From NCBI RefSeq assembly GCF_005887615.1, contig NZ_VANS01000005.1:62001-126000 (forward strand): DNA of 64,000 bases. The letters run 5' to 3'. Below are positions 1 through 64,000 of the stretch, piece by piece. The translations under genes and the position numbers were made by a program. This stretch comes from Sulfitobacter sabulilitoris (lineage in GTDB: Bacteria; Pseudomonadota; Alphaproteobacteria; Rhodobacterales; Rhodobacteraceae). Positions within the stretch are counted from its first letter, which is position 1; the number at the start of each line of letters is the position of its first letter. The notes under the pieces were generated by a model that was not told the origin of the DNA, did no database searches, and was given only the letters and a program-made list of their open reading frames with translations.

Positions 1-520
<520 letters not shown>

Positions 521-550
521 GACCTGAAACTGCGCCCCGAGCATTCGCCG

Positions 551-582
551 ACGGCCCTGCATATGTTGCGGGGCCGTTTTTC
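551..582 (+). terminator. Rho-independent terminator after ilvC
   Basis: ACGGCCC (551-557) pairs with GGGCCGT (571-577) around a 13-nt loop, and the stem runs straight into a T-run at 577-581. It lies 31 bp past the ilvC stop codon, in the right orientation to end that transcript. Confidence 0.85.
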
Positions 583-650
583 GTCATGAGGTCACGCCAG
601 CGTCACGCGGGTGCCGCTGCGTGACGGGGCGTGGGCCGGAGCCCGTGCGG

Positions 651-821
651 TTACACGTCGGCCGGCTTGCCATCGTCCTTCTTGTCGCTGGCCAGCGTCG
701 ATTTCGGTGCGTCGGAACTGCGCAGCCTGTCCTCGATCCGCTTTTTCCCGACCAAAGCGAAGATGGTGAAGCCAAGCAGGCTCAGCAGGGCGAGGATTAC
801 GATAATATACGTGCCGTCCAT
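651..821 (-). CDS. Small single-span membrane protein, unknown function (56 aa)
   Basis: A 56-residue protein with one hydrophobic helix at about residues 4-24 (TYIIVILALLSLLGFTIFAL), followed by a basic GKKR patch and a hydrophilic, Lys/Asp-rich tail ending KPADV. This suggests a single-span inner-membrane protein with the tail in the cytoplasm. The ATG at 819-821 is chosen because GGGAG lies 7 bases upstream on the minus strand; longer upstream in-frame starts lack this. It is transcribed away from the divergent EamA gene that starts at 904. I do not recognise the family. The strong ribosome site and clear helix argue that it is real. Confidence 0.6.
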   Translation of the reverse strand: MDGTYIIVILALLSLLGFTIFALVGKKRIEDRLRSSDAPKSTLASDKKDDGKPADV

Positions 822-903
822 TGTCTTTCTCCCAAGCGTGATACATTCAAACCCCTGTCGCCGGGTGTCGGTTCCCGTCTCGGCACCGCAACAGGGTCCT
901 CTC

Positions 904-1854
904 ATGGATAGCACACCACGGATCACCGCGGCCAGTTGGCTGATGATCGCCGTTCTTGGCCTGACCTGGGGCGGCACCTTCATGGTGACCGAAGTGGCGC
1001 TGACCGGCATCACGCCGTTCTGGCTGGCGGGGGCGCGGATCGGCTTTGCCGCCGCGCTGATGACGCTGATCTGGGGCCTGCGCGGTTTCGCCCTGTTCGA
1101 ACGCCGCCCCACGCGCGGCGACTGGAGCGCGGCGATTGCCATCGGCGCGCTCAGTTCGGCCATACCCTTCATGCTGCTCGCCTGGGGCCAGCAATACGTG
1201 ACCTCGGGGTTCGCGGGGGTGTCGATGGCCGCCGTGGCGTTGATCGTCCTGCCGCTGGCACATTTCCTGGTCCCCGGCGAGGCGCTGAACCTGCGCAAGA
1301 CCATCGGCTTTTTCATCGGCTTCGCCGGGGTGGTCGTGCTGATCGGGGCGCAGGCGTTCGAAAGCACCGGCACCGCGCTGGAAACGCCCGGCCGCATCGC
1401 CTGCGTGTCGGCGGCGTGCTGTTATGCCACCAGTTCGATTCTCATGCGCCGTTTGCCGCCGGTGGATACCATCGGGTTGTCGACGCTGTTGCTGATCATC
1501 GCGACGGCCATCGTGGTGCCGGTGGCGCTGGTGGTCGAAGGGCTGCCGCCCCTGCCTTCGGGCACGATATTGATGGTGCTCGCGTTCCTGGGGCTTGTGC
1601 CCACGGCGGCGGCCAACCTCTTGCGGGTTTCGGTGGTGCGCACGGCGGGGCCGGTGTTCATGTCGCTGGTGAATTACCAGGTGCCCGTGTGGTCCGTGGT
1701 TCTGGGGGCGCTGATCCTCGGCGAGCCGCTGCCGCCCGCACTGATGCTGGCGATGGCGCTGATCCTGACGGGCGTCGGGCTAAGCCAGTATGGCGCGCTG
1801 ACGCGGCTTTTCGCGGCCCGCCGCACCGCGCGCGCAGCCGCTACGCCCCGCTGA
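904..1854 (+). CDS. EamA/DMT-family transporter
   Basis: A 316-residue integral membrane protein with about ten hydrophobic segments in two tandem EamA halves, the normal size and layout of drug/metabolite exporters. The first half opens with LGLTWGGTFMVTEVAL, the second contains CVSAACCYATSSILMRRL and later ILGEPLPPALMLAMALILTG, typical of the family. These proteins export or exchange small metabolites; the substrate cannot be told from sequence. The frame stays open upstream to 631, but the family N-terminus fits the ATG at 904. The last 14 bases overlap the end of convergent folP. Confidence 0.9.
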   Translation: MDSTPRITAASWLMIAVLGLTWGGTFMVTEVALTGITPFWLAGARIGFAAALMTLIWGLRGFALFERRPTRGDWSAAIAIGALSSAIPFMLLAWGQQYVTSGFAGVSMAAVALIVLPLAHFLVPGEALNLRKTIGFFIGFAGVVVLIGAQAFESTGTALETPGRIACVSAACCYATSSILMRRLPPVDTIGLSTLLLIIATAIVVPVALVVEGLPPLPSGTILMVLAFLGLVPTAAANLLRVSVVRTAGPVFMSLVNYQVPVWSVVLGALILGEPLPPALMLAMALILTGVGLSQYGALTRLFAARRTARAAATPR

Positions 1855-2851
1855 CACAGGCCTGCCACAGGGTCAGCGCCTGGCGCGTGTCGGCCACGTC
1901 ATGCACGCGCAGGATCTGGATGCCCTGCGCCACCGCCGCCAGCGCCACCGCCACCGATCCCGGCGCACGGCCCGCGCCATCGCCCCCGCCGCCCAGGGTG
2001 CCGATGAACCGCTTGCGCGACGCGCCCAGCAGGATCGGCACACCCAGGCTGTGAAACAGGCTTATCCGCGACAGCAGGGCAAGGTTGTGGTCCAGCGTCT
2101 TGCCAAAGCCGATACCGGGGTCGGCCACGATCGCGGAACGCGCGATGCCAAGACCCGCAAGCCTGTCGATCTGCGCCGCCAGCACGTCGAAGACATCCAG
2201 CAGCACATCGTCATAGCGCGGATCGTCCTGCATCGTTTCGGGATCGCCTTGCGCATGCATCGTGCAGACGGGAACGCCCCGCGCGGCACACAGGGGCGCC
2301 AGCCCCGGATCATAGGTGAAGCCCGACACGTCATTGACCAGATCGGCCCCGGCATCCAGCGCCGCTTGCGCGACCCGCGCCTTGCGGGTGTCGATCGAGA
2401 TGGGCTGCACCAGCCCTGCCTTGCGCAGCTCCCCGATCACCGGCACGGTGCGTGCGATCTCGTCGTCCTCCGGCACCGTGGCGGCGCCGGGCCGGGTGGA
2501 TTCACCGCCGATGTCGATGATGTCCGCGCCGCGCATCGCCTGCGCGCCCGCCACGGCATCGGCCTTTGCGAAATGCCTCCCCCCGTCGGAAAAACTGTCT
2601 GGAGTCACGTTCAGGATGCCCATCAGGCGCGGCGCGTCCAGCGCCAGCCCCGCCACCGGCGGGCGCGCGGCGGTCAGCGCGTCAAGCGCCGCGCCGGGCA
2701 GATCCGCCGCCGCACAGACGCGCGGGGCCGCTGTACGCGACAGCACCTCGACCTGGCTGAACCAGGTCCAGCCGCCCGCAAGTGTCAGCGCGCCCTCGGG
2801 GCGTGCCGGGCCGACCTGCGGCAGGGGACGATAATATTCCGCCTGCGGCAT
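1841..2851 (-). CDS. folP: Dihydropteroate synthase
   Basis: Condenses hydroxymethyl-dihydropterin diphosphate with p-aminobenzoate to dihydropteroate in folate synthesis; the target of sulfonamides. The 336-residue protein has the full TIM-barrel motif set: LMGILNVTPDSFSDGG (about 76-91), DIGGESTRPGA, SIDTRKA, VNDVSGF, MHAQGDP, DPGIGFGKT, GASRKRFIG and a closing LRVHDV. About 70 residues precede the barrel, longer than in E. coli FolP and of unknown role. The start ATG (2849-2851) overlaps the folB-like stop by one base (TGATG), so the two are probably translationally coupled. No folK gene is visible in the window. The usual Rhodobacterales neighbour glmM is absent; a convergent EamA gene follows instead. 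Confidence 0.96.
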   Translation of the reverse strand: MPQAEYYRPLPQVGPARPEGALTLAGGWTWFSQVEVLSRTAAPRVCAAADLPGAALDALTAARPPVAGLALDAPRLMGILNVTPDSFSDGGRHFAKADAVAGAQAMRGADIIDIGGESTRPGAATVPEDDEIARTVPVIGELRKAGLVQPISIDTRKARVAQAALDAGADLVNDVSGFTYDPGLAPLCAARGVPVCTMHAQGDPETMQDDPRYDDVLLDVFDVLAAQIDRLAGLGIARSAIVADPGIGFGKTLDHNLALLSRISLFHSLGVPILLGASRKRFIGTLGGGGDGAGRAPGSVAVALAAVAQGIQILRVHDVADTRQALTLWQACVSGA

Positions 2852-3774
2852 CACAGGTCGGCCTGATCCACATCGACACGGCGCAGCGGCACGGAGGCGC
2901 CGCGCGGCAAGTCGGCACCGATGACCATCATTTCCTCGGCGTCGAAAGTGGCGGCGAACCAGGCGGCCAGCGCCACCGCATCGCGCGGCTGCGCCGAGGG
3001 GCCATCGACCGCGTCCAGCACGATCTTGGAGGGCGCCCAGACGCAGGTCTGGCCATTGCGCATCGCCCAATCAAGTTCGGTGCGCGTTGCCACGACCACG
3101 CAGCGCTTGTCACGCGCAGCCAGGATCCAGGCGTTCTGCTCGATCGCGAGCAGATCGATGCGCCGCTGCGCCATCGGGTGCGTCGTCTGCGGCGCGGGCG
3201 TGTCGGCGGCTCCGACGCAAAAGATCACCGGCCGGCCGGCATGCACCAACTGGTCGATCCATCCCGTCAGATGCGGCGAGGCAATCGCGGCATTGCTCAG
3301 ATACACCAGTTCGGGATGCAGCGCGTGGTAATCCTGCGGCGGGGGCCGATGGTCGGCACCGCGCGCGCGCACGATCTCGACACCCAGCGCGCCCGGCCCG
3401 CGATCCAGCTTTTCGATGCGGACAAAGACGCGCACCGCCTGCGGCTCCAGCAGGATCCGGTCGGCCACGCGTTCGGCCAGCGTCTCGAGCAGGTTGAGAC
3501 GCTCGTCCGCCAACTCGTGCGCGATGGCTTCGGTCACGCGATCATAGCTCAGGATGCGGTCCACGTCGTCGTCGATGGGCGCGGCCAGCGGCTGCACTTC
3601 GACCACCACATTGAAGCAGATCCGCTGCGTCACGCCCCGCTCCGCCTGAAAGGCACCGATCTCGACCTCCACGATGTGATCGCGCAGGGAAATCCGGTCG
3701 AAGGGGGTGTCTTGGGCCGTCGCCGCGGCGCGCTCTGACGGGTGCGCGAACGCAAGGCGGATTTCGGAACTCAT
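2851..3774 (-). CDS. Dihydroneopterin aldolase-domain protein with an extra C-terminal domain
   Basis: Residues about 25-145 (ISLRDHIVEVEIGAFQAERG, then RICFNVVVEVQ and NLLETLAERVADRILLEP) match dihydroneopterin aldolase, which splits dihydroneopterin to hydroxymethyl-dihydropterin and glycolaldehyde in folate synthesis. Normal FolB is about 120 residues; this product is 307. The additional 160 residues (PVIFCVGAAD, IDLLAIEQNAWILAARDKR, EEMMVIGADLPRG) form a conserved-looking domain I do not recognise, and they lack pyrophosphokinase (FolK) motifs. It precedes folP with a one-base overlap. The start is set at MSSEIRL (3774); an upstream Met-Met at 3811-3816 is possible. The aldolase call is firm, the role of the second domain open. 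Confidence 0.85.
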   Translation of the reverse strand: MSSEIRLAFAHPSERAAATAQDTPFDRISLRDHIVEVEIGAFQAERGVTQRICFNVVVEVQPLAAPIDDDVDRILSYDRVTEAIAHELADERLNLLETLAERVADRILLEPQAVRVFVRIEKLDRGPGALGVEIVRARGADHRPPPQDYHALHPELVYLSNAAIASPHLTGWIDQLVHAGRPVIFCVGAADTPAPQTTHPMAQRRIDLLAIEQNAWILAARDKRCVVVATRTELDWAMRNGQTCVWAPSKIVLDAVDGPSAQPRDAVALAAWFAATFDAEEMMVIGADLPRGASVPLRRVDVDQADL

Positions 3775-3874
3775 GGCATGGGCTTTCTTGGTCAGGGGCA
3801 GCGATGCGGCCATCATAGACCACCCGCGCCTCTTAGCAGCGCCCAAGGCGTCGGGCCAAGGCCCTAAACCGTCA

Positions 3875-4531
3875 TCAGTTGCTCGCGGTCCGGTAGGTAT
3901 GCCGGTAAAACAGGTGCACGCCAATCGCCGCCGTGCGGGTATAGACCTTGCTCCAGTTCGGCTTGACGGCGGTGGTGTGGTAATGCGTCGCCCCATCGGT
4001 CAGCTTGGGCGCGAGACCGTCGATGGCGGTGCGGGCAACCTTGGCGACCCGCTCGAACGCGCCGCGTTCGTGGATCACCTCGGAATTTCCGTCGCAGGTA
4101 TAGGTGAACTGGCACTGGTACTTGCGCCCGGTTCCCTGGTTGATCACACCACAGAGCGATCCGGGAAACCGCGTGCTTTTCACCCGGTTCATGATGACCT
4201 CGGCCACTGCGAACTGGCCTTTCACGGTCTCGCCGCGGGCCTCGAAGTAGAGCGCCTCGGCAAGGCAGCGGAACTGGTCGCCGCCGCGCGCGGCGGGCTG
4301 GGCGTCGATCCAGGCCTTGGAAAAGGCGACTGGCGTGGCAGCGGCGGTCGCCTTGGGCTGGGTCACGAGGTCTTGCAGGCGCGTCTCCGACACCGCACCG
4401 AGCCCCCGCTGTTCCTTGCGCACAAGTTCGGCTGCGGGTGTGGCATGCCCGGCGCCATTGCTTGCGAATACGACGCCCGTGCCCAGCACGAGTGTCCCGA
4501 TCAGTCCCCAGATCAATCTCATTCTACCCAT
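3875..4531 (-). CDS. SleB-type cell wall hydrolase, exported
   Basis: The Hydrolase_2 (SleB/CwlJ) fold cleaves peptidoglycan glycan strands; outside spore formers such proteins act in wall remodelling in the periplasm. The N-terminus has a signal or anchor helix (RLIWGLIGTLVLGTGVVFAS, about 5-24). The catalytic domain begins near residue 87 with CLAEALYFEARGE, whose Glu (about 98) is the expected acid, and continues AVAEVIMNRVKS, PGSLCGVINQG and the closing THYHTT/WSKVYTRTAAIGVHLFYR block. At 218 residues the length is normal. The start is uncertain: ATG at 4531 is chosen, but 4522 and starts further upstream in the open frame are possible. Confidence 0.88.
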   Translation of the reverse strand: MGRMRLIWGLIGTLVLGTGVVFASNGAGHATPAAELVRKEQRGLGAVSETRLQDLVTQPKATAAATPVAFSKAWIDAQPAARGGDQFRCLAEALYFEARGETVKGQFAVAEVIMNRVKSTRFPGSLCGVINQGTGRKYQCQFTYTCDGNSEVIHERGAFERVAKVARTAIDGLAPKLTDGATHYHTTAVKPNWSKVYTRTAAIGVHLFYRHTYRTASN

Positions 4532-4677
4532 CCCGTACGTCAATTCATTTCGAGCCCCCTTAGAGGGCCTGCGCCTTGACGTAAAGTTCACCAGGGTCAG
4601 CATGGCGGTCATGAGCGATTGCCCGCGCAACACGTCACGCGGGAAAACACTACAAATTGCAGGAAGTGCCGCGGCGG

Positions 4678-7215
4678 CTACCCGATCTTGTTTGCGATCG
4701 CGAGCTGTGCGGCAGCCAGTCGCGCCACGGGAACCCGGAAGGGAGAACACGAAACATAATCAAATCCCGCGTCCCGGCAAAAGGCAATCGATTCGGGGTT
4801 GCCGCCGTGTTCGCCGCAGATCGACAGGGTGATGCCGGGCTGCGCCGCACGTCCGCGCGTGGCGCCCAGCGTCAGCAATTCGCCGACCCCGTCGGTATCG
4901 AGACTGTGAAACGGATCTTCGGGGAAGACGCCCTGCTGCACGTAGTCGGACATGAAGCGCCCCGCATCGTCGCGCGACAAGCCATAGGTCATCTGCGTCA
5001 GGTCATTGGTGCCAAAGCTCAGGAACGCGCAATGCGGCGCGATTTCCGCGGCGCGCAGCGCGGCGCGCGGGGTTTCGACCATCACGCCCAACCGGAAATT
5101 GAAATCGCTGTCCCGTTCGACCCGCACGGCGGCGGCGACGGCATCGACCGAGGCTTTGATCAACTCGACCTCGCGCCGGGCGCTGACCAGCGGAATCATG
5201 ATTTCGGGCACCACCGGGTCGCCATCGGCGCTGGCGTCGATCGTCGCCTCAAAGATCGCCCGCGCCTGCATTTCGTAGATTTCCGGCACCGTCACGCCAA
5301 GGCGCACCCCCCGCAGGCCCAGCATCGGATTGTATTCGCTCATCGCCTCGATCCGGCGGGTCACGTCCGACAGCGGCAGGTTCAGCGCCTCGGCCAGCGC
5401 GCGCTGGCCCGCGCGGTCGGCGGGCAGGAATTCGTGCAGCGGCGGATCGAACAGACGGATGCACACGGGCTTGCCTTCCATGATCCGGAAAAGCTGTGTG
5501 AAATCCTCGCGCTGCATGGGCAGCAACCGCTCCAGCACCGCGCGGCGATCCTCGCCGGTTTCGGCAAAGATCATCTCGCGCATCACGGTCAGGCGACCGG
5601 GTTCAAAGAACATGTGCTCGGTCCGGCACAACCCGATGCCCTGCGCATTGAAATTGCGCGCGGTCTGCGCGTCGGCGGGCGTATCGGCATTGGCGCGGAT
5701 TCCGATATCGCAGGCGTCATAGGCCCATTCCATCAACCGCTGAAACGCATCGTCCTGCGCCGCCTCCTGCATGTCGGGGGCACCCACCAGCACCTGGCCC
5801 CTGGACCCGTCCACGGTGATGATATCGCCATCCGACAGGATCCGACCGTCCTTGGCGATGATCTGTTTCTTCAACAGGTTGAAGCGCATGTTCGACGCCC
5901 CCACGACACAGGGCAGCCCGATGCCGCGCCCGATCACGGCGGCGTGGCTGGTGATGCCGCCGCGTTCGGTCAGCACCGCCTGGGCCGCATGCATGCCACG
6001 AATATCCTCGGGCGAGGTTTCGCGGCGCACCAGGATGCAAGGCTCGCCGCGCGACGCGCTGGCCTGCGCTTCGGTGGAGGAAAACACGATGCGCCCCGTG
6101 GCCGCGCCGGGGCTTGCGGCGATGCCCGATCCGATCACGTCACGCGGGGCGCGCGGATCGACCTGCCGGTGCAGCAATTCGGTCAGGGTGCGCGGCGGAA
6201 CGCGCATCAGCGCCTCTTCGTGGCTGATGATCCCCTCATCGGCCAGTCGCACCGCGATCCGTACCGTCGCGCGCGACGACCGGGCGACCCGCACCCCGTC
6301 GAGAATATGCACGCTGCCGTTTTCCAGCGCGAATTCAACCTGCATTTCCTCGCGCAGCCGCTGGCGCATCAGGGCGGCGTGACGCTTGAGTTCGGCAAAG
6401 GCCTCCGGCGCCAGTTCCTCCAGCGATGGGCCACGCGGATCGTGCGTCAGAAAAAGCGCCGCGGCGTCGCCCTCGAGCGCGTCGCGGCCCTGGCTTTGAC
6501 TGAGGTATCGGCCGGTGATCTGCGGCAGGCCCGTCGCACTGTCGACCAGTTGCAGCACGCCCGACCCCGATTGCCCGTTGCCAAGGCCAAAGATCATCTG
6601 CTGCACCACAAGGCCCAGCCCCGCATCCGCCGGCGCGCCCTTGGCCTGCCGCAACAGCCGGGCGGAGGTGCCCTCCCAAGCGCGGGCCATGGATTGCAGC
6701 ACGCCCGACAGTTGCACCGCGGGGTCCATCGGGAACGGCTCTTCGGTTTCGGCCTCGTAGGCCCGCAGCGACGCGACCAGCCCTTCGCGCCCCTCGCCCA
6801 CGACGTCATCGAACATATCGGGGTCCAGCCGGGCCACGTTGATGGCATAGGACTGCACGAAGCGGGTGTAGATGGCGCGCGCGGCATCGCGGCCAAGGGT
6901 CTTGGACAACGTCTCGAACCGCGCGTCGTTCATGCCGATATTGAGCACGGCCCCCGGCCCGCCCCAATCGGGGTCCTCCGACGAAGGGCGCACGCAAAGC
7001 AGCGCGCCGTCGGGGAATTGCGCGAGCAAGGCGGTCATGTCGGGCAACTGACCCTGGGCGATCCGGTGCACCGTGTCGAACGACAGCGCCACGGTGCGGG
7101 GCACCGGCAGATCCAGACGGGTCAGCCGTTGCAGGCATTTCGCGCGGCCACCGTGGGTCGCGTTGGCAATCGCCGCGGTGGGGGTCACCAGGGTTGTATC
7201 GGGGTTATTCTGCAC
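4678..7215 (-). CDS. Divergent pyruvate phosphate dikinase-like protein
   Basis: PpdK interconverts pyruvate + ATP + Pi and PEP + AMP + PPi. The swivelling phosphohistidine domain (RGGITSHAAVIGRG, His about 424) and the C-terminal PEP/pyruvate barrel (GIGLCRTEHMF, GVMVETPRAAL, SFGTNDLTQMTYG, ICGEHGG with Cys about 800) are intact. The N-terminal ATP half is not canonical: the usual VRSGA...PGMMDT segment reads VRPSSEDPDWGGPGAVLN, and the usual FTRNP...GEYL...AQGEDVV reads LQLVDSATG...GRYL...SQGRDAL. At 845 residues it is slightly short. The GTG start at 7215 is chosen for an AAAGG seven bases upstream; a TTG at 7254 also opens the frame. It lies 133 bp downstream of glyS on the same strand. 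Confidence 0.85.
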   Translation of the reverse strand: MQNNPDTTLVTPTAAIANATHGGRAKCLQRLTRLDLPVPRTVALSFDTVHRIAQGQLPDMTALLAQFPDGALLCVRPSSEDPDWGGPGAVLNIGMNDARFETLSKTLGRDAARAIYTRFVQSYAINVARLDPDMFDDVVGEGREGLVASLRAYEAETEEPFPMDPAVQLSGVLQSMARAWEGTSARLLRQAKGAPADAGLGLVVQQMIFGLGNGQSGSGVLQLVDSATGLPQITGRYLSQSQGRDALEGDAAALFLTHDPRGPSLEELAPEAFAELKRHAALMRQRLREEMQVEFALENGSVHILDGVRVARSSRATVRIAVRLADEGIISHEEALMRVPPRTLTELLHRQVDPRAPRDVIGSGIAASPGAATGRIVFSSTEAQASASRGEPCILVRRETSPEDIRGMHAAQAVLTERGGITSHAAVIGRGIGLPCVVGASNMRFNLLKKQIIAKDGRILSDGDIITVDGSRGQVLVGAPDMQEAAQDDAFQRLMEWAYDACDIGIRANADTPADAQTARNFNAQGIGLCRTEHMFFEPGRLTVMREMIFAETGEDRRAVLERLLPMQREDFTQLFRIMEGKPVCIRLFDPPLHEFLPADRAGQRALAEALNLPLSDVTRRIEAMSEYNPMLGLRGVRLGVTVPEIYEMQARAIFEATIDASADGDPVVPEIMIPLVSARREVELIKASVDAVAAAVRVERDSDFNFRLGVMVETPRAALRAAEIAPHCAFLSFGTNDLTQMTYGLSRDDAGRFMSDYVQQGVFPEDPFHSLDTDGVGELLTLGATRGRAAQPGITLSICGEHGGNPESIAFCRDAGFDYVSCSPFRVPVARLAAAQLAIANKIG

Positions 7216-7348
7216 TGCGGCACCTTTGATGTTGGGTGCAGCATAGGCTGTCAATCAAAGCTGACAAGAGGGAGTACGCCCGCAGATACACCGAATATCC
7301 GCGTCGGCGCCGCCTGTCCGGCCATTGACCGGGGCGCGACGGCGCCGG

Positions 7349-9544
7349 TCAGCCGTCGATCCGGCTCAGGTCGGCCACCGTCAGACAAATCTTGCGGATG
7401 CTGCTCAGCAGGTTCAGGCGATTGCGACGGACCGTGCCGTTGTCGGAATTGACCTGCACCGCCTCGAAAAACGCATCGATGGGCCCGCGCAGGGCGGCCA
7501 TCGCCGACATGGCCGTGGCGAAATCCTGCTGCGCCATCGCGGGTCCGATCCGCGCCTCCGCCGCATCCAGTGCCGCAAACAGCGCGCGCTCCTCCTCGGC
7601 CTCGCAGAACTTTATGTCGCCGCCAAAGGAATATTCCACCCCGTCCGCCGCTTCGGCCTGGCTGAGAATGTTGTTGGCGCGCTTGAACCCCTGGATCAGG
7701 TTCTCGCCATCGTCCGTCCTGAGCACCGCATCCAGCGCGCGGGCGCGCTTGACCAGAAGGCTCAGGTCGTCGCTGCCCTCCATCGCGATGCACGCGTCGA
7801 TGATGTCGTGGCGGATGCCCTGTTCGCGCAGATAGACCTTGAGCCGGTCGTGCAGGAAGGACAGGAGATCACTCTGATCTATCCCGATCTTGGTGTCTTC
7901 GACGGCTTCCCGTACCTCCATAATCAGCGTTTCATCTGTCGTGCCCATTTTGAGGAGAGCGTTCGGGGCTTCTTCGATCTCCTTTTTTCGATGAATTACC
8001 AGGCGCTGAATTTCTGCCGACAGCAGTGATTTCTTGAGGAAATGGTTCATTTCGAACTTGAGATCGTTCTCCAGCACCAGCCGGATCACTCCCAGCGCGG
8101 CGCGGCGCAGCGCAAAGGGGTCTTTCGATCCGGTGGGCTTTTCGTCGATCGCCCAGAAGCCGGTCAGCGTGTCGATCTTGTCGGCCAGCGCCACGGCGAC
8201 CGAAATCGGCGCGGTGGGCACCGCGTCCGAGGGGCCGAGGGGCGAATAATGCTCGGCGCAGGCCTGCGGCACGCCGTCATCGTGGCCTGCGGCCTCGGCA
8301 TAGTATTTGCCCATCGTGCCCTGCAATTCGGGAAACTCGTACACCATTTCCGACGCCAGGTCGGCCTTGGCGATGCGCGCGGCCTCGGTGGCCAGATCGG
8401 GCTTGGCGCCCACCGGCACCGCGATCTCGCGCGCCAGCGCCGCGATCCGGGCCACGCGGTCGGCCTGGCTGCCCAATTTGTTGTGGAACGTGACCTCGGC
8501 CAGCGGCGCGGCCATGCCCTCCAGCCCAACGGCCTTGATGGTGCGGAGATCGTTTTCCCAAAAGAACTTGGCATCCGCCAGCCGGGCGGACAGAACCCGC
8601 TGGTTGCCGGCAAGGATGGTGGCGCCCTGATCGGCGGTGGTGCGGTTGGCCACTGTGATGAACCGTTCGATCCGACCGGTCTTGGCGGCGCGGACGCTGA
8701 AGAATTTCTGATGCTCCTTCATGCTGGTTTGCAGCACCTCGGGCGGCAGGCCCAGAAACGCGTCATCGATCTGCCCCATCAGGACGACGGGCCATTCCAC
8801 CAACCCAGCGACCTCGGCCAGAAGGCCCGCGTCCTCGACGACTTCGAGCCCGCCCGCGAAGGCCAGGTTCGTGGCGTCGTGCCAGATCCCCTGCGCCCGC
8901 TCCGCCGGGTCGAGCACCACATGCGCGCGCTTGAGCCGGGCGCAATAGTCGTCGAACCCGGTCACCGAAAACGCGTCCGGCGACAAGAAACGGTGGCCGC
9001 GCGTGGTGTCGCCCGACGCGATGCCGTCCACTTCCAACGGGACAACCTCGGCCCCGTCGTCGCCCACCATGATGCACAGGATCGAATGCAGCGGCCGCAC
9101 CCAGCGCAGGCTTCCCGCGCCCCAGCGCATCGCCTTGGGCCAGGGAAAGCCGCGGATCGCCTGCTCCAGCACCTCGGCGACGATGTCGGGCGCGGGTCGG
9201 CCCGGGCGTTCGATGGTCGCGAAAAGAACCGGGCCCTTGGGGGTCTCGCGCTGCTCTAGCTGGTCGCGGGTGACGCCCGCACCGCGCAGGAAGCCTTCGA
9301 TGGCCTTGTCGGGCGCGTCCGCCTTGGGGCCCTTGCGCTCTTCGCGGGTGGTGGGGCTTTGGGCCAGCATCCCCTCGACCGTCAGGGTCAGCCGGCGCGG
9401 CGTGGCAAAGGCGGCGGCGGAGGCATAGGTCAGTCCCGCCTCGACCAATCCGTCAGTCACCAGCTTTTTCAGGTCGGCGGCGGCGCGCGACTGCATGCGC
9501 GCGGGAATTTCTTCGGAGAATAGTTCGATCAGCAGGTCTGGCAC
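7349..9544 (-). CDS. glyS: Glycyl-tRNA synthetase beta subunit
   Basis: Works with GlyQ as an alpha2beta2 enzyme that charges tRNA-Gly; the beta chain supplies tRNA recognition and HD-like domains. The N-terminal LLIELFSEEIPARM is the family signature, followed by GPVLF, FPWPKAMRWG, FVRPLHS-like RWVRPLHSILC, TTRGHRFLSP and QTSMKEHQKFFSV. The GTG start at 9542-9544 follows GAGGTGA. Length is 731 residues. A polar, Lys/Glu-rich segment of about 60 residues (around 495-555; RLVIHRKKEIEEAPNALLKM) interrupts the stretch before DLLSFLHDRLKVYLREQG and is less G+C-rich than its surroundings. The gene is separated from glyQ by two other genes on the same strand. Confidence 0.96.
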   Translation of the reverse strand: MPDLLIELFSEEIPARMQSRAAADLKKLVTDGLVEAGLTYASAAAFATPRRLTLTVEGMLAQSPTTREERKGPKADAPDKAIEGFLRGAGVTRDQLEQRETPKGPVLFATIERPGRPAPDIVAEVLEQAIRGFPWPKAMRWGAGSLRWVRPLHSILCIMVGDDGAEVVPLEVDGIASGDTTRGHRFLSPDAFSVTGFDDYCARLKRAHVVLDPAERAQGIWHDATNLAFAGGLEVVEDAGLLAEVAGLVEWPVVLMGQIDDAFLGLPPEVLQTSMKEHQKFFSVRAAKTGRIERFITVANRTTADQGATILAGNQRVLSARLADAKFFWENDLRTIKAVGLEGMAAPLAEVTFHNKLGSQADRVARIAALAREIAVPVGAKPDLATEAARIAKADLASEMVYEFPELQGTMGKYYAEAAGHDDGVPQACAEHYSPLGPSDAVPTAPISVAVALADKIDTLTGFWAIDEKPTGSKDPFALRRAALGVIRLVLENDLKFEMNHFLKKSLLSAEIQRLVIHRKKEIEEAPNALLKMGTTDETLIMEVREAVEDTKIGIDQSDLLSFLHDRLKVYLREQGIRHDIIDACIAMEGSDDLSLLVKRARALDAVLRTDDGENLIQGFKRANNILSQAEAADGVEYSFGGDIKFCEAEEERALFAALDAAEARIGPAMAQQDFATAMSAMAALRGPIDAFFEAVQVNSDNGTVRRNRLNLLSSIRKICLTVADLSRIDG

Positions 9545-9635
9545 CGGGTCACCTCGTTCGGGCCACCCGTATCGGTGGCGCGTCAGTTTGCGGTGTGGAT
9601 AGCGGGGCGGGCCGGACGCGTCCAGCCCCAGCGCC

Positions 9636-10460
9636 CTAGAGCGATGCCTTTTGCGCCAGCGTCCTGACGTCCGGGCCGCTGAAGCGCGGAACGACGCGGT
9701 AGCCCGCCTCGATGAAATTGTAGAGCGCGTAGCCCAGCAGCCCGACACCGGCGGCCCCCAGCGCCACCCGGCCCCAGACCATGCCGCGCAGCAGATCCAG
9801 CGCCTGGCCCAGCCCCCCTGCCCGCTGCGGATCACCGTCCAGCGCCGCGGCGCCCAGCGACAGGCCGATCAGCATGATCAGCACGCCATGCGCCGCCAGT
9901 CCGAAGGTCAGCGCGGGATCGATCCGTTCGGTCAGCGCCGTGCAGCGCAGGTGCGATTTGTAGTGCCCGGTCCAGCCCTTGTGAATGTAGTAGATCCCCG
10001 CCCCGCCGAGGATCAGCGCGGCCGCCGCCACCCAGACCCGTCCCAGCGGCTGCGACAACAGCCAGCGGGTCCAGCCCTGCGCGCCGTCGCCGCCGCCGCC
10101 AAAGCCAAAGGCAAGCCCCGCCACCGACACGCCGATCGCGCCGTGAAACACCCCCGTGACAACCTGCCCCGCGCGGCCAAGAAGGCCCTTCGCGTCGGTG
10201 CCGTGATCCTCGAGGTCGAGCGCCGCATCGACCACCCGCCAGATCAGGTAGGCGAACAGCCCCGCGGCGATCACCGCCAGCATGACCTGCCCCAGCGGGG
10301 CGCTGCGCAGGCGGCCAAGGCTGTCTTGCGTGCCGCCGACCTGCGCGCTGGTCAGGGCGGCGTAGATCGACAGCCCGCCGATGATGGTATATATCACGCC
10401 GCGCGCGCCGTAGCCGCCGCGCATGATCCATTTCAATCCGGTATGAGAGCCTGATGCCAT
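9636..10460 (-). CDS. DUF1206 membrane protein
   Basis: A 274-residue inner-membrane protein with six hydrophobic helices in three tandem two-helix DUF1206 units. Each unit opens with a related G-x-x-A-R/H-G stretch: GGYGARGVIYTIIGGLSIYA, FHGAIGVSVAGLAFG and AAHGVLIMLIGLSLGAAAL. The function of DUF1206 proteins is not known. It lies between an unknown gene and glyS in the leftward glycyl-tRNA synthetase block, with 91 bp to the glyS start, so it may belong to the same transcript. The start ATG at 10460 begins MASGSHTGLKWIMRGG. Confidence 0.85.
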   Translation of the reverse strand: MASGSHTGLKWIMRGGYGARGVIYTIIGGLSIYAALTSAQVGGTQDSLGRLRSAPLGQVMLAVIAAGLFAYLIWRVVDAALDLEDHGTDAKGLLGRAGQVVTGVFHGAIGVSVAGLAFGFGGGGDGAQGWTRWLLSQPLGRVWVAAAALILGGAGIYYIHKGWTGHYKSHLRCTALTERIDPALTFGLAAHGVLIMLIGLSLGAAALDGDPQRAGGLGQALDLLRGMVWGRVALGAAGVGLLGYALYNFIEAGYRVVPRFSGPDVRTLAQKASL

Positions 10461-10539
10461 CGGGCAGATCCTTGCATGTGCACCGGATCAGCGTTCGAGA
10501 CACCCAAAGGGTTCCCGATTCATTTGTCCCGTGCGCGCT

Positions 10540-11067
10540 TCAGTCGCCGGCCGAGGGGGAAGAGGGGCATTCCTCGCCCACGACCGTACCGTCATAGGCC
10601 TTTTGGCCGCAATCGTTCAGTTCGTGCCAGACATAGCCGCGCCCATCCTCGGTGATGGCCACGATCCTGTCCACGCCGTATTCGATGTTCTTGGTTCCCA
10701 CGAAGGCCAGCGCGCTGCCGTTCGCGAGCGACGCCCCGATCGCGGCGGCATCGAAACAGTCGAACCAGCCCGGCGCGTTGCGCGGGGTCACATCATCGAT
10801 GCCGACGTAGGTTTCGCTGAGCATAGCGAGGCCTTGGGGCGTGTCGAAACATGCGCGGTAGCGGATGGGAGAGCTGTCGGCGTCGATGGCGCGGACGTTA
10901 TCGGCCACGATTTGTTCCGGCAGATCGCTGACCAGCGACACAAGGCGCACTTCGGCGGCCTCGCCCGACACCTCCTCATAGAACCCGAAAAGTTGCAGGT
11001 AATAGATCGACGCACCCGCGATGGCCGCCGAGGCGAGGATGGCTGCGCCCACGATCTTGCCGTTCAT
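10540..11067 (-). CDS. Conserved unknown membrane-anchored protein (possibly DUF6446)
   Basis: A 175-residue protein with one N-terminal hydrophobic helix ([19 protein letters not shown], about 6-24) and a soluble domain that would sit in the periplasm. It contains four cysteines ([29 protein letters not shown]) that could form two disulfides. Its ATG overlaps the glyQ stop by four bases (ATGA), so it is translationally coupled to glyQ. I believe such genes follow glyQ in other Rhodobacterales and are called DUF6446, but I am not sure of that number. No catalytic motif is visible, and a role in glycine charging is not implied by its sequence. Confidence 0.75.
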
Positions 11068-12020
11068 GCCGTGGCCTTTTCGTCTGCCGCGTCCGGCACC
11101 CAGCCGCCCGCGCGCGTCTGCACGAAGGCATCGGCGCACATCTTGGCCAGCGTGCGCACGCGCCCGATATAAGCCTGCCGCTCGGTCACCGAAATCACGC
11201 CGCGCGCATCCAGCAGGTTGAAGATATGGCTGGCCTTGATGCACTGGTCATACGCCGGATGCGCCATCACGATGCGCTTGCCGGTCTTGGGGTCGTCATG
11301 GGCCTGACCCAGTATGCTTTTGCACTCCTGCTCGGCTTCGACAAAGTGGCGCAGCAACACCTCGGTATTGGCGACGTCGAAATTCCAGCGGGCGTATTCC
11401 TCCTCGGTCTGGCGGAACACGTCGCCATAGCTGAGCGGGATAGACGCGCCGGGATCGTTGAAGGGCATGTCCATCACGTGATCGACGCCCAGGATATACA
11501 TTGCCAGCCGCTCCAGCCCATAGGTCAGCTCGCCCGAGACCGGGTGGCAGTCATAGCCGCCGACCTGCTGGAAATAGGTGAACTGGCTGACTTCCATGCC
11601 GTCGCACCAGACCTCCCATCCTAGGCCCCACGCGCCCAGCGTCGGGCTTTCCCAGTCGTCTTCGACAAAACGGATGTCGTGCAGATCCATGTCCACGCCG
11701 ATGGCTTCGAGCGAGCCCAGATAGAGCGCCTGCAGGTCTGGCGGGCTGGGTTTGATCAGAACCTGATACTGGTAATAGTGCTGCAGGCGGTTGGGGTTCT
11801 CGCCATAGCGGCCATCGGTGGGCCGGCGCGAGGGCTGCACATAGGCCGCGGCCCAGGGCTGCGTACCAAGGCTGCGCAGGGTGGTGGCGGGGTGAAAGGT
11901 GCCCGCGCCCACCTCCATGTCGTAGGGTTGCAGGATCGCGCAGCCCTTTTGCGCCCAATAGGCCTGCAGCCTGAGGATGATTTCCTGAAACGATCGGGGG
12001 GTCGTGGATACGTCTGACAT
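11064..12020 (-). CDS. glyQ: Glycyl-tRNA synthetase alpha subunit
   Basis: The catalytic class II subunit of the alpha2beta2 glycyl-tRNA synthetase; it activates glycine and pairs with GlyS encoded downstream. Signature stretches include [61 protein letters not shown]-type [14 protein letters not shown] and [19 protein letters not shown]. Length is 318 residues, normal for bacteria. The start [13 protein letters not shown] (12020) is chosen because AAAGGCGG stands just upstream and family members begin close to the FQEIIL motif. A sigma-70-like promoter lies 30-58 bp upstream of the start. Confidence 0.97.
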
Positions 12021-12049
12021 GAAGGCCGCCTTTGGATCTGCGCGCGCCA

Positions 12050-12078
12050 TTCCTATGCGGCGCGGCGGATGCGGTCAA
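12050..12078 (-). promoter_or_regulatory. Probable sigma-70-type promoter of glyQ
   Basis: On the minus strand TTGACC (12073-12078) and TAGGAA (12050-12055) are separated by 17 bp, a good fit to housekeeping -35 and -10 elements. The -10 ends 30 bp before the chosen glyQ ATG. Read by eye only. Confidence 0.5.
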
Positions 12079-12181
12079 TTGCGCGGATCCGCATTATTTG
12101 ACGCATGCCGATATGGTCATTGGCGCGTTTTCCTGCTTATTCTGTCGCGAAATTCGACAATCGGAAACATGGGGCAGAATA

Positions 12182-13981
12182 ATGCGGATAATTGCGGCGG
12201 CCTTGGTGCTGTTGGTGGGGCTGTCACAGGCCCTTTGGGCGCAGTCGCGCGACGATGTGGTCTGGGTCCAGGTGGAAGCACAGCCAAGCCTGAGCGAAGC
12301 GACCGCCCGCGCCCGCGCCTATGCCGCCGAGTTGCAGGACGTGAACGGATTTTCGCTGGGCACCGGATGGTATGGCATCGCCCTCGGCCCCTACACGCGC
12401 AGCGACGCCGAACAGGTCTTGCGCGTCTATCGGCGCGAAGGCGTGATCCCCTCCGACAGCTATATCGCCTTCAGCTCCTCCTACAGGCAGCAATTCTGGC
12501 CCGTGGGCGCCAACCTGCTGGACCGCGGTGTGCTGCAGGCACCGGCAGCCCCCCCTGAGACCGCACCGGAGGCAATCCCGGAGGCGACCGCCGAAGCCGC
12601 CCCCCAAGCGCCCGGCGACAGCCCGGCGGCGGCGGAACCCACGCTGACCGTCACCCCGGCGGACGAGACCCCCCGCGAAGCCCAGCAAAGCGAGCGCCTG
12701 CTGACACGTGCCGACCGCGAATCGTTGCAGATCGCGCTGCAATGGGCCGGGTTCTATGACGCGGCCATCGACGGTGCGTTCGGGCGCGGCACCCGCAATT
12801 CGATGGCGGCCTGGCAGGAGGCGAACGGCTATGACGTGACCGGAATCCTGACCACGGTGCAGCGCGCGGCGCTTTTGAAGCAGTATAACGCCGTACTCGA
12901 CGGTCTGGGCCTGCAACTGGTGCGCGACGAGGCGGTCGGGATCGAAATGAAGCTGCCCACCGAGGTGGTCGCCTTTGACAGGTACGAACCGCCCTTTGCC
13001 CATTACACGGCCATCGGCGATATCGACGCCAAGGTGCTGCTGATCAGTCAGGCGGGTGACCGCGATACGCTGTTTGGCCTGTACGACATCATGCAGACAT
13101 TGGAAATCGTACCCCTGAACGGCCCGCGCGAGCGGTCCAACGACAGCTTCGTGCTGATCGGAGAGGATGCGATGACCGTCAGTGAAACCCGGGTCCGGCT
13201 GCTGAACGGGCGGATCAAGGGCTTTACGCTGGTCTGGCCCGCAGGCGACGAGGATCGCCGCCGCCGGCTGATCGCGGAGATGGACAAGAGCCTCGTTCGC
13301 CTAGGCACCGTGCTGGACCCCGCGGCCGGGGCGAACGATCAGCAATCCATCGACCTGCTGGCGGGGCTGGATATTCGCAAGCCCAGGATGACGCGATCAG
13401 GCTTCTACGTCGATGCCGGGGGCACCGTCGCCACCTCGGCGGATGTGGTCGAGGGCTGCGGCCGCATCACGCTCGATGACGACCACGAAGCCCGCGTGCT
13501 GACCCAGGATGCCGCGCGCGGCCTTGCGCTGCTGCGCCCCGCCACGGCACTGGCCCCAGCCGGTGTCGCCGCCTTCAGCACCCAGACGCCGCGCCTGCAG
13601 TCCGAGGTCGCCGTATCGGGATATTCCTACGGCGGCGTGCTCAGCGCGCCATCGGTGACCTTTGGCACCTTGGCCGATCTGCGCGGACTGCAGGGCGAGG
13701 CGGGCCTGAACCGGCTTGCGTTGACCGCCCTGCCGGGTGACGCGGGAGGACCGGTGTTCGATGCCGGCGGCGGGGTTCTGGGCATGTTGCTCCCCCGCCC
13801 CGAGGGCGACCGGGCCCTGCCCGAGAACGTGAGCTTTGCGCTGGACCGCACGGCGATCGGCACGCTCATGGCCGAAACGGGGCTGAGCGCCACCAACACC
13901 GACAGCACGGCGGCCATCGCGCCGCAGGATCTGACCGACCGCGCGGTCGACATGACCGTTCTGGTCAGCTGCTGGGACTGA
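12182..13981 (+). CDS. Exported SPOR/PG-binding-like, trypsin-fold protein lacking the catalytic triad
   Basis: A 599-residue secreted protein. A signal peptide (IIAAALVLLVGLSQALWAQ, 3-21) is followed by a SPOR-like region (about 25-105, WVQVEAQPSLSEATARA...GLGPYTR-like), an Ala/Pro/Glu linker, a peptidoglycan-binding_1-type domain (about 178-240, LQIALQWAGFYDAAIDGAFG), a middle domain, and a C-terminal trypsin fold (about 400-575). In that fold the usual TNxHV reads TSADVV (Asp421 for His), the usual DLALL reads GLALL (Gly447 for Asp), and GNSGGP reads GDAGGP (Ala521 for Ser), so it cannot be an ordinary serine protease. A periplasmic binding or scaffold role is inferred. It is divergent from glyQ. 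Confidence 0.85.
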   Translation: MRIIAAALVLLVGLSQALWAQSRDDVVWVQVEAQPSLSEATARARAYAAELQDVNGFSLGTGWYGIALGPYTRSDAEQVLRVYRREGVIPSDSYIAFSSSYRQQFWPVGANLLDRGVLQAPAAPPETAPEAIPEATAEAAPQAPGDSPAAAEPTLTVTPADETPREAQQSERLLTRADRESLQIALQWAGFYDAAIDGAFGRGTRNSMAAWQEANGYDVTGILTTVQRAALLKQYNAVLDGLGLQLVRDEAVGIEMKLPTEVVAFDRYEPPFAHYTAIGDIDAKVLLISQAGDRDTLFGLYDIMQTLEIVPLNGPRERSNDSFVLIGEDAMTVSETRVRLLNGRIKGFTLVWPAGDEDRRRRLIAEMDKSLVRLGTVLDPAAGANDQQSIDLLAGLDIRKPRMTRSGFYVDAGGTVATSADVVEGCGRITLDDDHEARVLTQDAARGLALLRPATALAPAGVAAFSTQTPRLQSEVAVSGYSYGGVLSAPSVTFGTLADLRGLQGEAGLNRLALTALPGDAGGPVFDAGGGVLGMLLPRPEGDRALPENVSFALDRTAIGTLMAETGLSATNTDSTAAIAPQDLTDRAVDMTVLVSCWD

Positions 13982-14151
13982 CGCACCAAGGCATGCATGC
14001 GACAGGGTCTTGCCGGTTAGAGTAAAATCCGCACCACGTGGCGCCCGGGCGACCGGGCCCGCTTAACTTTCTGGACACCCACGCGCCGCTAGGATCGGGC
14101 GGCGCGTGGGGGCGCACCCGGCCTGCCGGGTCCATTCAGGGGTTGAACGAC

Positions 14152-14439
14152 ATGATGACACGTATCGCGGCAATGGCCGCCCTTGCCGTGGCGCTGGCCT
14201 TGCCCGCCCGCGCCGATATCTACGACCACCTGGGCCGCACCGCCCAGATGCGTCATGGCACGTCCAAGATGTTGCCACCGCCGGGGTATGACCGGCAACG
14301 CTGGCGCGCGCCCAACAAATGCGACTATTCGCGTGCGGGCCGTCCGGGCGAAACGGTGTGGTATCTGATCATCAACACATCGCACCGCGGCTGCCCCGCG
14401 CGACTGGTCGAACGGGCATTCACCGACTACAACTGGTGA
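14152..14439 (+). CDS. Small secreted protein, unknown function (95 aa)
   Basis: A signal peptide (TRIAAMAALAVALALPARA, about 3-21) is followed by a short mature domain of about 74 residues with two cysteines (NKCDYS and HRGCPAR) that could pair, and an aromatic C-terminus ending DYNW. AGGGG lies upstream of the tandem ATG pair at 14152/14155. It follows the triad-less trypsin-fold gene by 170 bp. I do not recognise the family. It is followed by a 43-bp dispersed repeat and a convergent TPP-enzyme gene. Confidence 0.65.
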   Translation: MMTRIAAMAALAVALALPARADIYDHLGRTAQMRHGTSKMLPPPGYDRQRWRAPNKCDYSRAGRPGETVWYLIINTSHRGCPARLVERAFTDYNW

Positions 14440-14478
14440 CGCCACCGCCATCCCGGGCCCGCCAGGCGCCGACGACCC

Positions 14479-14521
14479 GGAATTTTCGAAAATTCCGGAC
14501 CGTTTTCCTGGCAGGAAAATG
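14479..14521 (+). repeat. 43-bp dispersed intergenic repeat, copy A
   Basis: An 18-bp perfect palindrome (GGAATTTTCGAAAATTCC, 14479-14496) is followed by a second small stem, TTTTCCT-GGC-AGGAAAA (14503-14519). The same 43-bp element occurs at 55735-55777 with 35 of 43 positions identical and no gaps. Both copies lie in the plus orientation just after a plus-strand gene. It may act in transcript 3'-end formation or be a mobile palindromic unit. Confidence 0.75.
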
Positions 14522-14527
14522 CGCCCT

Positions 14528-16114
14528 TCAGGCGGTAAGGCCGGGTGTCAGGTAAATCAGCGTCGGCCCATCCGCATCAAAGGCCGCGCGCACATCGGTC
14601 TGCATCTGCGACAATGTCTGCGGGGCACGTGCGCGCGCGCCAAAGGCCTGTGCCAGCTTGCAAAAGTCAGGATTGCGCGCGACGACCGCGTTGGGCGCAA
14701 TCTGGCTGCGCACCATGCTGTCCTCGATCTCGCCCAGCTTGCCGTTGTCCCACAGGATGATCGGAAGGCTCAGACCCAGCTCCACCGCGACGCCAAGCTC
14801 CTGCATGGTGTAGTGAAAGCCGTAATCCCCGATGATCGCCATCGTGGGCAGGCCCCGCCGCGCCACGGCGCCGCCGATGGCCGCCGGCATCGCATAGCCC
14901 AGCGTGCCGAAACCGTAGGGGTGATGCCAATGGCCGGGGCGGTCCATCGGCCAGACTTCCTTGGCGACATAGGCGAATTGGGTCATGTCGGAATAGATCA
15001 TCGTGTCGTCGGCGACCGCCGCGCGCAGGGCGTCGCAGACCGCCACGATGCCGGGGCGTTCGGCATCGGTTTCGGCCCGCCAGCGCGCGCGCGCGTCCGC
15101 CACCTCGCCGGTGCTCCAGCCGCCCGATGCCTCCTGGTGTTCCAGCCGGTCCAGCAAGCCGCGCATGAACAGCCCCCCGTCGCAGTGCAGGTTGAGCGTC
15201 CGCGGCCCCGTGCCGCCGAATTGCGCGGGGTCGATATCGACACGGATCATGGCGCCCGCGTGACCCAGATCCTTGCGCCAGATGTCCACCTCGGCCAGTT
15301 CGGAGCCGATCACGACCACCAGATCGGCGGTGCCGATGACCTCTGCACTGCCGGGTCGCGCCAGCGTTGCGCCGAAGTGCAGCGGATCGTCCGGCCCGAC
15401 GATCCCGCGCCCGGCATAGGTCGTGAAACTGGCGGCGCCCAGCGCCCGCAAGACCATGCGCGTCACGCTGGGCGCGATCCGCGCGCCACCGCCCAGAACG
15501 AACAGGACACGCTCCGCCGCAAGGATCGCGTCCAGCGCCTGCGTCATCTGTGGCGCATCGGTGTTGACATAGCCGGTGGGCGCAGGCGCGGGCGGTGCCG
15601 GGTCCTGCAAGGCGGCGATGGGCACCTGGATATGCTTGGGGCGCGGGCGCTGCGCGGTGAATTCCACCAACGCGCGGTCGATCAAGGCATAGGCCGCCTC
15701 GGCGGTGCGCGCGTCCTCAGACCAGTCGCAGACCGTCTCGGCCGCCGCGCGCTGGTCCTTCATCTGGTGCAACTGGCCGCGCCGTGCCGCCGTCTCGTCC
15801 AGGCAAGACGACAGCACCAGCAACGGCACCGAATCCGAATAGGCCTGCCCCATCGGCGTCATGATGTTGCACAGCCCCGGCCCGGTGATCACATAGGCCA
15901 CGCCCGGCTTGCCGGTCGCGCGGGCATAGCCGTCGGCCATGAAACCCGCGCCCTGTTCGTGCCGGGCCAGGACATGCATCAATCCCGCCTCTTCGATGCC
16001 ACGGTACATTTCCTGATTGTGCACACCCGGAATGCCAAAGATCACATCGACGCTGCGATCCTTCAGCATGTGGGAAATCTGCGCGCCAAGCGGACGGATG
16101 GGATCGGTCATCAT
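14528..16114 (-). CDS. TPP-dependent 2-oxoacid decarboxylase, acetolactate synthase/AruI-like
   Basis: A 528-residue thiamine diphosphate enzyme with the three POX/ALS domains: N-terminal pyrimidine-binding (FGIPGVHNQEMYRG, ARHEQGAGFMADGYAR with the activating Glu), central domain, and C-terminal diphosphate-binding (GFGTLGYAMPAAIGGAV, then GDYGF...ILWDN). The metal-binding signature is GDYG rather than the common GDG. It is single-subunit in context; no ilvN neighbours it. It most resembles AruI, 5-guanidino-2-oxopentanoate decarboxylase of arginine transaminase breakdown, but that specificity is inferred. Its ATG overlaps the trkH stop by four bases. The gene ends seven bases from the dispersed repeat. 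Confidence 0.82.
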   Translation of the reverse strand: MMTDPIRPLGAQISHMLKDRSVDVIFGIPGVHNQEMYRGIEEAGLMHVLARHEQGAGFMADGYARATGKPGVAYVITGPGLCNIMTPMGQAYSDSVPLLVLSSCLDETAARRGQLHQMKDQRAAAETVCDWSEDARTAEAAYALIDRALVEFTAQRPRPKHIQVPIAALQDPAPPAPAPTGYVNTDAPQMTQALDAILAAERVLFVLGGGARIAPSVTRMVLRALGAASFTTYAGRGIVGPDDPLHFGATLARPGSAEVIGTADLVVVIGSELAEVDIWRKDLGHAGAMIRVDIDPAQFGGTGPRTLNLHCDGGLFMRGLLDRLEHQEASGGWSTGEVADARARWRAETDAERPGIVAVCDALRAAVADDTMIYSDMTQFAYVAKEVWPMDRPGHWHHPYGFGTLGYAMPAAIGGAVARRGLPTMAIIGDYGFHYTMQELGVAVELGLSLPIILWDNGKLGEIEDSMVRSQIAPNAVVARNPDFCKLAQAFGARARAPQTLSQMQTDVRAAFDADGPTLIYLTPGLTA

Positions 16115-17559
16115 GCTCTCCAGAAGGGAACGGTAAAGATGACGAAAACCGCCAGAAGTTCAAGCCGTCCGATCAACATCGCGAGGGACAAGATCCATTT
16201 CGCCGTGTCGTTGAGGCCCTGGAAATTGCCCGCGGGTCCGATCTGCTCGCCCAGGCCGGGGCCGACGTTGGCCAGCGCGGTCGCGGCACCCGACAGCGAG
16301 GTCACGAAATCCAGCCCGGTCAGCGACAACGCCACCGCGAAAAGCCCCAGCGTCACGATGAAGAACATGAAGAACGACATCACCGAACTCAGCACATCCT
16401 CGGTCACCGGGCGGCGGTCATAGCGCAGCACGAAGACACCGTTGGGCGACCGGATCTTGCGCACCTGAAGCCGGATCGCGGCGAAGAGGAGCTGATAGCG
16501 GAACACCTTGATCGAACATGTGGTCGACCCCGCGCAGCCCCCGATCAACCCTATGAAAAAGAACACCGAAATCAGGAACGGCCCCCATTTCATGTAATCC
16601 GCGCTGGCATAGCCGGTGCCGGTGACGATCGACGTGACGTTGAACAGTGCTTCGCGCAGGGATCGTTCCCAATGATGCGGCACCACATTGACCAGCACCA
16701 GCGTCACGACCAGCACGACGATTGCGATCGTGCCCAGAAACGCGCGCACCTGCGTGTCGCGCAGCAAGGGCCGCGCGTCGCCGTTCAGGATCTGCACATA
16801 TCGCACGAAGGGCAGCGCCGCGAGCAGCATGAACACGGCGGCCACATATTCAAGTCGTCCCGAAAACGTCCCAAAGGACGCATCGTAGTTGGAAAATCCA
16901 CCGGTCGATACCGTGGTGAGCGCATGCACGGTGGCGTCGAAGGCGCTCATCCCCAGGGCGATGTAGGACAGGATGCACGCCATCGTGAGCGTGATGTAGA
17001 TGCTGGAAATCTGGCTGGCGATCTGGCCCGCGCGGGGCAGGATCTTGCCCATCGTGTCAAACGATTCCGTGCGGAAAATCTGCATGCCGCCGACCCGCAG
17101 TTCGGGCAGGAACACCATCGCCACCACGATGATGCCGATGCCGCCCAGCCATTGCAGGATCCCGCGCCAGAGCAGCAAGCCGCGCGGCAGGTCGTCCAGC
17201 CCCGTCAACACGGTCGAACCGGTCGTGGTCAGCCCCGACATCGCCTCGAACACCGCATCGACCAGCCGCGCCTCGGTCGCGCCCAGCATGAAGGGGATCG
17301 CGCCGAACAGCGGCAGGGTGAACCACACCCCGGTGGTCAGCAGAAAGGTTTGCTGGATCGACAGGCCTTCGCGCACGCCGTTGGCACAGGCCAGCGCGAT
17401 CAGCCCGCCCGCCAGGATCGTGATCAGCGCGCTTTCGGCGAAAACCGGCCAGTGGCCAAGGCCCTGCGACAGATCGACAAGCAACGGCGCCAGCATGGCA
17501 AGACCGACAACGGCCACCAGCAATCCGATCACGTATCCAACAGGGCGCAGGTCAAACAT
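16111..17559 (-). CDS. trkH: TrkH-family potassium uptake protein
   Basis: The membrane subunit of Trk K+ uptake, a four-fold pseudo-symmetric channel-like protein. The 482 residues carry many hydrophobic helices and the selectivity-filter-like loops: FEAMSGLTTTGSTVL, ALTTVSTGGFSNYDASFG, FNVTSIVTGTGYASADY and GAATALANVGPGLGEQIGP, each with the expected central Gly. The start is set at MFDLRPVGYVIG (17559). The stop overlaps the downstream TPP-enzyme start (ATGA), which ties an ion transporter to a decarboxylase. No trkA is visible in the window. Confidence 0.95.
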   Translation of the reverse strand: MFDLRPVGYVIGLLVAVVGLAMLAPLLVDLSQGLGHWPVFAESALITILAGGLIALACANGVREGLSIQQTFLLTTGVWFTLPLFGAIPFMLGATEARLVDAVFEAMSGLTTTGSTVLTGLDDLPRGLLLWRGILQWLGGIGIIVVAMVFLPELRVGGMQIFRTESFDTMGKILPRAGQIASQISSIYITLTMACILSYIALGMSAFDATVHALTTVSTGGFSNYDASFGTFSGRLEYVAAVFMLLAALPFVRYVQILNGDARPLLRDTQVRAFLGTIAIVVLVVTLVLVNVVPHHWERSLREALFNVTSIVTGTGYASADYMKWGPFLISVFFFIGLIGGCAGSTTCSIKVFRYQLLFAAIRLQVRKIRSPNGVFVLRYDRRPVTEDVLSSVMSFFMFFIVTLGLFAVALSLTGLDFVTSLSGAATALANVGPGLGEQIGPAGNFQGLNDTAKWILSLAMLIGRLELLAVFVIFTVPFWRA

Positions 17560-17641
17560 CGCGCCAGCGTTGGCGTCCCCGCGCGCCGGTGTCAAGCCGG
17601 TGATCCGGCGCGCGGGGCGGTGGGTTCAGACCGGGATCGGA

Positions 17642-17881
17642 TCAGATGTAGTAGAGATCGCGGAACACATGCTGCACGATGTCTTCGCGCTTGATCTTCA
17701 TCGCGGCCAGTTCCGCGTCGGTCTTGGCTTTCAGCGCCTCGACCTGTTGCAGGCGGGCATAACCCGCACTGTGGGTCATCATGGCATTGCCGAAATTGGT
17801 CATCGCATCGCCAAGGCGCGCGATCAGGGTCTGTGCGGCATGCGCCACGTCAAGTTGCAGGGCGGTATGTTGGTAAGCCAT
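17642..17881 (-). CDS. Small DUF1127-like protein (79 aa)
   Basis: The C-terminal half, QVEALKAKTDAELAAMKIKR then EDIV, resembles the DUF1127 core (a short helix pair with L-x-x-x-x-D-x-E-L-x-x-x-G/K-I-x-R-x-D-I). Some DUF1127 proteins bind RNA or take part in phosphate or stress responses; that is not shown here. The N-terminal half (HTALQLDVAHAAQTLIARLG) is amphipathic. AGGTG stands five bases before the ATG at 17881. It is transcribed alone between trkH and folE2, all on the minus strand. Confidence 0.65.
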   Translation of the reverse strand: MAYQHTALQLDVAHAAQTLIARLGDAMTNFGNAMMTHSAGYARLQQVEALKAKTDAELAAMKIKREDIVQHVFRDLYYI

Positions 17882-18019
17882 CGGGGCACCTATTCATTTC
17901 AACTCAGGGTCTCCTCACCCGCGCTTGATATAGGAGAGGGCTGCCAGGGCTTGAACGGCCATTTTTGCATAGCTGCTGGTCGCTGCATGCAGCGTCACGA
18001 TCGCGTGTCCGGACATGCA

Positions 18020-18045
18020 AAAGGCGCATCCGAAGATGCGCCTTT
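18020..18045 (-). terminator. Rho-independent terminator of folE2
   Basis: AAAGGCGCATC (18020-18030) and GATGCGCCTTT (18035-18045) form a perfect 11-bp stem with a CGAA loop (TTCG on the minus strand). The minus-strand reading ends in a TTTT run. It begins 28 bp past the folE2 stop. Confidence 0.9.
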
Positions 18046-18073
18046 CATGCCGATCGCAGCGGTGCAAACACCG

Positions 18074-19177
<1,104 letters not shown>

Positions 19178-19265
19178 ATCGCTATGTCCCTGTGACTGCA
19201 GCTACGCCGTATTTATCTAGGGCGCGGGATCGACAATTGCCAATCTCACTCACGAATACGTCACA

Positions 19266-19306
19266 AAATTGCGTCCGGATCAGTCTTTTCGGACATTCCG
19301 GACGCA
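19266..19306 (-). terminator. Terminator of metZ
   Basis: TGCGTCCGGA (19270-19279) and TCCGGACGCA (19297-19306) form a perfect 10-bp inverted repeat with a 17-nt loop, and the minus-strand reading continues ATTTTG. It starts 21 bp past the metZ stop codon. Confidence 0.75.
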
Positions 19307-19327
19307 GTCCGCGTCATCGGATCGGCG

Positions 19328-20509
19328 TCAGACCTGCGCCAGCGCGTTCAGGATATCCGCCTTGATGTCATCCGTGTCCTCCAGCCCGATGCTCATGCGC
19401 ACCAGCCCGTGGGTAATGCCCAAGGCGTCCTTTTGCTCTTGCGGCAGGCGTTGGTGCGTGGTCGTCGCGGGGTGGGTGACGATGGTCTTGGCATCGCCGA
19501 GGTTGTTGGAAATCGTGCAGACCTCGAGCGCGTTGAGAAACCGGAACGCCGCCGCCTGACCGCCTTTTACATCCAGCGACAACACCGTGCCGCCCTGCCC
19601 CATCTGGCGCGTGACCAGATCGTGTTGCGGGTGACTGGAATGACCGGGATAGATCGCGCGCACCAGCTTGTCGTGCCCCTGCAGCGCCTGCGCCAGATCG
19701 GACGCGGTCGCCGTCTGGGCCCGCACCCGAAGATTGAGCGTTTCCAGACCCTTGAGCATGATCCAGGCGGTAAAGGGGCTCATCGATCCGCCGGTGTGTT
19801 TCAGGTAGGGTTCGACCGTCTTGCGGATGAATTCGCGCGTGCCGAGGATGACGCCGCCCAATGCGCGCCCCTGTCCGTCGATATGCTTGGTCGCGGAATA
19901 GACCACCACGTCGGCGCCCTGCGCGATGGCGTTTGAAAACACCGGGGTGGCAAAGACGTTGTCGACTATCACCGTGGCGCCATGGGCATGGGCCAGTTTC
20001 GAGACCGCCTCGATGTCGGTCACGTCCAGTGCCGGGTTCGAAATGCTCTCGAAGAACACCGCGCGCGTGTCGGGACGGATCGCCGCCTCCCATTGCGCCA
20101 GATCGGTGCCGTCGACAAAGGTCACTTCGACGCCATAGCGCGTCAGGATCTCTTCGAGCACGTACAGACACGACCCGAAGAGCGCCCGCGCCGATACAAC
20201 GTGATCGCCCGCGCGCAGCATGGACGTCAGCGCGCCGTTGACCGCCGCCATGCCCGAGGCCGTGGCAAAGGCGTCCTCGGCCCCTTCCATCGCGGCGATG
20301 CGGTCCTCGAACATCGCGACGGTGGGGTTGCCGTAGCGGGCATAGATAAATTCATCCGGTCCCGCCTGGACAAAACGGGCCTCTGCGTCCTCGGCGCTGT
20401 CATAGACAAAGCCCTGCGTCAGGAAAATCGCCTCGCTCACCTCGCCGTATTGGCTGCGGCGGGTGCCGGCGTGGACGGCGCGTGTGCTCTTGTTCCAGTC
20501 TTTGCTCAT
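19328..20509 (-). CDS. metZ: O-succinylhomoserine sulfhydrylase
   Basis: Makes homocysteine directly from O-succinylhomoserine and sulfide, a PLP-dependent step of methionine synthesis. The 393 residues show the Cys/Met-metabolism fold: EFIYARYGNPTVAMFEDRIA, GMAAVNGAL, ESISNPALDVTDI, IVDNVFATPVF and the PLP lysine in SATKHIDGQGR (Lys about 208). The C-terminal GLEDTDDIKADILNAL is typical. The start MSKDWNKSTRA (20509) has GGAG a few bases upstream. A SAM-II riboswitch and intrinsic terminator lie in the leader, so expression should fall when S-adenosylmethionine is plentiful. The MetZ subtype over MetB is judged from riboswitch context and the RRSQYGEVSEAIFLTQGFVY N-terminus. Confidence 0.93.
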   Translation of the reverse strand: MSKDWNKSTRAVHAGTRRSQYGEVSEAIFLTQGFVYDSAEDAEARFVQAGPDEFIYARYGNPTVAMFEDRIAAMEGAEDAFATASGMAAVNGALTSMLRAGDHVVSARALFGSCLYVLEEILTRYGVEVTFVDGTDLAQWEAAIRPDTRAVFFESISNPALDVTDIEAVSKLAHAHGATVIVDNVFATPVFSNAIAQGADVVVYSATKHIDGQGRALGGVILGTREFIRKTVEPYLKHTGGSMSPFTAWIMLKGLETLNLRVRAQTATASDLAQALQGHDKLVRAIYPGHSSHPQHDLVTRQMGQGGTVLSLDVKGGQAAAFRFLNALEVCTISNNLGDAKTIVTHPATTTHQRLPQEQKDALGITHGLVRMSIGLEDTDDIKADILNALAQV

Positions 20510-20544
20510 TCTCAACTCCATCCGGCGCGACAGTCCGCGCGCAC

Positions 20545-20579
20545 AAAAAAACCCCAGACGCGGTCATCGCGACGGGGGC
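20545..20579 (-). terminator. Leader terminator between the SAM-II riboswitch and metZ
   Basis: On the minus strand a CCCC...GGGG stem with an inner CGCG/CGCG stem (two internal mismatches) runs directly into seven T residues (20545-20551). It sits about 10 bp downstream of the riboswitch and 35 bp before the metZ ATG, the place expected for transcriptional attenuation. Confidence 0.75.
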
Positions 20580-20589
20580 TCCCTCGGGC

Positions 20590-20646
20590 GGTGACCTTTT
20601 AGCGGAATGTTTAACGTGGCCCGCAATCCGGTAACAAATCGCCACA
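20590..20646 (-). ncRNA. SAM-II riboswitch upstream of metZ
   Basis: The minus-strand leader reads GTGGCGATTTG at its 5' end, then ACCGGATTGC, GGCCACGTTAAAC and CGCTAAAAGGTCAC. These are the conserved blocks of the SAM-II (SAM_alpha) H-type pseudoknot, which binds S-adenosylmethionine. GTGGC (20641-20645) pairs with GCCAC (20616-20620) as P1, and the loop GTTACC can pair with the 3' GGTCAC as the pseudoknot helix with one mismatch. SAM-II elements are found in alphaproteobacteria ahead of methionine genes, in line with metZ here. Confidence 0.92.
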
Positions 20647-20651
20647 TCGCA

Positions 20652-20680
20652 GAGTTAAGAGATCGCGTGTTGCGCGTCAA
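20652..20680 (-). promoter_or_regulatory. Promoter of the SAM-II/metZ transcript
   Basis: Minus-strand TTGACG (20675-20680) and TAACTC (20652-20657) with an exact 17-bp spacer. Initiation about seven bases downstream would start the RNA at the first nucleotide of the riboswitch P1 stem. Confidence 0.65.
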
Positions 20681-20837
20681 CACCGTCGCGCGGCTGACGG
20701 CGAAAATTCACACCGCTTTCGTCGGGCGCCCTGTCCCGGCCGCGCGGCAGGACGCGCGATGCTGCTTTGCCGGCGCCCCCTTGCCGATCCGGGAAAAACC
20801 CGCGAAGTTGCGCCGGCAACATCCGCGGGAGCGCGCA

Positions 20838-21542
20838 ATGACCACGCCTGTCGATCTCTACTTCTGGCCCACGCCGAACGGCTGGAAAATATCGATCGCG
20901 CTTGAGGAAATGGCGCTGCCTTACACGACACATCTGGTCAATATCGGCGCGGGCGAGCAATTCGCCCCCGCGTTCCTCAGGATATCGCCCAACAACCGGA
21001 TGCCCGCCATCGTCGATCACGATGGCCCCGACGGCGCCCCCATCTCGGTCTTTGAAAGCGGTGCGATCCTGTTGTACCTGGCGCGCAAAACCGGCCGCTT
21101 CGGCGGAAGCACCGAACGCGAGCGCGTGGCGGTGGAGGAATGGCTGATGTGGCAGATGGGCGGCCTTGGGCCGATGGCGGGGCAAGCGCATCATTTCCTG
21201 AAATACGCGCCTGCGATGGACCCACCCAACGATCTTCCCTATGCCAAGGACCGCTACCGCGCAGAGGTCGCGCGCCTCTACGGTGTGCTGGATCGCAGGC
21301 TGGCGAACAACGAATGGGTCGCGGGCGATTTCTATTCCATCGCGGACATGGCGATCTGGGGCTGGGCCTCGCTTTGGGAGGGGCAGCAGCAGACGCTGGA
21401 CGACAAACCTCACATGGCGCGCTGGCTCGAAGTCATGGGCGCGCGCCCCGGCGTCCGGGCGGGCCGTGCCCTGCACGCCGACAAACGGGCGGATTTCCGT
21501 ACCGACAAGGGGGCGCAGTCCACGCTTTTCAAACGCGACTGA
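20838..21542 (+). CDS. Glutathione S-transferase family protein (YghU/YfcG-like)
   Basis: A 234-residue two-domain GST. The thioredoxin-like N-terminal domain (VDLYFWPTPNGWKISIALEE) and ISPNNRMPAIVDHD and VFESGAILLYLARKTGRFGG glutathione-site blocks match the Nu-class YghU/YfcG group, which has disulfide-bond reductase activity rather than classical conjugation. The helical C-terminal domain follows (QMGGLGPMAGQAHHF, YKDRY-like YAKDRYRAEVARLYGVLD, WVAGDFYSIADMAIWGW). GGGAG precedes the ATG at 20838. It is divergent from metZ and seems to be a single-gene transcript. Confidence 0.9.
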   Translation: MTTPVDLYFWPTPNGWKISIALEEMALPYTTHLVNIGAGEQFAPAFLRISPNNRMPAIVDHDGPDGAPISVFESGAILLYLARKTGRFGGSTERERVAVEEWLMWQMGGLGPMAGQAHHFLKYAPAMDPPNDLPYAKDRYRAEVARLYGVLDRRLANNEWVAGDFYSIADMAIWGWASLWEGQQQTLDDKPHMARWLEVMGARPGVRAGRALHADKRADFRTDKGAQSTLFKRD

Positions 21543-21624
21543 GCGAATTTCTGATTATTCTCTTTGCGTGCTGCGGTCTTTGATCGCACAGTGGTCGGTG
21601 ATTTGACTGACCAGAGCATTATCC

Positions 21625-22362
21625 GTGGCAAGCTATTTTCCCGACCCGCAGACCAGCGTGTTCATCGCTGGCGGATTTTTCGTCCTCGGCTACCTGATCA
21701 TCAACCAGGTGATGCTTCGGGTGATGGTGCTGATCGGTACGGGGTTCTACGTTCTGTATTACGCCACCGTCGGCGCCGCGCCGCTGTGGGATGCGATCTA
21801 TGCCAGCCTGATCATGGGGGTGGCCAATATCATCGGGCTGCTCGGCCTTCTGGCGCGCCGGTCGCCGCTTGCGGTGCCCCGCGCGCACAGGGACATCTAT
21901 CCCCGCTTCCATGACGTGCCGCCCGGAGATTTTCGCACGCTGATGCGCCTGGGACAGCGCTATACCGTGTCCGAGCGGGTCCGCGTGACCAACGAAAGCG
22001 CGCCGGGCCGCAAGCTTTTCTACATCATCAAGGGTCACGCGCAGGCGCAAAAGAACGGTCGCCGGTTCACCCTGCCGTCGCATATCTTCATCGGCGAAGT
22101 GGCCTTCCTGACCGGGCGCAACAGCTCGGCGACCGTCTGGCTGGAGGCCGGGGCCGAGGTGATCGAGTGGCAGTCGGCCGATCTGCGCGCCGCGGCGGCC
22201 CGGCGCATGCGGTTCAAACTGGCGCTGGAGGCGGCGATTTCACTGGATCTGGCGCATAAGGTCGCGGCGGCGATCCTGCCCGTGACCCCGGACCTGCCGC
22301 CGGAACTGGCCTTTGCCACCGCACCGCTTGCCACGATGGCCAACCATCAGTCGCCGCGCTGA
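21625..22362 (+). CDS. Membrane protein with Popeye/cyclic-nucleotide-binding-like domain
   Basis: A 245-residue protein with three N-terminal hydrophobic helices (VFIAGGFFVLGYLIINQVML, VMVLIGTGFYVLYYATVG, YASLIMGVANIIGLLGLL) and a cytoplasmic beta-roll of the cyclic-nucleotide-binding fold (about 100-215: KLFYIIKGHAQAQKNG, FIGEVAFLTGRNSSATVW). The layout is that of bacterial Popeye-domain proteins. In the phosphate-binding cassette the usual Arg before S-A is replaced (RNSSATV instead of ERSA), so ligand binding may be altered. The GTG start at 21625 lacks a clear ribosome site. Its last 16 bases overlap convergent yciB. Confidence 0.78.
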   Translation: MASYFPDPQTSVFIAGGFFVLGYLIINQVMLRVMVLIGTGFYVLYYATVGAAPLWDAIYASLIMGVANIIGLLGLLARRSPLAVPRAHRDIYPRFHDVPPGDFRTLMRLGQRYTVSERVRVTNESAPGRKLFYIIKGHAQAQKNGRRFTLPSHIFIGEVAFLTGRNSSATVWLEAGAEVIEWQSADLRAAAARRMRFKLALEAAISLDLAHKVAAAILPVTPDLPPELAFATAPLATMANHQSPR

Positions 22363-22967
22363 TCAGGGTCCGACCGCTCCACGCTATAGGCCTGGAACAG
22401 CTTGCCCTGCGCCATGAAAAAGATGAACACTGCCGCCGACAGCCCGAATGTCTTGAAATAGACCCAGGCTTCCTCGCTCATGTTGCGCCAGATGACCTCG
22501 TTCAAGACCGCCAGCGCGAAGAAACACCACATCAGCCGCTTGGTCAGGATCATCCATCCCGCGTCGCGCAGCGGCATCACCTCTTCCATCACGAACTTGA
22601 GGTATGACTGCCCGCGCAGCAGCCCCACGGCCAGCAGCCCGCCGAACAGCAGGTAGATCATCGTCGGCTTCATCTTGAAGAACCGCGCATCGTTCAGCCA
22701 GACCGACAGCCCGCCAAAGATCACCACCAGCACCAGCGTGGCGACCTGCATCCGCGAGATGTGCCCCGTCAGCGCCCAAAGCGCGCCGGTGGACGCGATC
22801 AGCAGCGGAATGAACGCCGCCGTGACCACGATGAACCCATCGTATTCGGTGCCGCCGATGGTGAACACCTGCTCCTTCAGGCGCAGGTAGGCGATGAAAA
22901 AGATCACCACGGGCCCGAACTCAAGCACGGATTTCAAAAGCGGGTTGATCTTGCGGGCCTCGGCCAT
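22347..22967 (-). CDS. yciB: YciB-family inner membrane-spanning (septation) protein
   Basis: YciB/IspA proteins are multi-span inner-membrane proteins linked to envelope integrity and cell division. The 206 residues start with INPLLKSVLEFGPVVIFFIA, the family signature, and have five or more helices, with KPTMIYLLFGGLLAVGLL and the family-specific LTKRLMWCFFALAVLNEVIWR. It follows the upstream EamA gene by 11 bp on the minus strand, so they probably share a transcript, with EamA first. Confidence 0.93.
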   Translation of the reverse strand: MAEARKINPLLKSVLEFGPVVIFFIAYLRLKEQVFTIGGTEYDGFIVVTAAFIPLLIASTGALWALTGHISRMQVATLVLVVIFGGLSVWLNDARFFKMKPTMIYLLFGGLLAVGLLRGQSYLKFVMEEVMPLRDAGWMILTKRLMWCFFALAVLNEVIWRNMSEEAWVYFKTFGLSAAVFIFFMAQGKLFQAYSVERSDPDQRGD

Positions 22968-22978
22968 GTCAGTCTCTC

Positions 22979-23881
22979 CTATCCGCCGAATTCGACGATA
23001 ACAGCCCCTATCGCAATCAGGGACATCAGTGCAATGCGGCGCGGCCCCACGGTTTCGCGCAGCACCAGCCAGCCGATCAGCGCGGCAAACACGGTTGAGG
23101 TCTCGCGCAGGACCGCCGCCTCGCCCACCTTGTCGAGCCGGGTGGCCAGCATGATCGCGCCAAAGCTCAGGAACGCGATCAGCCCGCCCAGAACGCCGCG
23201 AACCGCAAGCGGCACCAGATCGGGCCGGTCCTGCATGCCCAGCCACCGCCGGGTTGCGACGACCGGCATCACCAGGCCGTCGATCACGAAAAACCACGCC
23301 AGGAATGTAAATGGGTCCTGTGCCGCGCGAATGCCATAGGCGTCGTAGGTGGTATAAAGCGCGACGAAAAGCCCCGTCACCACGGCAATGCCCAGCGCCG
23401 CCACCAATGTATCGCGCGCATCGACCAGATTGCGCATATTGTAGATCGCCAGCCCGAAGATCCCCGACAAGAGCACCGCCACCCCGAGCCATTGCAGCGG
23501 CGCGAAGGTCTCCTCGAAGATCAGGTAGGCGCCGATGACCGTGAACAACGGCCCGGTTCCGCGCACGACCGGATAGACGACCGTATAGGCGCCCTTGGTA
23601 TAGGCCCAGGCCTGAAGGCATTTGTAGACCAGATGGATCAGCCAGACCGTGGCGAAGATCATCCACATATGCGGCGCGGGCCAGGGCACCACGAACAGTG
23701 CGACAGGCAATGCCATCAGGCCGTAGGAGGCATCGATCGCCCCGCGCGACAGCCAGGGGTCGTGCCGCCCCTTTTGCAGCGCACCAAAGGCCGCGTGGGC
23801 AAAGGCCGCCACCAGCGCAAGGACCAGCGCCGCGCTGTGGCCCGCAGGCGTGCCTTCGATCGCCACGATCCAATCGGTCAC
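22979..23881 (-). CDS. EamA/DMT-family transporter
   Basis: A 300-residue membrane protein with about ten helices in two EamA halves (ALVLALVAAFAHAAFGALQK in the first; AVVTGLFVALYTTYDAYGIR and LASFGAIMLAT-like FLSFGAIMLATRL in the second). The PVVRGTGPLFTVIGAYLIFEE and ETSTVFAALIGWLVLRETVG blocks are typical of the family. The substrate is unknown. The GTG start at 23881 encodes MTDWIVAIEGTPAG with AAGGA about 12 bases upstream. It is the first gene before yciB and is divergent from mgtC. Confidence 0.88.
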   Translation of the reverse strand: MTDWIVAIEGTPAGHSAALVLALVAAFAHAAFGALQKGRHDPWLSRGAIDASYGLMALPVALFVVPWPAPHMWMIFATVWLIHLVYKCLQAWAYTKGAYTVVYPVVRGTGPLFTVIGAYLIFEETFAPLQWLGVAVLLSGIFGLAIYNMRNLVDARDTLVAALGIAVVTGLFVALYTTYDAYGIRAAQDPFTFLAWFFVIDGLVMPVVATRRWLGMQDRPDLVPLAVRGVLGGLIAFLSFGAIMLATRLDKVGEAAVLRETSTVFAALIGWLVLRETVGPRRIALMSLIAIGAVIVEFGG

Positions 23882-23947
23882 CCCCGCGCCATCCTTTGCG
23901 ATGCGGCACGCGGTGCTGTATCATAGCACCATTCGTCGGAGGGGGAG

Positions 23948-24442
23948 ATGTTCGACGCCATCAGGACCGATCTGATCGACGGGTTCGCCGTCGTACCGCT
24001 GGGCGTTGCGGCCACGCGTCTGTTGGCGGCGGCGCTGTTTGCCGGGCTGATCGGGCTGGAGCGCGAATGGCGACGCAAGCCTGCGGGCCTGCGCACCCAT
24101 ATCCTCGTGTCGATCGCCGCCTGTCTGTTCATCATCATCGGGCAGGAACTGGGCAAGCTGCCTTTCGGCACCGCCCAGCAAATGCGCATCGACCCGCTCA
24201 GGCTGATCGAGGCGGTGACGGCGGGGGTCGCGTTTCTGGCCGCCGGATTGATCATCACCTCCGGCGGGCAGGTGCGCAACATCACCACCGGCGCGTCGAT
24301 CTGGCTGGCCGGGGCGGTGGGGTTGGCCTGCGGTGCCGGGCAGATCCTGCTGGCGGCGCTGACCGCGGCCATCGTGATCGTGGTGCTGACCGTTCTGCGC
24401 CGGGTCGAGCGGGCCTTCGGCCTGCGCCAGAAAGACGACTGA
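23948..24442 (+). CDS. MgtC/SapB-family membrane protein
   Basis: A 164-residue protein with four to five helices and the MgtC/SapB motifs GLIGLEREWRRKPAGLRTHI, VTAGVAFLAAGLIITSGGQV and NITTGASIWLAGAVGLACG. The family includes the Salmonella virulence factor MgtC, which inhibits F-ATPase and aids growth in low Mg2+, but most members in free-living bacteria have no assigned role. The C-terminus lacks the extra ACT-like domain of MgtC itself, so this is the short SapB-like form. GGAGGGGG precedes the ATG. Confidence 0.9.
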   Translation: MFDAIRTDLIDGFAVVPLGVAATRLLAAALFAGLIGLEREWRRKPAGLRTHILVSIAACLFIIIGQELGKLPFGTAQQMRIDPLRLIEAVTAGVAFLAAGLIITSGGQVRNITTGASIWLAGAVGLACGAGQILLAALTAAIVIVVLTVLRRVERAFGLRQKDD

Positions 24443-24464
24443 TCGCGGCGATAGGTTGCGCCGC

Positions 24465-25814
24465 TCAAGCCAGGTCCAGCCCGACCAGCGCCGCGGCGAA
24501 TTCCTCCGGATCGAAGGGCGACAGGTCGTCGATCTGCTCGCCCACGCCGATGGCATGGATCGGCAGGCCGAACCTGTCGGCCAGCGCGACAAGCACGCCG
24601 CCCTTTGCGGTGCCATCAAGCTTGGTCATGACCAGCCCCGAGACATCCGATATGTCGCGAAACACCTTGACCTGATTGAGCGCATTCTGCCCGGTCGTCG
24701 CATCCAGCACCAGCAAGGTGTTGTGCGGCGCGGTCGGGTCCTTCTTGCGGATCACGCGCACGATCTTGGCCAGTTCCTCCATCAGGTCGCCACGGTTCTG
24801 CAACCGTCCCGCCGTGTCGATCAGCAAAAGGTCCGCGCCATCGGCCTGCGCCTGGGTCATCGCGTCAAAGGCGAGGCTGGCGGGGTCCGACCCTTCGGGC
24901 GCGGTCAGCACCGGTACGCCCGCGCGCTCGCCCCAGACCTGCAACTGCTCGACGGCGGCAGCGCGGAACGTGTCGCCGGCCGCGATCACGACCTTCTTTC
25001 CGGCGGCGCGGAACTGGCTTGCTAGCTTGCCGATGGTGGTGGTTTTGCCCGACCCGTTCACGCCCACAACCAGCACCACCTGCGGCGTGCGAGGATAAAG
25101 CGGCAGCGGCTTGGCCACCGGCTCCATGATGCGGGCGATCTCCTGCGACATCAGCTCCTTGATCTCCTGCACCGACAGCTTCCTGCCCAATCGGCCCTCG
25201 GCCATGTTGGCCGTGACGCGCAGCGCGGTATCGACGCCCATATCCGCCGAGATCAGCAATTCCTCGAGCTGCTCCAGCATGTCGTCGTCCAGCACCCGGC
25301 GCACCACCGGCGCGGCGCCACCGCGCCCGATCAGCCGCCCGAACAGCCCAGGCTTGGCGGGCTTCGGCGTCGTGTCGTCCAGCGTGGCGGCCACGGGGGC
25401 GGGGGTCATCGGCAGGGGCGCGGCGGGCGGCGGCGTCTCGGGCGCGGGCTCGGGCGCAGCTTTCGGTTCTGTTTTCGACTGCGGTTCCGGCGCTGGTTCG
25501 GACATCGGGTCCGGCGTAGGTTGCGGCATTGGCGCCCGGGCCGCCTCGTCCCGGGCGGGCGCGGGCGACGGCGCGGGGCGCGCATCGCGTGGCGCGGATG
25601 CAGGTTCGGGCGGCAGGGGCGCATGATCGGTCTCGACCGCCTGCGGCAGTTCCGCGGCGGCCCCGGCGGGCTGCTCCATCACGTCGTCAACCGGTGCCGC
25701 GACTTCGACGCCGGATTCCTCGACGCCGCCCTCTTCGACAATCGCCTCCAGCCCCTCGTCGATCTTCGACGACGACCTGAACATCCGGTCCTTGAGCTTT
25801 TTGAAAAACGCCAT
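24465..25814 (-). CDS. ftsY: Signal recognition particle receptor FtsY
   Basis: FtsY docks SRP-ribosome complexes at the Sec translocon. The 449-residue protein has an N-terminal Lys-rich helix (AFFKKLKDRMFRSS), an acidic then Pro/Ala/Glu-rich A domain to about residue 150, and a complete NG domain: RRVLDDDMLEQLEELLI, GVNGSGKTTTIGKLA (G1 P-loop), DTFRAAAVEQL, DTAGRLQNRGDLMEEL and TKLDGTAKGG. The start ATG (25814) has AGGCGGA upstream. The gene is convergent with mgtC and is followed by no same-strand partner within the leftward 20 bp. Confidence 0.97.
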   Translation of the reverse strand: MAFFKKLKDRMFRSSSKIDEGLEAIVEEGGVEESGVEVAAPVDDVMEQPAGAAAELPQAVETDHAPLPPEPASAPRDARPAPSPAPARDEAARAPMPQPTPDPMSEPAPEPQSKTEPKAAPEPAPETPPPAAPLPMTPAPVAATLDDTTPKPAKPGLFGRLIGRGGAAPVVRRVLDDDMLEQLEELLISADMGVDTALRVTANMAEGRLGRKLSVQEIKELMSQEIARIMEPVAKPLPLYPRTPQVVLVVGVNGSGKTTTIGKLASQFRAAGKKVVIAAGDTFRAAAVEQLQVWGERAGVPVLTAPEGSDPASLAFDAMTQAQADGADLLLIDTAGRLQNRGDLMEELAKIVRVIRKKDPTAPHNTLLVLDATTGQNALNQVKVFRDISDVSGLVMTKLDGTAKGGVLVALADRFGLPIHAIGVGEQIDDLSPFDPEEFAAALVGLDLA

Positions 25815-25920
25815 GCGCGGTCCGCCTGTCTGCCTGCCTCTTCCCCTCATCTAAGGCGTGACGGCGCCAAGGGAAAGGCCCAGCGCCGGATCACGGCGCA
25901 GGCGCCGTTGCGCCCGGGCC

Positions 25921-27621
25921 TCAGATTTCGTCGGCGAAATGCTTCATCACCAGCCGGATCGGGTTGGGCGCGGCCTGCCCCAGTCCGCAGATCGACGCAT
26001 CGACCATCGCCTGGCTCAACTCCTCCAGCAGCGGTTGGTCCCATCGGTCGGCCTGCATCAGCTTGACCGCCTTTTCGCATCCCACCCGGCAGGGCGTGCA
26101 CTGGCCGCAGCTTTCATCCTCGAAGAACCGCAGCATGTTGAGCGCCGCCGCCCGCGCGCTGTCTTGATCCGACAGCACCACAACCGCTGCCGACCCGATG
26201 AACGACCCCAAGGGTTGCAGCGTGTCGAAATCCAGCGGCACGTCGTCGATGCTGGCGGGCAACAGGCCAGAGGACGGGCCACCCGGTTGATAGGCCTTGA
26301 ACACATGCCCCTGAGCCATGCCGCCCGCGGCCTCGATGATATCCGTGATGGTCGATCCAGCGGGCAGCAGGTGCACACCGGGATTGGCCACGCGGCCCGA
26401 GACCGAATAGCTCCGCAGCCCCTTGCGCCCGTTCCGTTCGGTGCCGCTCAGCACGTCCGGCCCCTCGCGGCACACCCGCGCGACCCAGTGCAGGGTTTCG
26501 ACGTTATGCACCAGCGTCGGGCGGTCGAACACGCCCACCTGCGCCACGTAGGGCGGGCGGTGGCGGGGCATTCCGCGCTTGCCCTCGATCGATTCGATCA
26601 TCGCGGATTCCTCGCCGCAGATATAGGCCCCGGCGCCGCGCCGCAGATCGACATAACCGGGCGCGACGATGCCCGCCTCCTCCAGCGCCCTGATCTCGCG
26701 GCGCAGGATCTCGATCACGGCGGGGTATTCGTCGCGCATGTAGATGAATGCCGTCTCGGCCTCCACCGCCCAGGCGGCGATCAGCATGCCCTCCAGAAAC
26801 AGGTGCGGCACGCGCTCGAGGTAGTAGCGATCCTTGAAGGTGCCCGGCTCGCCCTCGTCGCCGTTGACGGCCAGGTAGCGCGGGCCCGGGTTGCCGCGCA
26901 CGAAGCCCCACTTCTTGCCCGACGGAAAACCCGCGCCGCCAAGCCCGCGCAGCCCGGAGGCCGCGACCTTCGATTGCACCGCGTCCCAATCGCCGCCGTC
27001 GCGCAGCGATGTCAGCGTCTCGTAGCCCCCTTGGGCGGCGTAGTCGGCATAGGCCTGGTAGGCGGGGACATGCGTGTGCGTGTCACCCGTCGCGATCGCG
27101 TCGCGCACCATCTCGGGCGTGGCGAAATCAAGATGGTTGTGCCCGATCTCGAGCACCGGCGCGGTGTCGCAGCGGCCCATGCAGGGTGCGCGCAGTACGC
27201 GCACCTCCGCAGGGTCCAGCCCCTCCTCCAGCGCCGATTTCAACGCCTGCGCGCCCGCCAGTTCGCACGACAGCGAATCGCAGACCCGGATCGTCTGCGC
27301 GGGCGGCGGCGTCTCGCCTTCCTTGACCACGTCGAAATGGGCGTAGAAGGTCGCCACTTCGTAGACCTCGGCCATGCTGAGCCGCATCTCCTCGGCCAGG
27401 GCGCGCAGATGAGCGGCGGACAGGTGGCCATAGCGGTCCTGGACCAGATGCAGATATTCGATCAGCAGATCGCGGCGGCGCGGCGCATCGCCCAACAGCG
27501 CGCGCACCTGGTCCCAGGCATCGTCCTGCAACTGGCGGCCCTTGGGGTGGCGGCGTCCCTTGCCGGTGCCTGATTTCCAGACACCTTTGCCGGGGGTCTT
27601 GTCCTGGTTGTCCAATGCCAT
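25921..27621 (-). CDS. Fused NuoE-NuoF-type protein, formate dehydrogenase beta (FdsB)-like
   Basis: A 566-residue diaphorase-type subunit. The N-terminal quarter is a NuoE-like thioredoxin-fold [2Fe-2S] domain (CDSLSC and CMGRC supply four cysteines). The rest is NuoF-like: GLGGAGFPSGKKW and GDEGEPGTFKDR (FMN/NADH), GAGAYICGEESAMIES, and a 4Fe-4S site ESCGQCTPCRVGC plus ASICG. Such fusions serve as the NAD-reducing subunit of soluble formate dehydrogenases. In this window the catalytic alpha subunit, FdhD and delta subunit are absent, so the gene appears orphaned or the partner is elsewhere. The start MALDNQDKTPG (27621) follows CAGGAG. Confidence 0.88.
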   Translation of the reverse strand: MALDNQDKTPGKGVWKSGTGKGRRHPKGRQLQDDAWDQVRALLGDAPRRRDLLIEYLHLVQDRYGHLSAAHLRALAEEMRLSMAEVYEVATFYAHFDVVKEGETPPPAQTIRVCDSLSCELAGAQALKSALEEGLDPAEVRVLRAPCMGRCDTAPVLEIGHNHLDFATPEMVRDAIATGDTHTHVPAYQAYADYAAQGGYETLTSLRDGGDWDAVQSKVAASGLRGLGGAGFPSGKKWGFVRGNPGPRYLAVNGDEGEPGTFKDRYYLERVPHLFLEGMLIAAWAVEAETAFIYMRDEYPAVIEILRREIRALEEAGIVAPGYVDLRRGAGAYICGEESAMIESIEGKRGMPRHRPPYVAQVGVFDRPTLVHNVETLHWVARVCREGPDVLSGTERNGRKGLRSYSVSGRVANPGVHLLPAGSTITDIIEAAGGMAQGHVFKAYQPGGPSSGLLPASIDDVPLDFDTLQPLGSFIGSAAVVVLSDQDSARAAALNMLRFFEDESCGQCTPCRVGCEKAVKLMQADRWDQPLLEELSQAMVDASICGLGQAAPNPIRLVMKHFADEI

Positions 27622-27821
27622 CGGGGCGGCTCCTGTCTGCGGGATCGGTGCGGTTGCGCGCACCCTAACAATATCGGCGGCCGGGATGCGATCAAAAGCG
27701 ACAGTTGTCATGCGAATTGCGCGGCAAGGCCATGGCCGGCGCGGCCGCGTGCCGCCTTTTGCCGGCGGCGATTGCGCGCTATGACGTCACTGTGTCCCCC
27801 TGCCCCTGACGGAGCCGCCTC

Positions 27822-28880
27822 ATGCCCTGGTTCGCCATTGCCAGCCTGACCCCTGCCCTTCTGCTGGCGGCGGCCGCCGTATTCGGCGGGGTCTGGCCGC
27901 TGGCGGGGGTGCTGTCGATCACGCTTGGGGTGCTGCTGGCCGACCGGGTGCGCCCGCCCGCGCCCGCCCGGCACCCTGGCGAGGGGCGGCACGTGGCGCG
28001 CGGGCTCGTGGTGGCGCATTTCGCGCTTCTGGCGCTGTGCCTGTGGGCGATGACGGCGGCGCATCTCGGGCTGGCGGACAAGGCGCTGATCTGGCTGGGT
28101 TGCGGGCTTTATGTCGGGCAGGTGTCGAATTCGAACGCGCATGAACTGATCCATGCGCGGCACCGCCTTGACCGTCGGCTTGGCGTGGCGGTCTATGTGT
28201 CGCTGCTCAACGGGCACCATGTATCGGCGCATCTGCGCGTGCATCACGTGCACGCAGCGACGCCCGAGGACCCGAATTCGGCCCGGCTGGGCGAAGGGTT
28301 CTATCGCTATGCGTTGCGGGTCGCGGCGGGGGAATTCATCGCGGGCCTGCGCGCCGACACGCGGCACCGCGCGCGGGCGGTGCCGCCGCCGCCGGGCTGG
28401 ACGCATCCTTACGTCGGATACGTCTGCGGCGCGGTCGCGGCACTGGCCGCCGCCTGGGCGCTGGCAGGCGGGGCCGGGATCGCGACGCTGATCGGCCTCT
28501 CCGTCTATGCGCAGGCGCAGTTGATGCTGTCAGACTACGTCCAGCACTATGGCCTGCGCCGCGCGATCCTGCCGGGCGGCAAGCCCGAGCCGATGGGCCC
28601 GGCGCACAGCTGGAACGCCCCGCACTGGTATTCCGGCGCGATGATGCTGAACGCGCCGCGCCATTCCGATCACCACCAGAACCCCGCGCGCAGCTATCCG
28701 GCGCTGCGGCTGGACCCCGCGACGATGCCGATGCTGCCCCGGTCGCTGCCGGTGATGGCGGCGCTTGCGCTGGTGCCGCCGCTGTGGCGGCGCGTGATGG
28801 ATGGCCGCGCGGCGCGCTGGCAGCGGCGCGGCGCTGGCGGCGCTTTGCCCGATGCGGTGCCGGCCACCGCCCCGGCCTAG
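27822..28880 (+). CDS. AlkB-family membrane di-iron hydroxylase (alkane 1-monooxygenase-like)
   Basis: A 352-residue membrane protein with the histidine boxes of integral-membrane hydroxylases: NAHELIHARHR (about 105-115), HLRVHHVHAATPEDPNSARL (about 137-156) and APRHSDHHQNPARSY near residue 285. LMLSDYVQHYGL corresponds to the family NYVEHYGL motif. Four or more helices precede and separate the boxes. AlkB uses O2 with electrons from rubredoxin to hydroxylate alkyl chains. No rubredoxin is encoded nearby, and the substrate is open (alkane or fatty acyl). The ACGGAG before ATG 27822 supports the start. The downstream sequence is a separate small secreted protein. Confidence 0.9.
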   Translation: MPWFAIASLTPALLLAAAAVFGGVWPLAGVLSITLGVLLADRVRPPAPARHPGEGRHVARGLVVAHFALLALCLWAMTAAHLGLADKALIWLGCGLYVGQVSNSNAHELIHARHRLDRRLGVAVYVSLLNGHHVSAHLRVHHVHAATPEDPNSARLGEGFYRYALRVAAGEFIAGLRADTRHRARAVPPPPGWTHPYVGYVCGAVAALAAAWALAGGAGIATLIGLSVYAQAQLMLSDYVQHYGLRRAILPGGKPEPMGPAHSWNAPHWYSGAMMLNAPRHSDHHQNPARSYPALRLDPATMPMLPRSLPVMAALALVPPLWRRVMDGRAARWQRRGAGGALPDAVPATAPA

Positions 28881-28912
28881 CGTCGGCGCGCGAAATCTGT
28901 CAGTTTCGAACC

Positions 28913-29317
28913 ATGATACGCATCCGCCTCGCCGCTCTGGCCGCCCTCGTCCTCCTGTCGCTTCCGCTGGCCGCGCAGGAGGCCATGACGGCGCAGGAAT
29001 TCGATGCCTACACCCGCGGCAAGACGCTGTTCTTCGGTCAGTCGGGCCGTCCCTACGGCGCCGAGGTCTACCTGGACGACCGCCGTGTGCGATGGTCGTT
29101 TCTGGATGGCGAATGCAAAGACGGCGAATGGTACGAGGACGCGGGCCAGATCTGCTTTGTCTACGAGGACAACCCGGTGCCGCAATGCTGGACCTTCCAC
29201 CGGGGCGCGGAGGGCCTGATCGCCCGGTTCGAGAACGATCCCGCCGGCACCGAGCTTTACGAGGCGAACGACATGGGCGAAGAGATGCTCTGCCTCGGTC
29301 CGCGCATCGGGGTCTGA
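28913..29317 (+). CDS. Secreted unknown protein (134 aa)
   Basis: The N-terminal signal peptide (RIRLAALAALVLLSLPLAAQ, about 3-22) precedes a 110-residue domain with four cysteines in GECKDGEW, GQICFVYED, VPQCWTF and EMLCLGP, which may form two disulfides. The QEFDAYTRGKTLFF and WSFLDGECKDGEWYEDAGQI blocks look conserved, as in other Rhodobacterales periplasmic proteins without assigned function. The ATG at 28913 is 32 bases after the alkB-like stop. No catalytic motif is visible. Confidence 0.7.
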   Translation: MIRIRLAALAALVLLSLPLAAQEAMTAQEFDAYTRGKTLFFGQSGRPYGAEVYLDDRRVRWSFLDGECKDGEWYEDAGQICFVYEDNPVPQCWTFHRGAEGLIARFENDPAGTELYEANDMGEEMLCLGPRIGV

Positions 29318-29336
29318 CGGCGCCGGCCGGCCCGTC

Positions 29337-30920
29337 CTAGAACAACGATCCCTGATCCGGCGCTTTGGCGGCTGGTCTGGCGGGCGATTTCGCCTTTGAC
29401 GGGGGCGGCGTGCCGCTGTTGCCACCCGCGCCGGGGCCGCCGACCGTGATCCGCCCGTCGGCGAATTCGATCTCAAGTGACCTGGCCTTGCGGGCGGCCT
29501 CGGTGCCGGTCACGACCGCACCGTCGCCGCGCACCACGGCATAGCCGCGCCGCAACGTCGCCTTGTAGCTGAGCGTTTCGCGCAACCGGTCCATCGCGTC
29601 GATCTTTTGCCGCCAGCCACGGGTTTGCCGCTGTCCCGCATCGGACAGGCGCGCGATCACATCGGCAAAGCGATCGGCCTTGGCCTCGCGGTCCTGTGCC
29701 AGCGCCTGCGGGCGAAAGCCGCGCGCGCGGGTGGCGAAGCGGTCGCGCTTGACCGCCACGGCGCGGGCCAGCGCCGGACCAAGCCGGTCCGACAGCGCCC
29801 GGAGCCGTTTGCGATCGGCATCGACCGCGCGGCGCAGCATCGCGGGCCGCAGCGATCCCGCGACATCCGCCAGACGCACCTTGCGCCGCTGCACCCCGCC
29901 GATCAGCGCGGGACCCAGCCGTTCGGCCCCCCGGTCAAGCCGCTGCCGCGGGCCATCGAGCAGCGTGTCGGCACGCGGCAGGGCGCGGCCCACGTCGCGC
30001 AGCCGCTGATCGCGGCGCGCGAGCCCCTGGCTCAGCGCGCGCGTCATCCGGGCATCCTGCCCATCGAGCCAGGCCAGCAATTCGTGCCGCACGGGCACCG
30101 CCAGTTCGGCAGCCGCGGTCGGCGTCGGCGCGCGCTTGTCCGAGACGAAGTCGATCAGCGTCGTGTCGGTCTCGTGGCCGACGGCCGAAATCAGCGGGAT
30201 CTGCGAGGCCGCCGCCGCGCGGGCCACCGATTCCTCGTTGAACCCCCAGAGATCCTCGACCGAACCCCCGCCGCGCGCCACGATCAGCAGGTCGGGGCGC
30301 GGCAGCGCACCACCCGGTGTCATGGCGTTAAAGCCCTCGATCGCGCGCACCACCTCCGGCGCGCAACGCTCGCCCTGAACGGCCACGGGCCAGATCAGCA
30401 CCTTGCGCGGAAAGCGGTCGCGCAGGCGGTGCAGGATGTCGCGGATCACCGCGCCCGACGGCGAGGTGACGACGCCGATCACGTCGGGCAGATAGGGCAG
30501 CGCCCGCTTGCGCGCGGGATCAAACAGCCCCTCGCCCTCCAGCGCCTTCTTGCGTTTCTCCAGCAGTGCCATCAACGCGCCCATGCCCGCCGGTTTGATG
30601 TCTTCGATCACGATCTGGTATTTCGACTGGCCGCCGAAGGTGGTGATGCGGCCCGTGGCGACCACTTCCATGCCCTCTTCGGGCTGGGTTTGCAGGCGCC
30701 CGGCGACGCCCTTCCAGATCACACCCGAGATGACCGACCGGTCGTCCTTGAGGTCGAGGTAGATATGCCCCGACCGGGGCCGTGACACGCGCCCCACCTC
30801 GCCCCTGATCCGGACATGGCCGAATTCCGCCTCGATCACCCGTTTGATCGCCCCCGACAATTCGGTGACGGTGAATTCGGGGCTGTTGAGGCCCTCGGCG
30901 GGGTCGTCGATCAGGTCCAT
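29337..30920 (-). CDS. xseA: Exodeoxyribonuclease VII large subunit
   Basis: The catalytic and DNA-binding subunit of Exo VII, which degrades single-stranded DNA from both ends in mismatch and damage repair; partner XseB is not in this window. Residues about 13-110 form the OB fold (EFTVTELSGAIKRVIEAEFG, GEVGRVSRPRSGHIYLDLKD), then the nuclease core GVVTSPSGAVIRDILHRLRDR, DLLIVARGGGSVEDLWGFNE and SAVGHETDTTLIDFV, followed by a long Arg-rich coiled region and the final LRRGYAVVRGDGAVV. At 527 residues it is longer than E. coli XseA (456) through the coiled region and a Pro/Lys-rich tail. Confidence 0.96.
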   Translation of the reverse strand: MDLIDDPAEGLNSPEFTVTELSGAIKRVIEAEFGHVRIRGEVGRVSRPRSGHIYLDLKDDRSVISGVIWKGVAGRLQTQPEEGMEVVATGRITTFGGQSKYQIVIEDIKPAGMGALMALLEKRKKALEGEGLFDPARKRALPYLPDVIGVVTSPSGAVIRDILHRLRDRFPRKVLIWPVAVQGERCAPEVVRAIEGFNAMTPGGALPRPDLLIVARGGGSVEDLWGFNEESVARAAAASQIPLISAVGHETDTTLIDFVSDKRAPTPTAAAELAVPVRHELLAWLDGQDARMTRALSQGLARRDQRLRDVGRALPRADTLLDGPRQRLDRGAERLGPALIGGVQRRKVRLADVAGSLRPAMLRRAVDADRKRLRALSDRLGPALARAVAVKRDRFATRARGFRPQALAQDREAKADRFADVIARLSDAGQRQTRGWRQKIDAMDRLRETLSYKATLRRGYAVVRGDGAVVTGTEAARKARSLEIEFADGRITVGGPGAGGNSGTPPPSKAKSPARPAAKAPDQGSLF

Positions 30921-31000
30921 GGGCGGTCCGTTCTTGTGCAAGGCTGATCGGCAGCTTAGAACGCGCAGCAATCAAGGCCAAGCAGATCGGAGCGTGCACC

Positions 31001-32266
31001 ATGAACATTCTCATCCTCGGCGGCGGCGGGCGCGAACACAGCCTGGCCTGGGCCGTGATGCAGAACCCCAAGTGCGACAAGCTGATCGTGGCGCCGGGCA
31101 ACGCGGGCATCGCCGAGATCGCGGATTGCGCCAGCATCGACATTCTCGACAGCGGCACGGTTGCGACCTTTGCCGAGGAGAACGCGATCGATTTCGTCAT
31201 CGTGGGGCCAGAGGCGCCACTGGCCGCGGGGGTTGCCGACCGGCTGCGCGATGCCGGGCTGCTGGTTTTCGGGCCCAGCCAGGCGGCGGCGGAGTTGGAG
31301 GCGTCCAAGGCCTTCACCAAGGAGATCTGCGACGCGGCAGGCGCGCCCACCGCGGCCTATGGGCATTTCACCGACGCCGCCGCAGCCCGCGCCTATGTCG
31401 AGGCGCAGGGCGCGCCGATCGTGATCAAGGCCGATGGGCTGGCGGCTGGCAAGGGCGTGATCATCGCCGAGACCGTGGCAGAGGCGCTGGACGCCGTGGA
31501 CGCGATGTTCGAGGGCGAGTTCGGCGACGCGGGCGCCGAAGTGGTGATCGAGGAATTCATGGAGGGCGAGGAGGCCTCGTTTTTCGTGCTGTGCGACGGC
31601 ACCGACGTGCTGCCCATCGGCACGGCGCAGGACCACAAGCGCGTGGGCGACGGCGACACCGGCCCCAATACCGGCGGCATGGGCGCCTATTCCCCCGCTC
31701 CTGTGCTGAGCGACGAGATCGCGGCCGCGGCGCTGGACCGGATCATCAAGCCCACGATGGCCGAAATGGCCCGCCGCGGCAGGCCCTATCAGGGTGTGCT
31801 CTATGCCGGGTTGATGATCAAGGACGGCCAGCCCCGGCTGGTGGAGTACAACGTCCGCTTCGGCGACCCGGAATGCCAGGTGCTGATGATGCGGCTGGGG
31901 GCGCAGGCCCTCGACCTGATGCAGGCCGCCGCCGAAGGGCGGCTGGCGCAGGCGCGGGTGAACTGGGCCGAGGATCACGCGCTCTGCGTCGTGATGGCGG
32001 CGCGCGGCTATCCCGGTGCCTATGACAAGGGAAGCGTCATCGGCGGGCTGGAGGCATTGCCCGAGACCAGTTTCGACATGGTGTTTCACGCAGGCACCGC
32101 GCGGCAGGACGGGCATTTCGTCGCCAATGGCGGGCGCGTCCTGACGGTCACGGCGCGCGGCGACGATCTGGCGCAGGCGCAGCAGCGGGCCTATGCCATG
32201 GTGGACGACATCGACTGGCCGCAGGGCTTTTGCCGCCGCGACATCGGGTGGCGCGCATTGGGTTGA
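31001..32266 (+). CDS. purD: Phosphoribosylamine-glycine ligase
   Basis: Joins glycine to 5-phosphoribosylamine with ATP, the second step of purine synthesis. The 421-residue ATP-grasp protein has MNILILGGGGREHSLAWAV at the N-terminus, GPEAPLAAGVADRLR, the ATP-grasp lid IVIKADGLAAGKGVIIAET, EEFMEGEEASFFVLCDG and YNVRFGDPECQVLM, all standard. It is divergent from xseA with 80 bp between starts. It is monofunctional, as in other proteobacteria. Confidence 0.97.
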   Translation: MNILILGGGGREHSLAWAVMQNPKCDKLIVAPGNAGIAEIADCASIDILDSGTVATFAEENAIDFVIVGPEAPLAAGVADRLRDAGLLVFGPSQAAAELEASKAFTKEICDAAGAPTAAYGHFTDAAAARAYVEAQGAPIVIKADGLAAGKGVIIAETVAEALDAVDAMFEGEFGDAGAEVVIEEFMEGEEASFFVLCDGTDVLPIGTAQDHKRVGDGDTGPNTGGMGAYSPAPVLSDEIAAAALDRIIKPTMAEMARRGRPYQGVLYAGLMIKDGQPRLVEYNVRFGDPECQVLMMRLGAQALDLMQAAAEGRLAQARVNWAEDHALCVVMAARGYPGAYDKGSVIGGLEALPETSFDMVFHAGTARQDGHFVANGGRVLTVTARGDDLAQAQQRAYAMVDDIDWPQGFCRRDIGWRALG

Positions 32267-32465
32267 TCGCGCGCCTTTTTTTCGGGCGCGCACAAACGCC
32301 AAGGTGCCTTTTCGCCTGATCCCGGCCTTAAATAGGTCGCTGTCTGGCCGCTCCGTGGCCGTCGGTCCAGGGAAACGGGAATAAGACCATCTGGCCGCGG
32401 TTTCAAACGACGAAGCGAATCGTCGCTGTGTAGCCGCACGACATAGATTTGCCTTATTTATTGCA

Positions 32466-32480
32466 TTGTTTCTGAAACAA
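32466..32480. promoter_or_regulatory. Palindrome TTGTTTC-T-GAAACAA
   Basis: A perfect 7-1-7 inverted repeat, in the A+T-rich leader 364 bp before the curlin-repeat start. It has the form of a dimeric regulator operator. The binding protein is not known. Confidence 0.45.
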
Positions 32481-32524
32481 GCCTGCAAACCTGAGCCGCA
32501 ATACAACTTTGGGTTGCATTTACG

Positions 32525-32536
32525 GCCAATATTGGC
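32525..32536. promoter_or_regulatory. Palindrome GCCAATATTGGC
   Basis: A perfect 12-bp palindrome, 59 bp from the previous one, in the same regulatory region. It resembles a compact operator half-site pair; no regulator is assigned. Confidence 0.4.
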
Positions 32537-32634
32537 AAAAAAATGTCTTTATCGTGCAAAGGTATGGCCATTTCCTCCGCTCGTGTGCCACAAATTGTGT
32601 CGGAACAGTTAACGTCGATTTGAGGAGGTAATAA

Positions 32635-32796
32635 GTGTCGCTTACATTGAAAACGCACATTTCTTGTCTGTTCACGTCGACCAGTTTGACGGCTCCACTC
32701 CTCACTCATGGTGCTGATCCCGGGCCATGCTGCCAGCTAATCTGGCGATGCGGGTTCGGCAAAGGCAGTCACTGCAGACCGCAGACAACGCCATAA
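32635..32796 (+). CDS. Candidate short ORF or leader peptide (53 aa)
   Basis: GAGGAGGTAATAA directly precedes GTG at 32635, one of the strongest ribosome-binding sites in the window. The reading frame (SLTLKTHISCLFTSTSLTAP..., ends TTP) is 53 codons and stops 47 bp before the curlin-repeat ATG. The first 25 residues are mildly hydrophobic, like a weak export signal, and the remainder is Cys-rich with no known motif. It may be a leader peptide for the gene downstream. Chance occurrence remains quite possible as the codon use is atypical. Confidence 0.25.
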   Translation: MSLTLKTHISCLFTSTSLTAPLLTHGADPGPCCQLIWRCGFGKGSHCRPQTTP

Positions 32797-32843
32797 CATT
32801 ACGAGTGACGGTTCACTTTACATTCAACCTACGAGGAAAATCC

Positions 32844-34271
32844 ATGAAACTGATAAAAATTGCATTGGCGAGCACCACCGCTCTCGGCCTGTCCATGACT
32901 GCGGCGCATGCGCAAAGCAACGACGCTTACCTGTCGCAGACAGGCACAGGCAACAACGCGCTCGTCACGCAAAGCGGTGCCAACAACGACGCCGGTTCTG
33001 CCGCCAAAACGATGAAGCAGATCACAGAAGGGTCCGGGTTTGGCAATGACCTGGATATCTTGCAAAGCGGAAACGGCAACGAAATCGGTCTCAACGGCCT
33101 TGTGCAGAAAAGCCAGAACCTGTTCTCGAACACAGCCGACATCACGCAGTCGTCATCCGGCAACTCGGTGGGCAAGGTCGATCAGTTGACACGCAATAAG
33201 CGGGGCAATCTGTCTGGCAACGATCTCGTGATCCTCCAAACCGGCGGCAACAACAACGCAATCGGTTCGGTCAAGCAAGAGCGCAATGGCGCCCTGAAAG
33301 GCAACATCGCTGCAGTGACCATGGACGGCGCTGGCAACACGATTGCAGTCGTGCGGCAGGTCACCCAAGGTGATACGTCGACAGCCTATGTTGACGAGAA
33401 CGAACTGACCGCGGTGATTTCAGGCGACAACAACGGCAACGGCGCCCTGAGCGGCTATGCTGCTGCCAGTTCCGCCACGACAAGCGAACTGATCCAGGGC
33501 AAATCCACCGGGATCGACAGCCCGGTCACCCAAGGCCAAAACACGATGAATCTGCTGATTACCGGCAATTCCAACCAATTCGGCGTCACCCAGTACGGGT
33601 CTCTGAACAATGTGGGCCTTCTGTCCATATCCGGTTCAAACAACCAGATGGGCGTGTACCAAGACGGGACCGACAATACGGTTGCCCTGGCTGACATCGC
33701 GGGTATCGGAAACAATGTCGGACTTGCACAATTGGGCGATCGCAATTTCGTACTGGCGATGGTTCAACAGAACGGAAATAACGTGTCCTCAAGCCAGATC
33801 GGTGACGATAACGAGACCTACATCGAAGTTGACGGCAATGGGAACGACGCGCGTGTCGCCGTCATGGGCGACAACAACTACGTCGATGCTGAGCAGCGTT
33901 TTGGCAACAGCAACGACATGGCCGTCGATATTTTTGGTAGCGGCAACAATATGGTCGGCTTCTCAGACAACTTCTCCGGTGATGCTCGCACAGCGCGCAA
34001 TTTCGGGAACGGTCTTACCGGTCAAACATTCCGTCGTGGCAGCCTGTGGCAGCATGGATCGGGCAACAACCTGTCGCTGACAGTTGGCGCCGCAGGTAGC
34101 GACAGCAACAGCAATTCCTTCGCAATGCTGCAGCGTGGCAATGGCAACACCATCACCGGAGCCATCACCGACGGAAGTATGAACCAAGCGGCCGTCGCGC
34201 AGAATGGCAACGGCAACACCACCGCGTTTTCCCAAACCGGTTCCAATAACGTCATGGGCGTAATTCAATAA
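32844..34271 (+). CDS. Curlin-repeat secreted protein (functional-amyloid-like)
   Basis: A 475-residue exported protein with a signal peptide (IKIALASTTALGLSMTAAHA, about 4-23) and, throughout the mature part, Asn/Gln/Gly-rich units of about 22 residues following Q-x-G-x-x-N-x-A/xx-x-x-x-Q, for example LSQTGTGNNALVTQSGANN, LQSGNGNEIGLNG and VAQNGNGNTTAFSQTGSNN. This is the curlin repeat of CsgA/CsgB, which stacks into cross-beta amyloid on the cell surface. CsgA has five repeats; this protein has room for roughly twenty, some irregular. No csgE, csgF or csgG secretion gene is in the window. Lower G+C than the flanks partly reflects Asn codons. AGGA precedes the ATG. Confidence 0.88.
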   Translation: MKLIKIALASTTALGLSMTAAHAQSNDAYLSQTGTGNNALVTQSGANNDAGSAAKTMKQITEGSGFGNDLDILQSGNGNEIGLNGLVQKSQNLFSNTADITQSSSGNSVGKVDQLTRNKRGNLSGNDLVILQTGGNNNAIGSVKQERNGALKGNIAAVTMDGAGNTIAVVRQVTQGDTSTAYVDENELTAVISGDNNGNGALSGYAAASSATTSELIQGKSTGIDSPVTQGQNTMNLLITGNSNQFGVTQYGSLNNVGLLSISGSNNQMGVYQDGTDNTVALADIAGIGNNVGLAQLGDRNFVLAMVQQNGNNVSSSQIGDDNETYIEVDGNGNDARVAVMGDNNYVDAEQRFGNSNDMAVDIFGSGNNMVGFSDNFSGDARTARNFGNGLTGQTFRRGSLWQHGSGNNLSLTVGAAGSDSNSNSFAMLQRGNGNTITGAITDGSMNQAAVAQNGNGNTTAFSQTGSNNVMGVIQ

Positions 34272-34290
34272 TCGCCTAAGATCACTAAGG

Positions 34291-34325
34291 ACGCCGCGCC
34301 CGGGCAACCGGGCGCGGCGTTTTTC
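34291..34325 (+). terminator. Strong terminator after the curlin-repeat gene
   Basis: A perfect 13-bp stem (34291-34303 with 34308-34320) closed by a GCAA tetraloop and followed by TTTTT. It starts 19 bp past the stop codon. One of the best intrinsic terminators in the window. Confidence 0.93.
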
Positions 34326-34447
34326 GTTTCGGGGGCGGTTTTCACTTCTGGACATTCTTACGTCGCGACCGCCGGCCAATAATACGGTGCCGTCGCGGGG
34401 GCGCATTCAGGGACGACACGGCGTCCCATCGCTCACCCGCTGTCTGA

Positions 34448-35193
34448 TCACTCCGCGCAGGCAAGCGCCGCCGCGAATCTGTGGCGGCCTTCGTGCGAAC
34501 CCAGGTCTGTTTGGGTAAAGCCGTCGGCAGACCAGCGCAGCGCCACGATCCGGGTCCAGTCGGCAGTGGCAACGATCAGTTCCGGCGCGCCGGCGCAGGT
34601 GCGGATCCCGCCCGCGATGTCGCGCTCGCCGATACGGTGGTTGGTGTAGCCGGCAAGGTCGCCCACCGGCGACAGCGCCCCGGCCTCGTAACGCCACAGG
34701 CGCAGTGTCTTGGCAAGGTGGGGGCGATCGATATACGCAAGCTCCACCGTGCCGTCCCCATCAAGATCGGCCGCGCCGACCGGGGCCAGCCAGCGGTTGC
34801 TGCGCCCGATGTGGGGCGTGGCGGCGATGCGGCCCGTGACGTCGTAGACGGCAAGTCGGGCGCCTTGGGTCAGGCTGCTTTCGACCACGATCACCTCGCG
34901 TGCGCCGTCGCCGTCAAGGTCGGCCAAGCGCGGTGCGGTATCCTCGAACACCAACGTCTCCGGCAGGACCATGCGCAGGGTGGCGCCGGTGTCGAGCGTC
35001 AGCACAAGCGTGCCATGCTCGATCGCGTCGCCAAGAACACCATGCGCATAACGCGGCGTCGGATTGGCATAACGGGCCGAACTGATCTGATCGGCCGCCA
35101 CGGGCGCCGCGAGCCACAGGCCCGCCACCAGCAGCGCGCGGCGGGCGGGCCGGACCCGCAGGCGGGCCAGCAGACGCCGCGCCCCTGCCGGCA

Positions 35194-35194
<1 letters not shown>
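34448..35194 (-). CDS. Exported FG-GAP/VCBS-like repeat protein
   Basis: A 248-residue protein with an Arg-rich N-terminus and signal helix (RRALLVAGLWLAAPVAADQ, about 18-36). The mature part carries two calcium-loop-like units, LADLDGDGAREVIVVESS and AADLDGDGTVELAYIDRP, with the D-x-D-G-D-G signature of FG-GAP/VCBS beta-propeller repeats, plus a third degenerate unit. Too short for a full propeller, it may form a partial one. Its ATG overlaps the ferredoxin stop by one base (TGATG). The link between a secreted repeat protein and a ferredoxin is positional only; the function is unknown. Confidence 0.75.
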
Positions 35195-36078
<884 letters not shown>

Positions 36079-36105
36079 TCAAAAGACCCAAGAAGGCATT
36101 GGGCC

Positions 36106-36657
36106 ATGACACAGGCATTTTTCCGCGGCATGACGGCGCTGCCCCTGATGATGGGGCTTGCGCTTGGCGGCTGTGACATATCCGGCGCAAGCCCGGCCGC
36201 GGGGCTGAGAGAGCCCGGCGTGACGCGCAGCACCGAAATCGCCCCGCCGGGGGCCGACCCCGGCACCTGCTGGGGCAAGATCGTCAGCCCCGCCACGATC
36301 GAGACGGTGACCGTACAGGTGCTGTTGCAACCCGCCGAGGTGACAACCGAGGGCGTGATCCGGCAGCCTGCGATCTACAAGACAGAGACCCGCCAGAACA
36401 TCGTGCGCCCGCGTCGGGACACCTGGTTCGAGGCGCCCTGCGATGCCGATCTGACGGTGGAATTCGTCTCAAGCCTGCAACGCGCCTTGCAGGCCCGCAG
36501 CCTGTATCGCGGCGCCATCACCGGGGTGATGGATGCCGGCACACGCGCCGCGGTGCGCCGCTACCAAGCGCCCGAGGGGCTGGACAGCGGCATCCTGTCG
36601 CTGGCCGCCGCGCGTAAGCTGGGCCTGGTCGCGGTCAGACAACCGACCGGCGGATGA
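36106..36657 (+). CDS. Lipoprotein with peptidoglycan-binding-like C-terminus
   Basis: A 183-residue lipoprotein: signal helix with lipobox LALGGC (Cys23). The middle part is basic-acidic with PATIETVTVQVLLQPAEV and PAIYKTETRQNIVRPRRDTW. The C-terminal third (FVSSLQRALQARSLYRGAIT then GVMDAGTRAAVRRYQAPEG) matches a peptidoglycan-binding_1 helix bundle, with the typical L-x-x-x-G-x-x-D-G-x-x-G/A-x-x-T-R-x-A pattern. It is probably anchored in the outer membrane and touches the wall. It starts 63 bp after the OB-domain gene, but its own SOS control is not evident. Confidence 0.82.
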   Translation: MTQAFFRGMTALPLMMGLALGGCDISGASPAAGLREPGVTRSTEIAPPGADPGTCWGKIVSPATIETVTVQVLLQPAEVTTEGVIRQPAIYKTETRQNIVRPRRDTWFEAPCDADLTVEFVSSLQRALQARSLYRGAITGVMDAGTRAAVRRYQAPEGLDSGILSLAAARKLGLVAVRQPTGG

Positions 36658-36829
36658 GGCAAGCCCGAGATTGAGCCCGAGCCCCCGCCCGAGCAACCGC
36701 GCGCGGGCCTGCCGAACCGAAACCGTGGAATGTCGCAGGCCGGTCCCGGCCCCAACGGCTCAGGCCGCCTTGCCCCCCGGCTGCGAACATGGTTTTCCGG
36801 CTGTCCTTGGCACGCAAGGCGGCGGGCCG

Positions 36830-36860
36830 CGAAACAACAAAGGGCGCCACGGAGGCGCCC
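36830..36860 (-). terminator. Terminator of degP
   Basis: GGGCGCC (36842-36848) and GGCGCCC (36854-36860) form a perfect 7-bp stem; on the minus strand it is followed by TTTGTTGTTT. It begins 37 bp downstream of the degP stop. Confidence 0.85.
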
Positions 36861-36896
36861 AATGTCGTGTCTTTTGCTCGATGTCGGCGGCAGCGA

Positions 36897-38378
36897 CTAC
36901 TCTGACAAGGTCAGCGCCACGAACCGAGGATCACCCGCCCGGCGCACCAGCAACAGCAACGACTTTCGCCCCGCATCCTCGGCGGCCTCGACCCGGGCTT
37001 CCAGATCGGCGATGTTCGAAATCTTCTGCTGACCGGCTTCGGTGATGATGTCGCCGGCGCGCAGACCTTTCTCGTAGGCCTCCGACGTCTCGTCCACATC
37101 CGTCACGGCCAAGCCGTCCATGCCGTTGTCCGCGCCCAGTTGTTCGCGCAGCTCGTCGGTGAGCGGGGTCAAGGTCAGGCCAAGCAGATCCTTGGTCGTC
37201 GGCGCCTCCTCCTCGGGGGCTTCGTCCTCCGCTGTCGCGGCGGGTGTGGCGCCTTCGGCATCCTCGCGGCGGCCCAGCGTCACCGCCAGCGTCCGGCTTT
37301 CACCATCGCGCATCACGACGACCTGAACGGTTTCGCCCACCGGGCTGTTGCCGACCTGCCGGACCAGACCGCGGGTATCCTCGACCTCCTTGCCACCGAA
37401 TTCGACGATCACGTCACCCGCCTCGAGACCGGCATCGCGTGCGGGACCTTCGGGCACGTCGGTGATCAGCGCGCCGCGGGCCGCCTCGAGGCCCATCGCC
37501 TCGGCCACGTCCTCGGTCACGTCCTGAATGCGCACACCCAGCCAGCCGCGGCGGGTTTCACCGAATTCCTTGAGCTGATCGACCACGCGCGTGACCACGT
37601 TGGAGGCCATCGAGAAACCGATCCCGATCGATCCGCCGTTGGGCGACAGGATCGCGGTGTTCACGCCTATCACATCGCCGTCCATGTTGAAGAGCGGCCC
37701 GCCCGAATTGCCCCGGTTGATCGCGGCGTCGGTCTGGATGTAGTCGTCGTAGGTGCCGCTCAGGGCGCGGTTGCGCGCCGAGACGATGCCCGCCGAGACG
37801 GAAAAGCCCTGGCCCAGGGGGTTGCCCATCGCGATGACCCAATCGCCCACCCGGGCCGCATCGCTGTCGCCGAAGGACACGAAGGGCAGACCGTTTTCCG
37901 CCTCGACCTTCAGCAGCGCGATATCGGTGTTGGGGTCGGTGCCGATCACGGTGGCGGGCAGTTCCTCGCCCGAGAAGAATTCGATCAGGATTTCATCCGC
38001 GCCGTCGATGACGTGGTTGTTCGTCACGACATAGCCATCTTGCGAAATCACGAAGCCGGAACCCAGCGCCGAAGACCGGCGGGGCCGGTCGCCATTGCCA
38101 CGGTTGCGGTCCTGAAACTCGCGAAAGAAATCCTCGAAGGGTGATCCTTCGGGCACGATGCCCTGCGGCCCGGTGCGCCCCGCGACGGTGGTGGTGGTGG
38201 TGATGTTGACCACCGAGGGGCTGATCTGTTCGGCCAGCGGGGCGAGGCTTTCCTGGCCTGCCTGCGCGCTCAGCGTCTGCACCAGCGCAAAGGTCAGGGC
38301 AAGCGTGCCCAGCCAAAGCGCCCGGAACGCCGCGAGGCTGGGTTTGAAAGTGGACAGGGATACTGCCTTGGGCTGCAT
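36897..38378 (-). CDS. degP: Periplasmic serine protease/chaperone, Do (DegP/HtrA) family
   Basis: Degrades or refolds misfolded envelope proteins. The 493-residue protein has a signal/anchor helix (ALWLGTLALTFALVQTLSAQ, about 20-39), a complete protease domain with His122 (TNNHVIDG), Asp152 (NTDIALLK) and Ser225 (NRGNSGGPLF), and two PDZ domains (GWLGVRIQDV...GLEAGDVIVEFGG, then LLGLTLTPL...GLRAGDIITEAG). Between them lies an acidic Ala/Glu linker. The long Q-linker after LA loop region (EGSPFEDFFREFQDRNRG) fits DegQ/MucD rather than DegP proper. It lies upstream of hflKC-DUF2065 on the strand's downstream end, a common Rhodobacterales order. A stress-type promoter and a leader inverted repeat are present. 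Confidence 0.96.
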   Translation of the reverse strand: MQPKAVSLSTFKPSLAAFRALWLGTLALTFALVQTLSAQAGQESLAPLAEQISPSVVNITTTTTVAGRTGPQGIVPEGSPFEDFFREFQDRNRGNGDRPRRSSALGSGFVISQDGYVVTNNHVIDGADEILIEFFSGEELPATVIGTDPNTDIALLKVEAENGLPFVSFGDSDAARVGDWVIAMGNPLGQGFSVSAGIVSARNRALSGTYDDYIQTDAAINRGNSGGPLFNMDGDVIGVNTAILSPNGGSIGIGFSMASNVVTRVVDQLKEFGETRRGWLGVRIQDVTEDVAEAMGLEAARGALITDVPEGPARDAGLEAGDVIVEFGGKEVEDTRGLVRQVGNSPVGETVQVVVMRDGESRTLAVTLGRREDAEGATPAATAEDEAPEEEAPTTKDLLGLTLTPLTDELREQLGADNGMDGLAVTDVDETSEAYEKGLRAGDIITEAGQQKISNIADLEARVEAAEDAGRKSLLLLVRRAGDPRFVALTLSE

Positions 38379-38428
38379 GCGTCTTCTCCTGAGATATCAA
38401 GCGGCGGGCCAAGTAAGGCCCGACCGGC

Positions 38429-38473
38429 GCGCAGATGCGCGGTTTGGTATGAATGGTGCCCCCGCATCTGCGC
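38429..38473. repeat. 11-bp inverted repeat in the degP leader
   Basis: GCGCAGATGCG (38429-38439) and CGCATCTGCGC (38463-38473) are perfectly complementary with a 23-nt loop, starting 51 bp upstream of the degP ATG. In RNA it would form a stable hairpin, possibly a regulator-binding site or a terminator of the preceding unit; no T-run follows. Confidence 0.65.
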
Positions 38474-38488
38474 GGCTGCAACACCAAA

Positions 38489-38514
38489 GATGTATCGCGC
38501 GCACAGGGTTTCAA
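38489..38514 (-). promoter_or_regulatory. Possible heat-shock-type promoter of degP
   Basis: Minus-strand TTGAAA (38509-38514) and TACATC (38489-38494) are separated by only 14 bp, too short for sigma-70 but within the range of RpoH (sigma-32) promoters. The predicted start would give a leader of about 104 nt containing the inverted repeat. By-eye call. Confidence 0.35.
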
Positions 38515-38640
38515 CAGCCGGTTACCAAAGCGTGAACACGAAACGGTGCGCCGATGCGCCATGCGTTTTGGGAATCTGCCCCAAACCGGCAGGTATTTCA
38601 CGCCAGAGGAAACACACGCAGCACCGATGCGGGACGAAGG

Positions 38641-38838
38641 TCAGAGGCCCAGCTGGTAGGCCGCCCAGACCAGCAACAGCCCAGAGACCGCCGCCAGAAG
38701 GCCGATCTGGCGCAGCGCGGGTTCGGGCAGTTGCCGCAGGGCTTCAAGCATCCGTTCAATAAGCGAAGGGGCCAGCGCATAGGCCAGCCCCTCCACGATC
38801 AACACCAGCCCGAGGGCCAGAAGACCGGTCGCGATCAT
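38641..38838 (-). CDS. DUF2065 small membrane protein
   Basis: A 65-residue protein with two hydrophobic helices, ATGLLALGLVLIVEGLAYAL and QIGLLAAVSGLLLVWAAYQL, joined by a short polar loop (RMLEALRQLPEPALR), the standard DUF2065 form. Its ATG overlaps the hflC stop by four bases. DUF2065 genes regularly follow hflC in proteobacteria, which hints at a role with the HflKC/FtsH complex, though none is shown. Confidence 0.92.
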   Translation of the reverse strand: MIATGLLALGLVLIVEGLAYALAPSLIERMLEALRQLPEPALRQIGLLAAVSGLLLVWAAYQLGL

Positions 38839-39725
38839 TGGTCGACGGGCGCTTGCCTGCCGCCCGACCGCAGGTATTCGAAGAATTCGCTGTCCGGTGT
38901 CATCACCATGGACGAATTGCTTCCCTGCAGCGCGTTCTCATAAGCCTGCATCGACCGGTAGAAGGCGAAGAATTCAGGATCCTGACCAAAGGCTTCGGCA
39001 AAGATCCCGTTGCGGCGCGCATCGGCCTCACCCCGGATCACCTGCGCTTCGCGCTCGGCCTCTGACATCGTTTCGGTCACGGTCCGGTCCGCGAGGGCCC
39101 GCACACGCTGCGCGGCCTCGTTACCCCGGGCGATCTCGTCGGCGGCTTCGCGTTCACGCTCGGCGCGCATCCGGGCGAATGTCGCCTCGAGGTTCTGCGT
39201 CGGCAGGTTCGTCTGCTTGAGCCGCACGTCCACCACGTCGAGGCCAAGACCGCGCGCACTGGCCTTGGCTTGGTCGCGGATCCGGTTCATCAGGATGCGG
39301 CGATCTTCCGACAGGATGGTGTCGGAGGTCACCTGATCGGCACCCAGAACTTCGCGGATCTGTGCGTTGAGGATCGACGACAGACGGTCTTCGGCGGCGC
39401 GCAGGCCACCGACGCCAACGGCCTGACGGAACTGCACGACATCCGAGATGCGGTAGCGCGCGAACGCGTCCACGACGAGACGGCGATCGTCCGAGGGCGT
39501 GACCTCGATCACGTCGGTATCGAGGCTCAGGATCCGGTCGTCATAGCGCACGACCTCCTGGATGAGCGGGATCTTGAAGTTCAGGCCCGGCTCTTCCTTG
39601 ACCGACTTGATCTGTCCGAATTGCAGGACCAGCGCCTTTTCGCGTTCATCGACGACGAAGATGGAGGACATGCCGACGGCCAGAAGAACGACGATCAGCG
39701 GGATGAGAAATGTTGTCTTGCGCAT
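38835..39725 (-). CDS. hflC: FtsH-protease regulator HflC
   Basis: One of two SPFH/prohibitin proteins forming a large membrane cage around FtsH and tuning its access to membrane-protein substrates. The 296 residues start with a single anchor helix (FLIPLIVVLLAVGMSSIFVV, about 5-24), then the SPFH domain (EREKALVLQFGQIKSV, EEPGLNFKIPLIQEVV, DAFARYRISDVVQFRQAVG) and the coiled REREAADEIARGNEAAQRVR region. It follows hflK by two bases and is coupled to DUF2065 by ATGA overlap. Confidence 0.97.
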   Translation of the reverse strand: MRKTTFLIPLIVVLLAVGMSSIFVVDEREKALVLQFGQIKSVKEEPGLNFKIPLIQEVVRYDDRILSLDTDVIEVTPSDDRRLVVDAFARYRISDVVQFRQAVGVGGLRAAEDRLSSILNAQIREVLGADQVTSDTILSEDRRILMNRIRDQAKASARGLGLDVVDVRLKQTNLPTQNLEATFARMRAEREREAADEIARGNEAAQRVRALADRTVTETMSEAEREAQVIRGEADARRNGIFAEAFGQDPEFFAFYRSMQAYENALQGSNSSMVMTPDSEFFEYLRSGGRQAPVDQ

Positions 39726-39727
39726 GA

Positions 39728-40921
39728 TCAGTTCCCCTGCTGAGTGGTTGCGGCGGTGCCGCGGTTCAGTTCGTTGAGCGGCAGGTAGGGCACGACGCCG
39801 CTGCCATTGCCGTCTCCGCCGCTGACCACGCTTTCATCCAGAATGGTCTTGTTCACCGATCCCAGCACTTTCTCCATCGTCTCGAGGTAGAGGCGCTTGC
39901 GCGTCACATCCTCGGCCTTTCTGTATTCCTCAAGCACCGAGATGAAGCGGCTTGCATCACCCAGCGCGTTGTTGACGACGCGGGCGCGGTAGCCTTCGGC
40001 ATCCTCGAGGATCTGGGCCGCGTTACCACGGGCCTGGGCGAGGTTGCGGTTGGCATAGGCATCCGCCTGCCGCTGAAGCCGGTCGCGTTCCTGCTCGGCG
40101 GCCTGCACTTCGCGGAAGCTGTCGATGACCTCGTTGGGCGGGTCGGCCTTGTCGAGGTTGACGCGCACGATGGTGATCCCGCTTTCGTAGGCGTCCAGCG
40201 TGGCCTGGATGTCGGCCATCGCGGTATCGGCGATGATCCCCCGGTCGCGGTTCAGGATCGGCGCCAGCGTGCTGGCCGCGATGATCTCGCGCATCACGGA
40301 TTCAGACACCGCCTGCACCGTCAGCTTGGGATCGTTGAGGTTGAACAGAAGCTTGGCCGGGTCGGAGATGTTCCAGACCACCTGAAAGTCGATGTCGACG
40401 ATATTGGCGTCGGTGGTCAGCATCAGGCCGGTTTCGTTGCCGCCACGGCGCACGCCGATGTCCTCTGTCCGCTCCGACGTCACGTTGACGACTTCGGCCG
40501 TGACAAGTGGCCAGGGCGCAAAGTTGAGGCCCGGATTGCCGGTGGAGGAATATTCGCCCAGCAAAAGCTCGACCGATTGCTCCTCGGGTTTGACCGTATA
40601 GAAGCTTGCCATGCCCCAAAGGATCACGGCGGCCACGGCTGCGATGCCGATGGTGCCACGGGTGAACAACGGTCCGCCGCCGCCACCGCCGGTGCCGCGA
40701 CCGCCACCGGGCCGATTGCCACCGCGGCCGCCCATCAGGACACGAAGCTGTTCTTGCCCCTTGCGCACCAGTTCGTCGATTTCAGGGATCTGCGGGCCTT
40801 CGCCATCGGGCCTGCGTCCGCCGGAGGGCGGCCGGTTGCCACCCCGCGGGCGATCGCCGCCATTGTCACCGCCACCAGAATTTCCGCCGCCACCCCAAGG
40901 GCCGCCACTGTTACCTGCCAT
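39728..40921 (-). CDS. hflK: FtsH-protease regulator HflK
   Basis: The partner of HflC in the FtsH-containing cage. The 397-residue protein has a Gly/Arg-rich cytoplasmic N-terminus (about 1-85, GPWGGGGNSGG and NRPGGGRGTGGGGGGPL), an anchor helix (GIAAVAAVILWGMASFYTV), an SPFH domain (EEQSVELLLGEYSSTGNPGL, NFAPWPLVTAEVVNV) and a coiled region (QAAEQERDRLQRQADAYANR) that ends in a flexible tail. Such Gly-rich N-termini are usual for alphaproteobacterial HflK. Its start is the first in the hflK-hflC-DUF2065-degP direction of transcription. Confidence 0.97.
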   Translation of the reverse strand: MAGNSGGPWGGGGNSGGGDNGGDRPRGGNRPPSGGRRPDGEGPQIPEIDELVRKGQEQLRVLMGGRGGNRPGGGRGTGGGGGGPLFTRGTIGIAAVAAVILWGMASFYTVKPEEQSVELLLGEYSSTGNPGLNFAPWPLVTAEVVNVTSERTEDIGVRRGGNETGLMLTTDANIVDIDFQVVWNISDPAKLLFNLNDPKLTVQAVSESVMREIIAASTLAPILNRDRGIIADTAMADIQATLDAYESGITIVRVNLDKADPPNEVIDSFREVQAAEQERDRLQRQADAYANRNLAQARGNAAQILEDAEGYRARVVNNALGDASRFISVLEEYRKAEDVTRKRLYLETMEKVLGSVNKTILDESVVSGGDGNGSGVVPYLPLNELNRGTAATTQQGN

Positions 40922-40998
40922 AAAACGTCTCTTCCCCTTGTTGATCCGCGCCTTGCGCGCTCAATCATTGCCTTTAACTGTGCTCTATCCGTCGAAAT

Positions 40999-42474
40999 TC
41001 AAGCGGTGCGCACCGGTGTCTTCATCGTCACGATTTCCTCGGACATGGTGGGATGCACGGCGACGGTGCGGTCGAAATCCTCTTTGGTGGCGCCCATCTT
41101 GATCGCGATACCGGCAAGCTGGATCATCTCGCCCGCGTTCGGTGCGACGATGTGACAGCCCAGGACCGTCCGGTTGTCGCGCGACACGACAAGCTTCATC
41201 AGCACGCGGTCGGGCTTGCCGGCAAAAGCGGTCTGCATCGGGCGGAACGAGGTGCAGTAGATCTCGACCGGTTCGCGGTCGCGGGCCTCCTCCTCGCTCA
41301 GGCCGATGGTGCCCATCTCGGGTTGGGTGAAAATCGCACTTGGGATCAGCTCGTGATCGACCGGCGTCGGGTTGCCCTTGAACACCGTCTCGACAAAGGC
41401 CATGCCTTCGCGGATGGCCACGGGCGTCAGGTTCACCCGGTCTGTCACGTCGCCGATGGCGTAAATCGACGGCACGCCCGTCTGGCTGTATTCGTCCACG
41501 ACGATCTGGCCCCTGCGCCCCAGCTTCACGCCCGTGTCCTCCAGGCCCATGTCCCGGGTGTTGGGGTCACGGCCGGTGGCGAACAACACCACGTCGAATT
41601 CCTTTTCGCCGCCATTCGTGGATTTGACCCAGACCGGTCCTTCGCGGCCGCCCACGGGTGCCGTGCCTTTTTGCGCCACATCGCGGCGCTGCTCTGCACT
41701 GGCGCCCATCGCCGCGTCCGACGCGGTGCCCGCGCGGCTCATGGAATGGTCTTCGTCGGCGCGCGCCATCTCGACGATATTGGTGCCGACGTGCAGGTCG
41801 ATGCCGCTCTCGCGCATGGCTTCGGCCACCAGTCCGCGCGCCTCGTCGTCAAAGCCGCGCAGGATCTGCGCACCGCGGTAGTATTGCGTGACCTCCACCC
41901 CCAGACCGTTCATGATGCAGGCGAATTCACAGGCGATATAGCCGCCGCCGATGATCAGCATCGACTTCGGCAGGTTTTCGAGGTGAAAAATGTCGTCCGA
42001 CACGATGCCCAGGTCGGCGTTGGGCAGATCGGGCCGGACCGGGTGGCCGCCAGTCGCCACAAGGATATGCCGGGCGGTCTTGACCTCGCCGGTGGACAGC
42101 TCGACGGTATGCGCGTCCTTCAGGGTCGCGCGCGCATCGAAGGTATCCACGCCAGAGCCTTTGAGCAGGTTGCGGTACACGTCCTCGAGCCGGTCCAGTT
42201 CGGTGTGCAGATGCGTGCGAAAGGTTTTCCAGTCGAACGCGCCGGTGGTGAACTCCCAGCCGTAGGCCTTGGCGTCATCGACCACGCCGGCGTATTCCGA
42301 GGCAAAGACCATCAGCTTTTTCGGCACGCAGCCCCGGATCACGCAGGTCCCGCCGTACCGGCTTTCCTCGGCCAGCGCGACACGGGCGCCCGCGTCACCG
42401 GCCGCCACGCGCGCCGCGCGCACGCCGCCGGAGCCGCCGCCGATGACGAAGAGGTCATAGTCAAATTCGCTCAT
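40999..42474 (-). CDS. gor: Glutathione-disulfide reductase
   Basis: Reduces oxidised glutathione with NADPH. The 491-residue flavoprotein has FAD-binding DLFVIGGGSGGVRAARVAA, the redox pair C44-C49 (GGTCVIRGCVPKK), the second Rossmann motif IIGGGYIACEFACIMNGLG, FATGRDPNTR, AIGDVTDRVNLTPVAIREG and the interface HPTMSEE. An unusual polar insertion at about 239-279 (ADEDHSMSRAGTASDAAMGA, then SAEQRRDVAQKGTAPVGG) interrupts the NADPH domain; without it the protein would be of normal size (about 450). It is monocistronic or linked to the lipoprotein gene upstream by 84 bp. Confidence 0.95.
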   Translation of the reverse strand: MSEFDYDLFVIGGGSGGVRAARVAAGDAGARVALAEESRYGGTCVIRGCVPKKLMVFASEYAGVVDDAKAYGWEFTTGAFDWKTFRTHLHTELDRLEDVYRNLLKGSGVDTFDARATLKDAHTVELSTGEVKTARHILVATGGHPVRPDLPNADLGIVSDDIFHLENLPKSMLIIGGGYIACEFACIMNGLGVEVTQYYRGAQILRGFDDEARGLVAEAMRESGIDLHVGTNIVEMARADEDHSMSRAGTASDAAMGASAEQRRDVAQKGTAPVGGREGPVWVKSTNGGEKEFDVVLFATGRDPNTRDMGLEDTGVKLGRRGQIVVDEYSQTGVPSIYAIGDVTDRVNLTPVAIREGMAFVETVFKGNPTPVDHELIPSAIFTQPEMGTIGLSEEEARDREPVEIYCTSFRPMQTAFAGKPDRVLMKLVVSRDNRTVLGCHIVAPNAGEMIQLAGIAIKMGATKEDFDRTVAVHPTMSEEIVTMKTPVRTA

Positions 42475-42558
42475 GGGACACCTCGCTTACAGATATGCTG
42501 CGAGGCGGTATCCCATAGCCCCGGATCAAAGGCCAGACACCCGCCCCAGAAAGTTGGT

Positions 42559-43128
42559 TCAGCCCGCCCCGGCCAGGATCCTGCGCTTTTCGGCAAAGAC
42601 CTCGGCGCGCGGGCGCCAGGCATAGCTCTTGTCCTCGGCCGGCGGGCCCCAGTAAAGCGGCCCGCCAAAGCGCCAGGGGTCCAGCACGAGGCCCTCGTGC
42701 CAGTCCTCTCCGGCGGCGCTGGCGATCACCGTACTGTGGTCGATGCGCCAGAGCCGGCCCGCGTTGGCGATGGCCCGGTGCAGGCGCAGCGTCTGGAAAT
42801 TCTCGGCGGCCAGACGGCTTTCCATGTCATCGGCCCAGTGCCAGCACAGGCCGCGGGGCCGCTGGCCGGCGTTCACCTTCATGTTGTGCACGATGGCGGA
42901 ATCGGTGACGCCGTAGTCGCGGGCAAGCTGGCGCGGATAGACCAGCGCGATGCGCGCGGCACGGGCGGCCTCCTCCGGGTCAACCTGGGGGCCCAACGCC
43001 ACCAGGTCGCGCGTCAGGGCGGCGATCTGCGCGTCGCCGACGGGGGCCGCGCGGTCCATCGGTGCGCCACAGGCGGCCAGACCCGCGAGCGCGCAAACCG
43101 CCAACACCTTGAGGAATGCGTTCACCAT
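42559..43128 (-). CDS. Lipoprotein of unknown function (189 aa)
   Basis: The signal peptide ends in lipobox LAAC (Cys20), so the protein is probably lipid-anchored. The mature domain contains QPRGLCWHWADDMESRL-like RPRGLCWHWADDMESRLAAE, HRAIANAGRLWRIDHSTVIA and GLVLDPWRFGGPLYWGP, a conserved Trp-rich pattern I have seen called conserved hypothetical in Rhodobacterales. No known fold or enzyme motif is clear. It lies 13 bp downstream of rpiA on the same strand, so both likely share a transcript. Confidence 0.75.
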   Translation of the reverse strand: MVNAFLKVLAVCALAGLAACGAPMDRAAPVGDAQIAALTRDLVALGPQVDPEEAARAARIALVYPRQLARDYGVTDSAIVHNMKVNAGQRPRGLCWHWADDMESRLAAENFQTLRLHRAIANAGRLWRIDHSTVIASAAGEDWHEGLVLDPWRFGGPLYWGPPAEDKSYAWRPRAEVFAEKRRILAGAG

Positions 43129-43141
43129 CGCGCCGCCGGGG

Positions 43142-43930
43142 TCAATCGCTCAGATCGGAAAACAGGTTGTCGGTCTCGACGAAGTCCAGCCGCTCGGTGG
43201 CCACGGTTCCTTCGTTGATGTCGCGCACCTCGACCCGGCCATCGCCGTAGCCGATCACGACCGCGTCGCAGATATCGATGAAAAGGCCATTCTCAACCAC
43301 GCCGGGCATCTGGTTGAGCACCAGCGCCAGCTGGCGCGCGTTGCCGATGCGGTTCAGGTGCAGATCGAGGATGTGATTGCCCTCGTCGGTGATGAAGGGC
43401 CTGTCGCCGTTCATGCGCAGGGACGATTGCCGCCCCAGCACGTCCATCGAGATCAGCGTCTCTTCGACCAGCGCCTGCGTGGTCTGCCAGCCGAAGGGGA
43501 TCACCTCGATCGGCAGGGGAAAGGCGCCGAGGGTTTCGACCTCCTTGCCGATGTCGGCGATCACGACCATCTGGTCGCTGGCGGTGGCGACGATCTTTTC
43601 TTGCAGCAACGCGCCGCCGCCGCCCTTGATCAGGTTCAGATCGCCGTCGAATTCATCCGCCCCGTCGATCGTCAGATCCAGCCATTTCGCCTCGTCGAGC
43701 GAAATCACCTCGATACCGACATCGCGCGCCAGTTCGGCGGTGCGGGTCGATGTCGGCACGCCCTTGATGCGCAACCCGTCCTCGCGCACCATTTCGCCAA
43801 GGCAGCGCACAAGCCAGGCGGCGGTGCTGCCGGTGCCAAGCCCGACGCGCATCCCGTCCTCGACGAACTGGGCCGCCCGCTTGGCGGCGACGAACTTGGC
43901 CTTGTCGATGGGCGACAACTCTCCGGACAT
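43142..43930 (-). CDS. rpiA: Ribose-5-phosphate isomerase A
   Basis: Interconverts ribose-5-phosphate and ribulose-5-phosphate in the pentose phosphate and Calvin pathways. The 262-residue protein holds the RpiA signatures GMRVGLGTGSTAAWLVRCLG, LTIDGADEFDGDLNLIKGGG, ATASDQMVVIADIGKEV, PIEVIPFGW and EGNHILDLHLNRI. It is longer than E. coli RpiA (219) by a C-terminal extension (VRDINEGTVATERLDFVET), common in alphaproteobacteria. The ATG at 43930 begins MSGELSPIDKAKFVAAKRAA. Confidence 0.97.
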   Translation of the reverse strand: MSGELSPIDKAKFVAAKRAAQFVEDGMRVGLGTGSTAAWLVRCLGEMVREDGLRIKGVPTSTRTAELARDVGIEVISLDEAKWLDLTIDGADEFDGDLNLIKGGGGALLQEKIVATASDQMVVIADIGKEVETLGAFPLPIEVIPFGWQTTQALVEETLISMDVLGRQSSLRMNGDRPFITDEGNHILDLHLNRIGNARQLALVLNQMPGVVENGLFIDICDAVVIGYGDGRVEVRDINEGTVATERLDFVETDNLFSDLSD

Positions 43931-44030
43931 ATGACTTTCCCCGCAATCACGTGGCGCCCTTATACGCAGGACAGCCCTTGGGTGCGAGGGTCAATGCAGC
44001 GGAACATCCGGTTTTCTGCGCCCTGCCCGG

Positions 44031-44186
44031 TCATCGCCCCGCGACAGCCGGCGGCAACGCGGCAAGCGCGGACGCATGCGCGGGCGCCGAAGCGTCCGGC
44101 CCGGCCCAGACCGCCCGGAACGGCAGCAGGCACAGCACGACAAGGCCCAGGGCATTCAGCAATCTGATCGCGGCGCGTTTGGTCAT
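44031..44186 (-). CDS. Small exported peptide, unknown (51 aa)
   Basis: A 51-residue product: basic start MTKRAAIR, a hydrophobic helix (LLNALGLVVLCLLPFRAVWA) and an Ala/Pro-rich tail (GPDASAPAHASALAALPPAV), as expected for a short secreted or membrane-anchored peptide. AGGAGGAAC stands seven to eight bases before the ATG, which is better than most sites in this window. It is transcribed toward rpiA with 100 bp between them. Too short to assign to a family. Confidence 0.5.
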   Translation of the reverse strand: MTKRAAIRLLNALGLVVLCLLPFRAVWAGPDASAPAHASALAALPPAVAGR

Positions 44187-44587
44187 GGTTTGTTCCTCCT
44201 GCCGCATACCAACACCAATCAAGGTTAATTCCGTCTTAACATCGCCGCACCTTCACCGCTCTTTTCTGTGGCTCGCGGTGCATGAAGCGTCGCAAACAGC
44301 ACAGGCGTCATGCCGCGCCGGCGTTATATCGCGGGCATGACAGATCGGCCGCCCCCCGCACCAGACCCCGACACGCCGCGCCAGCGGCCCGCGCGGTGCC
44401 GCCCGCGCCCATCGCACCTGTGCCATCACAGCCGGTTTGACCTTGGCGGTCCGCCTGCCCTACACCTGAGCGCGCGGATGCCCGAGCGGCGCGCGGACAC
44501 GGTCCCGCCCGCGCCTAGTCAAGGTCATGGCCGCACACCGTTCACGGCGCGTCGCGCGCCCTTGCCTCCAGAAGAAAGAGCGCCCTG
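44187..44587 (+). other. 401-bp intergenic region between small peptide gene and sdaA
   Basis: No gene I can support. Open frames here (for example from 44310) are Pro/Arg-rich and run into sdaA, as expected from G+C-rich noncoding DNA. It holds divergent promoters for the small exported peptide (leftward) and sdaA (rightward). The sequence is notably C-rich and otherwise unstructured by eye. Confidence 0.6.
44437..44466 (+). promoter_or_regulatory. Possible sdaA promoter
   Basis: TTGACC (44437-44442) and TACACC (44461-44466) with an 18-bp spacer, 121 bp upstream of the sdaA ATG. By-eye sigma-70-type match. Confidence 0.4.
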
Positions 44588-45961
44588 ATGTTTCTGTCCG
44601 TCTTCGATATGTTCAAGGTCGGCATCGGCCCGTCATCGTCGCACACGATGGGCCCGATGGTCGCCGCCGCGCGGTTCCTCGATTTGATGCGCGCCGCGCC
44701 TTTCCGGTTTGCGGGGGTGCGCGCGTCGCTGCATGGCTCGCTTGCCTTTACCGGGGTGGGCCATGCCACCGACCGCGCCACCATCCTCGGTCTGGCGGGG
44801 TATCGGCCCGATACCTACGACCACGCCGCCGCCGAAGCGACCCTGCGCGACATCGCCGAGACCCGGCAGGTGTCGCCCGAGGGGCTGCCGCCGCTGCGAT
44901 TCGACCCCAAGGCGGACATGATATTCGACTATGACACCCCACTGCCCGGCCACGCCAACGGCATGATGCTGATGGCCACCGACGCCCAGGGCGACGTGAC
45001 CCTGCGCGAAACCTATTATTCCATCGGCGGCGGCTTCGTGATGACGCAGGCCGAACTCGACGCTGGCAAGGACACCGACGAGGGCGCGCCGGTGCCCTAT
45101 CCCTTCAAATCCGCGGCCGAGATGCTCGAGATGGCGAAATCTTCGGGCAAGACGATCGCCCAGATGAAACGCGCCAACGAGGAATCGCGCGGCGGCGCCG
45201 AAGGGCTGCGCAGCGGCACCCGGCGGTTATGGCAGGTGATGAACGACTGCATCGACCGGGGGCTGGGCACCGATGGCACGTTGCCGGGCGGCCTCAAGGT
45301 GCGCCGCCGCGCCAAGGGTATCCACGAGGCGTTGCTGGCCGAGCGCGGGATGAACCAGTCCGCGCCGCATACCATCAACGACTGGATGAGCGTCTATGCC
45401 ATGGCGGTGAACGAGGAAAACGCCGCCGGCGGGCAGGTTGTGACCGCGCCCACCAACGGGGCGGCGGGCGTCTTGCCCGCGACGCTGCGCTACTACCTCG
45501 ATCATGTGCCGGGTGCGTCCGAGGCGCATATCGAGGATTTTCTTCTGACCGCCGCCGCGATCGGCGGACTGGTCAAGTTCAACGCCTCCATCTCGGGTGC
45601 CGAAGCGGGGTGTCAGGCCGAAGTGGGCAGCGCCGCCGCCATGGCCGCCGCCGGTCTGTGCGCCGTGATGGGCGGCAGCCCCGAGCAGATCGAGAACGCC
45701 GCCGAGATCGCGCTGGAGCATCACCTGGGCATGACCTGCGACCCGGTGCGCGGGCTGGTGCAGGTGCCCTGCATCGAACGCAATGGCCTGGGCGCGATCA
45801 AGGCCGTGTCGGCGGCCAGCCTTGCCCTGCGCGGCGACGGCGTGCACCTGGTGCCGCTGGATGCCTGTATCGAGACGATGCGCCAGACCGGGGCCGACAT
45901 GAGCGAGAAATACAAGGAAACCTCGCTTGGGGGTCTGGCGGTCAATATCCCCAACTGCTGA
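44588..45961 (+). CDS. sdaA: L-serine ammonia-lyase (single-chain)
   Basis: Converts L-serine to pyruvate and ammonia with a 4Fe-4S cluster. The 457-residue protein has both domains: an N-terminal beta domain opening [20 protein letters not shown] (substrate/regulatory) and a C-terminal alpha domain with [59 protein letters not shown] and the late cysteine in PNC. Three cysteines (AGCQ, MTCDP, VPCIE) fit the cluster ligands. AGAAAGAG precedes the ATG. It is convergent with the thiamine pyrophosphokinase gene, seven bases away. Confidence 0.96.
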
Positions 45962-45967
45962 TCGCGA

Positions 45968-46666
45968 TCACGGCGCGGCGCGCGCCGGCCACCGCGCGGG
46001 CGGCGGCAATTGCGCCAGCCGCTGCACCATCTGCGGCATCAGCCGCCGCGGCAGGATGCACAGCATTTCGGGCCCCGCCATGCGCAGCCGCACCGGACCC
46101 TGCGCCCGGTTCGACGTTCCGACATAGCGCGCGGGATCAAAGGCCAGCCCCTCGATCGGCCAGTGCAGCCCGTCGGACCAGCCCTGCACCGCCGCCATCG
46201 GAAACAGCGATACCACATCGCCCGTGTCCGTCGGCAACAGCAGTTCGGGCGGGCAGACAAAGATGATTTCGGTCGCGCCCATCAACACGCAGGGGCGATC
46301 GGCGCGTGCCACCAGCGTATGCAATGCCGAAAGCTGATGGTCGATCCGTCCGCCCGCGAACCCCAGCGCCAGCACGACAGGGGCCGCGATGCTGCGCAGG
46401 GCCTTGTCGAAATCGGTGCTGTTCTGCTCTGAAATGCGGTGCTGGCGGTCGCTGGGGATTTGCACCAGATGCTCCGGCGCGATAGAGTCGAAATCGCCGA
46501 TCACCGCTGCCAGATCGATGCCCTGCTCCAGCGCCAGCGCCGCGCCGCCATCCGCGGCCATGCAGACGGGGGCCACCCGCAACGCCTCGCGCAGGTCGGC
46601 GGCACTGGCCTGACCACCGCCCAAAAGGGTGACCGGAGTGTTGTGTTCAATGAGTGACGTGTTCAC
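45968..46666 (-). CDS. Thiamine diphosphokinase
   Basis: Transfers pyrophosphate from ATP to thiamine to give thiamine diphosphate. The 232-residue protein has the family motifs GGGQASAADL, CMAADGGAALALEQGI, AVIGDFDSI, EQNSTDFDKAL and LGFAGGRIDHQLSAL, with the acidic residues that bind Mg-ATP. The C-terminal domain (VVSLFPMAAVQGWSDGLHWP) binds thiamine. The start is GTG at 46666 with AAGGCG upstream. No riboswitch (THI box) is visible in the leader; thiamine kinase genes usually lack one. Confidence 0.92.
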   Translation of the reverse strand: MNTSLIEHNTPVTLLGGGQASAADLREALRVAPVCMAADGGAALALEQGIDLAAVIGDFDSIAPEHLVQIPSDRQHRISEQNSTDFDKALRSIAAPVVLALGFAGGRIDHQLSALHTLVARADRPCVLMGATEIIFVCPPELLLPTDTGDVVSLFPMAAVQGWSDGLHWPIEGLAFDPARYVGTSNRAQGPVRLRMAGPEMLCILPRRLMPQMVQRLAQLPPPARWPARAAP

Positions 46667-46804
46667 CGCGCCTTAATGCCCTTTATGGAAACTGACCACA
46701 ATGTCGCCACGAAATGATACGCTTATGAGCACAGATTCGGTCCGCTTTGGTCTCGTGTGTCATGGTAAACACTGTGTCGATAGTACGCAGAGGACGAGCA
46801 TCCG

Positions 46805-49231
46805 ATGATGAACAACAATAAGATTCTTACGGTATCCTACGGGACATTTTCCTGCACGCTTGAAGGATTTGACGATTCCTTTGGCACGATGAAGGCGATC
46901 GCGGAGTATTTTCGCGATCTTGCCGCGGATGACAGGTATTTCGGCGCAGAACCCCCGCAGCCCGATGCAGAGATGCTCGCCCGCATCGCGCAACGCGAGG
47001 TGTCGCGCCGTGTCGAGGCCCGCGAACACGAGGGCCGCATCGTCCTGAGTGCGCATGAGGCGGAAACGCCCGCAGCCAAAGCGCCAACCGCCCCCGCAGC
47101 CGAAGTCGAAGCCCCCGTTGCCACCGCAGCCGAATCCACCCCCGAAGCCGACGCGCCCGTTGCCACCGCACCGGTGCCGCCCGTCGCTGCCGCGCCGTCC
47201 GAGGAGGCGCACGATATCGAAGCGCCCCGAGCGCCGGCGGCAGAGCCGACCGAAGCCGCGCATGTGTCCGAGACAGCGCAGGTCGACCCCGGCTATGTGC
47301 CCGGTGCCCAACCGCCGATGACCGAAGGCCCGGCCGCCCCGACCATGGACGAGGCCCATGCATCCGCCGCACCGCAAGAGGATGCCGCCACTGAGCACGC
47401 CGCGCCCAGCGTGGCTGAACGTGCCGACGTCCCCGACGGCGCGGAAGCCTTTTTTGCCGAAGCCAAGGCGGCGGACCACGCGGCGGAGCCTGCCGAGGAG
47501 ACCGCGGAGGCGGCCCCCGCTCTGGCCCCGCGCCCCGCAACCATCCCCCACGCGGACAGCATCGCCGCCAAGCTGGAGCGTATCCGCGCCGTTGTATCGC
47601 GGCACGAAGAGATCGAGATCGAGGCCACCTACGAGGAAGACGAGGACGCGGATGTGTTCCTGTCCGGGACGCAGCAGGACGACATCGCCGACGCGCCGGT
47701 CCCGGCCAGCAGCAGCGATGTGCGGGCCCGCGCGCTTCAGGATATCGAAGGGGCGCTGGACGCCGATACCGGCAGGGACGCGAAGGACGATGACACCTCC
47801 GGGTCCGACACCGGAATGGTCTCGGACGACGACGACGATCTGAGCGCGATCATGTCGCGCCTGAACGCCGCCCCGGCCGCGACGTCGGTTGAAGTGGTCG
47901 AGGAAACGATCGTGGAACTGACCGAAGACACCGGCGAGACCGAGAGCAAAGCCCCGAAAGAGAGCGCCGGACTAGGCTTTGCCGCCTATGATCAGGACGA
48001 CGACGATGACGTGACCGGCGAGAACCTGTTTGACGAGGCGGACACGGCAGACGCCGACCCCGCTGAGGAAGAGAGCCATGTTCAGGCGCAGGCCACCGAA
48101 GCCGAGGACGAGGACGAGGATGCCGACGCCCCCGCGCGCCCCCGCGCACGGGTGATCAAGGTCAAGCGGCTCGAACTGGACGATGCGATCGCCAAGGGCC
48201 TGCTGGAGCCGCAGGACGAGGACGAGAGCACCGCCGAGGCCGCGCAGGGCGAGGACCACGCCGAGGATATGGCCGAGGACGTGGCTGTGCAGGCCGAGGA
48301 CGAGGACGAGGACGACAGCGGATCGTCGCTGTCCGCCCAGGACGAGGCCGAATTGCAAAAAGAATTGGACGCATTGGAGGCGGAACTGGCGACGGATGCC
48401 GCCCAGGCGGAGGATGCGACCGACGACGATCAGGCGGACGAGGCCGGCCTTGACGAAGAGGACGAGGACAGCGCCGCGCAGGACGCCGTTGCCGCCGGGG
48501 ACGCCGAGGAAGACGCCGAAACGCGCCGCGCCGCCCGCGACGCGCTGCCCGACCTCGATGCCGGGCAGGACCGCGACGTCTCGCGCCTGATGCAGGAAGC
48601 CGACAGCCAGATGGGCGAGCAGGAAAGCTCGGAGCGGCGCAGTGCCTTTGCGCATCTGCGCGCCGCCGTGGCCGCCAAGAAGGCCGATCAGGCGCTGGGC
48701 GGCGACGAGGACGACGACACGCCGCAAGAGGACTATCGCAGCGATCTGGCGGAGGTCGTCAAACCGCGCCGCCCGGTGCCCGTCGGTGGATCACGCACCC
48801 CGCGCCCAAGCGACGCGCGGCCTGCGCCGCTCAAGCTTGTGGCCGAACAGCGGATCGACGTCGAGGCGGTCAAGCCGTCCGGCCCCGTGCGCCCGCGCCG
48901 CGTGGCCACGGCCGCCGAACATGACGTCACCGAAGACGACGGCGGCAGCTTTGCCGAATTTGCCGAGGAGGTGGGCGCCACGCATCTGCCCGACCTGTTG
49001 GAGGCCGCGGCCGCCTACATGGCCTTTGTCGAAGGGCGCACCCAATTTTCGCGCCCGCAACTGATGACCAAGGTGCGCCAGGTTGAACAGGACAGCTTTA
49101 GCCGCGAGGACGGCCTGCGGTCGTTCGGCCAGTTGCTGCGCGCAGGCAAGATCGAAAAGATAAAGGGCGGGCGGTTCACGGTTTCAGAGCGGATCGGGTT
49201 CAAGCCCGACGATCACCGCGCCGCCGGGTAA
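46805..49231 (+). CDS. Large acidic protein of unknown function (808 aa)
   Basis: Three regions can be seen. The N-terminal about 80 residues look folded and conserved (ILTVSYGTFSCTLEGFDDSF, TMKAIAEYFRDLAADDRYFG). The middle about 630 residues are Ala/Glu/Asp-rich and probably disordered, with repeated acidic clusters such as DEDEDAD and DDDDDLSAIMSRLNA and DQDDDDDV. The C-terminal about 95 residues (EVGATHLPDLLEAAAAYMAF, FSRPQLMTKVRQVEQ, LLRAGKIEKIKGGRFTVSER) resemble a winged-helix unit. No signal peptide or membrane helix. I believe related proteins occur in other Rhodobacterales, with no known role. It lies between the thiamine kinase and the DUF2842 gene. Confidence 0.85.
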   Translation: MMNNNKILTVSYGTFSCTLEGFDDSFGTMKAIAEYFRDLAADDRYFGAEPPQPDAEMLARIAQREVSRRVEAREHEGRIVLSAHEAETPAAKAPTAPAAEVEAPVATAAESTPEADAPVATAPVPPVAAAPSEEAHDIEAPRAPAAEPTEAAHVSETAQVDPGYVPGAQPPMTEGPAAPTMDEAHASAAPQEDAATEHAAPSVAERADVPDGAEAFFAEAKAADHAAEPAEETAEAAPALAPRPATIPHADSIAAKLERIRAVVSRHEEIEIEATYEEDEDADVFLSGTQQDDIADAPVPASSSDVRARALQDIEGALDADTGRDAKDDDTSGSDTGMVSDDDDDLSAIMSRLNAAPAATSVEVVEETIVELTEDTGETESKAPKESAGLGFAAYDQDDDDDVTGENLFDEADTADADPAEEESHVQAQATEAEDEDEDADAPARPRARVIKVKRLELDDAIAKGLLEPQDEDESTAEAAQGEDHAEDMAEDVAVQAEDEDEDDSGSSLSAQDEAELQKELDALEAELATDAAQAEDATDDDQADEAGLDEEDEDSAAQDAVAAGDAEEDAETRRAARDALPDLDAGQDRDVSRLMQEADSQMGEQESSERRSAFAHLRAAVAAKKADQALGGDEDDDTPQEDYRSDLAEVVKPRRPVPVGGSRTPRPSDARPAPLKLVAEQRIDVEAVKPSGPVRPRRVATAAEHDVTEDDGGSFAEFAEEVGATHLPDLLEAAAAYMAFVEGRTQFSRPQLMTKVRQVEQDSFSREDGLRSFGQLLRAGKIEKIKGGRFTVSERIGFKPDDHRAAG

Positions 49232-49261
49232 CCGCGCGACATTCTGATGACAGATTCAGAT

Positions 49262-49334
49262 CGGGCCGCGCCATGAAGGTGCGGCCCGGTGCGTTTGCAG
49301 GTAGGTTTGCAGGTGCGGAAATCGCAGTTTCCGC
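49262..49334. terminator. Two hairpins between the acidic-protein gene and DUF2842
   Basis: CGGGCCGC/GCGGCCCG (49262-49269 with 49281-49288) is a perfect 8-bp stem, and GCGGAAA/TTTCCGC (49315-49321 with 49328-49334) a perfect 7-bp stem. They fill the 105-bp gap between convergent genes and probably end both transcripts, though T-runs are weak. Confidence 0.55.
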
Positions 49335-49336
49335 CG

Positions 49337-49558
49337 TCAGCGGCGCGCGTCGGGGTCGGCCTGTCCGACGCCCTTGAACACCGCCTTGAGCGGCAGCGCC
49401 CAGATCACCCCCAGCACGGCATAGACCGCAAGCTCGGCCCAGATGCCCGGCCGCCCCAGAAGATTGACGACCGTCACCGCGACCACGATATACGCCGGCA
49501 CGCCCAGCACGAGAATGAGCAGCGACAGGCGGCGGCGGGCTTTGTAGGACAGGGCCAT
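49337..49558 (-). CDS. DUF2842 small membrane protein
   Basis: A 73-residue protein with two helices (RLSLLILVLGVPAYIVVAVT and WAELAVYAVLGVIWALPLKA), a basic start (YKARRR) and the PLKAVFKGVGQADPDA tail, the form of DUF2842, a family confined to alphaproteobacteria and without known function. It lies 31 bp downstream of purA on the same strand, a conserved pairing in the Rhodobacterales, as I recall. Confidence 0.85.
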   Translation of the reverse strand: MALSYKARRRLSLLILVLGVPAYIVVAVTVVNLLGRPGIWAELAVYAVLGVIWALPLKAVFKGVGQADPDARR

Positions 49559-49589
49559 GAGATCTCCTCGGGCAGGTCGGGCGGTGGCG

Positions 49590-50882
49590 TCAGTCGGCGA
49601 AGGGGTCGGTCACGAGAATGGTGTCCTCGCGCTCCGGTGAGGTGGAGAGTAGCGCGACCGGGCAGTCGATCAACTCTTCCACGCGGCGCACGTATTTGAT
49701 CGCCTCCGCCGGCAGGTCGGCCCAGCTGCGCGCGCCTTCGGTGGATTGCGACCAGCCGGGCATTTCCTCGAAGACGGGGGTACAGCGCGCCTGCTGGTCC
49801 GCGGCGATGGGCAGGTAATCGAGCCGCGTGCCGTCCAATTCGTAGCCGACGCAGATTTTCAGGGTCTCGAACCCGTCCAGCACATCGAGCTTGGTCAGCG
49901 CGATACCGTTGACGCCGCTGGTCGCACAGGTCTGGCGCACCAGAACCGCGTCGAACCAGCCGCAGCGGCGCTTGCGGCCCGTGACGGTGCCGAACTCGTG
50001 ACCGCGCTCGCCCAGACGCTGGCCATCGTCGTCGTGCAACTCTGCCGGAAACGGCCCCTCGCCCACGCGGGTGGTATAGGCCTTGACGATACCGAGCACG
50101 AAATCGATCGATCCCGGGCCGATGCCCGTGCCTGTGGCCGCCTGCCCGGCAATCACGTTGGAGGATGTGACAAATGGGTAGGTGCCGAAATCAATGTCCA
50201 AAAGCGCCCCCTGCGCCCCTTCGAACAGGATCCGCTTGCCTGCGCGGCGCTGCTCGTTCAGCACCTTCCAGACCGGTGCCGCATACTCCAGAACCGACGG
50301 TGCGATCGCGCGCAGGTCGGCCAGCAGCGCATCGCGGTCCACCGGTTCGAGCCCGAGCCCGCGGCGCAACGCATCGTGATGCACAAGCGCGCGATCGACC
50401 CGCAATTCCAGCGTCGCGTCATCGGCAAGATCGGCCACGCGCACCGACCGGCGCCCGACCTTGTCCTCGTAGGCCGGGCCGATGCCGCGCCCGGTCGTGC
50501 CGATCTTGGCGACGCTGGCCTGCGCCTCGCGGACGCGGTCCAGTTCGCCGTGAATGGGCAGAATGAGCGGTGCGTTCTCGGCGATCATCAAGGTCTCGGG
50601 CGTGATGGTGACACCCTGGCTCCGCAAGCCCTCGATCTCCTTCTTCAGGTGCCAGGGATCAAGAACCACGCCGTTGCCGATGACGCTCAGCTTGCCGCCG
50701 CGCACGATACCGCTGGGCAGCAGGCTCAGCTTGAACACCTCGCCATCGATCACCAGCGTGTGGCCCGCGTTGTGCCCCCCCTGGAACCGCGCGATGACAT
50801 CGGCGCGCTCGCTCAGCCAATCCACGATTTTGCCTTTTCCCTCATCGCCCCACTGGGCGCCGACAACGACGACATTGGCCAT
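49590..50882 (-). CDS. purA: Adenylosuccinate synthase
   Basis: Joins IMP and aspartate with GTP in AMP synthesis. The 430-residue protein begins [20 protein letters not shown], the GTP loop, and has [71 protein letters not shown] and [13 protein letters not shown], the full set for the family. The start is firm. Downstream DUF2842 appears co-transcribed. A large inverted repeat lies in the upstream 200 bp. Confidence 0.98.
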
Positions 50883-50971
50883 GGCTGGTCCTTCTGCAAA
50901 TGGTTCAGACCCGCGTGTCTATAGCCGTGCTCAGGTCCGGGTGAAACCACTATTATCGCGCGGCACCCCCC

Positions 50972-51084
50972 TCCCGCTTCTTCTGGTTGCAAATACTCCC
51001 GCCGGAGGCACGGAAATCGCCGGCGTTGCGGCATGGACTTTGTGCCTCCGGCGGGGATATTTAGAAACAAGAGAAGCAGGGGGC
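50972..51084. repeat. Long imperfect inverted repeat upstream of DUF6524-like gene
   Basis: A left arm (about 50976-51011, reading GCTTCTTCTGG...GCCGGAGGCAC) and a right arm (about 51042-51077, GTGCCTCCGGCGGGGATATT...) are reverse complements with few mismatches, about 36 bp each, separated by 30 bp. The inner 14 bp (CCCGCCGGAGGCAC) are perfect. Such GCCTCCGGCGGG-type units are common intergenic repeats in this bacterial group, as I recall; here two head-to-head copies lie between divergent genes. Confidence 0.85.
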
Positions 51085-51092
51085 AGGGCGCT

Positions 51093-51488
51093 ATGGGGTT
51101 CGTGACGCGATGGGTATTTGCCTTTGCGCTTTTGGCGCTGACGTTTAACCCGACGCAGTACAATTACATCAACTGGGCCGCCGAGTTCGGGGCCCGCAAT
51201 CTTTCGGTGGCGGTGTTGATGGGGCTGTTGCTGGTGATAGGCTATATTATCTACCTGCGCGCCACGCTGCGCTCCATCGGCGGCTTCGGCATGATGCTGG
51301 TTCTTGCGGTGGTTGGCTCGCTGCTGTGGGTGCTTTATGATTTCCGGGTGCTGCGGCTCGACAATTCCGGCGCGAATGTCTGGCTGGGGCTCGTCGCACT
51401 CAGCTTTGTGCTTGGCATCGGGCTAAGCTGGAGCCATGTACGGCGTGCCCTGTCGGGGCAGGCCGACATGGACGACGTGGACGACTAG
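51093..51488 (+). CDS. Membrane protein of unknown function (DUF6524-like, 131 aa)
   Basis: A 131-residue inner-membrane protein with four helices (WVFAFALLALTFNPTQYNYI, LSVAVLMGLLLVIGYIIYL, FGMMLVLAVVGSLLWVLYDF, VWLGLVALSFVLGIGLSW) and an acidic C-terminal tail (QADMDDVDD). The FNPTQYNYINWA motif after the first helix looks like that of the DUF6524 family; I am fairly but not fully sure of that name. AGGG stands upstream of the ATG. It starts nine bases after the inverted repeat. Confidence 0.78.
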   Translation: MGFVTRWVFAFALLALTFNPTQYNYINWAAEFGARNLSVAVLMGLLLVIGYIIYLRATLRSIGGFGMMLVLAVVGSLLWVLYDFRVLRLDNSGANVWLGLVALSFVLGIGLSWSHVRRALSGQADMDDVDD

Positions 51489-51534
51489 CGCGCCGATGCG
51501 ACACCGGCACCGGCCGCCAACCGAGGGAAACCGA

Positions 51535-51753
51535 ATGCGACGCAAACCCGCGACGACGACTGATTTTCAGAGATTTTATCATGCCAAGGTCGGCCTGGGC
51601 GAAGGCTGTGGCTGCGCCGAACGGGTGATCGACCTGCATGAATTCGATCGCCTTGCCGGCAGGCCGCGCCTGCGGTTGCCGATGTTGCCCCGACGGGGCG
51701 CATGGCGGCGGTTTTTGAACAAGGCGGGGCTGACGCGACGGCCAAAGGCCTAG
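51535..51753 (+). CDS. Small basic protein, unknown (72 aa)
   Basis: A 72-residue protein with 15 or more Arg/Lys (RRKPATTTDF, RPRLRLPMLPRRGAWRR, LTRRPKA) and a C-x-C in GEGCGCAERVI. GAGGGAAA precedes the ATG by about seven bases. It follows the DUF6524-like gene by 46 bp and may share its transcript. The Cys pair with a basic tail hints at nucleic-acid or metal binding, which is only a guess. Its final four bases overlap the nitrile hydratase accessory gene on the other strand. Confidence 0.5.
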   Translation: MRRKPATTTDFQRFYHAKVGLGEGCGCAERVIDLHEFDRLAGRPRLRLPMLPRRGAWRRFLNKAGLTRRPKA

Positions 51754-52079
51754 TCGGGCAGTCGAACGGGGGCACCGTGCGGGGTGCCGAGATAGGCGCG
51801 TTCCCAGGCCTGTTTGACCTCGGCCACGTCACCGGGCGCTGCCACGCCCGCAGTGTCCAGGATTTCCTCAAGCGTTTCGAGCCATGCCGCGAAATAATCG
51901 TCCCCGCCGTCCAGTTCGCGCTCAAGCCCGTGCCGCGCCAGCGTGGCACCAAAGCGCGCGGCCCAGTCGGGCCATGCGAAATGCCCCGCTTCGTTTAGGT
52001 GCACCGTGAGGGCAAAAACCTGCGCGTGCCAGGGCGCGTGGAACACCGGATCGGGGGCTTTGGTTTCGGCTGCGGTCAT
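51750..52079 (-). CDS. Nitrile hydratase accessory (activator) protein
   Basis: A 109-residue protein of the family encoded after nitrile hydratase genes, needed for loading cobalt or iron into the alpha subunit. PVFHAPWHAQVFALTVHLNE and GHFAWPDWAARFG are shared with the N-terminal part of the beta subunit, from which it derives, followed by DDYFAAWLETLEEILDTAG. Start ATG (52077-52079) overlaps the nthB stop by four bases. It is last in the operon. Confidence 0.9.
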   Translation of the reverse strand: MTAAETKAPDPVFHAPWHAQVFALTVHLNEAGHFAWPDWAARFGATLARHGLERELDGGDDYFAAWLETLEEILDTAGVAAPGDVAEVKQAWERAYLGTPHGAPVRLPD

Positions 52080-52753
52080 GCGGCGGGCTCCAGATAACTT
52101 TGCCACAGATCGAGGATGACCTCGTCCCGCGGATGTTCGGGGTGCGACCACAGCTCGGACGCGGGGAACGCCACCGCGTAGAGCGGCTCTGCCGCGTCGC
52201 CGAGCCTGTGGGCGGAGGCATCGGGCAGCACATGCGTGCCGTGATAGCGCAGCACGCGGCCACGGGCCCCCGCGGCATAGGCCGGCAGGCGGGTGTGGCC
52301 GCCATCGACCAGCATATTGGCGGCGATAGGGCGTGTCGCCACCGCGTCGCCGGGCGAAAAGCGGGGCGCAACGGTGCTGGCTCGGTCCGCCGGTCCGCCG
52401 GTGGCCAGAACGGTCGCGACATCAGCCGCGGCAAGGCGTTTCGCACCGAGCGGGCTGGGCGCGGGCGCGGCCTGTCCGGACAGTTCGTCACGGGTCACGG
52501 CGCCGGTCTCGACCAGCAGATCGGCAAGCGCCGCCATCCACTTTTCGTAATACGAGAACCGGGCGTAATCCTTGGCTGCGAGACATTCGCGAGCGTGGCG
52601 CGAGACGTCGATGTTCCACTTGCCCAAGGCCCCGGCGGCCAGCGTGATCGCCAGCGCCCGCTTGTGCCAGGGCGCGTGGAAAAGCGGCTGCTCCGGTTCG
52701 GGCACCACCGGCCCGTCGCCATAGCGCCCGCCCATGTCGTGCAGGCGGGTCAT
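52076..52753 (-). CDS. nthB: Nitrile hydratase beta subunit
   Basis: Hydrates nitriles to amides together with NthA. The 225-residue protein shows the family N-terminus [57 protein letters not shown] (helix), and a C-terminal SH3-like domain ([56 protein letters not shown]) that packs on the active site. It sits between nthA (4-bp overlap) and the accessory gene (4-bp overlap), so all three are translationally coupled. Confidence 0.96.
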
Positions 52754-53373
52754 GGGGTTCGCGCCAGTCCGGTGCCGATCATGCTGTCGCGGGTCACCAG
52801 ATCCATCAGCGCCGCCTCGTCCATGCCATCGGTGCCGGACGGGCGCTGCGGGATCACCAGATACCGGACCTCGGCCGTCGAATCCCAGACGCGCACCGCC
52901 GTGTCGGCGGGCAGGACCACCCCGAAATCGGCCAGCACCGCGCGTGGCTCGCGCACCGCGCGCGCGCGATAGGCGTCGGATTTGTACCAACCCGGTGGAA
53001 TGCCCAGCAGTGGCCAAGGATAACAACTGCACAGCGTGCAGACGACCATGTTGTGCGTATCGGGCGTGTTTTCGACCGCAACCATGTGTTCGCCCTGCCG
53101 TCCGTAATATCCCAGTTCGGCGACGACCGCGGTCGCATCCTGCAGCAGCGCGGTGCGGAAACCGGGGTCGGACCAGGCGCGCGCGACCACATGCGCGCCG
53201 TTGCGCGGGCCGATCTTGCTTTCGTAGGTGTCGATGATCGCATCCAGCGCGGCCGGGTCGACAAGCCCCTTGGCGGTCAGGATCGTCTCGAGCGCCTTGA
53301 CCCGCAACGCGGGTTCGGGCGGCAACAGGGCGTGCGGGTGGTCGTGGTCGTGGTCGGAGTGATCATGCGGCAT
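52750..53373 (-). CDS. nthA: Nitrile hydratase alpha subunit, cobalt type
   Basis: The metal-bearing subunit. The metal loop is VCTLCSC (Cys112, Cys115, Ser116, Cys117). Thr before LC marks the cobalt type (iron enzymes have Ser), and the two inner Cys are post-translationally oxidised in known enzymes. [19 protein letters not shown] and [19 protein letters not shown] are typical. The 207-residue chain opens with a His/Asp-rich tail ([18 protein letters not shown]) that could bind metal and is not part of the core family. It starts 132 bp from divergent secG. Confidence 0.96.
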
Positions 53374-53505
53374 GACGCCAGCATGACGCAGCGGCGCGGC
53401 GCTTGTCCAGCGTGGAAATGCCGCGCGAGGGGATGCGGCCCTTGCCCCCCCGTTCAAACTTGCCTAGATACCCCCGAAAGCCACACCCGAACTGCACAGG
53501 TATCC

Positions 53506-53874
53506 ATGGAAAACGTCGTCCTGATCATCCACCTCTTTCTTGCGCTCGGGCTGATTGCCGTGGTGCTGTTGCAGCGTTCCGAAGGCGGGGGCCTTGGTAT
53601 GGGCGGCGGGGGCGGCGGGGCGACCTCCGGCCGGGCCGCGGCGACCGCGCTGGGCAAGGTCACCTGGATTCTGGCAATCGCGTTCATCGCCACGTCGATC
53701 ACGCTGACGATCATCGCGGCGCAACAATCGGCCGGCAGTTCGGTCGTGGACCGGCTGGGTGTCACTCCACCCGCGCAGAGCGGCGAGCCGCAGGCTCCGG
53801 CGGCGCCCGCGGGCGACAGCTTGCTGCCACCGGCGCAGGGCGAAAACACCCCGCTCGTTCCGAGCGCCGATTAA
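53506..53874 (+). CDS. secG: Preprotein translocase subunit SecG
   Basis: Small membrane partner of SecYE that assists protein export. Two helices (ENVVLIIHLFLALGLIAVVL and TALGKVTWILAIAFIATSIT) flank the conserved loop QRSEGGGLGMGGGGGG, and a Pro/Ala-rich tail (TPPAQSGEPQAPAAPAGD) makes up the C-terminus, longer than in E. coli but usual for alphaproteobacteria. Length is 122 residues. It lies just upstream of pyrG; the two are often neighbours in this group. Confidence 0.96.
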   Translation: MENVVLIIHLFLALGLIAVVLLQRSEGGGLGMGGGGGGATSGRAAATALGKVTWILAIAFIATSITLTIIAAQQSAGSSVVDRLGVTPPAQSGEPQAPAAPAGDSLLPPAQGENTPLVPSAD

Positions 53875-53910
53875 ACCAGGCACTACAAGACCTTGAGGGC
53901 GCGCATATGA

Positions 53911-53929
53911 CCGCAACATCATGTTGCGG
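53911..53929 (+). terminator. Hairpin between secG and pyrG
   Basis: CCGCAACA (53911-53918) and TGTTGCGG (53922-53929) form a perfect 8-bp stem with a TCA loop, 36 bp past the secG stop. No T-run follows, so it may be an inefficient terminator or a processing site. Confidence 0.45.
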
Positions 53930-53941
53930 CACGCCTTGCCT

Positions 53942-53970
53942 TTGACCACCGAATCCTTATAAGCTTAAGT
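53942..53970 (+). promoter_or_regulatory. Possible pyrG promoter
   Basis: TTGACC (53942-53947) and TTAAGT (53965-53970) with a 17-bp spacer lie just after the secG hairpin, giving a leader of about 88 nt before the pyrG ATG. By-eye match. Confidence 0.45.
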
Positions 53971-54064
53971 CCCGTGGTGCTGTGAACTTTCTTGCGAAAG
54001 CGTGCAGCGGTTTTGGGCGGCTTTCATCCACATCCGCAAGAACGACACCAGGGGGTTTTCGACC

Positions 54065-55708
54065 ATGGCACGCTATATTTTCATCACAGGTGGTGTGGTG
54101 TCCTCGCTGGGCAAGGGCCTTGCCTCGGCGGCCCTGGGCGCGCTGTTGCAGGCGCGCGGTTTTTCGGTGCGGCTGCGCAAGCTTGATCCCTACCTCAACG
54201 TCGATCCCGGCACCATGTCGCCCTTCGAGCATGGCGAGGTCTTTGTCACCGATGACGGCGCCGAGACGGATCTGGACCTGGGCCATTACGAGCGGTTCAC
54301 CGGCGTGGCCGCACGCAATACCGATTCCGTGTCGTCGGGCCGGGTCTATTCCACCGTGCTGGAGAAGGAGCGCCGGGGTGACTATCTTGGCAAGACGATC
54401 CAGGTGATTCCGCACGTCACCAACGAAATCAAGGATTTCCTGCACATCGGCGAGGATGAGGTCGATTTCATGCTGTGCGAGATCGGCGGCACCGTGGGCG
54501 ACATCGAGGGCCTGCCGTTCTTCGAGGCGATCCGCCAGTTTTCGCAGGATCAGCCGCGCGGGCAGTGCATTTTCATGCATCTGACGCTGTTGCCGTTCCT
54601 GGCCGCGAGCGGTGAGCTCAAGACCAAGCCGACGCAACACAGCGTCAAGGAACTGCGCGCCATCGGCATCGCGCCCGACGTGCTGGTCTGCCGGTCCGAG
54701 CATCCGATCCCCGACAAGGAACGCGAAAAGATCGGCCTGTTCTGCAACGTGCGCACCGAGAACGTGATCGCGGCCTATGACCTGAGCTCGATCTACGAGG
54801 CGCCGCTGGCGTATCATCGCGAGGGGCTGGATCAGGCGGTGCTGGACGCGTTCCAGATCTCGCCCGCGCCCCGGCCGGACCTTTCGGTCTGGGAGGATGT
54901 GGTGGACCGGATCCACAACACCGACGGCGAGGTCAACGTGGCCATCGTGGGCAAGTACACGCAGCTCGAGGATGCCTATAAGTCGATCAAGGAGGCGTTG
55001 GCGCATGGCGGCATGCACAACCGCGTCAAGGTCAACGTCAAATGGGTCGATGCGGAAGTCTTCGATCACGAAGATGCGGCGCCGCATCTCGAAGGGTTCG
55101 ACGCCATCCTCGTGCCCGGCGGTTTCGGCGAGCGCGGCACCGAGGGCAAGATCAAGGCGGCGCAATACGCGCGCGAACACAAGATCCCCTACCTGGGGAT
55201 TTGCCTTGGGATGCAGATGGCCGTGATCGAAGCCGCGCGCAATGTCGCCGGCCTTGCCACGGCGGGGTCCGAGGAATTCGACCATGAGGCGGGCAAGAAA
55301 CGCTTCGAGCCGGTTGTCTATCACCTCAAGGAATGGGTGCAGGGCAATGCCAAGGTCAGCCGGAAACTGGGCGACGACAAGGGCGGGACGATGCGGCTGG
55401 GGTCTTATGACGCAAGCTTGAAGGCCGGCAGCCGCGTGGCCGAGGTCTATGGCACCACCGCGATCGACGAACGCCACCGCCACCGCTACGAGGTCGATAT
55501 CGCCTACCGCGAAAAGCTGGAGCAGGCGGGCCTGTGCTTTTCGGGCATGTCGCCCGATGGCAGCCTGCCCGAGATCGTGGAATGGTCGGATCACCCGTGG
55601 TTCATCGGGGTGCAGTTTCACCCCGAACTGAAATCCAAACCTTTCAATCCGCATCCGCTGTTCAAGGATTTCGTGCGCGCGGCCAAGGAAAACTCGCGTC
55701 TGGTGTGA
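54065..55708 (+). CDS. pyrG: CTP synthase
   Basis: Aminates UTP to CTP with glutamine and ATP. The 547-residue protein has the synthetase domain ([60 protein letters not shown]) and the class I glutaminase domain with [13 protein letters not shown], the Cys nucleophile in [10 protein letters not shown], and HPELKSKP near the C-terminus. Length is normal. Start ATG 54065 is firm as the first conserved residue is at position 2. Confidence 0.98.
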
Positions 55709-55734
55709 GGGCGCCCGGCGCGTCGCAGGGGCAT

Positions 55735-55777
55735 GGGATTTTAGAAAATCACGGTCCGTTCTCTTGGCAGGAAAACG
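55735..55777 (+). repeat. 43-bp dispersed intergenic repeat, copy B
   Basis: Same element as at 14479-14521: ATTTT-A-GAAAAT (55738-55749, first stem in degenerate form) and TTCTCTTGGCAGGAAAA. 35 of 43 bases match copy A without gaps. It begins 27 bp after the pyrG stop, again in plus orientation behind a plus-strand gene. Confidence 0.75.
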
Positions 55778-55846
55778 GCGGCAGCCCCCAGGGCACGCGC
55801 CCGGAGGGCCCTTGACACCGCCCCGCGCGCACAGTCCTGTCGGACC

Positions 55847-56626
55847 ATGCTGAGCTATCAACACATTTATCACGCGGGCAACCTGGCGGATGTGCACAAA
55901 CACGCATTGCTGGCGTGGATGCTGCGCTATCTCACCCGCAAGGACAAGCCGCTGAGCTATCTCGAGACGCATGCGGGCCGGGCGCTTTACGATCTGGCGT
56001 CGGACCCTGCGCGCAAGACCGGCGAGGCCGCGCAAGGCATTGAAAAGGTGCGTGATTGGTTCACGCCCGATCACCCCTTCGCCGAGGTGCTGGACCGGAC
56101 GCGCGCCGCGCATGGTGCCGCCGGATATCCGGGTTCGCCGCTGATCGCCGCCACGCTCTTGCGCCCCGGCGATGCCCTGCATTTCGCCGAACTGCACCCG
56201 GCGGAACATGCCGCGCTGGACCTTGCGATGTCGCCCTACCCCGCCACGTGCCACCTGCGCGACGGCTTCGAGATGGCGCATGCGTTGACCCCGCCCACGC
56301 CGCGCCGCGGCCTGATGCTGATCGATCCCAGCTACGAGGTCAAAACCGATTACGACGACATTCCCGGTCACATCGCGAAAGTCCTGCGCGCGTGGAACGT
56401 CGGCATCGTGGCGCTTTGGTATCCGATCCTGACCAGCGGCGCGCACGGACCGATGCTGCGCAGCCTCACCGCCGCCCACCCCGACGCCTTGCGCCACGAG
56501 GTCCGCTTTGCGCCGGCGCGCCGCGGGCACGGTATGATCGGATCGGGCATGTTCGTCATCCGCCCCCCCTACGGCCTTGCCGAGGAAGCCGCGCGCATGA
56601 CCCGCAGATTTGCCGCCTTGACCTGA
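55847..56626 (+). CDS. rlmJ: 23S rRNA m6A2030 methyltransferase RlmJ
   Basis: Methylates A2030 of 23S rRNA with S-adenosylmethionine. The 259-residue protein starts MLSYQHIYHAGNLADVHKHA, the family signature, and has YLETHAGRALYDL, YPGSPLIAATLLRPGD (SAM site), and a catalytic motif DPSYEVKTDYD in which the usual DPPY has Ser at the third position. Helical insertion subdomain GEAAQGIEKVRDWF is present. The first ATG (55847) is conserved. It follows the dispersed repeat behind pyrG. Confidence 0.94.
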   Translation: MLSYQHIYHAGNLADVHKHALLAWMLRYLTRKDKPLSYLETHAGRALYDLASDPARKTGEAAQGIEKVRDWFTPDHPFAEVLDRTRAAHGAAGYPGSPLIAATLLRPGDALHFAELHPAEHAALDLAMSPYPATCHLRDGFEMAHALTPPTPRRGLMLIDPSYEVKTDYDDIPGHIAKVLRAWNVGIVALWYPILTSGAHGPMLRSLTAAHPDALRHEVRFAPARRGHGMIGSGMFVIRPPYGLAEEAARMTRRFAALT

Positions 56627-56655
56627 CCGTTGACCCTGACGAGGAGAGAGACCCG

Positions 56656-56949
56656 ATGACCAAAGGATACTGGATCGCCCATGTCGATGTGCGCGACCCG
56701 CAGGCCTATGACGCCTACCGCGCGGCCAATGCCGCCCCCTTCAAAGCCTACGGCGCGAAATTCCTGGTCCGCGGCGGGGATCACGAAATCCGCGAAGGCC
56801 GCGCGAAACCGCGCACCGTCGTGATCGAATTTCCCAGCTACGCCGAGGCCATCGCCTGCTACGAAAGCCCCGCCTACCAGGCCGCCAAAGCGCTGCGCGA
56901 CCCGGTGTCCGAGGGTGATTTGCTGATCATCGAGGGATACGACCCCTAA
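56656..56949 (+). CDS. DUF1330 protein
   Basis: A 97-residue protein of the ferredoxin-like DUF1330 family (dimeric alpha-beta barrel): GYWIAHVDVRDPQAYDAYRA, KAYGAKFLVRGGDHEIREG, RTVVIEFPSYAEAIACYESP and YQAAKALRDPVSEGDLLIIE. No function is established for the family, though the fold suits small-molecule binding or isomerase/monooxygenase use. GAGGAGAGAG stands upstream. It follows rlmJ by 29 bp, so they may be co-transcribed. Confidence 0.93.
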   Translation: MTKGYWIAHVDVRDPQAYDAYRAANAAPFKAYGAKFLVRGGDHEIREGRAKPRTVVIEFPSYAEAIACYESPAYQAAKALRDPVSEGDLLIIEGYDP

Positions 56950-56971
56950 CGATTCGTGCTACAGTGCCACC

Positions 56972-57622
56972 ATGCGATACGTCTGGGCCCTTTGTCTGGT
57001 ACTGCTGCCGCGCGCCGCGCTGGCCTGCGGCCTGCCGGTGTGCCTGACCGACCCCGACGTGCTGACCTTTGCGCATGTCATCACCTTCGAGGACACCCGG
57101 TCGAGCATGGGTCCCGGCCACCGGATCGACGGGCTGCTGGTGATGGATGGCGCGCAATTCGGCGAGAGGTTCGCGGGCCAGTCACTGGCGCCCACGGGCG
57201 ACCACGATGCCGTCACCGGCGCGCCGCTGCCGCCGCTCGTGCTGATGTCGGGGCCGCCGGGCCAGAACCTGTCGGTGGTGCATATGACCGGCAACAATGT
57301 CCTGAACGGCTATGGCGCGGCCGGGTTTCCCAAGCGTCGCGCCCAGGGCGAAGGCGCGATTTCCGTGCTGTTCGACCGTGACCAGTCCGCGTTGTCGTTT
57401 CAACTGCGCGGCGGTGAGGCCGGACAGGCACAGGTTGTGTTTTTACGTCGCGATGGCAGCCTGATTTCAACGTTGGATTTGACGGACCTGGGCGAACATG
57501 CCATCGGGTTCCTGCGCAGCCAGGGCCAGGCCGATATCGCTGGTTTCGTGCTGACGAACACCGACCCCCAGGGGCTGGCGCTGGACAACCTGCGCTTTGA
57601 CCGCCCCCCGAACCTAAGCTGA
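56972..57622 (+). CDS. Secreted unknown protein (216 aa)
   Basis: The signal peptide (RYVWALCLVLLPRAALA, about 2-18) is followed by a Cys pair CGLPVC and a beta-rich mature region (ITFEDTRSSMGPGHRIDGLL, GDHDAVTGAPLPPLVLMSGP, VVHMTGNNVLNGYGAAGFPK, LDNLRFD). The ending FEDTRSSM...VLTNTDPQGLALDNLRF matches the general plan of PEP-CTERM-like/choice-of-anchor carbohydrate-binding-like sandwiches (ITFED at the start and LDNLRF at the end), but no anchor sequence follows. Function unknown. It lies 22 bp after DUF1330 and 22 bp before a TerB gene. Confidence 0.7.
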   Translation: MRYVWALCLVLLPRAALACGLPVCLTDPDVLTFAHVITFEDTRSSMGPGHRIDGLLVMDGAQFGERFAGQSLAPTGDHDAVTGAPLPPLVLMSGPPGQNLSVVHMTGNNVLNGYGAAGFPKRRAQGEGAISVLFDRDQSALSFQLRGGEAGQAQVVFLRRDGSLISTLDLTDLGEHAIGFLRSQGQADIAGFVLTNTDPQGLALDNLRFDRPPNLS

Positions 57623-57643
57623 GCCGAGAGGGTATTCCGCCCG

Positions 57644-58081
57644 ATGTTCGAACGACTTTTTCCGCGCCGCAAGCCTGATCCCAAGCCTTTGCCGCAACCC
57701 AATGCGCAACTGGCGCTGGGGGCGCTCTTGGTGCGCGTCGCGATGGCCGACCGTGATTACAACGCCACGGAAGTGGGACAGATCGACCGCATCCTGGCCG
57801 CGACCTTCGGGTTGAAGCCGCTGGAGGCGGCCAAGCTGCGCGCCACATGCGAAAAGCTCGAGATGCACGCCCCCGGAACCCCGGAATTCGCCGCGATCCT
57901 GCGTGACGAGGTGCCCTATGCCGACCGCAAGGCGCTGGCCGATGCGATGTGGGCGGTCGCGCTGGCCGACGGGGACCGGGCGGAGCGCGAGGAGATCACC
58001 CTGATGGCGATCGAAACCGAACTTGGCCTGACGGACGAGGACATCGTGACCGCGCGCCGCACCGCCCTGCGTCAGTCATAG
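57644..58081 (+). CDS. TerB-family protein, first paralogue
   Basis: A 145-residue helical protein of the TerB/DjlA-like fold: ALGALLVRVAMADRDYNATE, VGQIDRILAATFGL, RDEVPYADRKALADAMWAVA and LADGDRAEREEITLMAIETE. The paired A-D-x-D/G-x-x-x-x-x-E acidic motifs are the predicted metal-binding sites. The N-terminus is basic and Pro-rich (ERLFPRRKPDPKPLPQPN). TerB proteins are linked to stress and tellurite response, but no terC, terD or terA is here. A close paralogue follows 49 bp downstream. A GAGAGGGT site precedes the ATG at a long spacing. Confidence 0.9.
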   Translation: MFERLFPRRKPDPKPLPQPNAQLALGALLVRVAMADRDYNATEVGQIDRILAATFGLKPLEAAKLRATCEKLEMHAPGTPEFAAILRDEVPYADRKALADAMWAVALADGDRAEREEITLMAIETELGLTDEDIVTARRTALRQS

Positions 58082-58130
58082 CGCAAGGTAACTCTTTGCA
58101 TGTCGCGCGCACCGGATTATATCCTGTGAC

Positions 58131-58571
58131 ATGTTTGCAGATTTCATAAAGCGGCTGACCCAGCCCGACCCCGTACACCTGCCCGATGACGACGCGCGAT
58201 TGGCCCTCACGGCCCTTCTGGTGCGGATCGCGCGGGCCGATCAAAACTACTCGGACACGGAAAAGGAACGCATCGACCAGATCACTGCGAAACGCTACGA
58301 TCTCGGCCCCGGTGCCGTGACCGCCCTGCGCGCCGAGGCCGAACTGCTGGAGGCCGAGGCCCCCGATACCGTGCGTTTCACCCGCGCGATCAAGGACGCG
58401 GTGCCGTATGACGAGCGTCTGCGCGTGGTCGAGGCGCTGTGGAAGGTCGTGCTGGCCGATGGGACCCGCGCCGAGGAGGAAGACGCGGTGGTGCGCATGG
58501 CGACCAAGTTCCTGGGTGTCAGCGATCCGGATTCGGCGATGGCGCGGCAAAAGGTCGAAGGCACGGCGTGA
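58131..58571 (+). CDS. TerB-family protein, second paralogue
   Basis: A 146-residue paralogue of the gene before it, with the same plan: basic start (ADFIKRLTQPDP), LALTALLVRIARADQNYSDT, ERIDQITAKRYDLGPG, KDAVPYDERLRVVEALWKVV and LADGTRAEEEDAVVRMATKF. It keeps both acidic A-D-x-N/D-x-x-x-x-x-E and A-D-G-x-x-x-x-x-E motifs. No good ribosome site precedes its ATG; TTATAT lies close upstream, so the transcript may start near the ATG. The stop overlaps the PhnD-like start (GTGA). Confidence 0.9.
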   Translation: MFADFIKRLTQPDPVHLPDDDARLALTALLVRIARADQNYSDTEKERIDQITAKRYDLGPGAVTALRAEAELLEAEAPDTVRFTRAIKDAVPYDERLRVVEALWKVVLADGTRAEEEDAVVRMATKFLGVSDPDSAMARQKVEGTA

Positions 58572-59323
58572 CCGCCAGCCTTCCGATGTACGACCGGTCC
58601 ACGACCCGAGGGCCCAACGACCGTCTGTGGGCGCGCGTGCGCGAGGCGCTTGGACGGGGCCCGCAGACCCTGGATCGCGACACCGATCCGCGCCTGACCT
58701 GGCACGATCCGGATCTGGTGCTGTCGCAGACCTGCGGCCTGCCTTTCCGGCTGGGGCTGAACACGCATGTGACCTATGTCGGTACGCCCGACTACGGGGT
58801 GCGCGGCTGCCTGCCGGGATATTACAAGTCCTACATCGTGGTGCGCCGCGACGACCCGCGCAAGCGTCTGTCCGAGTTCGAGAAATGCACCCTCGCGCGC
58901 AATTCGGTGCTGTCGCAGTCGGGCTGGGCCGCGATGGAGAATCACCTGGTCGACACGGGCGCGGGCTTCAGCTTTGAGCGGCACGCCATCGACACCGGAT
59001 CGCACGAGGCGTCTGTCGCCGCTGTATCCGCCGGAGAAGCCGACATCGCCGCGATCGACGCCGTGACCTGGACGCTGCTGAAACGGGAGGGCGCCACCGG
59101 GGCATGCCGGGTGCTGAGCTTTACGAGGCCGACGCCGGGTCTGCCGCTGATCACCGCCGGCGGGACAGACCCCGCGCCGATGCGCAGCGCCCTTGACCGC
59201 GCCATAAAGTCCCTGTCGGGACGCGACCGCGCGCAGCTCTTGCTCAAGGGAGTGGTGCAGATACCGGTTGAGGCGTACCTCGACGAACCGGTGCCGCCCT
59301 CGTGCAAAGTGGTGACAGACTAG
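58568..59323 (+). CDS. PhnD/SsuA-like substrate-binding-fold protein without signal peptide
   Basis: A 251-residue protein of the periplasmic binding type II fold: LVLSQTCGLPFRLGLNTHVT, GTPDYGVRGCLPGYYKSYIV, RNSVLSQSGWAAMENHL, GSHEASVAAVSAGEADIAAI and FTRPTPGLPLITAGG match PhnD-like phosphonate/phosphite binding proteins. No signal peptide is present (MTASLPMYDRSTTRG), so it is predicted to be cytoplasmic. GTG start at 58568 overlaps the TerB stop by four bases, a translational coupling; an ATG at 58586 is possible. No ABC permease or ATPase for it follows, the next operon being of the polar amino acid type. Confidence 0.85.
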   Translation: MTASLPMYDRSTTRGPNDRLWARVREALGRGPQTLDRDTDPRLTWHDPDLVLSQTCGLPFRLGLNTHVTYVGTPDYGVRGCLPGYYKSYIVVRRDDPRKRLSEFEKCTLARNSVLSQSGWAAMENHLVDTGAGFSFERHAIDTGSHEASVAAVSAGEADIAAIDAVTWTLLKREGATGACRVLSFTRPTPGLPLITAGGTDPAPMRSALDRAIKSLSGRDRAQLLLKGVVQIPVEAYLDEPVPPSCKVVTD

Positions 59324-59443
59324 GCGCGGGGGCCCTTCCCCTTCGTCAACTTGGACGGATTAATTGCGTTCTTTTGTTTTGCAAGTTGCGAATCCAAGCA
59401 TTTTCGCCCCTTATGGCCCCTTGAAACAGCTCAAGATGTGCCA

Positions 59444-60223
59444 GTGACCTCTGAAACGCCCGTCATCGAAATTCGCCATCTGCACAAAGCCTACGGGTCT
59501 TTGGAAGTCCTCAAGGGTGTGGATATCTCTGCTCCGAAGGGGCATGTGGTGTCATTGATCGGGTCATCTGGGTCGGGAAAGTCCACGCTTTTGCGCTGCT
59601 GCAACCTGCTCGAGGACAGCCAGCAGGGCGAGGTTCTCTTCAAGGGCGAGCCGGTCCGGTGGAAGGGCGAAGGTCACAATCGCCGCCCCGCCGACGCGGG
59701 CCAGGTGCTGCGCATTCGAACGAACCTCAGCATGGTGTTCCAGCAGTTCAATCTGTGGTCGCACATGACCATTCTGCAAAACGTGATGGAAGCGCCGCTG
59801 ACCGTGCTGAGACGCGACCGCGCCGAGGTCGAGGCCGCTGCGCGCGCATATCTCGACAAGGTGGGGATCGGCGACAAATGCGACGCGTATCCGGCGCAAC
59901 TGTCCGGTGGCCAGCAACAGCGCGCCGCGATCGCGCGCGCGCTGTGCATGGAGCCAGAGGCGCTGTTGTTCGACGAGCCGACGTCGGCGCTCGATCCCGA
60001 GTTGGAGCAGGAAGTCGTCAAGGTCATCAAGGATCTGGCGAGCGAGGGGCGCACGATGATGATCGTGACCCACGATATGAAACTGGCCGCCGATGTGTCG
60101 GACCACGTGGTGTTCCTGCATCAGGGCCTGATCGAAGAACAAGGGGCGCCCGACACGCTGTTCGGCGCACCCAAATCAGAACGACTGCGCGGGTTTTTGT
60201 CCGCAACGACCCACGCTGCGTAA
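59444..60223 (+). CDS. Polar amino acid ABC transporter ATP-binding protein
   Basis: A 259-residue ATPase of the HisP/GlnQ group: Walker A GSSGSGKSTLLRCCNLLE, QQFNLWSHMTILQNVM (Q-loop), signature LSGGQQQRAAIARALCMEP, Walker B LLFDEPTSALDPEL and H-loop VTHDM. It drives uptake through the two permeases encoded downstream. Start is uncertain: GTG at 59444 (VTSETPVIEIRHL) is chosen; a GTG at 59438 and a start at 59351 are in frame. The 120-bp leader before it is T-rich. It is the first gene of a four-gene transporter operon. Confidence 0.94.
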   Translation: MTSETPVIEIRHLHKAYGSLEVLKGVDISAPKGHVVSLIGSSGSGKSTLLRCCNLLEDSQQGEVLFKGEPVRWKGEGHNRRPADAGQVLRIRTNLSMVFQQFNLWSHMTILQNVMEAPLTVLRRDRAEVEAAARAYLDKVGIGDKCDAYPAQLSGGQQQRAAIARALCMEPEALLFDEPTSALDPELEQEVVKVIKDLASEGRTMMIVTHDMKLAADVSDHVVFLHQGLIEEQGAPDTLFGAPKSERLRGFLSATTHAA

Positions 60224-60252
60224 CCCAAAGATAAGAAACGGGAGTATCTACC

Positions 60253-60987
60253 ATGAAAAAGACGATTCTGACGACGACCGCACTGGCGCTGAGCGCCGGT
60301 ATGGTGTTCGCCGCCGCCCACGAGAAAACCATCCGCATGGGCACCGAGGGCGCCTACCCCCCCTACAACTTCATCAATGACGCGGGCGAGGTCGATGGCT
60401 TCGAGCGCGAGTTGGGCGACGAGCTTTGCCTGCGCGCCGAACTGACCTGCGAATGGGTCAAGAACGACTGGGACAGCATCATCCCCAACCTTGTGTCGTC
60501 GAACTACGACACGATCATGGCGGGCATGAGCATCACGGACGAGCGGGACGAAGTGATTGATTTCACGCAAGACTACTTCCCGCCCACTGCCTCTGCCTAT
60601 GTCGCGGCCTCTGACGCGGTCGATGTGACCTCGGGCGTGATCGCGGCCCAGACGGCCACCATCCAGGCCGGCTATGTCGCGGAAAGCGGCGCCACGCTGG
60701 TCGAATTCGCCACACCCGAGGAAACCGTGGCGGCTGTGCGCAACGGCGAAGCGGACGCCGTCTTTGCCGACAAGGACTATCTTGCACCGCTGGTCGAGGA
60801 TTCCGCCGGCGAGCTGATGTTCGTGGGCGAGGAAGTCGCGCTTGGCGGCGGTATCGGCATGGGCCTGCGCGAAAGCGACACGGATCTGAAGGAAAAGTTC
60901 GACGCGGCCATCACCTCGATGAAGGAAGACGGCACGCTGAACGCGATGCTGAAGAAGTGGTTCGGCGAAGAAACCGCCACCTACTGA
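60253..60987 (+). CDS. Amino acid ABC transporter substrate-binding protein (HisJ/ArgT-like)
   Basis: A 244-residue periplasmic protein with a signal peptide (KKTILTTTALALSAGMVFAA, 2-21). The mature domain has the family 3 pattern IRMGTEGAYPPYNFINDAGE, GFERELGDELCLRAELTCEW, WDSIIPNLVSSNYDTIMAGM, ITDERDEVIDFTQDY and ADAVFADKDYL. The first blocks bind the alpha-amino and carboxyl groups. Specificity looks like basic or polar amino acids (Lys/Arg/Orn/His), not firmly set. GGGAG precedes the ATG. The gene follows the ATPase by 29 bp. Confidence 0.94.
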   Translation: MKKTILTTTALALSAGMVFAAAHEKTIRMGTEGAYPPYNFINDAGEVDGFERELGDELCLRAELTCEWVKNDWDSIIPNLVSSNYDTIMAGMSITDERDEVIDFTQDYFPPTASAYVAASDAVDVTSGVIAAQTATIQAGYVAESGATLVEFATPEETVAAVRNGEADAVFADKDYLAPLVEDSAGELMFVGEEVALGGGIGMGLRESDTDLKEKFDAAITSMKEDGTLNAMLKKWFGEETATY

Positions 60988-61083
60988 CCCCCTTAGGCCG
61001 GGCGCGCGATCCATCGGGTGCGCGCCCGGCCCCCCTGCACCGGCGCGGGGTCGCCAGCCTCGGTGCCTTAGTCCCGGACAGTC

Positions 61084-61971
61084 ATGTTTTCCTTTTGCAC
61101 CGATCCCGACACATTGGACCAAGCGCGCTGGCTGGCGTGCTACCTGACCACGGGTGTGCACCTGTCGTTCTACATGTCGTTTCTCAAGGTGCTTGGCCTG
61201 CTTGCCGTGACCGCGCCCGTCGCCCTTGGGTTCGGGTTCGCGGGGGCGATGGTGGCACGGTCGCATATCGCGCCCCTGTCGTGGATCGGCAAGGCCTATA
61301 TCGCGATCGTGCGCGGCGTGCCGGACATCGCGTTTTTCCTGTTCTTCGTGATCGCGTTGGATCAGGCATTCGAATACCTGCGCCACAAGGCGCTGTGCCC
61401 CGACTGGGACGAACCCATCCGGCAGGGCCGCGATTTCGTCGTCTGCCAGGCCGCCAAGCTGCCACTGGGCAACGCGCCGCAGTGGGTGCATGAAACCTAC
61501 GGGTTTTCGCTGGCCGTCATCACCTTTTCCATCGTCTTCGGGGCATTTGCCGCCAATGTCATTTTCGGCGCGATGCGCGCCGTGCCGCGCGCGCAGCTTG
61601 AAACCGCCGAAGCCTACGGCATGACCCGCCGGCAGACGTTCTGGCGGGTGCTGGTGCCGCAGATGTGGGTCTTTGCGCTGCCGGGCCTGTCGAACCTGTG
61701 GATGGTGCTGATCAAGGCGACGCCGCTGTTGTTCCTCTTGGGCGTCGAAGACATCGTCTATTGGGCGCGCGAACTTGGCGGGACCAAAACACCGCGCTTT
61801 ACCGACTATCCGCATGGCGACTGGCGGATGTGGTATTTCCTGGGGTTGCTGGTGTTCTACCTCGCCTTTACCCGCGTGTCGGAAATCGCGCTGGATCGGA
61901 TCATGGGGCGTCTGACGTTGGGTCAGGCCACCGCCGGTGGCGAAGCACAGCGCAAGGGGGCCGTGGCATGA
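61084..61971 (+). CDS. Amino acid ABC transporter permease 1 (HisQ/ArtQ-like)
   Basis: A 295-residue membrane subunit with five helices and the EAA cytoplasmic loop LETAEAYGMTRRQTFWRVLV, which docks on the ATPase. It is longer than typical HisQ (228) because of a hydrophilic stretch of about 40 residues (YLRHKALCPDWDEPIRQGRD, containing two cysteines) after the second or third helix, and a short C-terminal tail. Its stop overlaps the second permease start (ATGA). Predicted partner of permease 2. Confidence 0.93.
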   Translation: MFSFCTDPDTLDQARWLACYLTTGVHLSFYMSFLKVLGLLAVTAPVALGFGFAGAMVARSHIAPLSWIGKAYIAIVRGVPDIAFFLFFVIALDQAFEYLRHKALCPDWDEPIRQGRDFVVCQAAKLPLGNAPQWVHETYGFSLAVITFSIVFGAFAANVIFGAMRAVPRAQLETAEAYGMTRRQTFWRVLVPQMWVFALPGLSNLWMVLIKATPLLFLLGVEDIVYWARELGGTKTPRFTDYPHGDWRMWYFLGLLVFYLAFTRVSEIALDRIMGRLTLGQATAGGEAQRKGAVA

Positions 61972-62774
61972 GCTGCCTCCAGACCATCCAGGACTACGGC
62001 CTGCGCTCCATCGGGATCGGCGAACGCCTGTTGCCGCGCAGCGACTTCACCCTGTGCGAGCAGGTCACGCTGATCGGCTCCGGCATGATCTGGAACGTCT
62101 ATTTCGGGGTCGTGGCGCTGATCAGCGGGTTCTTTCTGGCCACCGCGCTGGCCGTGGCCAAGGCGTCGCCCCGCAAGGGCCTGCGCAAGCCCGCCGAATG
62201 GTTCATCTTCATCTTCCGCGGCTCGCCGCTCTTCATCCAGTTCTTCTTCGGCTACTTCCTGTTCCTCAGCCTCAAGAGCCAATACCCGATGTTCGACGCC
62301 TTCACCTCGGCCTGGCTGGGGGCGCTGATCGTGCTCTACCTCAACACCGCCGCCTATTCGGCCGAGATCTTCTACGGGGCGCTGCTGTCGATCCCCAAGG
62401 GCGATACGGAGGCCGCCGATGCCTACGGCATGACCGGCTGGCCCCGGTTCAAGCGCGTGATCTGGCCCACGATGCTGCGTCTTGCGTGGCCCGCCTACAC
62501 GAACGAGGCGATCTTTCTGTTCCACGCCACGGCGCTGGTGTTCTTTTCGGGCTTTCCCGCATGGCAGCAAAAGGGCGACGCGCTCTATTACGCCAGCTAC
62601 TTTGCCGACAAGACCTTCAACCCCTTTGTGCCCTACCCCATATTGGCGGGATATTTCATTCTGCTGACGCTTTGCGTGGTGGGCGTGTTCGGGGCGGTCA
62701 ATGCCCGGCTGAACCGTCATCTGCCACAGGAGGCGCGGCGCAAAATGCGCTTGCGTCCCAATCTGATACGGTAG
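61968..62774 (+). CDS. Amino acid ABC transporter permease 2 (HisM-like)
   Basis: A 268-residue permease with the EAA loop DTEAADAYGMTGWPRFKRVI and helices such as NVYFGVVALISGFFLATALA and PLFIQFFFGYFLFLSL. The FIFRGSPLFIQFFF segment is typical of the HisMQ/ArtM family. Start ATG at 61968 is four bases inside the end of permease 1. The two permeases presumably form the heterodimeric channel for the polar amino acid taken up by this system. Confidence 0.94.
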   Translation: MSCLQTIQDYGLRSIGIGERLLPRSDFTLCEQVTLIGSGMIWNVYFGVVALISGFFLATALAVAKASPRKGLRKPAEWFIFIFRGSPLFIQFFFGYFLFLSLKSQYPMFDAFTSAWLGALIVLYLNTAAYSAEIFYGALLSIPKGDTEAADAYGMTGWPRFKRVIWPTMLRLAWPAYTNEAIFLFHATALVFFSGFPAWQQKGDALYYASYFADKTFNPFVPYPILAGYFILLTLCVVGVFGAVNARLNRHLPQEARRKMRLRPNLIR

Positions 62775-62783
62775 TATCAATTT

Positions 62784-62869
62784 TTTGATCAAATTATTCG
62801 GGCACGCAGGGGCCACCCCCTGTCGCCACACCCGAAACGGGCCCGGACGGGCACGCCGATTTGATCAAA
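62784..62869. promoter_or_regulatory. Pair of TTTGATCAAA palindromes upstream of the glutamine synthetase-like gene
   Basis: Two perfect 10-bp copies of TTTGATCAAA at 62784-62793 and 62860-62869, 76 bp apart (about seven helical turns). They lie between the permease stop and the start at 62947, in otherwise G+C-rich DNA. The pairing suggests looping by a dimeric regulator of the downstream gene. Confidence 0.55.
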
Positions 62870-62946
62870 GGTAATGGACCAAGGGCATGGACCACGCGCC
62901 GCCGGATGCACGGCCGCCTGTCACCAGACCCCAACTAGGTGAAGTG

Positions 62947-64000
62947 ATGAAAAACTGGCTTCGTAAGCACCCGCAAGTCCGCACGATCCGTGTGGCCGCC
63001 GCCGATCTCAACGGTCAGGCGCGGGGCAAGCGCATTCCCACCCGGTTCGCCGACAAGGTCGTGGAGGATGGCACCCGGTTTCCGATGTCGGTGCTGAACC
63101 TCGACATCTGGGGCGAAGATATCGACGACAGCCCGCTGGTGTTCGAAAGCGGCGACCGCGACGGCGTTCTGCGCCCGACCGAGCGCGGCTTCATGCCGAT
63201 GCCGTGGCTGGATGCGCCCACGGCCCTGCTGCCGATCTGGATGTTCCACGAGGATGGCCGCCCCTACGAGGGCGACCCGCGCCATGCCCTGCGCGCCGTG
63301 CTGGACCGGTTCAAGGCACGCGGCCTGACACCCGTCTGCGCGGTCGAGCTTGAATTTTTCCTGATCGACGATTCGGGCCGCAGCCTGCAGGCGCCGCTCA
63401 GCCCGCGGTCGGGCAAACGCCGCAAGGCCGCCGAAACGATGTCGATCCGGGCGCTGGACCAGTTCGATATCTTCTTTACCGACCTCTACGACGCCTGCGA
63501 GGAAATGGACATTCCCGCCGACACCGCGATTTCCGAGGCGGGCCTGGGCCAGTTCGAGATCAACCTGATGCATTCCGACGATGCGCTGCGCGCCGCCGAC
63601 GATGCCTGGCTGTTCAAGATGCTGGTCAAGGGACTGGCGCGCAAGCACGGCTTCGCGGCAAGCTTCATGGCCAAACCCTACGAGGATTACGCCGGCTCCG
63701 GGCTGCATGTGCATTTCTCGGTGCTGGACGCCGACGGCAACAACGTCTTCGACAACGGCGGGCCGGAGGGCACGGAAATCTTGCGGCACGCGGTCGCCGG
63801 GTGCCTGAACGCGATGGAAGGCTCGGCGCTGGTCTTTGCCCCCCATGCCAACAGCTTTGACCGGATGGTGCCGGGCGCACATGCGCCGACGGGCATTTCC
63901 TGGGCCTATGAAAACCGCACATCGGCCATCCGCATTCCCTCGGGATCGCCAGCCGCGCGGCGGATCGAACACCGGGTGTCGGGCGGCGACGTGAACCCCT
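62947..64000 (+). CDS. Glutamine synthetase-family protein, PuuA-like (right edge truncated)
   Basis: The first 351 codons of a glutamine synthetase-fold ligase. VRTIRVAAADLNGQARGKRI (beta-grasp), CAVELEFFLIDD (metal Glu), EAGLGQFEINLMHSDDALRA, GFAASFMAKPYEDYAGSGLH, HVHFSVLD, ISWAYENRTSAIRIPSG and RRIEHRVSGGDVNP are characteristic. The N-terminus and GSGLHVHFS variant look like gamma-glutamylputrescine synthetase or other GlnA-like enzymes rather than housekeeping GlnA. Adjacent polar amino acid ABC genes suggest catabolism of an imported amine or amino acid through a gamma-glutamyl intermediate. The C-terminus lies beyond the window. Confidence 0.9.
   Translation, partial: MKNWLRKHPQVRTIRVAAADLNGQARGKRIPTRFADKVVEDGTRFPMSVLNLDIWGEDIDDSPLVFESGDRDGVLRPTERGFMPMPWLDAPTALLPIWMFHEDGRPYEGDPRHALRAVLDRFKARGLTPVCAVELEFFLIDDSGRSLQAPLSPRSGKRRKAAETMSIRALDQFDIFFTDLYDACEEMDIPADTAISEAGLGQFEINLMHSDDALRAADDAWLFKMLVKGLARKHGFAASFMAKPYEDYAGSGLHVHFSVLDADGNNVFDNGGPEGTEILRHAVAGCLNAMEGSALVFAPHANSFDRMVPGAHAPTGISWAYENRTSAIRIPSGSPAARRIEHRVSGGDVNP

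Follow-up and report, generated by a model that had tools for sequence, protein, structure and literature searches.

TerB proteins are widespread, yet their function is poorly understood. Two of them, TerB1 and TerB2, lie beside a signal-less PF12974-family protein in the window, by which we mean the whole stretch of 64,000 nucleotides that was analysed. The closest solved fold to the PF12974 protein is that of AioX, ArxX and ArrX (6ESK, 6EU7, 6ESV; PMC5908839). The AioX pocket consists of Tyr88, Cys106, Tyr131, Ser161, Ser163, His192 and Asp210, with arsenite attached to Cys106; E. coli PhnD has Gly65 and Asn175 at the positions of Cys106 and Asp210, and Glu177 at the position of AioX Tyr212 (PMC5908839). 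The same study gives an AioX affinity for arsenite of 177 nM, with phosphate binding undetectable and its Kd estimated above 2 mM, and its authors state that selectivity is not set by the pocket alone (PMC5908839).

We determined the layout of the locus and the gene calls around it (Table 1). A sequence-only reading had placed TerB1, TerB2 and the signal-less protein in one run, with a four-base overlap between TerB2 and the third gene; the coordinates, the PF05099 and PF12974 scores and the hydropathy all agree with this run, and the overlap is the GTGA listed in Table 1. TerB1 and TerB2 are ~44% identical, and residues D37, E44, D110 and E117 are invariant in 46/46 aligned TerB1/TerB2 sequences. 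The TerB2 model (pLDDT 87.5) matched 2h5n (Z 12.5, rmsd 2.9, 118 residues aligned) and the tellurite resistance protein 2ou3 (Z 12.2, rmsd 4.5, 125 residues aligned), both just below the tool's safe level in a comparison of helical folds; the next row stood at Z 6.3. The genome has four TerB-domain places in all, i.e. two besides TerB1 and TerB2, and PF12974 matches more weakly at two other places, of which one falls below the family cut-off. The best PF05099 score (122.5 bits) belongs to another TerB domain of this genome (G000:C15:187485-187826, in a 243-residue frame); places like it are present in many of the sampled genomes, and we presume that the frame may encode a DjlA-like co-chaperone. 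Searches of the genome gave 0 matches for TerD (PF02342), a model that matched only 2/14 controls, and 0 for the C-P lyase partner PhnJ (PF06007), for which the E. coli control matched, in agreement with the earlier statement that the run has no ter or phn partners.

Table 1. Coordinates of the run, its pocket codons and the genes that follow, numbered from the first letter of the window.
Feature	Position	Strand	Description
TerB1	57644..58081	+	145 aa; PF05099 94 bits (cut-off 24.4); less conserved member of the run
TerB2	58131..58571	+	146 aa; PF05099 118.6 bits (cut-off 24.4); constant partner of the PF12974 gene
GTGA overlap	58568..58571	+	TerB2 stop and PF12974 gene start; basis: sequence
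Signal-less PF12974 protein, putative AioX-like cytoplasmic binding protein	58568..59323	+	251 aa; PF12974 61.8 bits (cut-off 27)
Cys56 codon	58733..58735	+	AioX Cys106 (arsenite ligand); Cys in 139/139 relatives
Tyr86 codon	58823..58825	+	AioX Tyr131; Tyr in 137/139
Ser116, Gln117, Ser118 codons	58913..58921	+	Ser116 and Ser118 = AioX Ser161 and Ser163; both in 139/139
His146 codon	59003..59005	+	AioX His192; His in 138/139
Asp164 codon	59057..59059	+	AioX Asp210; Asp in 139/139
Amino-acid type ABC transporter (context, outside the unit)	59351..62774	+	ATPase, SBP_bac_3, two permeases
Exported SBP_bac_3 binding protein of the ABC transporter	60253-60987	+	
ABC permeases	61084-61971 and 61965-62774	+	
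First of two glutamine-synthetase-like genes (context)	62887..63999	+	

5' of TerB1 lie genes for RlmJ, for a DUF1330 protein and for a 216-residue product (56972-57622) that has a signal-like start. This last protein matches nothing in Pfam or NCBIfam, and is conserved 5' of TerB1 in Roseobacter loci. The ABC transporter, which is of the amino-acid type and has an exported binding protein of its own, lies ~120 bases 3' of the PF12974 gene, and beyond the window the first glutamine-synthetase-like gene is followed by an amidotransferase, a second glutamine-synthetase-like gene and an FAD oxidoreductase. The NCBIfam gamma-glutamylputrescine synthetase model matches this downstream operon far under its cut-off; we take the operon to resemble polyamine gamma-glutamylation. 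A promoter and terminator scan of 56900-60300 returned 0 of each.

We next compared the fold of the PF12974 protein with solved structures. The best Foldseek match of its AlphaFold2 model (pLDDT 96.3) was AioX 8ed5 (E 1.5e-15, TM 0.78), and AioX structures filled ranks 1-4 (query TM 0.75-0.78, 25-26% identity), followed by ArrX and PtxB, with PhnD lower. VIA gave AioX 6eu7_D at Z 24.7 (239 residues aligned, rmsd 3.0), PtxB 5lq1_A at Z 23.1 (240 aligned, rmsd 2.7) and E. coli PhnD 3p7i at Z 20.9 (240 aligned, rmsd 3.2), and a PDB profile search returned AioX at 8e-18, ArrX at 2e-12 and PhnD at 3e-6. When the pocket was mapped by alignment to the named NT-26 AioX (L230), 6/7 AioX pocket residues were found to be kept (Table 1), the exception being Tyr88, which has no counterpart; Asp38 stands in that column and is variable among relatives. 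The Cys and Asp are also kept in five compared AioX/AioX-like proteins, taken as controls from the same profile search as the relatives, and the AioX/AioX-like controls L221 and L224 have kinase-like, regulator-like and molybdoenzyme-like genes nearby, as read by eye. Gly and Ala stand at the Cys56 and Asp164 columns of three compared PhnD transport proteins; in a fourth (L218), these columns hold a gap and Ser. A match of Pro193 to AioX Pro240 was dropped, the residue being Leu192 when aligned to the named AioX.

In a small tree, the cytoplasmic family formed its own clade (SH-aLRT 96) and was not nested in AioX; AioX and PhnD meet there on long branches, which leaves their branching order relative to the cytoplasmic family unsettled. 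The PF12974 protein is thus AioX-like in its pocket without being an AioX. A second group of signal-less PF12974 proteins (L200-L206, L208 and L213), recognisable by the motifs 'IANARMYSVAP' and 'MCGWPF', keeps the Cys and Asp and has Pro or Ala in place of the pocket His. The phosphonate-binding type to which the third protein had been assigned does not hold: the NCBIfam PhnD model (TIGR03431) gave 24.9 bits against a cut-off of 261.1, TIGR01098 gave 33.9 bits against 112.05, and pocket and fold are nearest AioX. We rejected a role in phosphonate transport on the PhnD model scores, the absence of PhnJ and the pocket residues.

The PF12974 protein lacks a signal sequence: in the model, the fold's first strand already starts at residue 2, and N-terminal hydropathy is -0.22, whereas the exported binding protein encoded at 60253 scores 2.01. 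We also rejected the possibility that translation starts further upstream and includes a signal, since the frame extended to 58439 lacks hydrophobic character and runs over TerB2. None of the relatives whose starts were read has a signal sequence, nor did the family yield any exported form, in keeping with the cytoplasmic location first proposed. The first strand begins right after the start codon in 115/139 relatives, a count partly built in by taking starts from match ends.

We then asked how constant the arrangement is among named loci, which were the best 80 of 585 confirmed relatives from a family profile search and are skewed to close kin. TerB2 lies directly 5' of the PF12974 gene in 70/80 of these loci, and the exact four-base overlap is present in 64 of the 70 within this best-80 set, as it is in 9 of 11 linked loci from the first genome set; these frequencies make the arrangement more than chance. 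L069, L095 and L105 are included in the 80-locus count and were left out of the alignment and tree (the matches of L069 and L095 begin at residue 3). The conserved triplet that had been proposed stands as far as TerB2 and the PF12974 gene are concerned and fails for TerB1, a second TerB being found 5' of TerB2 in only 38 of the 70 TerB2-linked loci of the best 80. TerB1 is a loose member of the run; the unit is TerB2 plus the PF12974 protein.

We also surveyed a family sample of 198 genomes, of which 135 carry 138 PF12974-family hits. For at least 100 of the 138 hits, the TerB2 matches listed include one on the same strand no more than 1 kb away, and 14 further hits adjoin TerB on reading (12 in L127-L153, plus L034 and G022), so that TerB stands beside 114/138 hits in total. 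Three of the 138 are cut by contig ends, and at 21/138 the TerB profile search found no TerB adjoining. Separation of the genes in relatives, which had been named as the sign against a joint unit, is thus confined to a minority, and the pair is kept across genera. By contrast, at least 45 genomes with TerB2, among the matches listed, have no PF12974-family hit. Seven of these were read: six (L043 and L160-L164) keep TerB2 adjoining the same transporter, and the seventh (L165) has two TerB genes and no transporter. The PF12974 protein usually has a TerB2 neighbour, whereas TerB2 does without the PF12974 protein in many genomes; the 21 hits and these 45 genomes speak against an obligate partnership. 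Across 289 genomes of the host's class, 44 carry a match (56 matches, 30 with loci), and among 29 class-level loci read TerB adjoins in one only, whose genome belongs to the same family. A tree that took in 14 of these 29 loci required 5 changes of the TerB-linkage label, a number as low as which was reached in 0/500 shuffles, and the starred branches force only 1; by this quick tree method, the pairing is compatible with one origin. We conclude that TerB2 and the PF12974 gene form an old unit, conserved in the host's bacterial family. Overall, the sequence-only interpretation is partly supported.

Conservation of this kind could reflect descent only, with the overlap saving space and TerB2 and the PF12974 protein acting separately. 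Such a history would fit a TerB2 locus that occurs both with and without the PF12974 protein (as in L043 and L160-L164), and a possible single origin of the pairing would mean that many of the loci are not independent events. It would also fit the result of a mirror-tree comparison of 49 loci, in which TerB2 and PF12974 distances were not coupled more closely than shared ancestry predicts (partial r 0.11). However, the four-base overlap persists down to about 45% identity, the pair outlasts loss of the transporter (L093, L109 and L129), and members of other clades are likewise tight against one partner (L070 and L085), and we regard separate action of the two proteins as unlikely.

An alternative that we judge no more probable is that the PF12974 protein binds a phosphorylated or amine pathway metabolite and, with TerB2, tunes the downstream amino-acid-type uptake and gamma-glutamylation operon. 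An ABC ATPase does follow within 800 bases in 67 of the 70 TerB2-linked loci of the best 80, succeeded by the glutamine-synthetase-like, amidotransferase, glutamine-synthetase-like and FAD oxidoreductase genes, and the kept Ser-x-Ser and His are holders of phosphorus-bound oxygens in PtxB and PhnD. Nonetheless, the pair is set apart from the transporter by a median gap of 127 bases in the named loci, it is kept in L093, L109 and L129, as also in L034, where the transporter ATPase is missing, and TerB2 with the transporter but without the PF12974 protein is common. Moreover, no such operon is present in the other clades.

In those clades, the PF12974 family adjoins a range of other partners. 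A TPR protein stands beside the TerB-less members L073, L094, L097, L103, L110 and L144. In L070 and L085 the neighbours are a dCache/PAS histidine kinase and a LuxR-type response regulator; the regulator runs into the PF12974 gene, and the kinase-regulator pair occupies the place of TerB2, an arrangement like that of aioXSR. Fatty-acid desaturases adjoin the members in L038-L041, L140, L147, L149, L150, L152 and L156, and other recurrent metabolic neighbours are MttB, DAO and UGSC; a Rieske oxygenase also occurs. This spread fits a sensing part with varied outputs better than a subunit of a single pathway, although an enzyme could fit too. Desaturase, MttB, DAO and UGSC as recurrent neighbours point to no single ligand.

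Several individual loci merit mention. On a Ruegeria conchae plasmid (L196:1776-7462), the family member is divergent from genes for ACR3, ArsJ, an ArsJ-associated GAPDH and an HTH regulator, and is flanked on the opposite side by a DUF1045 gene; arsenic genes were sought at all loci gathered and found only here. At L089:8001-10770, the family member is followed by a gene resembling HNOB heme NO-binding proteins, as read by eye, and a kinase-like gene. L110 is a MAG labelled Acidimicrobiaceae (Actinomycetota), and its TPR-PF12974 pair, with 46% identity to the window protein, represents either transfer or mis-binning.

MqnA and Thi5 are enzymes with a binding-protein fold. That the PF12974 protein is likewise an enzyme, with Cys56, His146 and Asp164 catalytic and TerB2 accessory, is the least probable of the alternatives, even though a Cys, His and Asp that are (nearly) invariant lie within one cleft, the protein remains in the cytoplasm and several clades adjoin a fatty-acid desaturase, MttB, DAO or Rieske oxygenase, for the same residues bind ligand in AioX (PMC5908839) and a related signal-less group is without the His; no enzyme was noticed among the Foldseek and VIA matches listed, which by itself excludes nothing.

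The explanation that we favour, tentatively and at somewhat less than even chances, is that the PF12974 protein works in the cytoplasm much as AioX does, sensing a small oxyanion or a ligand that bears one, and acts via a partner, here TerB2. It starts from what the computation gives directly: the absence of a signal, the fold and invariant pocket of the protein, and the conservation of both pairing and overlap. The ligand would be bound between the two lobes through the pocket of Cys56, Tyr86, Ser116, Ser118, His146 and Asp164, causing the protein to close; a thiol-reactive ligand such as arsenite would fit the Cys. A partner from the same operon would then read the closed state; in the window this would be TerB2, made in step by coupled translation and presumably in contact with the sensor. 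In other clades, the readout may fall to the TPR protein, to the histidine kinase and response regulator, or to a desaturase module. The outcome would be a stress or metabolic response, which here might extend to the downstream amine-uptake operon. Since the affinity of AioX for arsenite is 177 nM and its phosphate binding is undetectable, such a pocket could work amid cytoplasmic phosphate. Against a sensor stand the missing Tyr88, the separate clade, the AioX authors' point on selectivity, the single arsenic neighbourhood, the lack of TerB2-specific coupling in the mirror-tree comparison, the frequency with which TerB2 is found without the PF12974 protein, and the metabolic neighbours that point to no single ligand.

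A broader form of the sensor explanation, which we consider rather doubtful, is that a widespread cytoplasmic family with the AioX pocket consists of exchangeable sensors that came, by operon exchange, under TerB2, TPR, kinase-regulator and desaturase outputs. On this broader view, cells would own an intracellular equivalent of the periplasmic sensors of arsenic oxyanions, and TerB would gain its first defined signal input. The PF12974 protein, whose pocket is legible and which is co-made with TerB2 in a family common in the sea, offers a handle on TerB function by way of the ligand. The name that relatives carry in the records, 'PhnD/SsuA/transferrin family substrate-binding protein', points to uptake, which the evidence contradicts. 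Among literature titles, in a search that largely covered papers outside subscription, we found none that links TerB to a cytoplasmic protein of AioX-like or PhnD-like type.

Compared with the known systems, the PF12974 protein departs from AioX, ArxX and ArrX, which are periplasmic and carry a signal, in having no export signal; unlike that of AioX, its gene in the window has no kinase alongside and lies away from arsenic oxidase genes. It has its fold in common with PhnD, PtxB and HtxB, which serve ABC transporters of phosphonate, phosphite and hypophosphite, and keeps the Ser-x-Ser, His and Tyr by which these proteins hold P-oxygens (PMC5700983). PhnD Glu177, which holds the amine of 2-aminoethylphosphonate, is not kept, the window protein having Val166. 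PhnD, PtxB and HtxB are periplasmic, whereas the PF12974 protein is cytoplasmic and without phn genes. TerB1 and TerB2 are like the described TerB family (PF05099, COG3793, e.g. 2OU3) in domain and conserved acids, and probably in helical fold. By contrast with the ter tellurite-resistance system, TerD is absent from this genome and TerB is paired with a binding protein.
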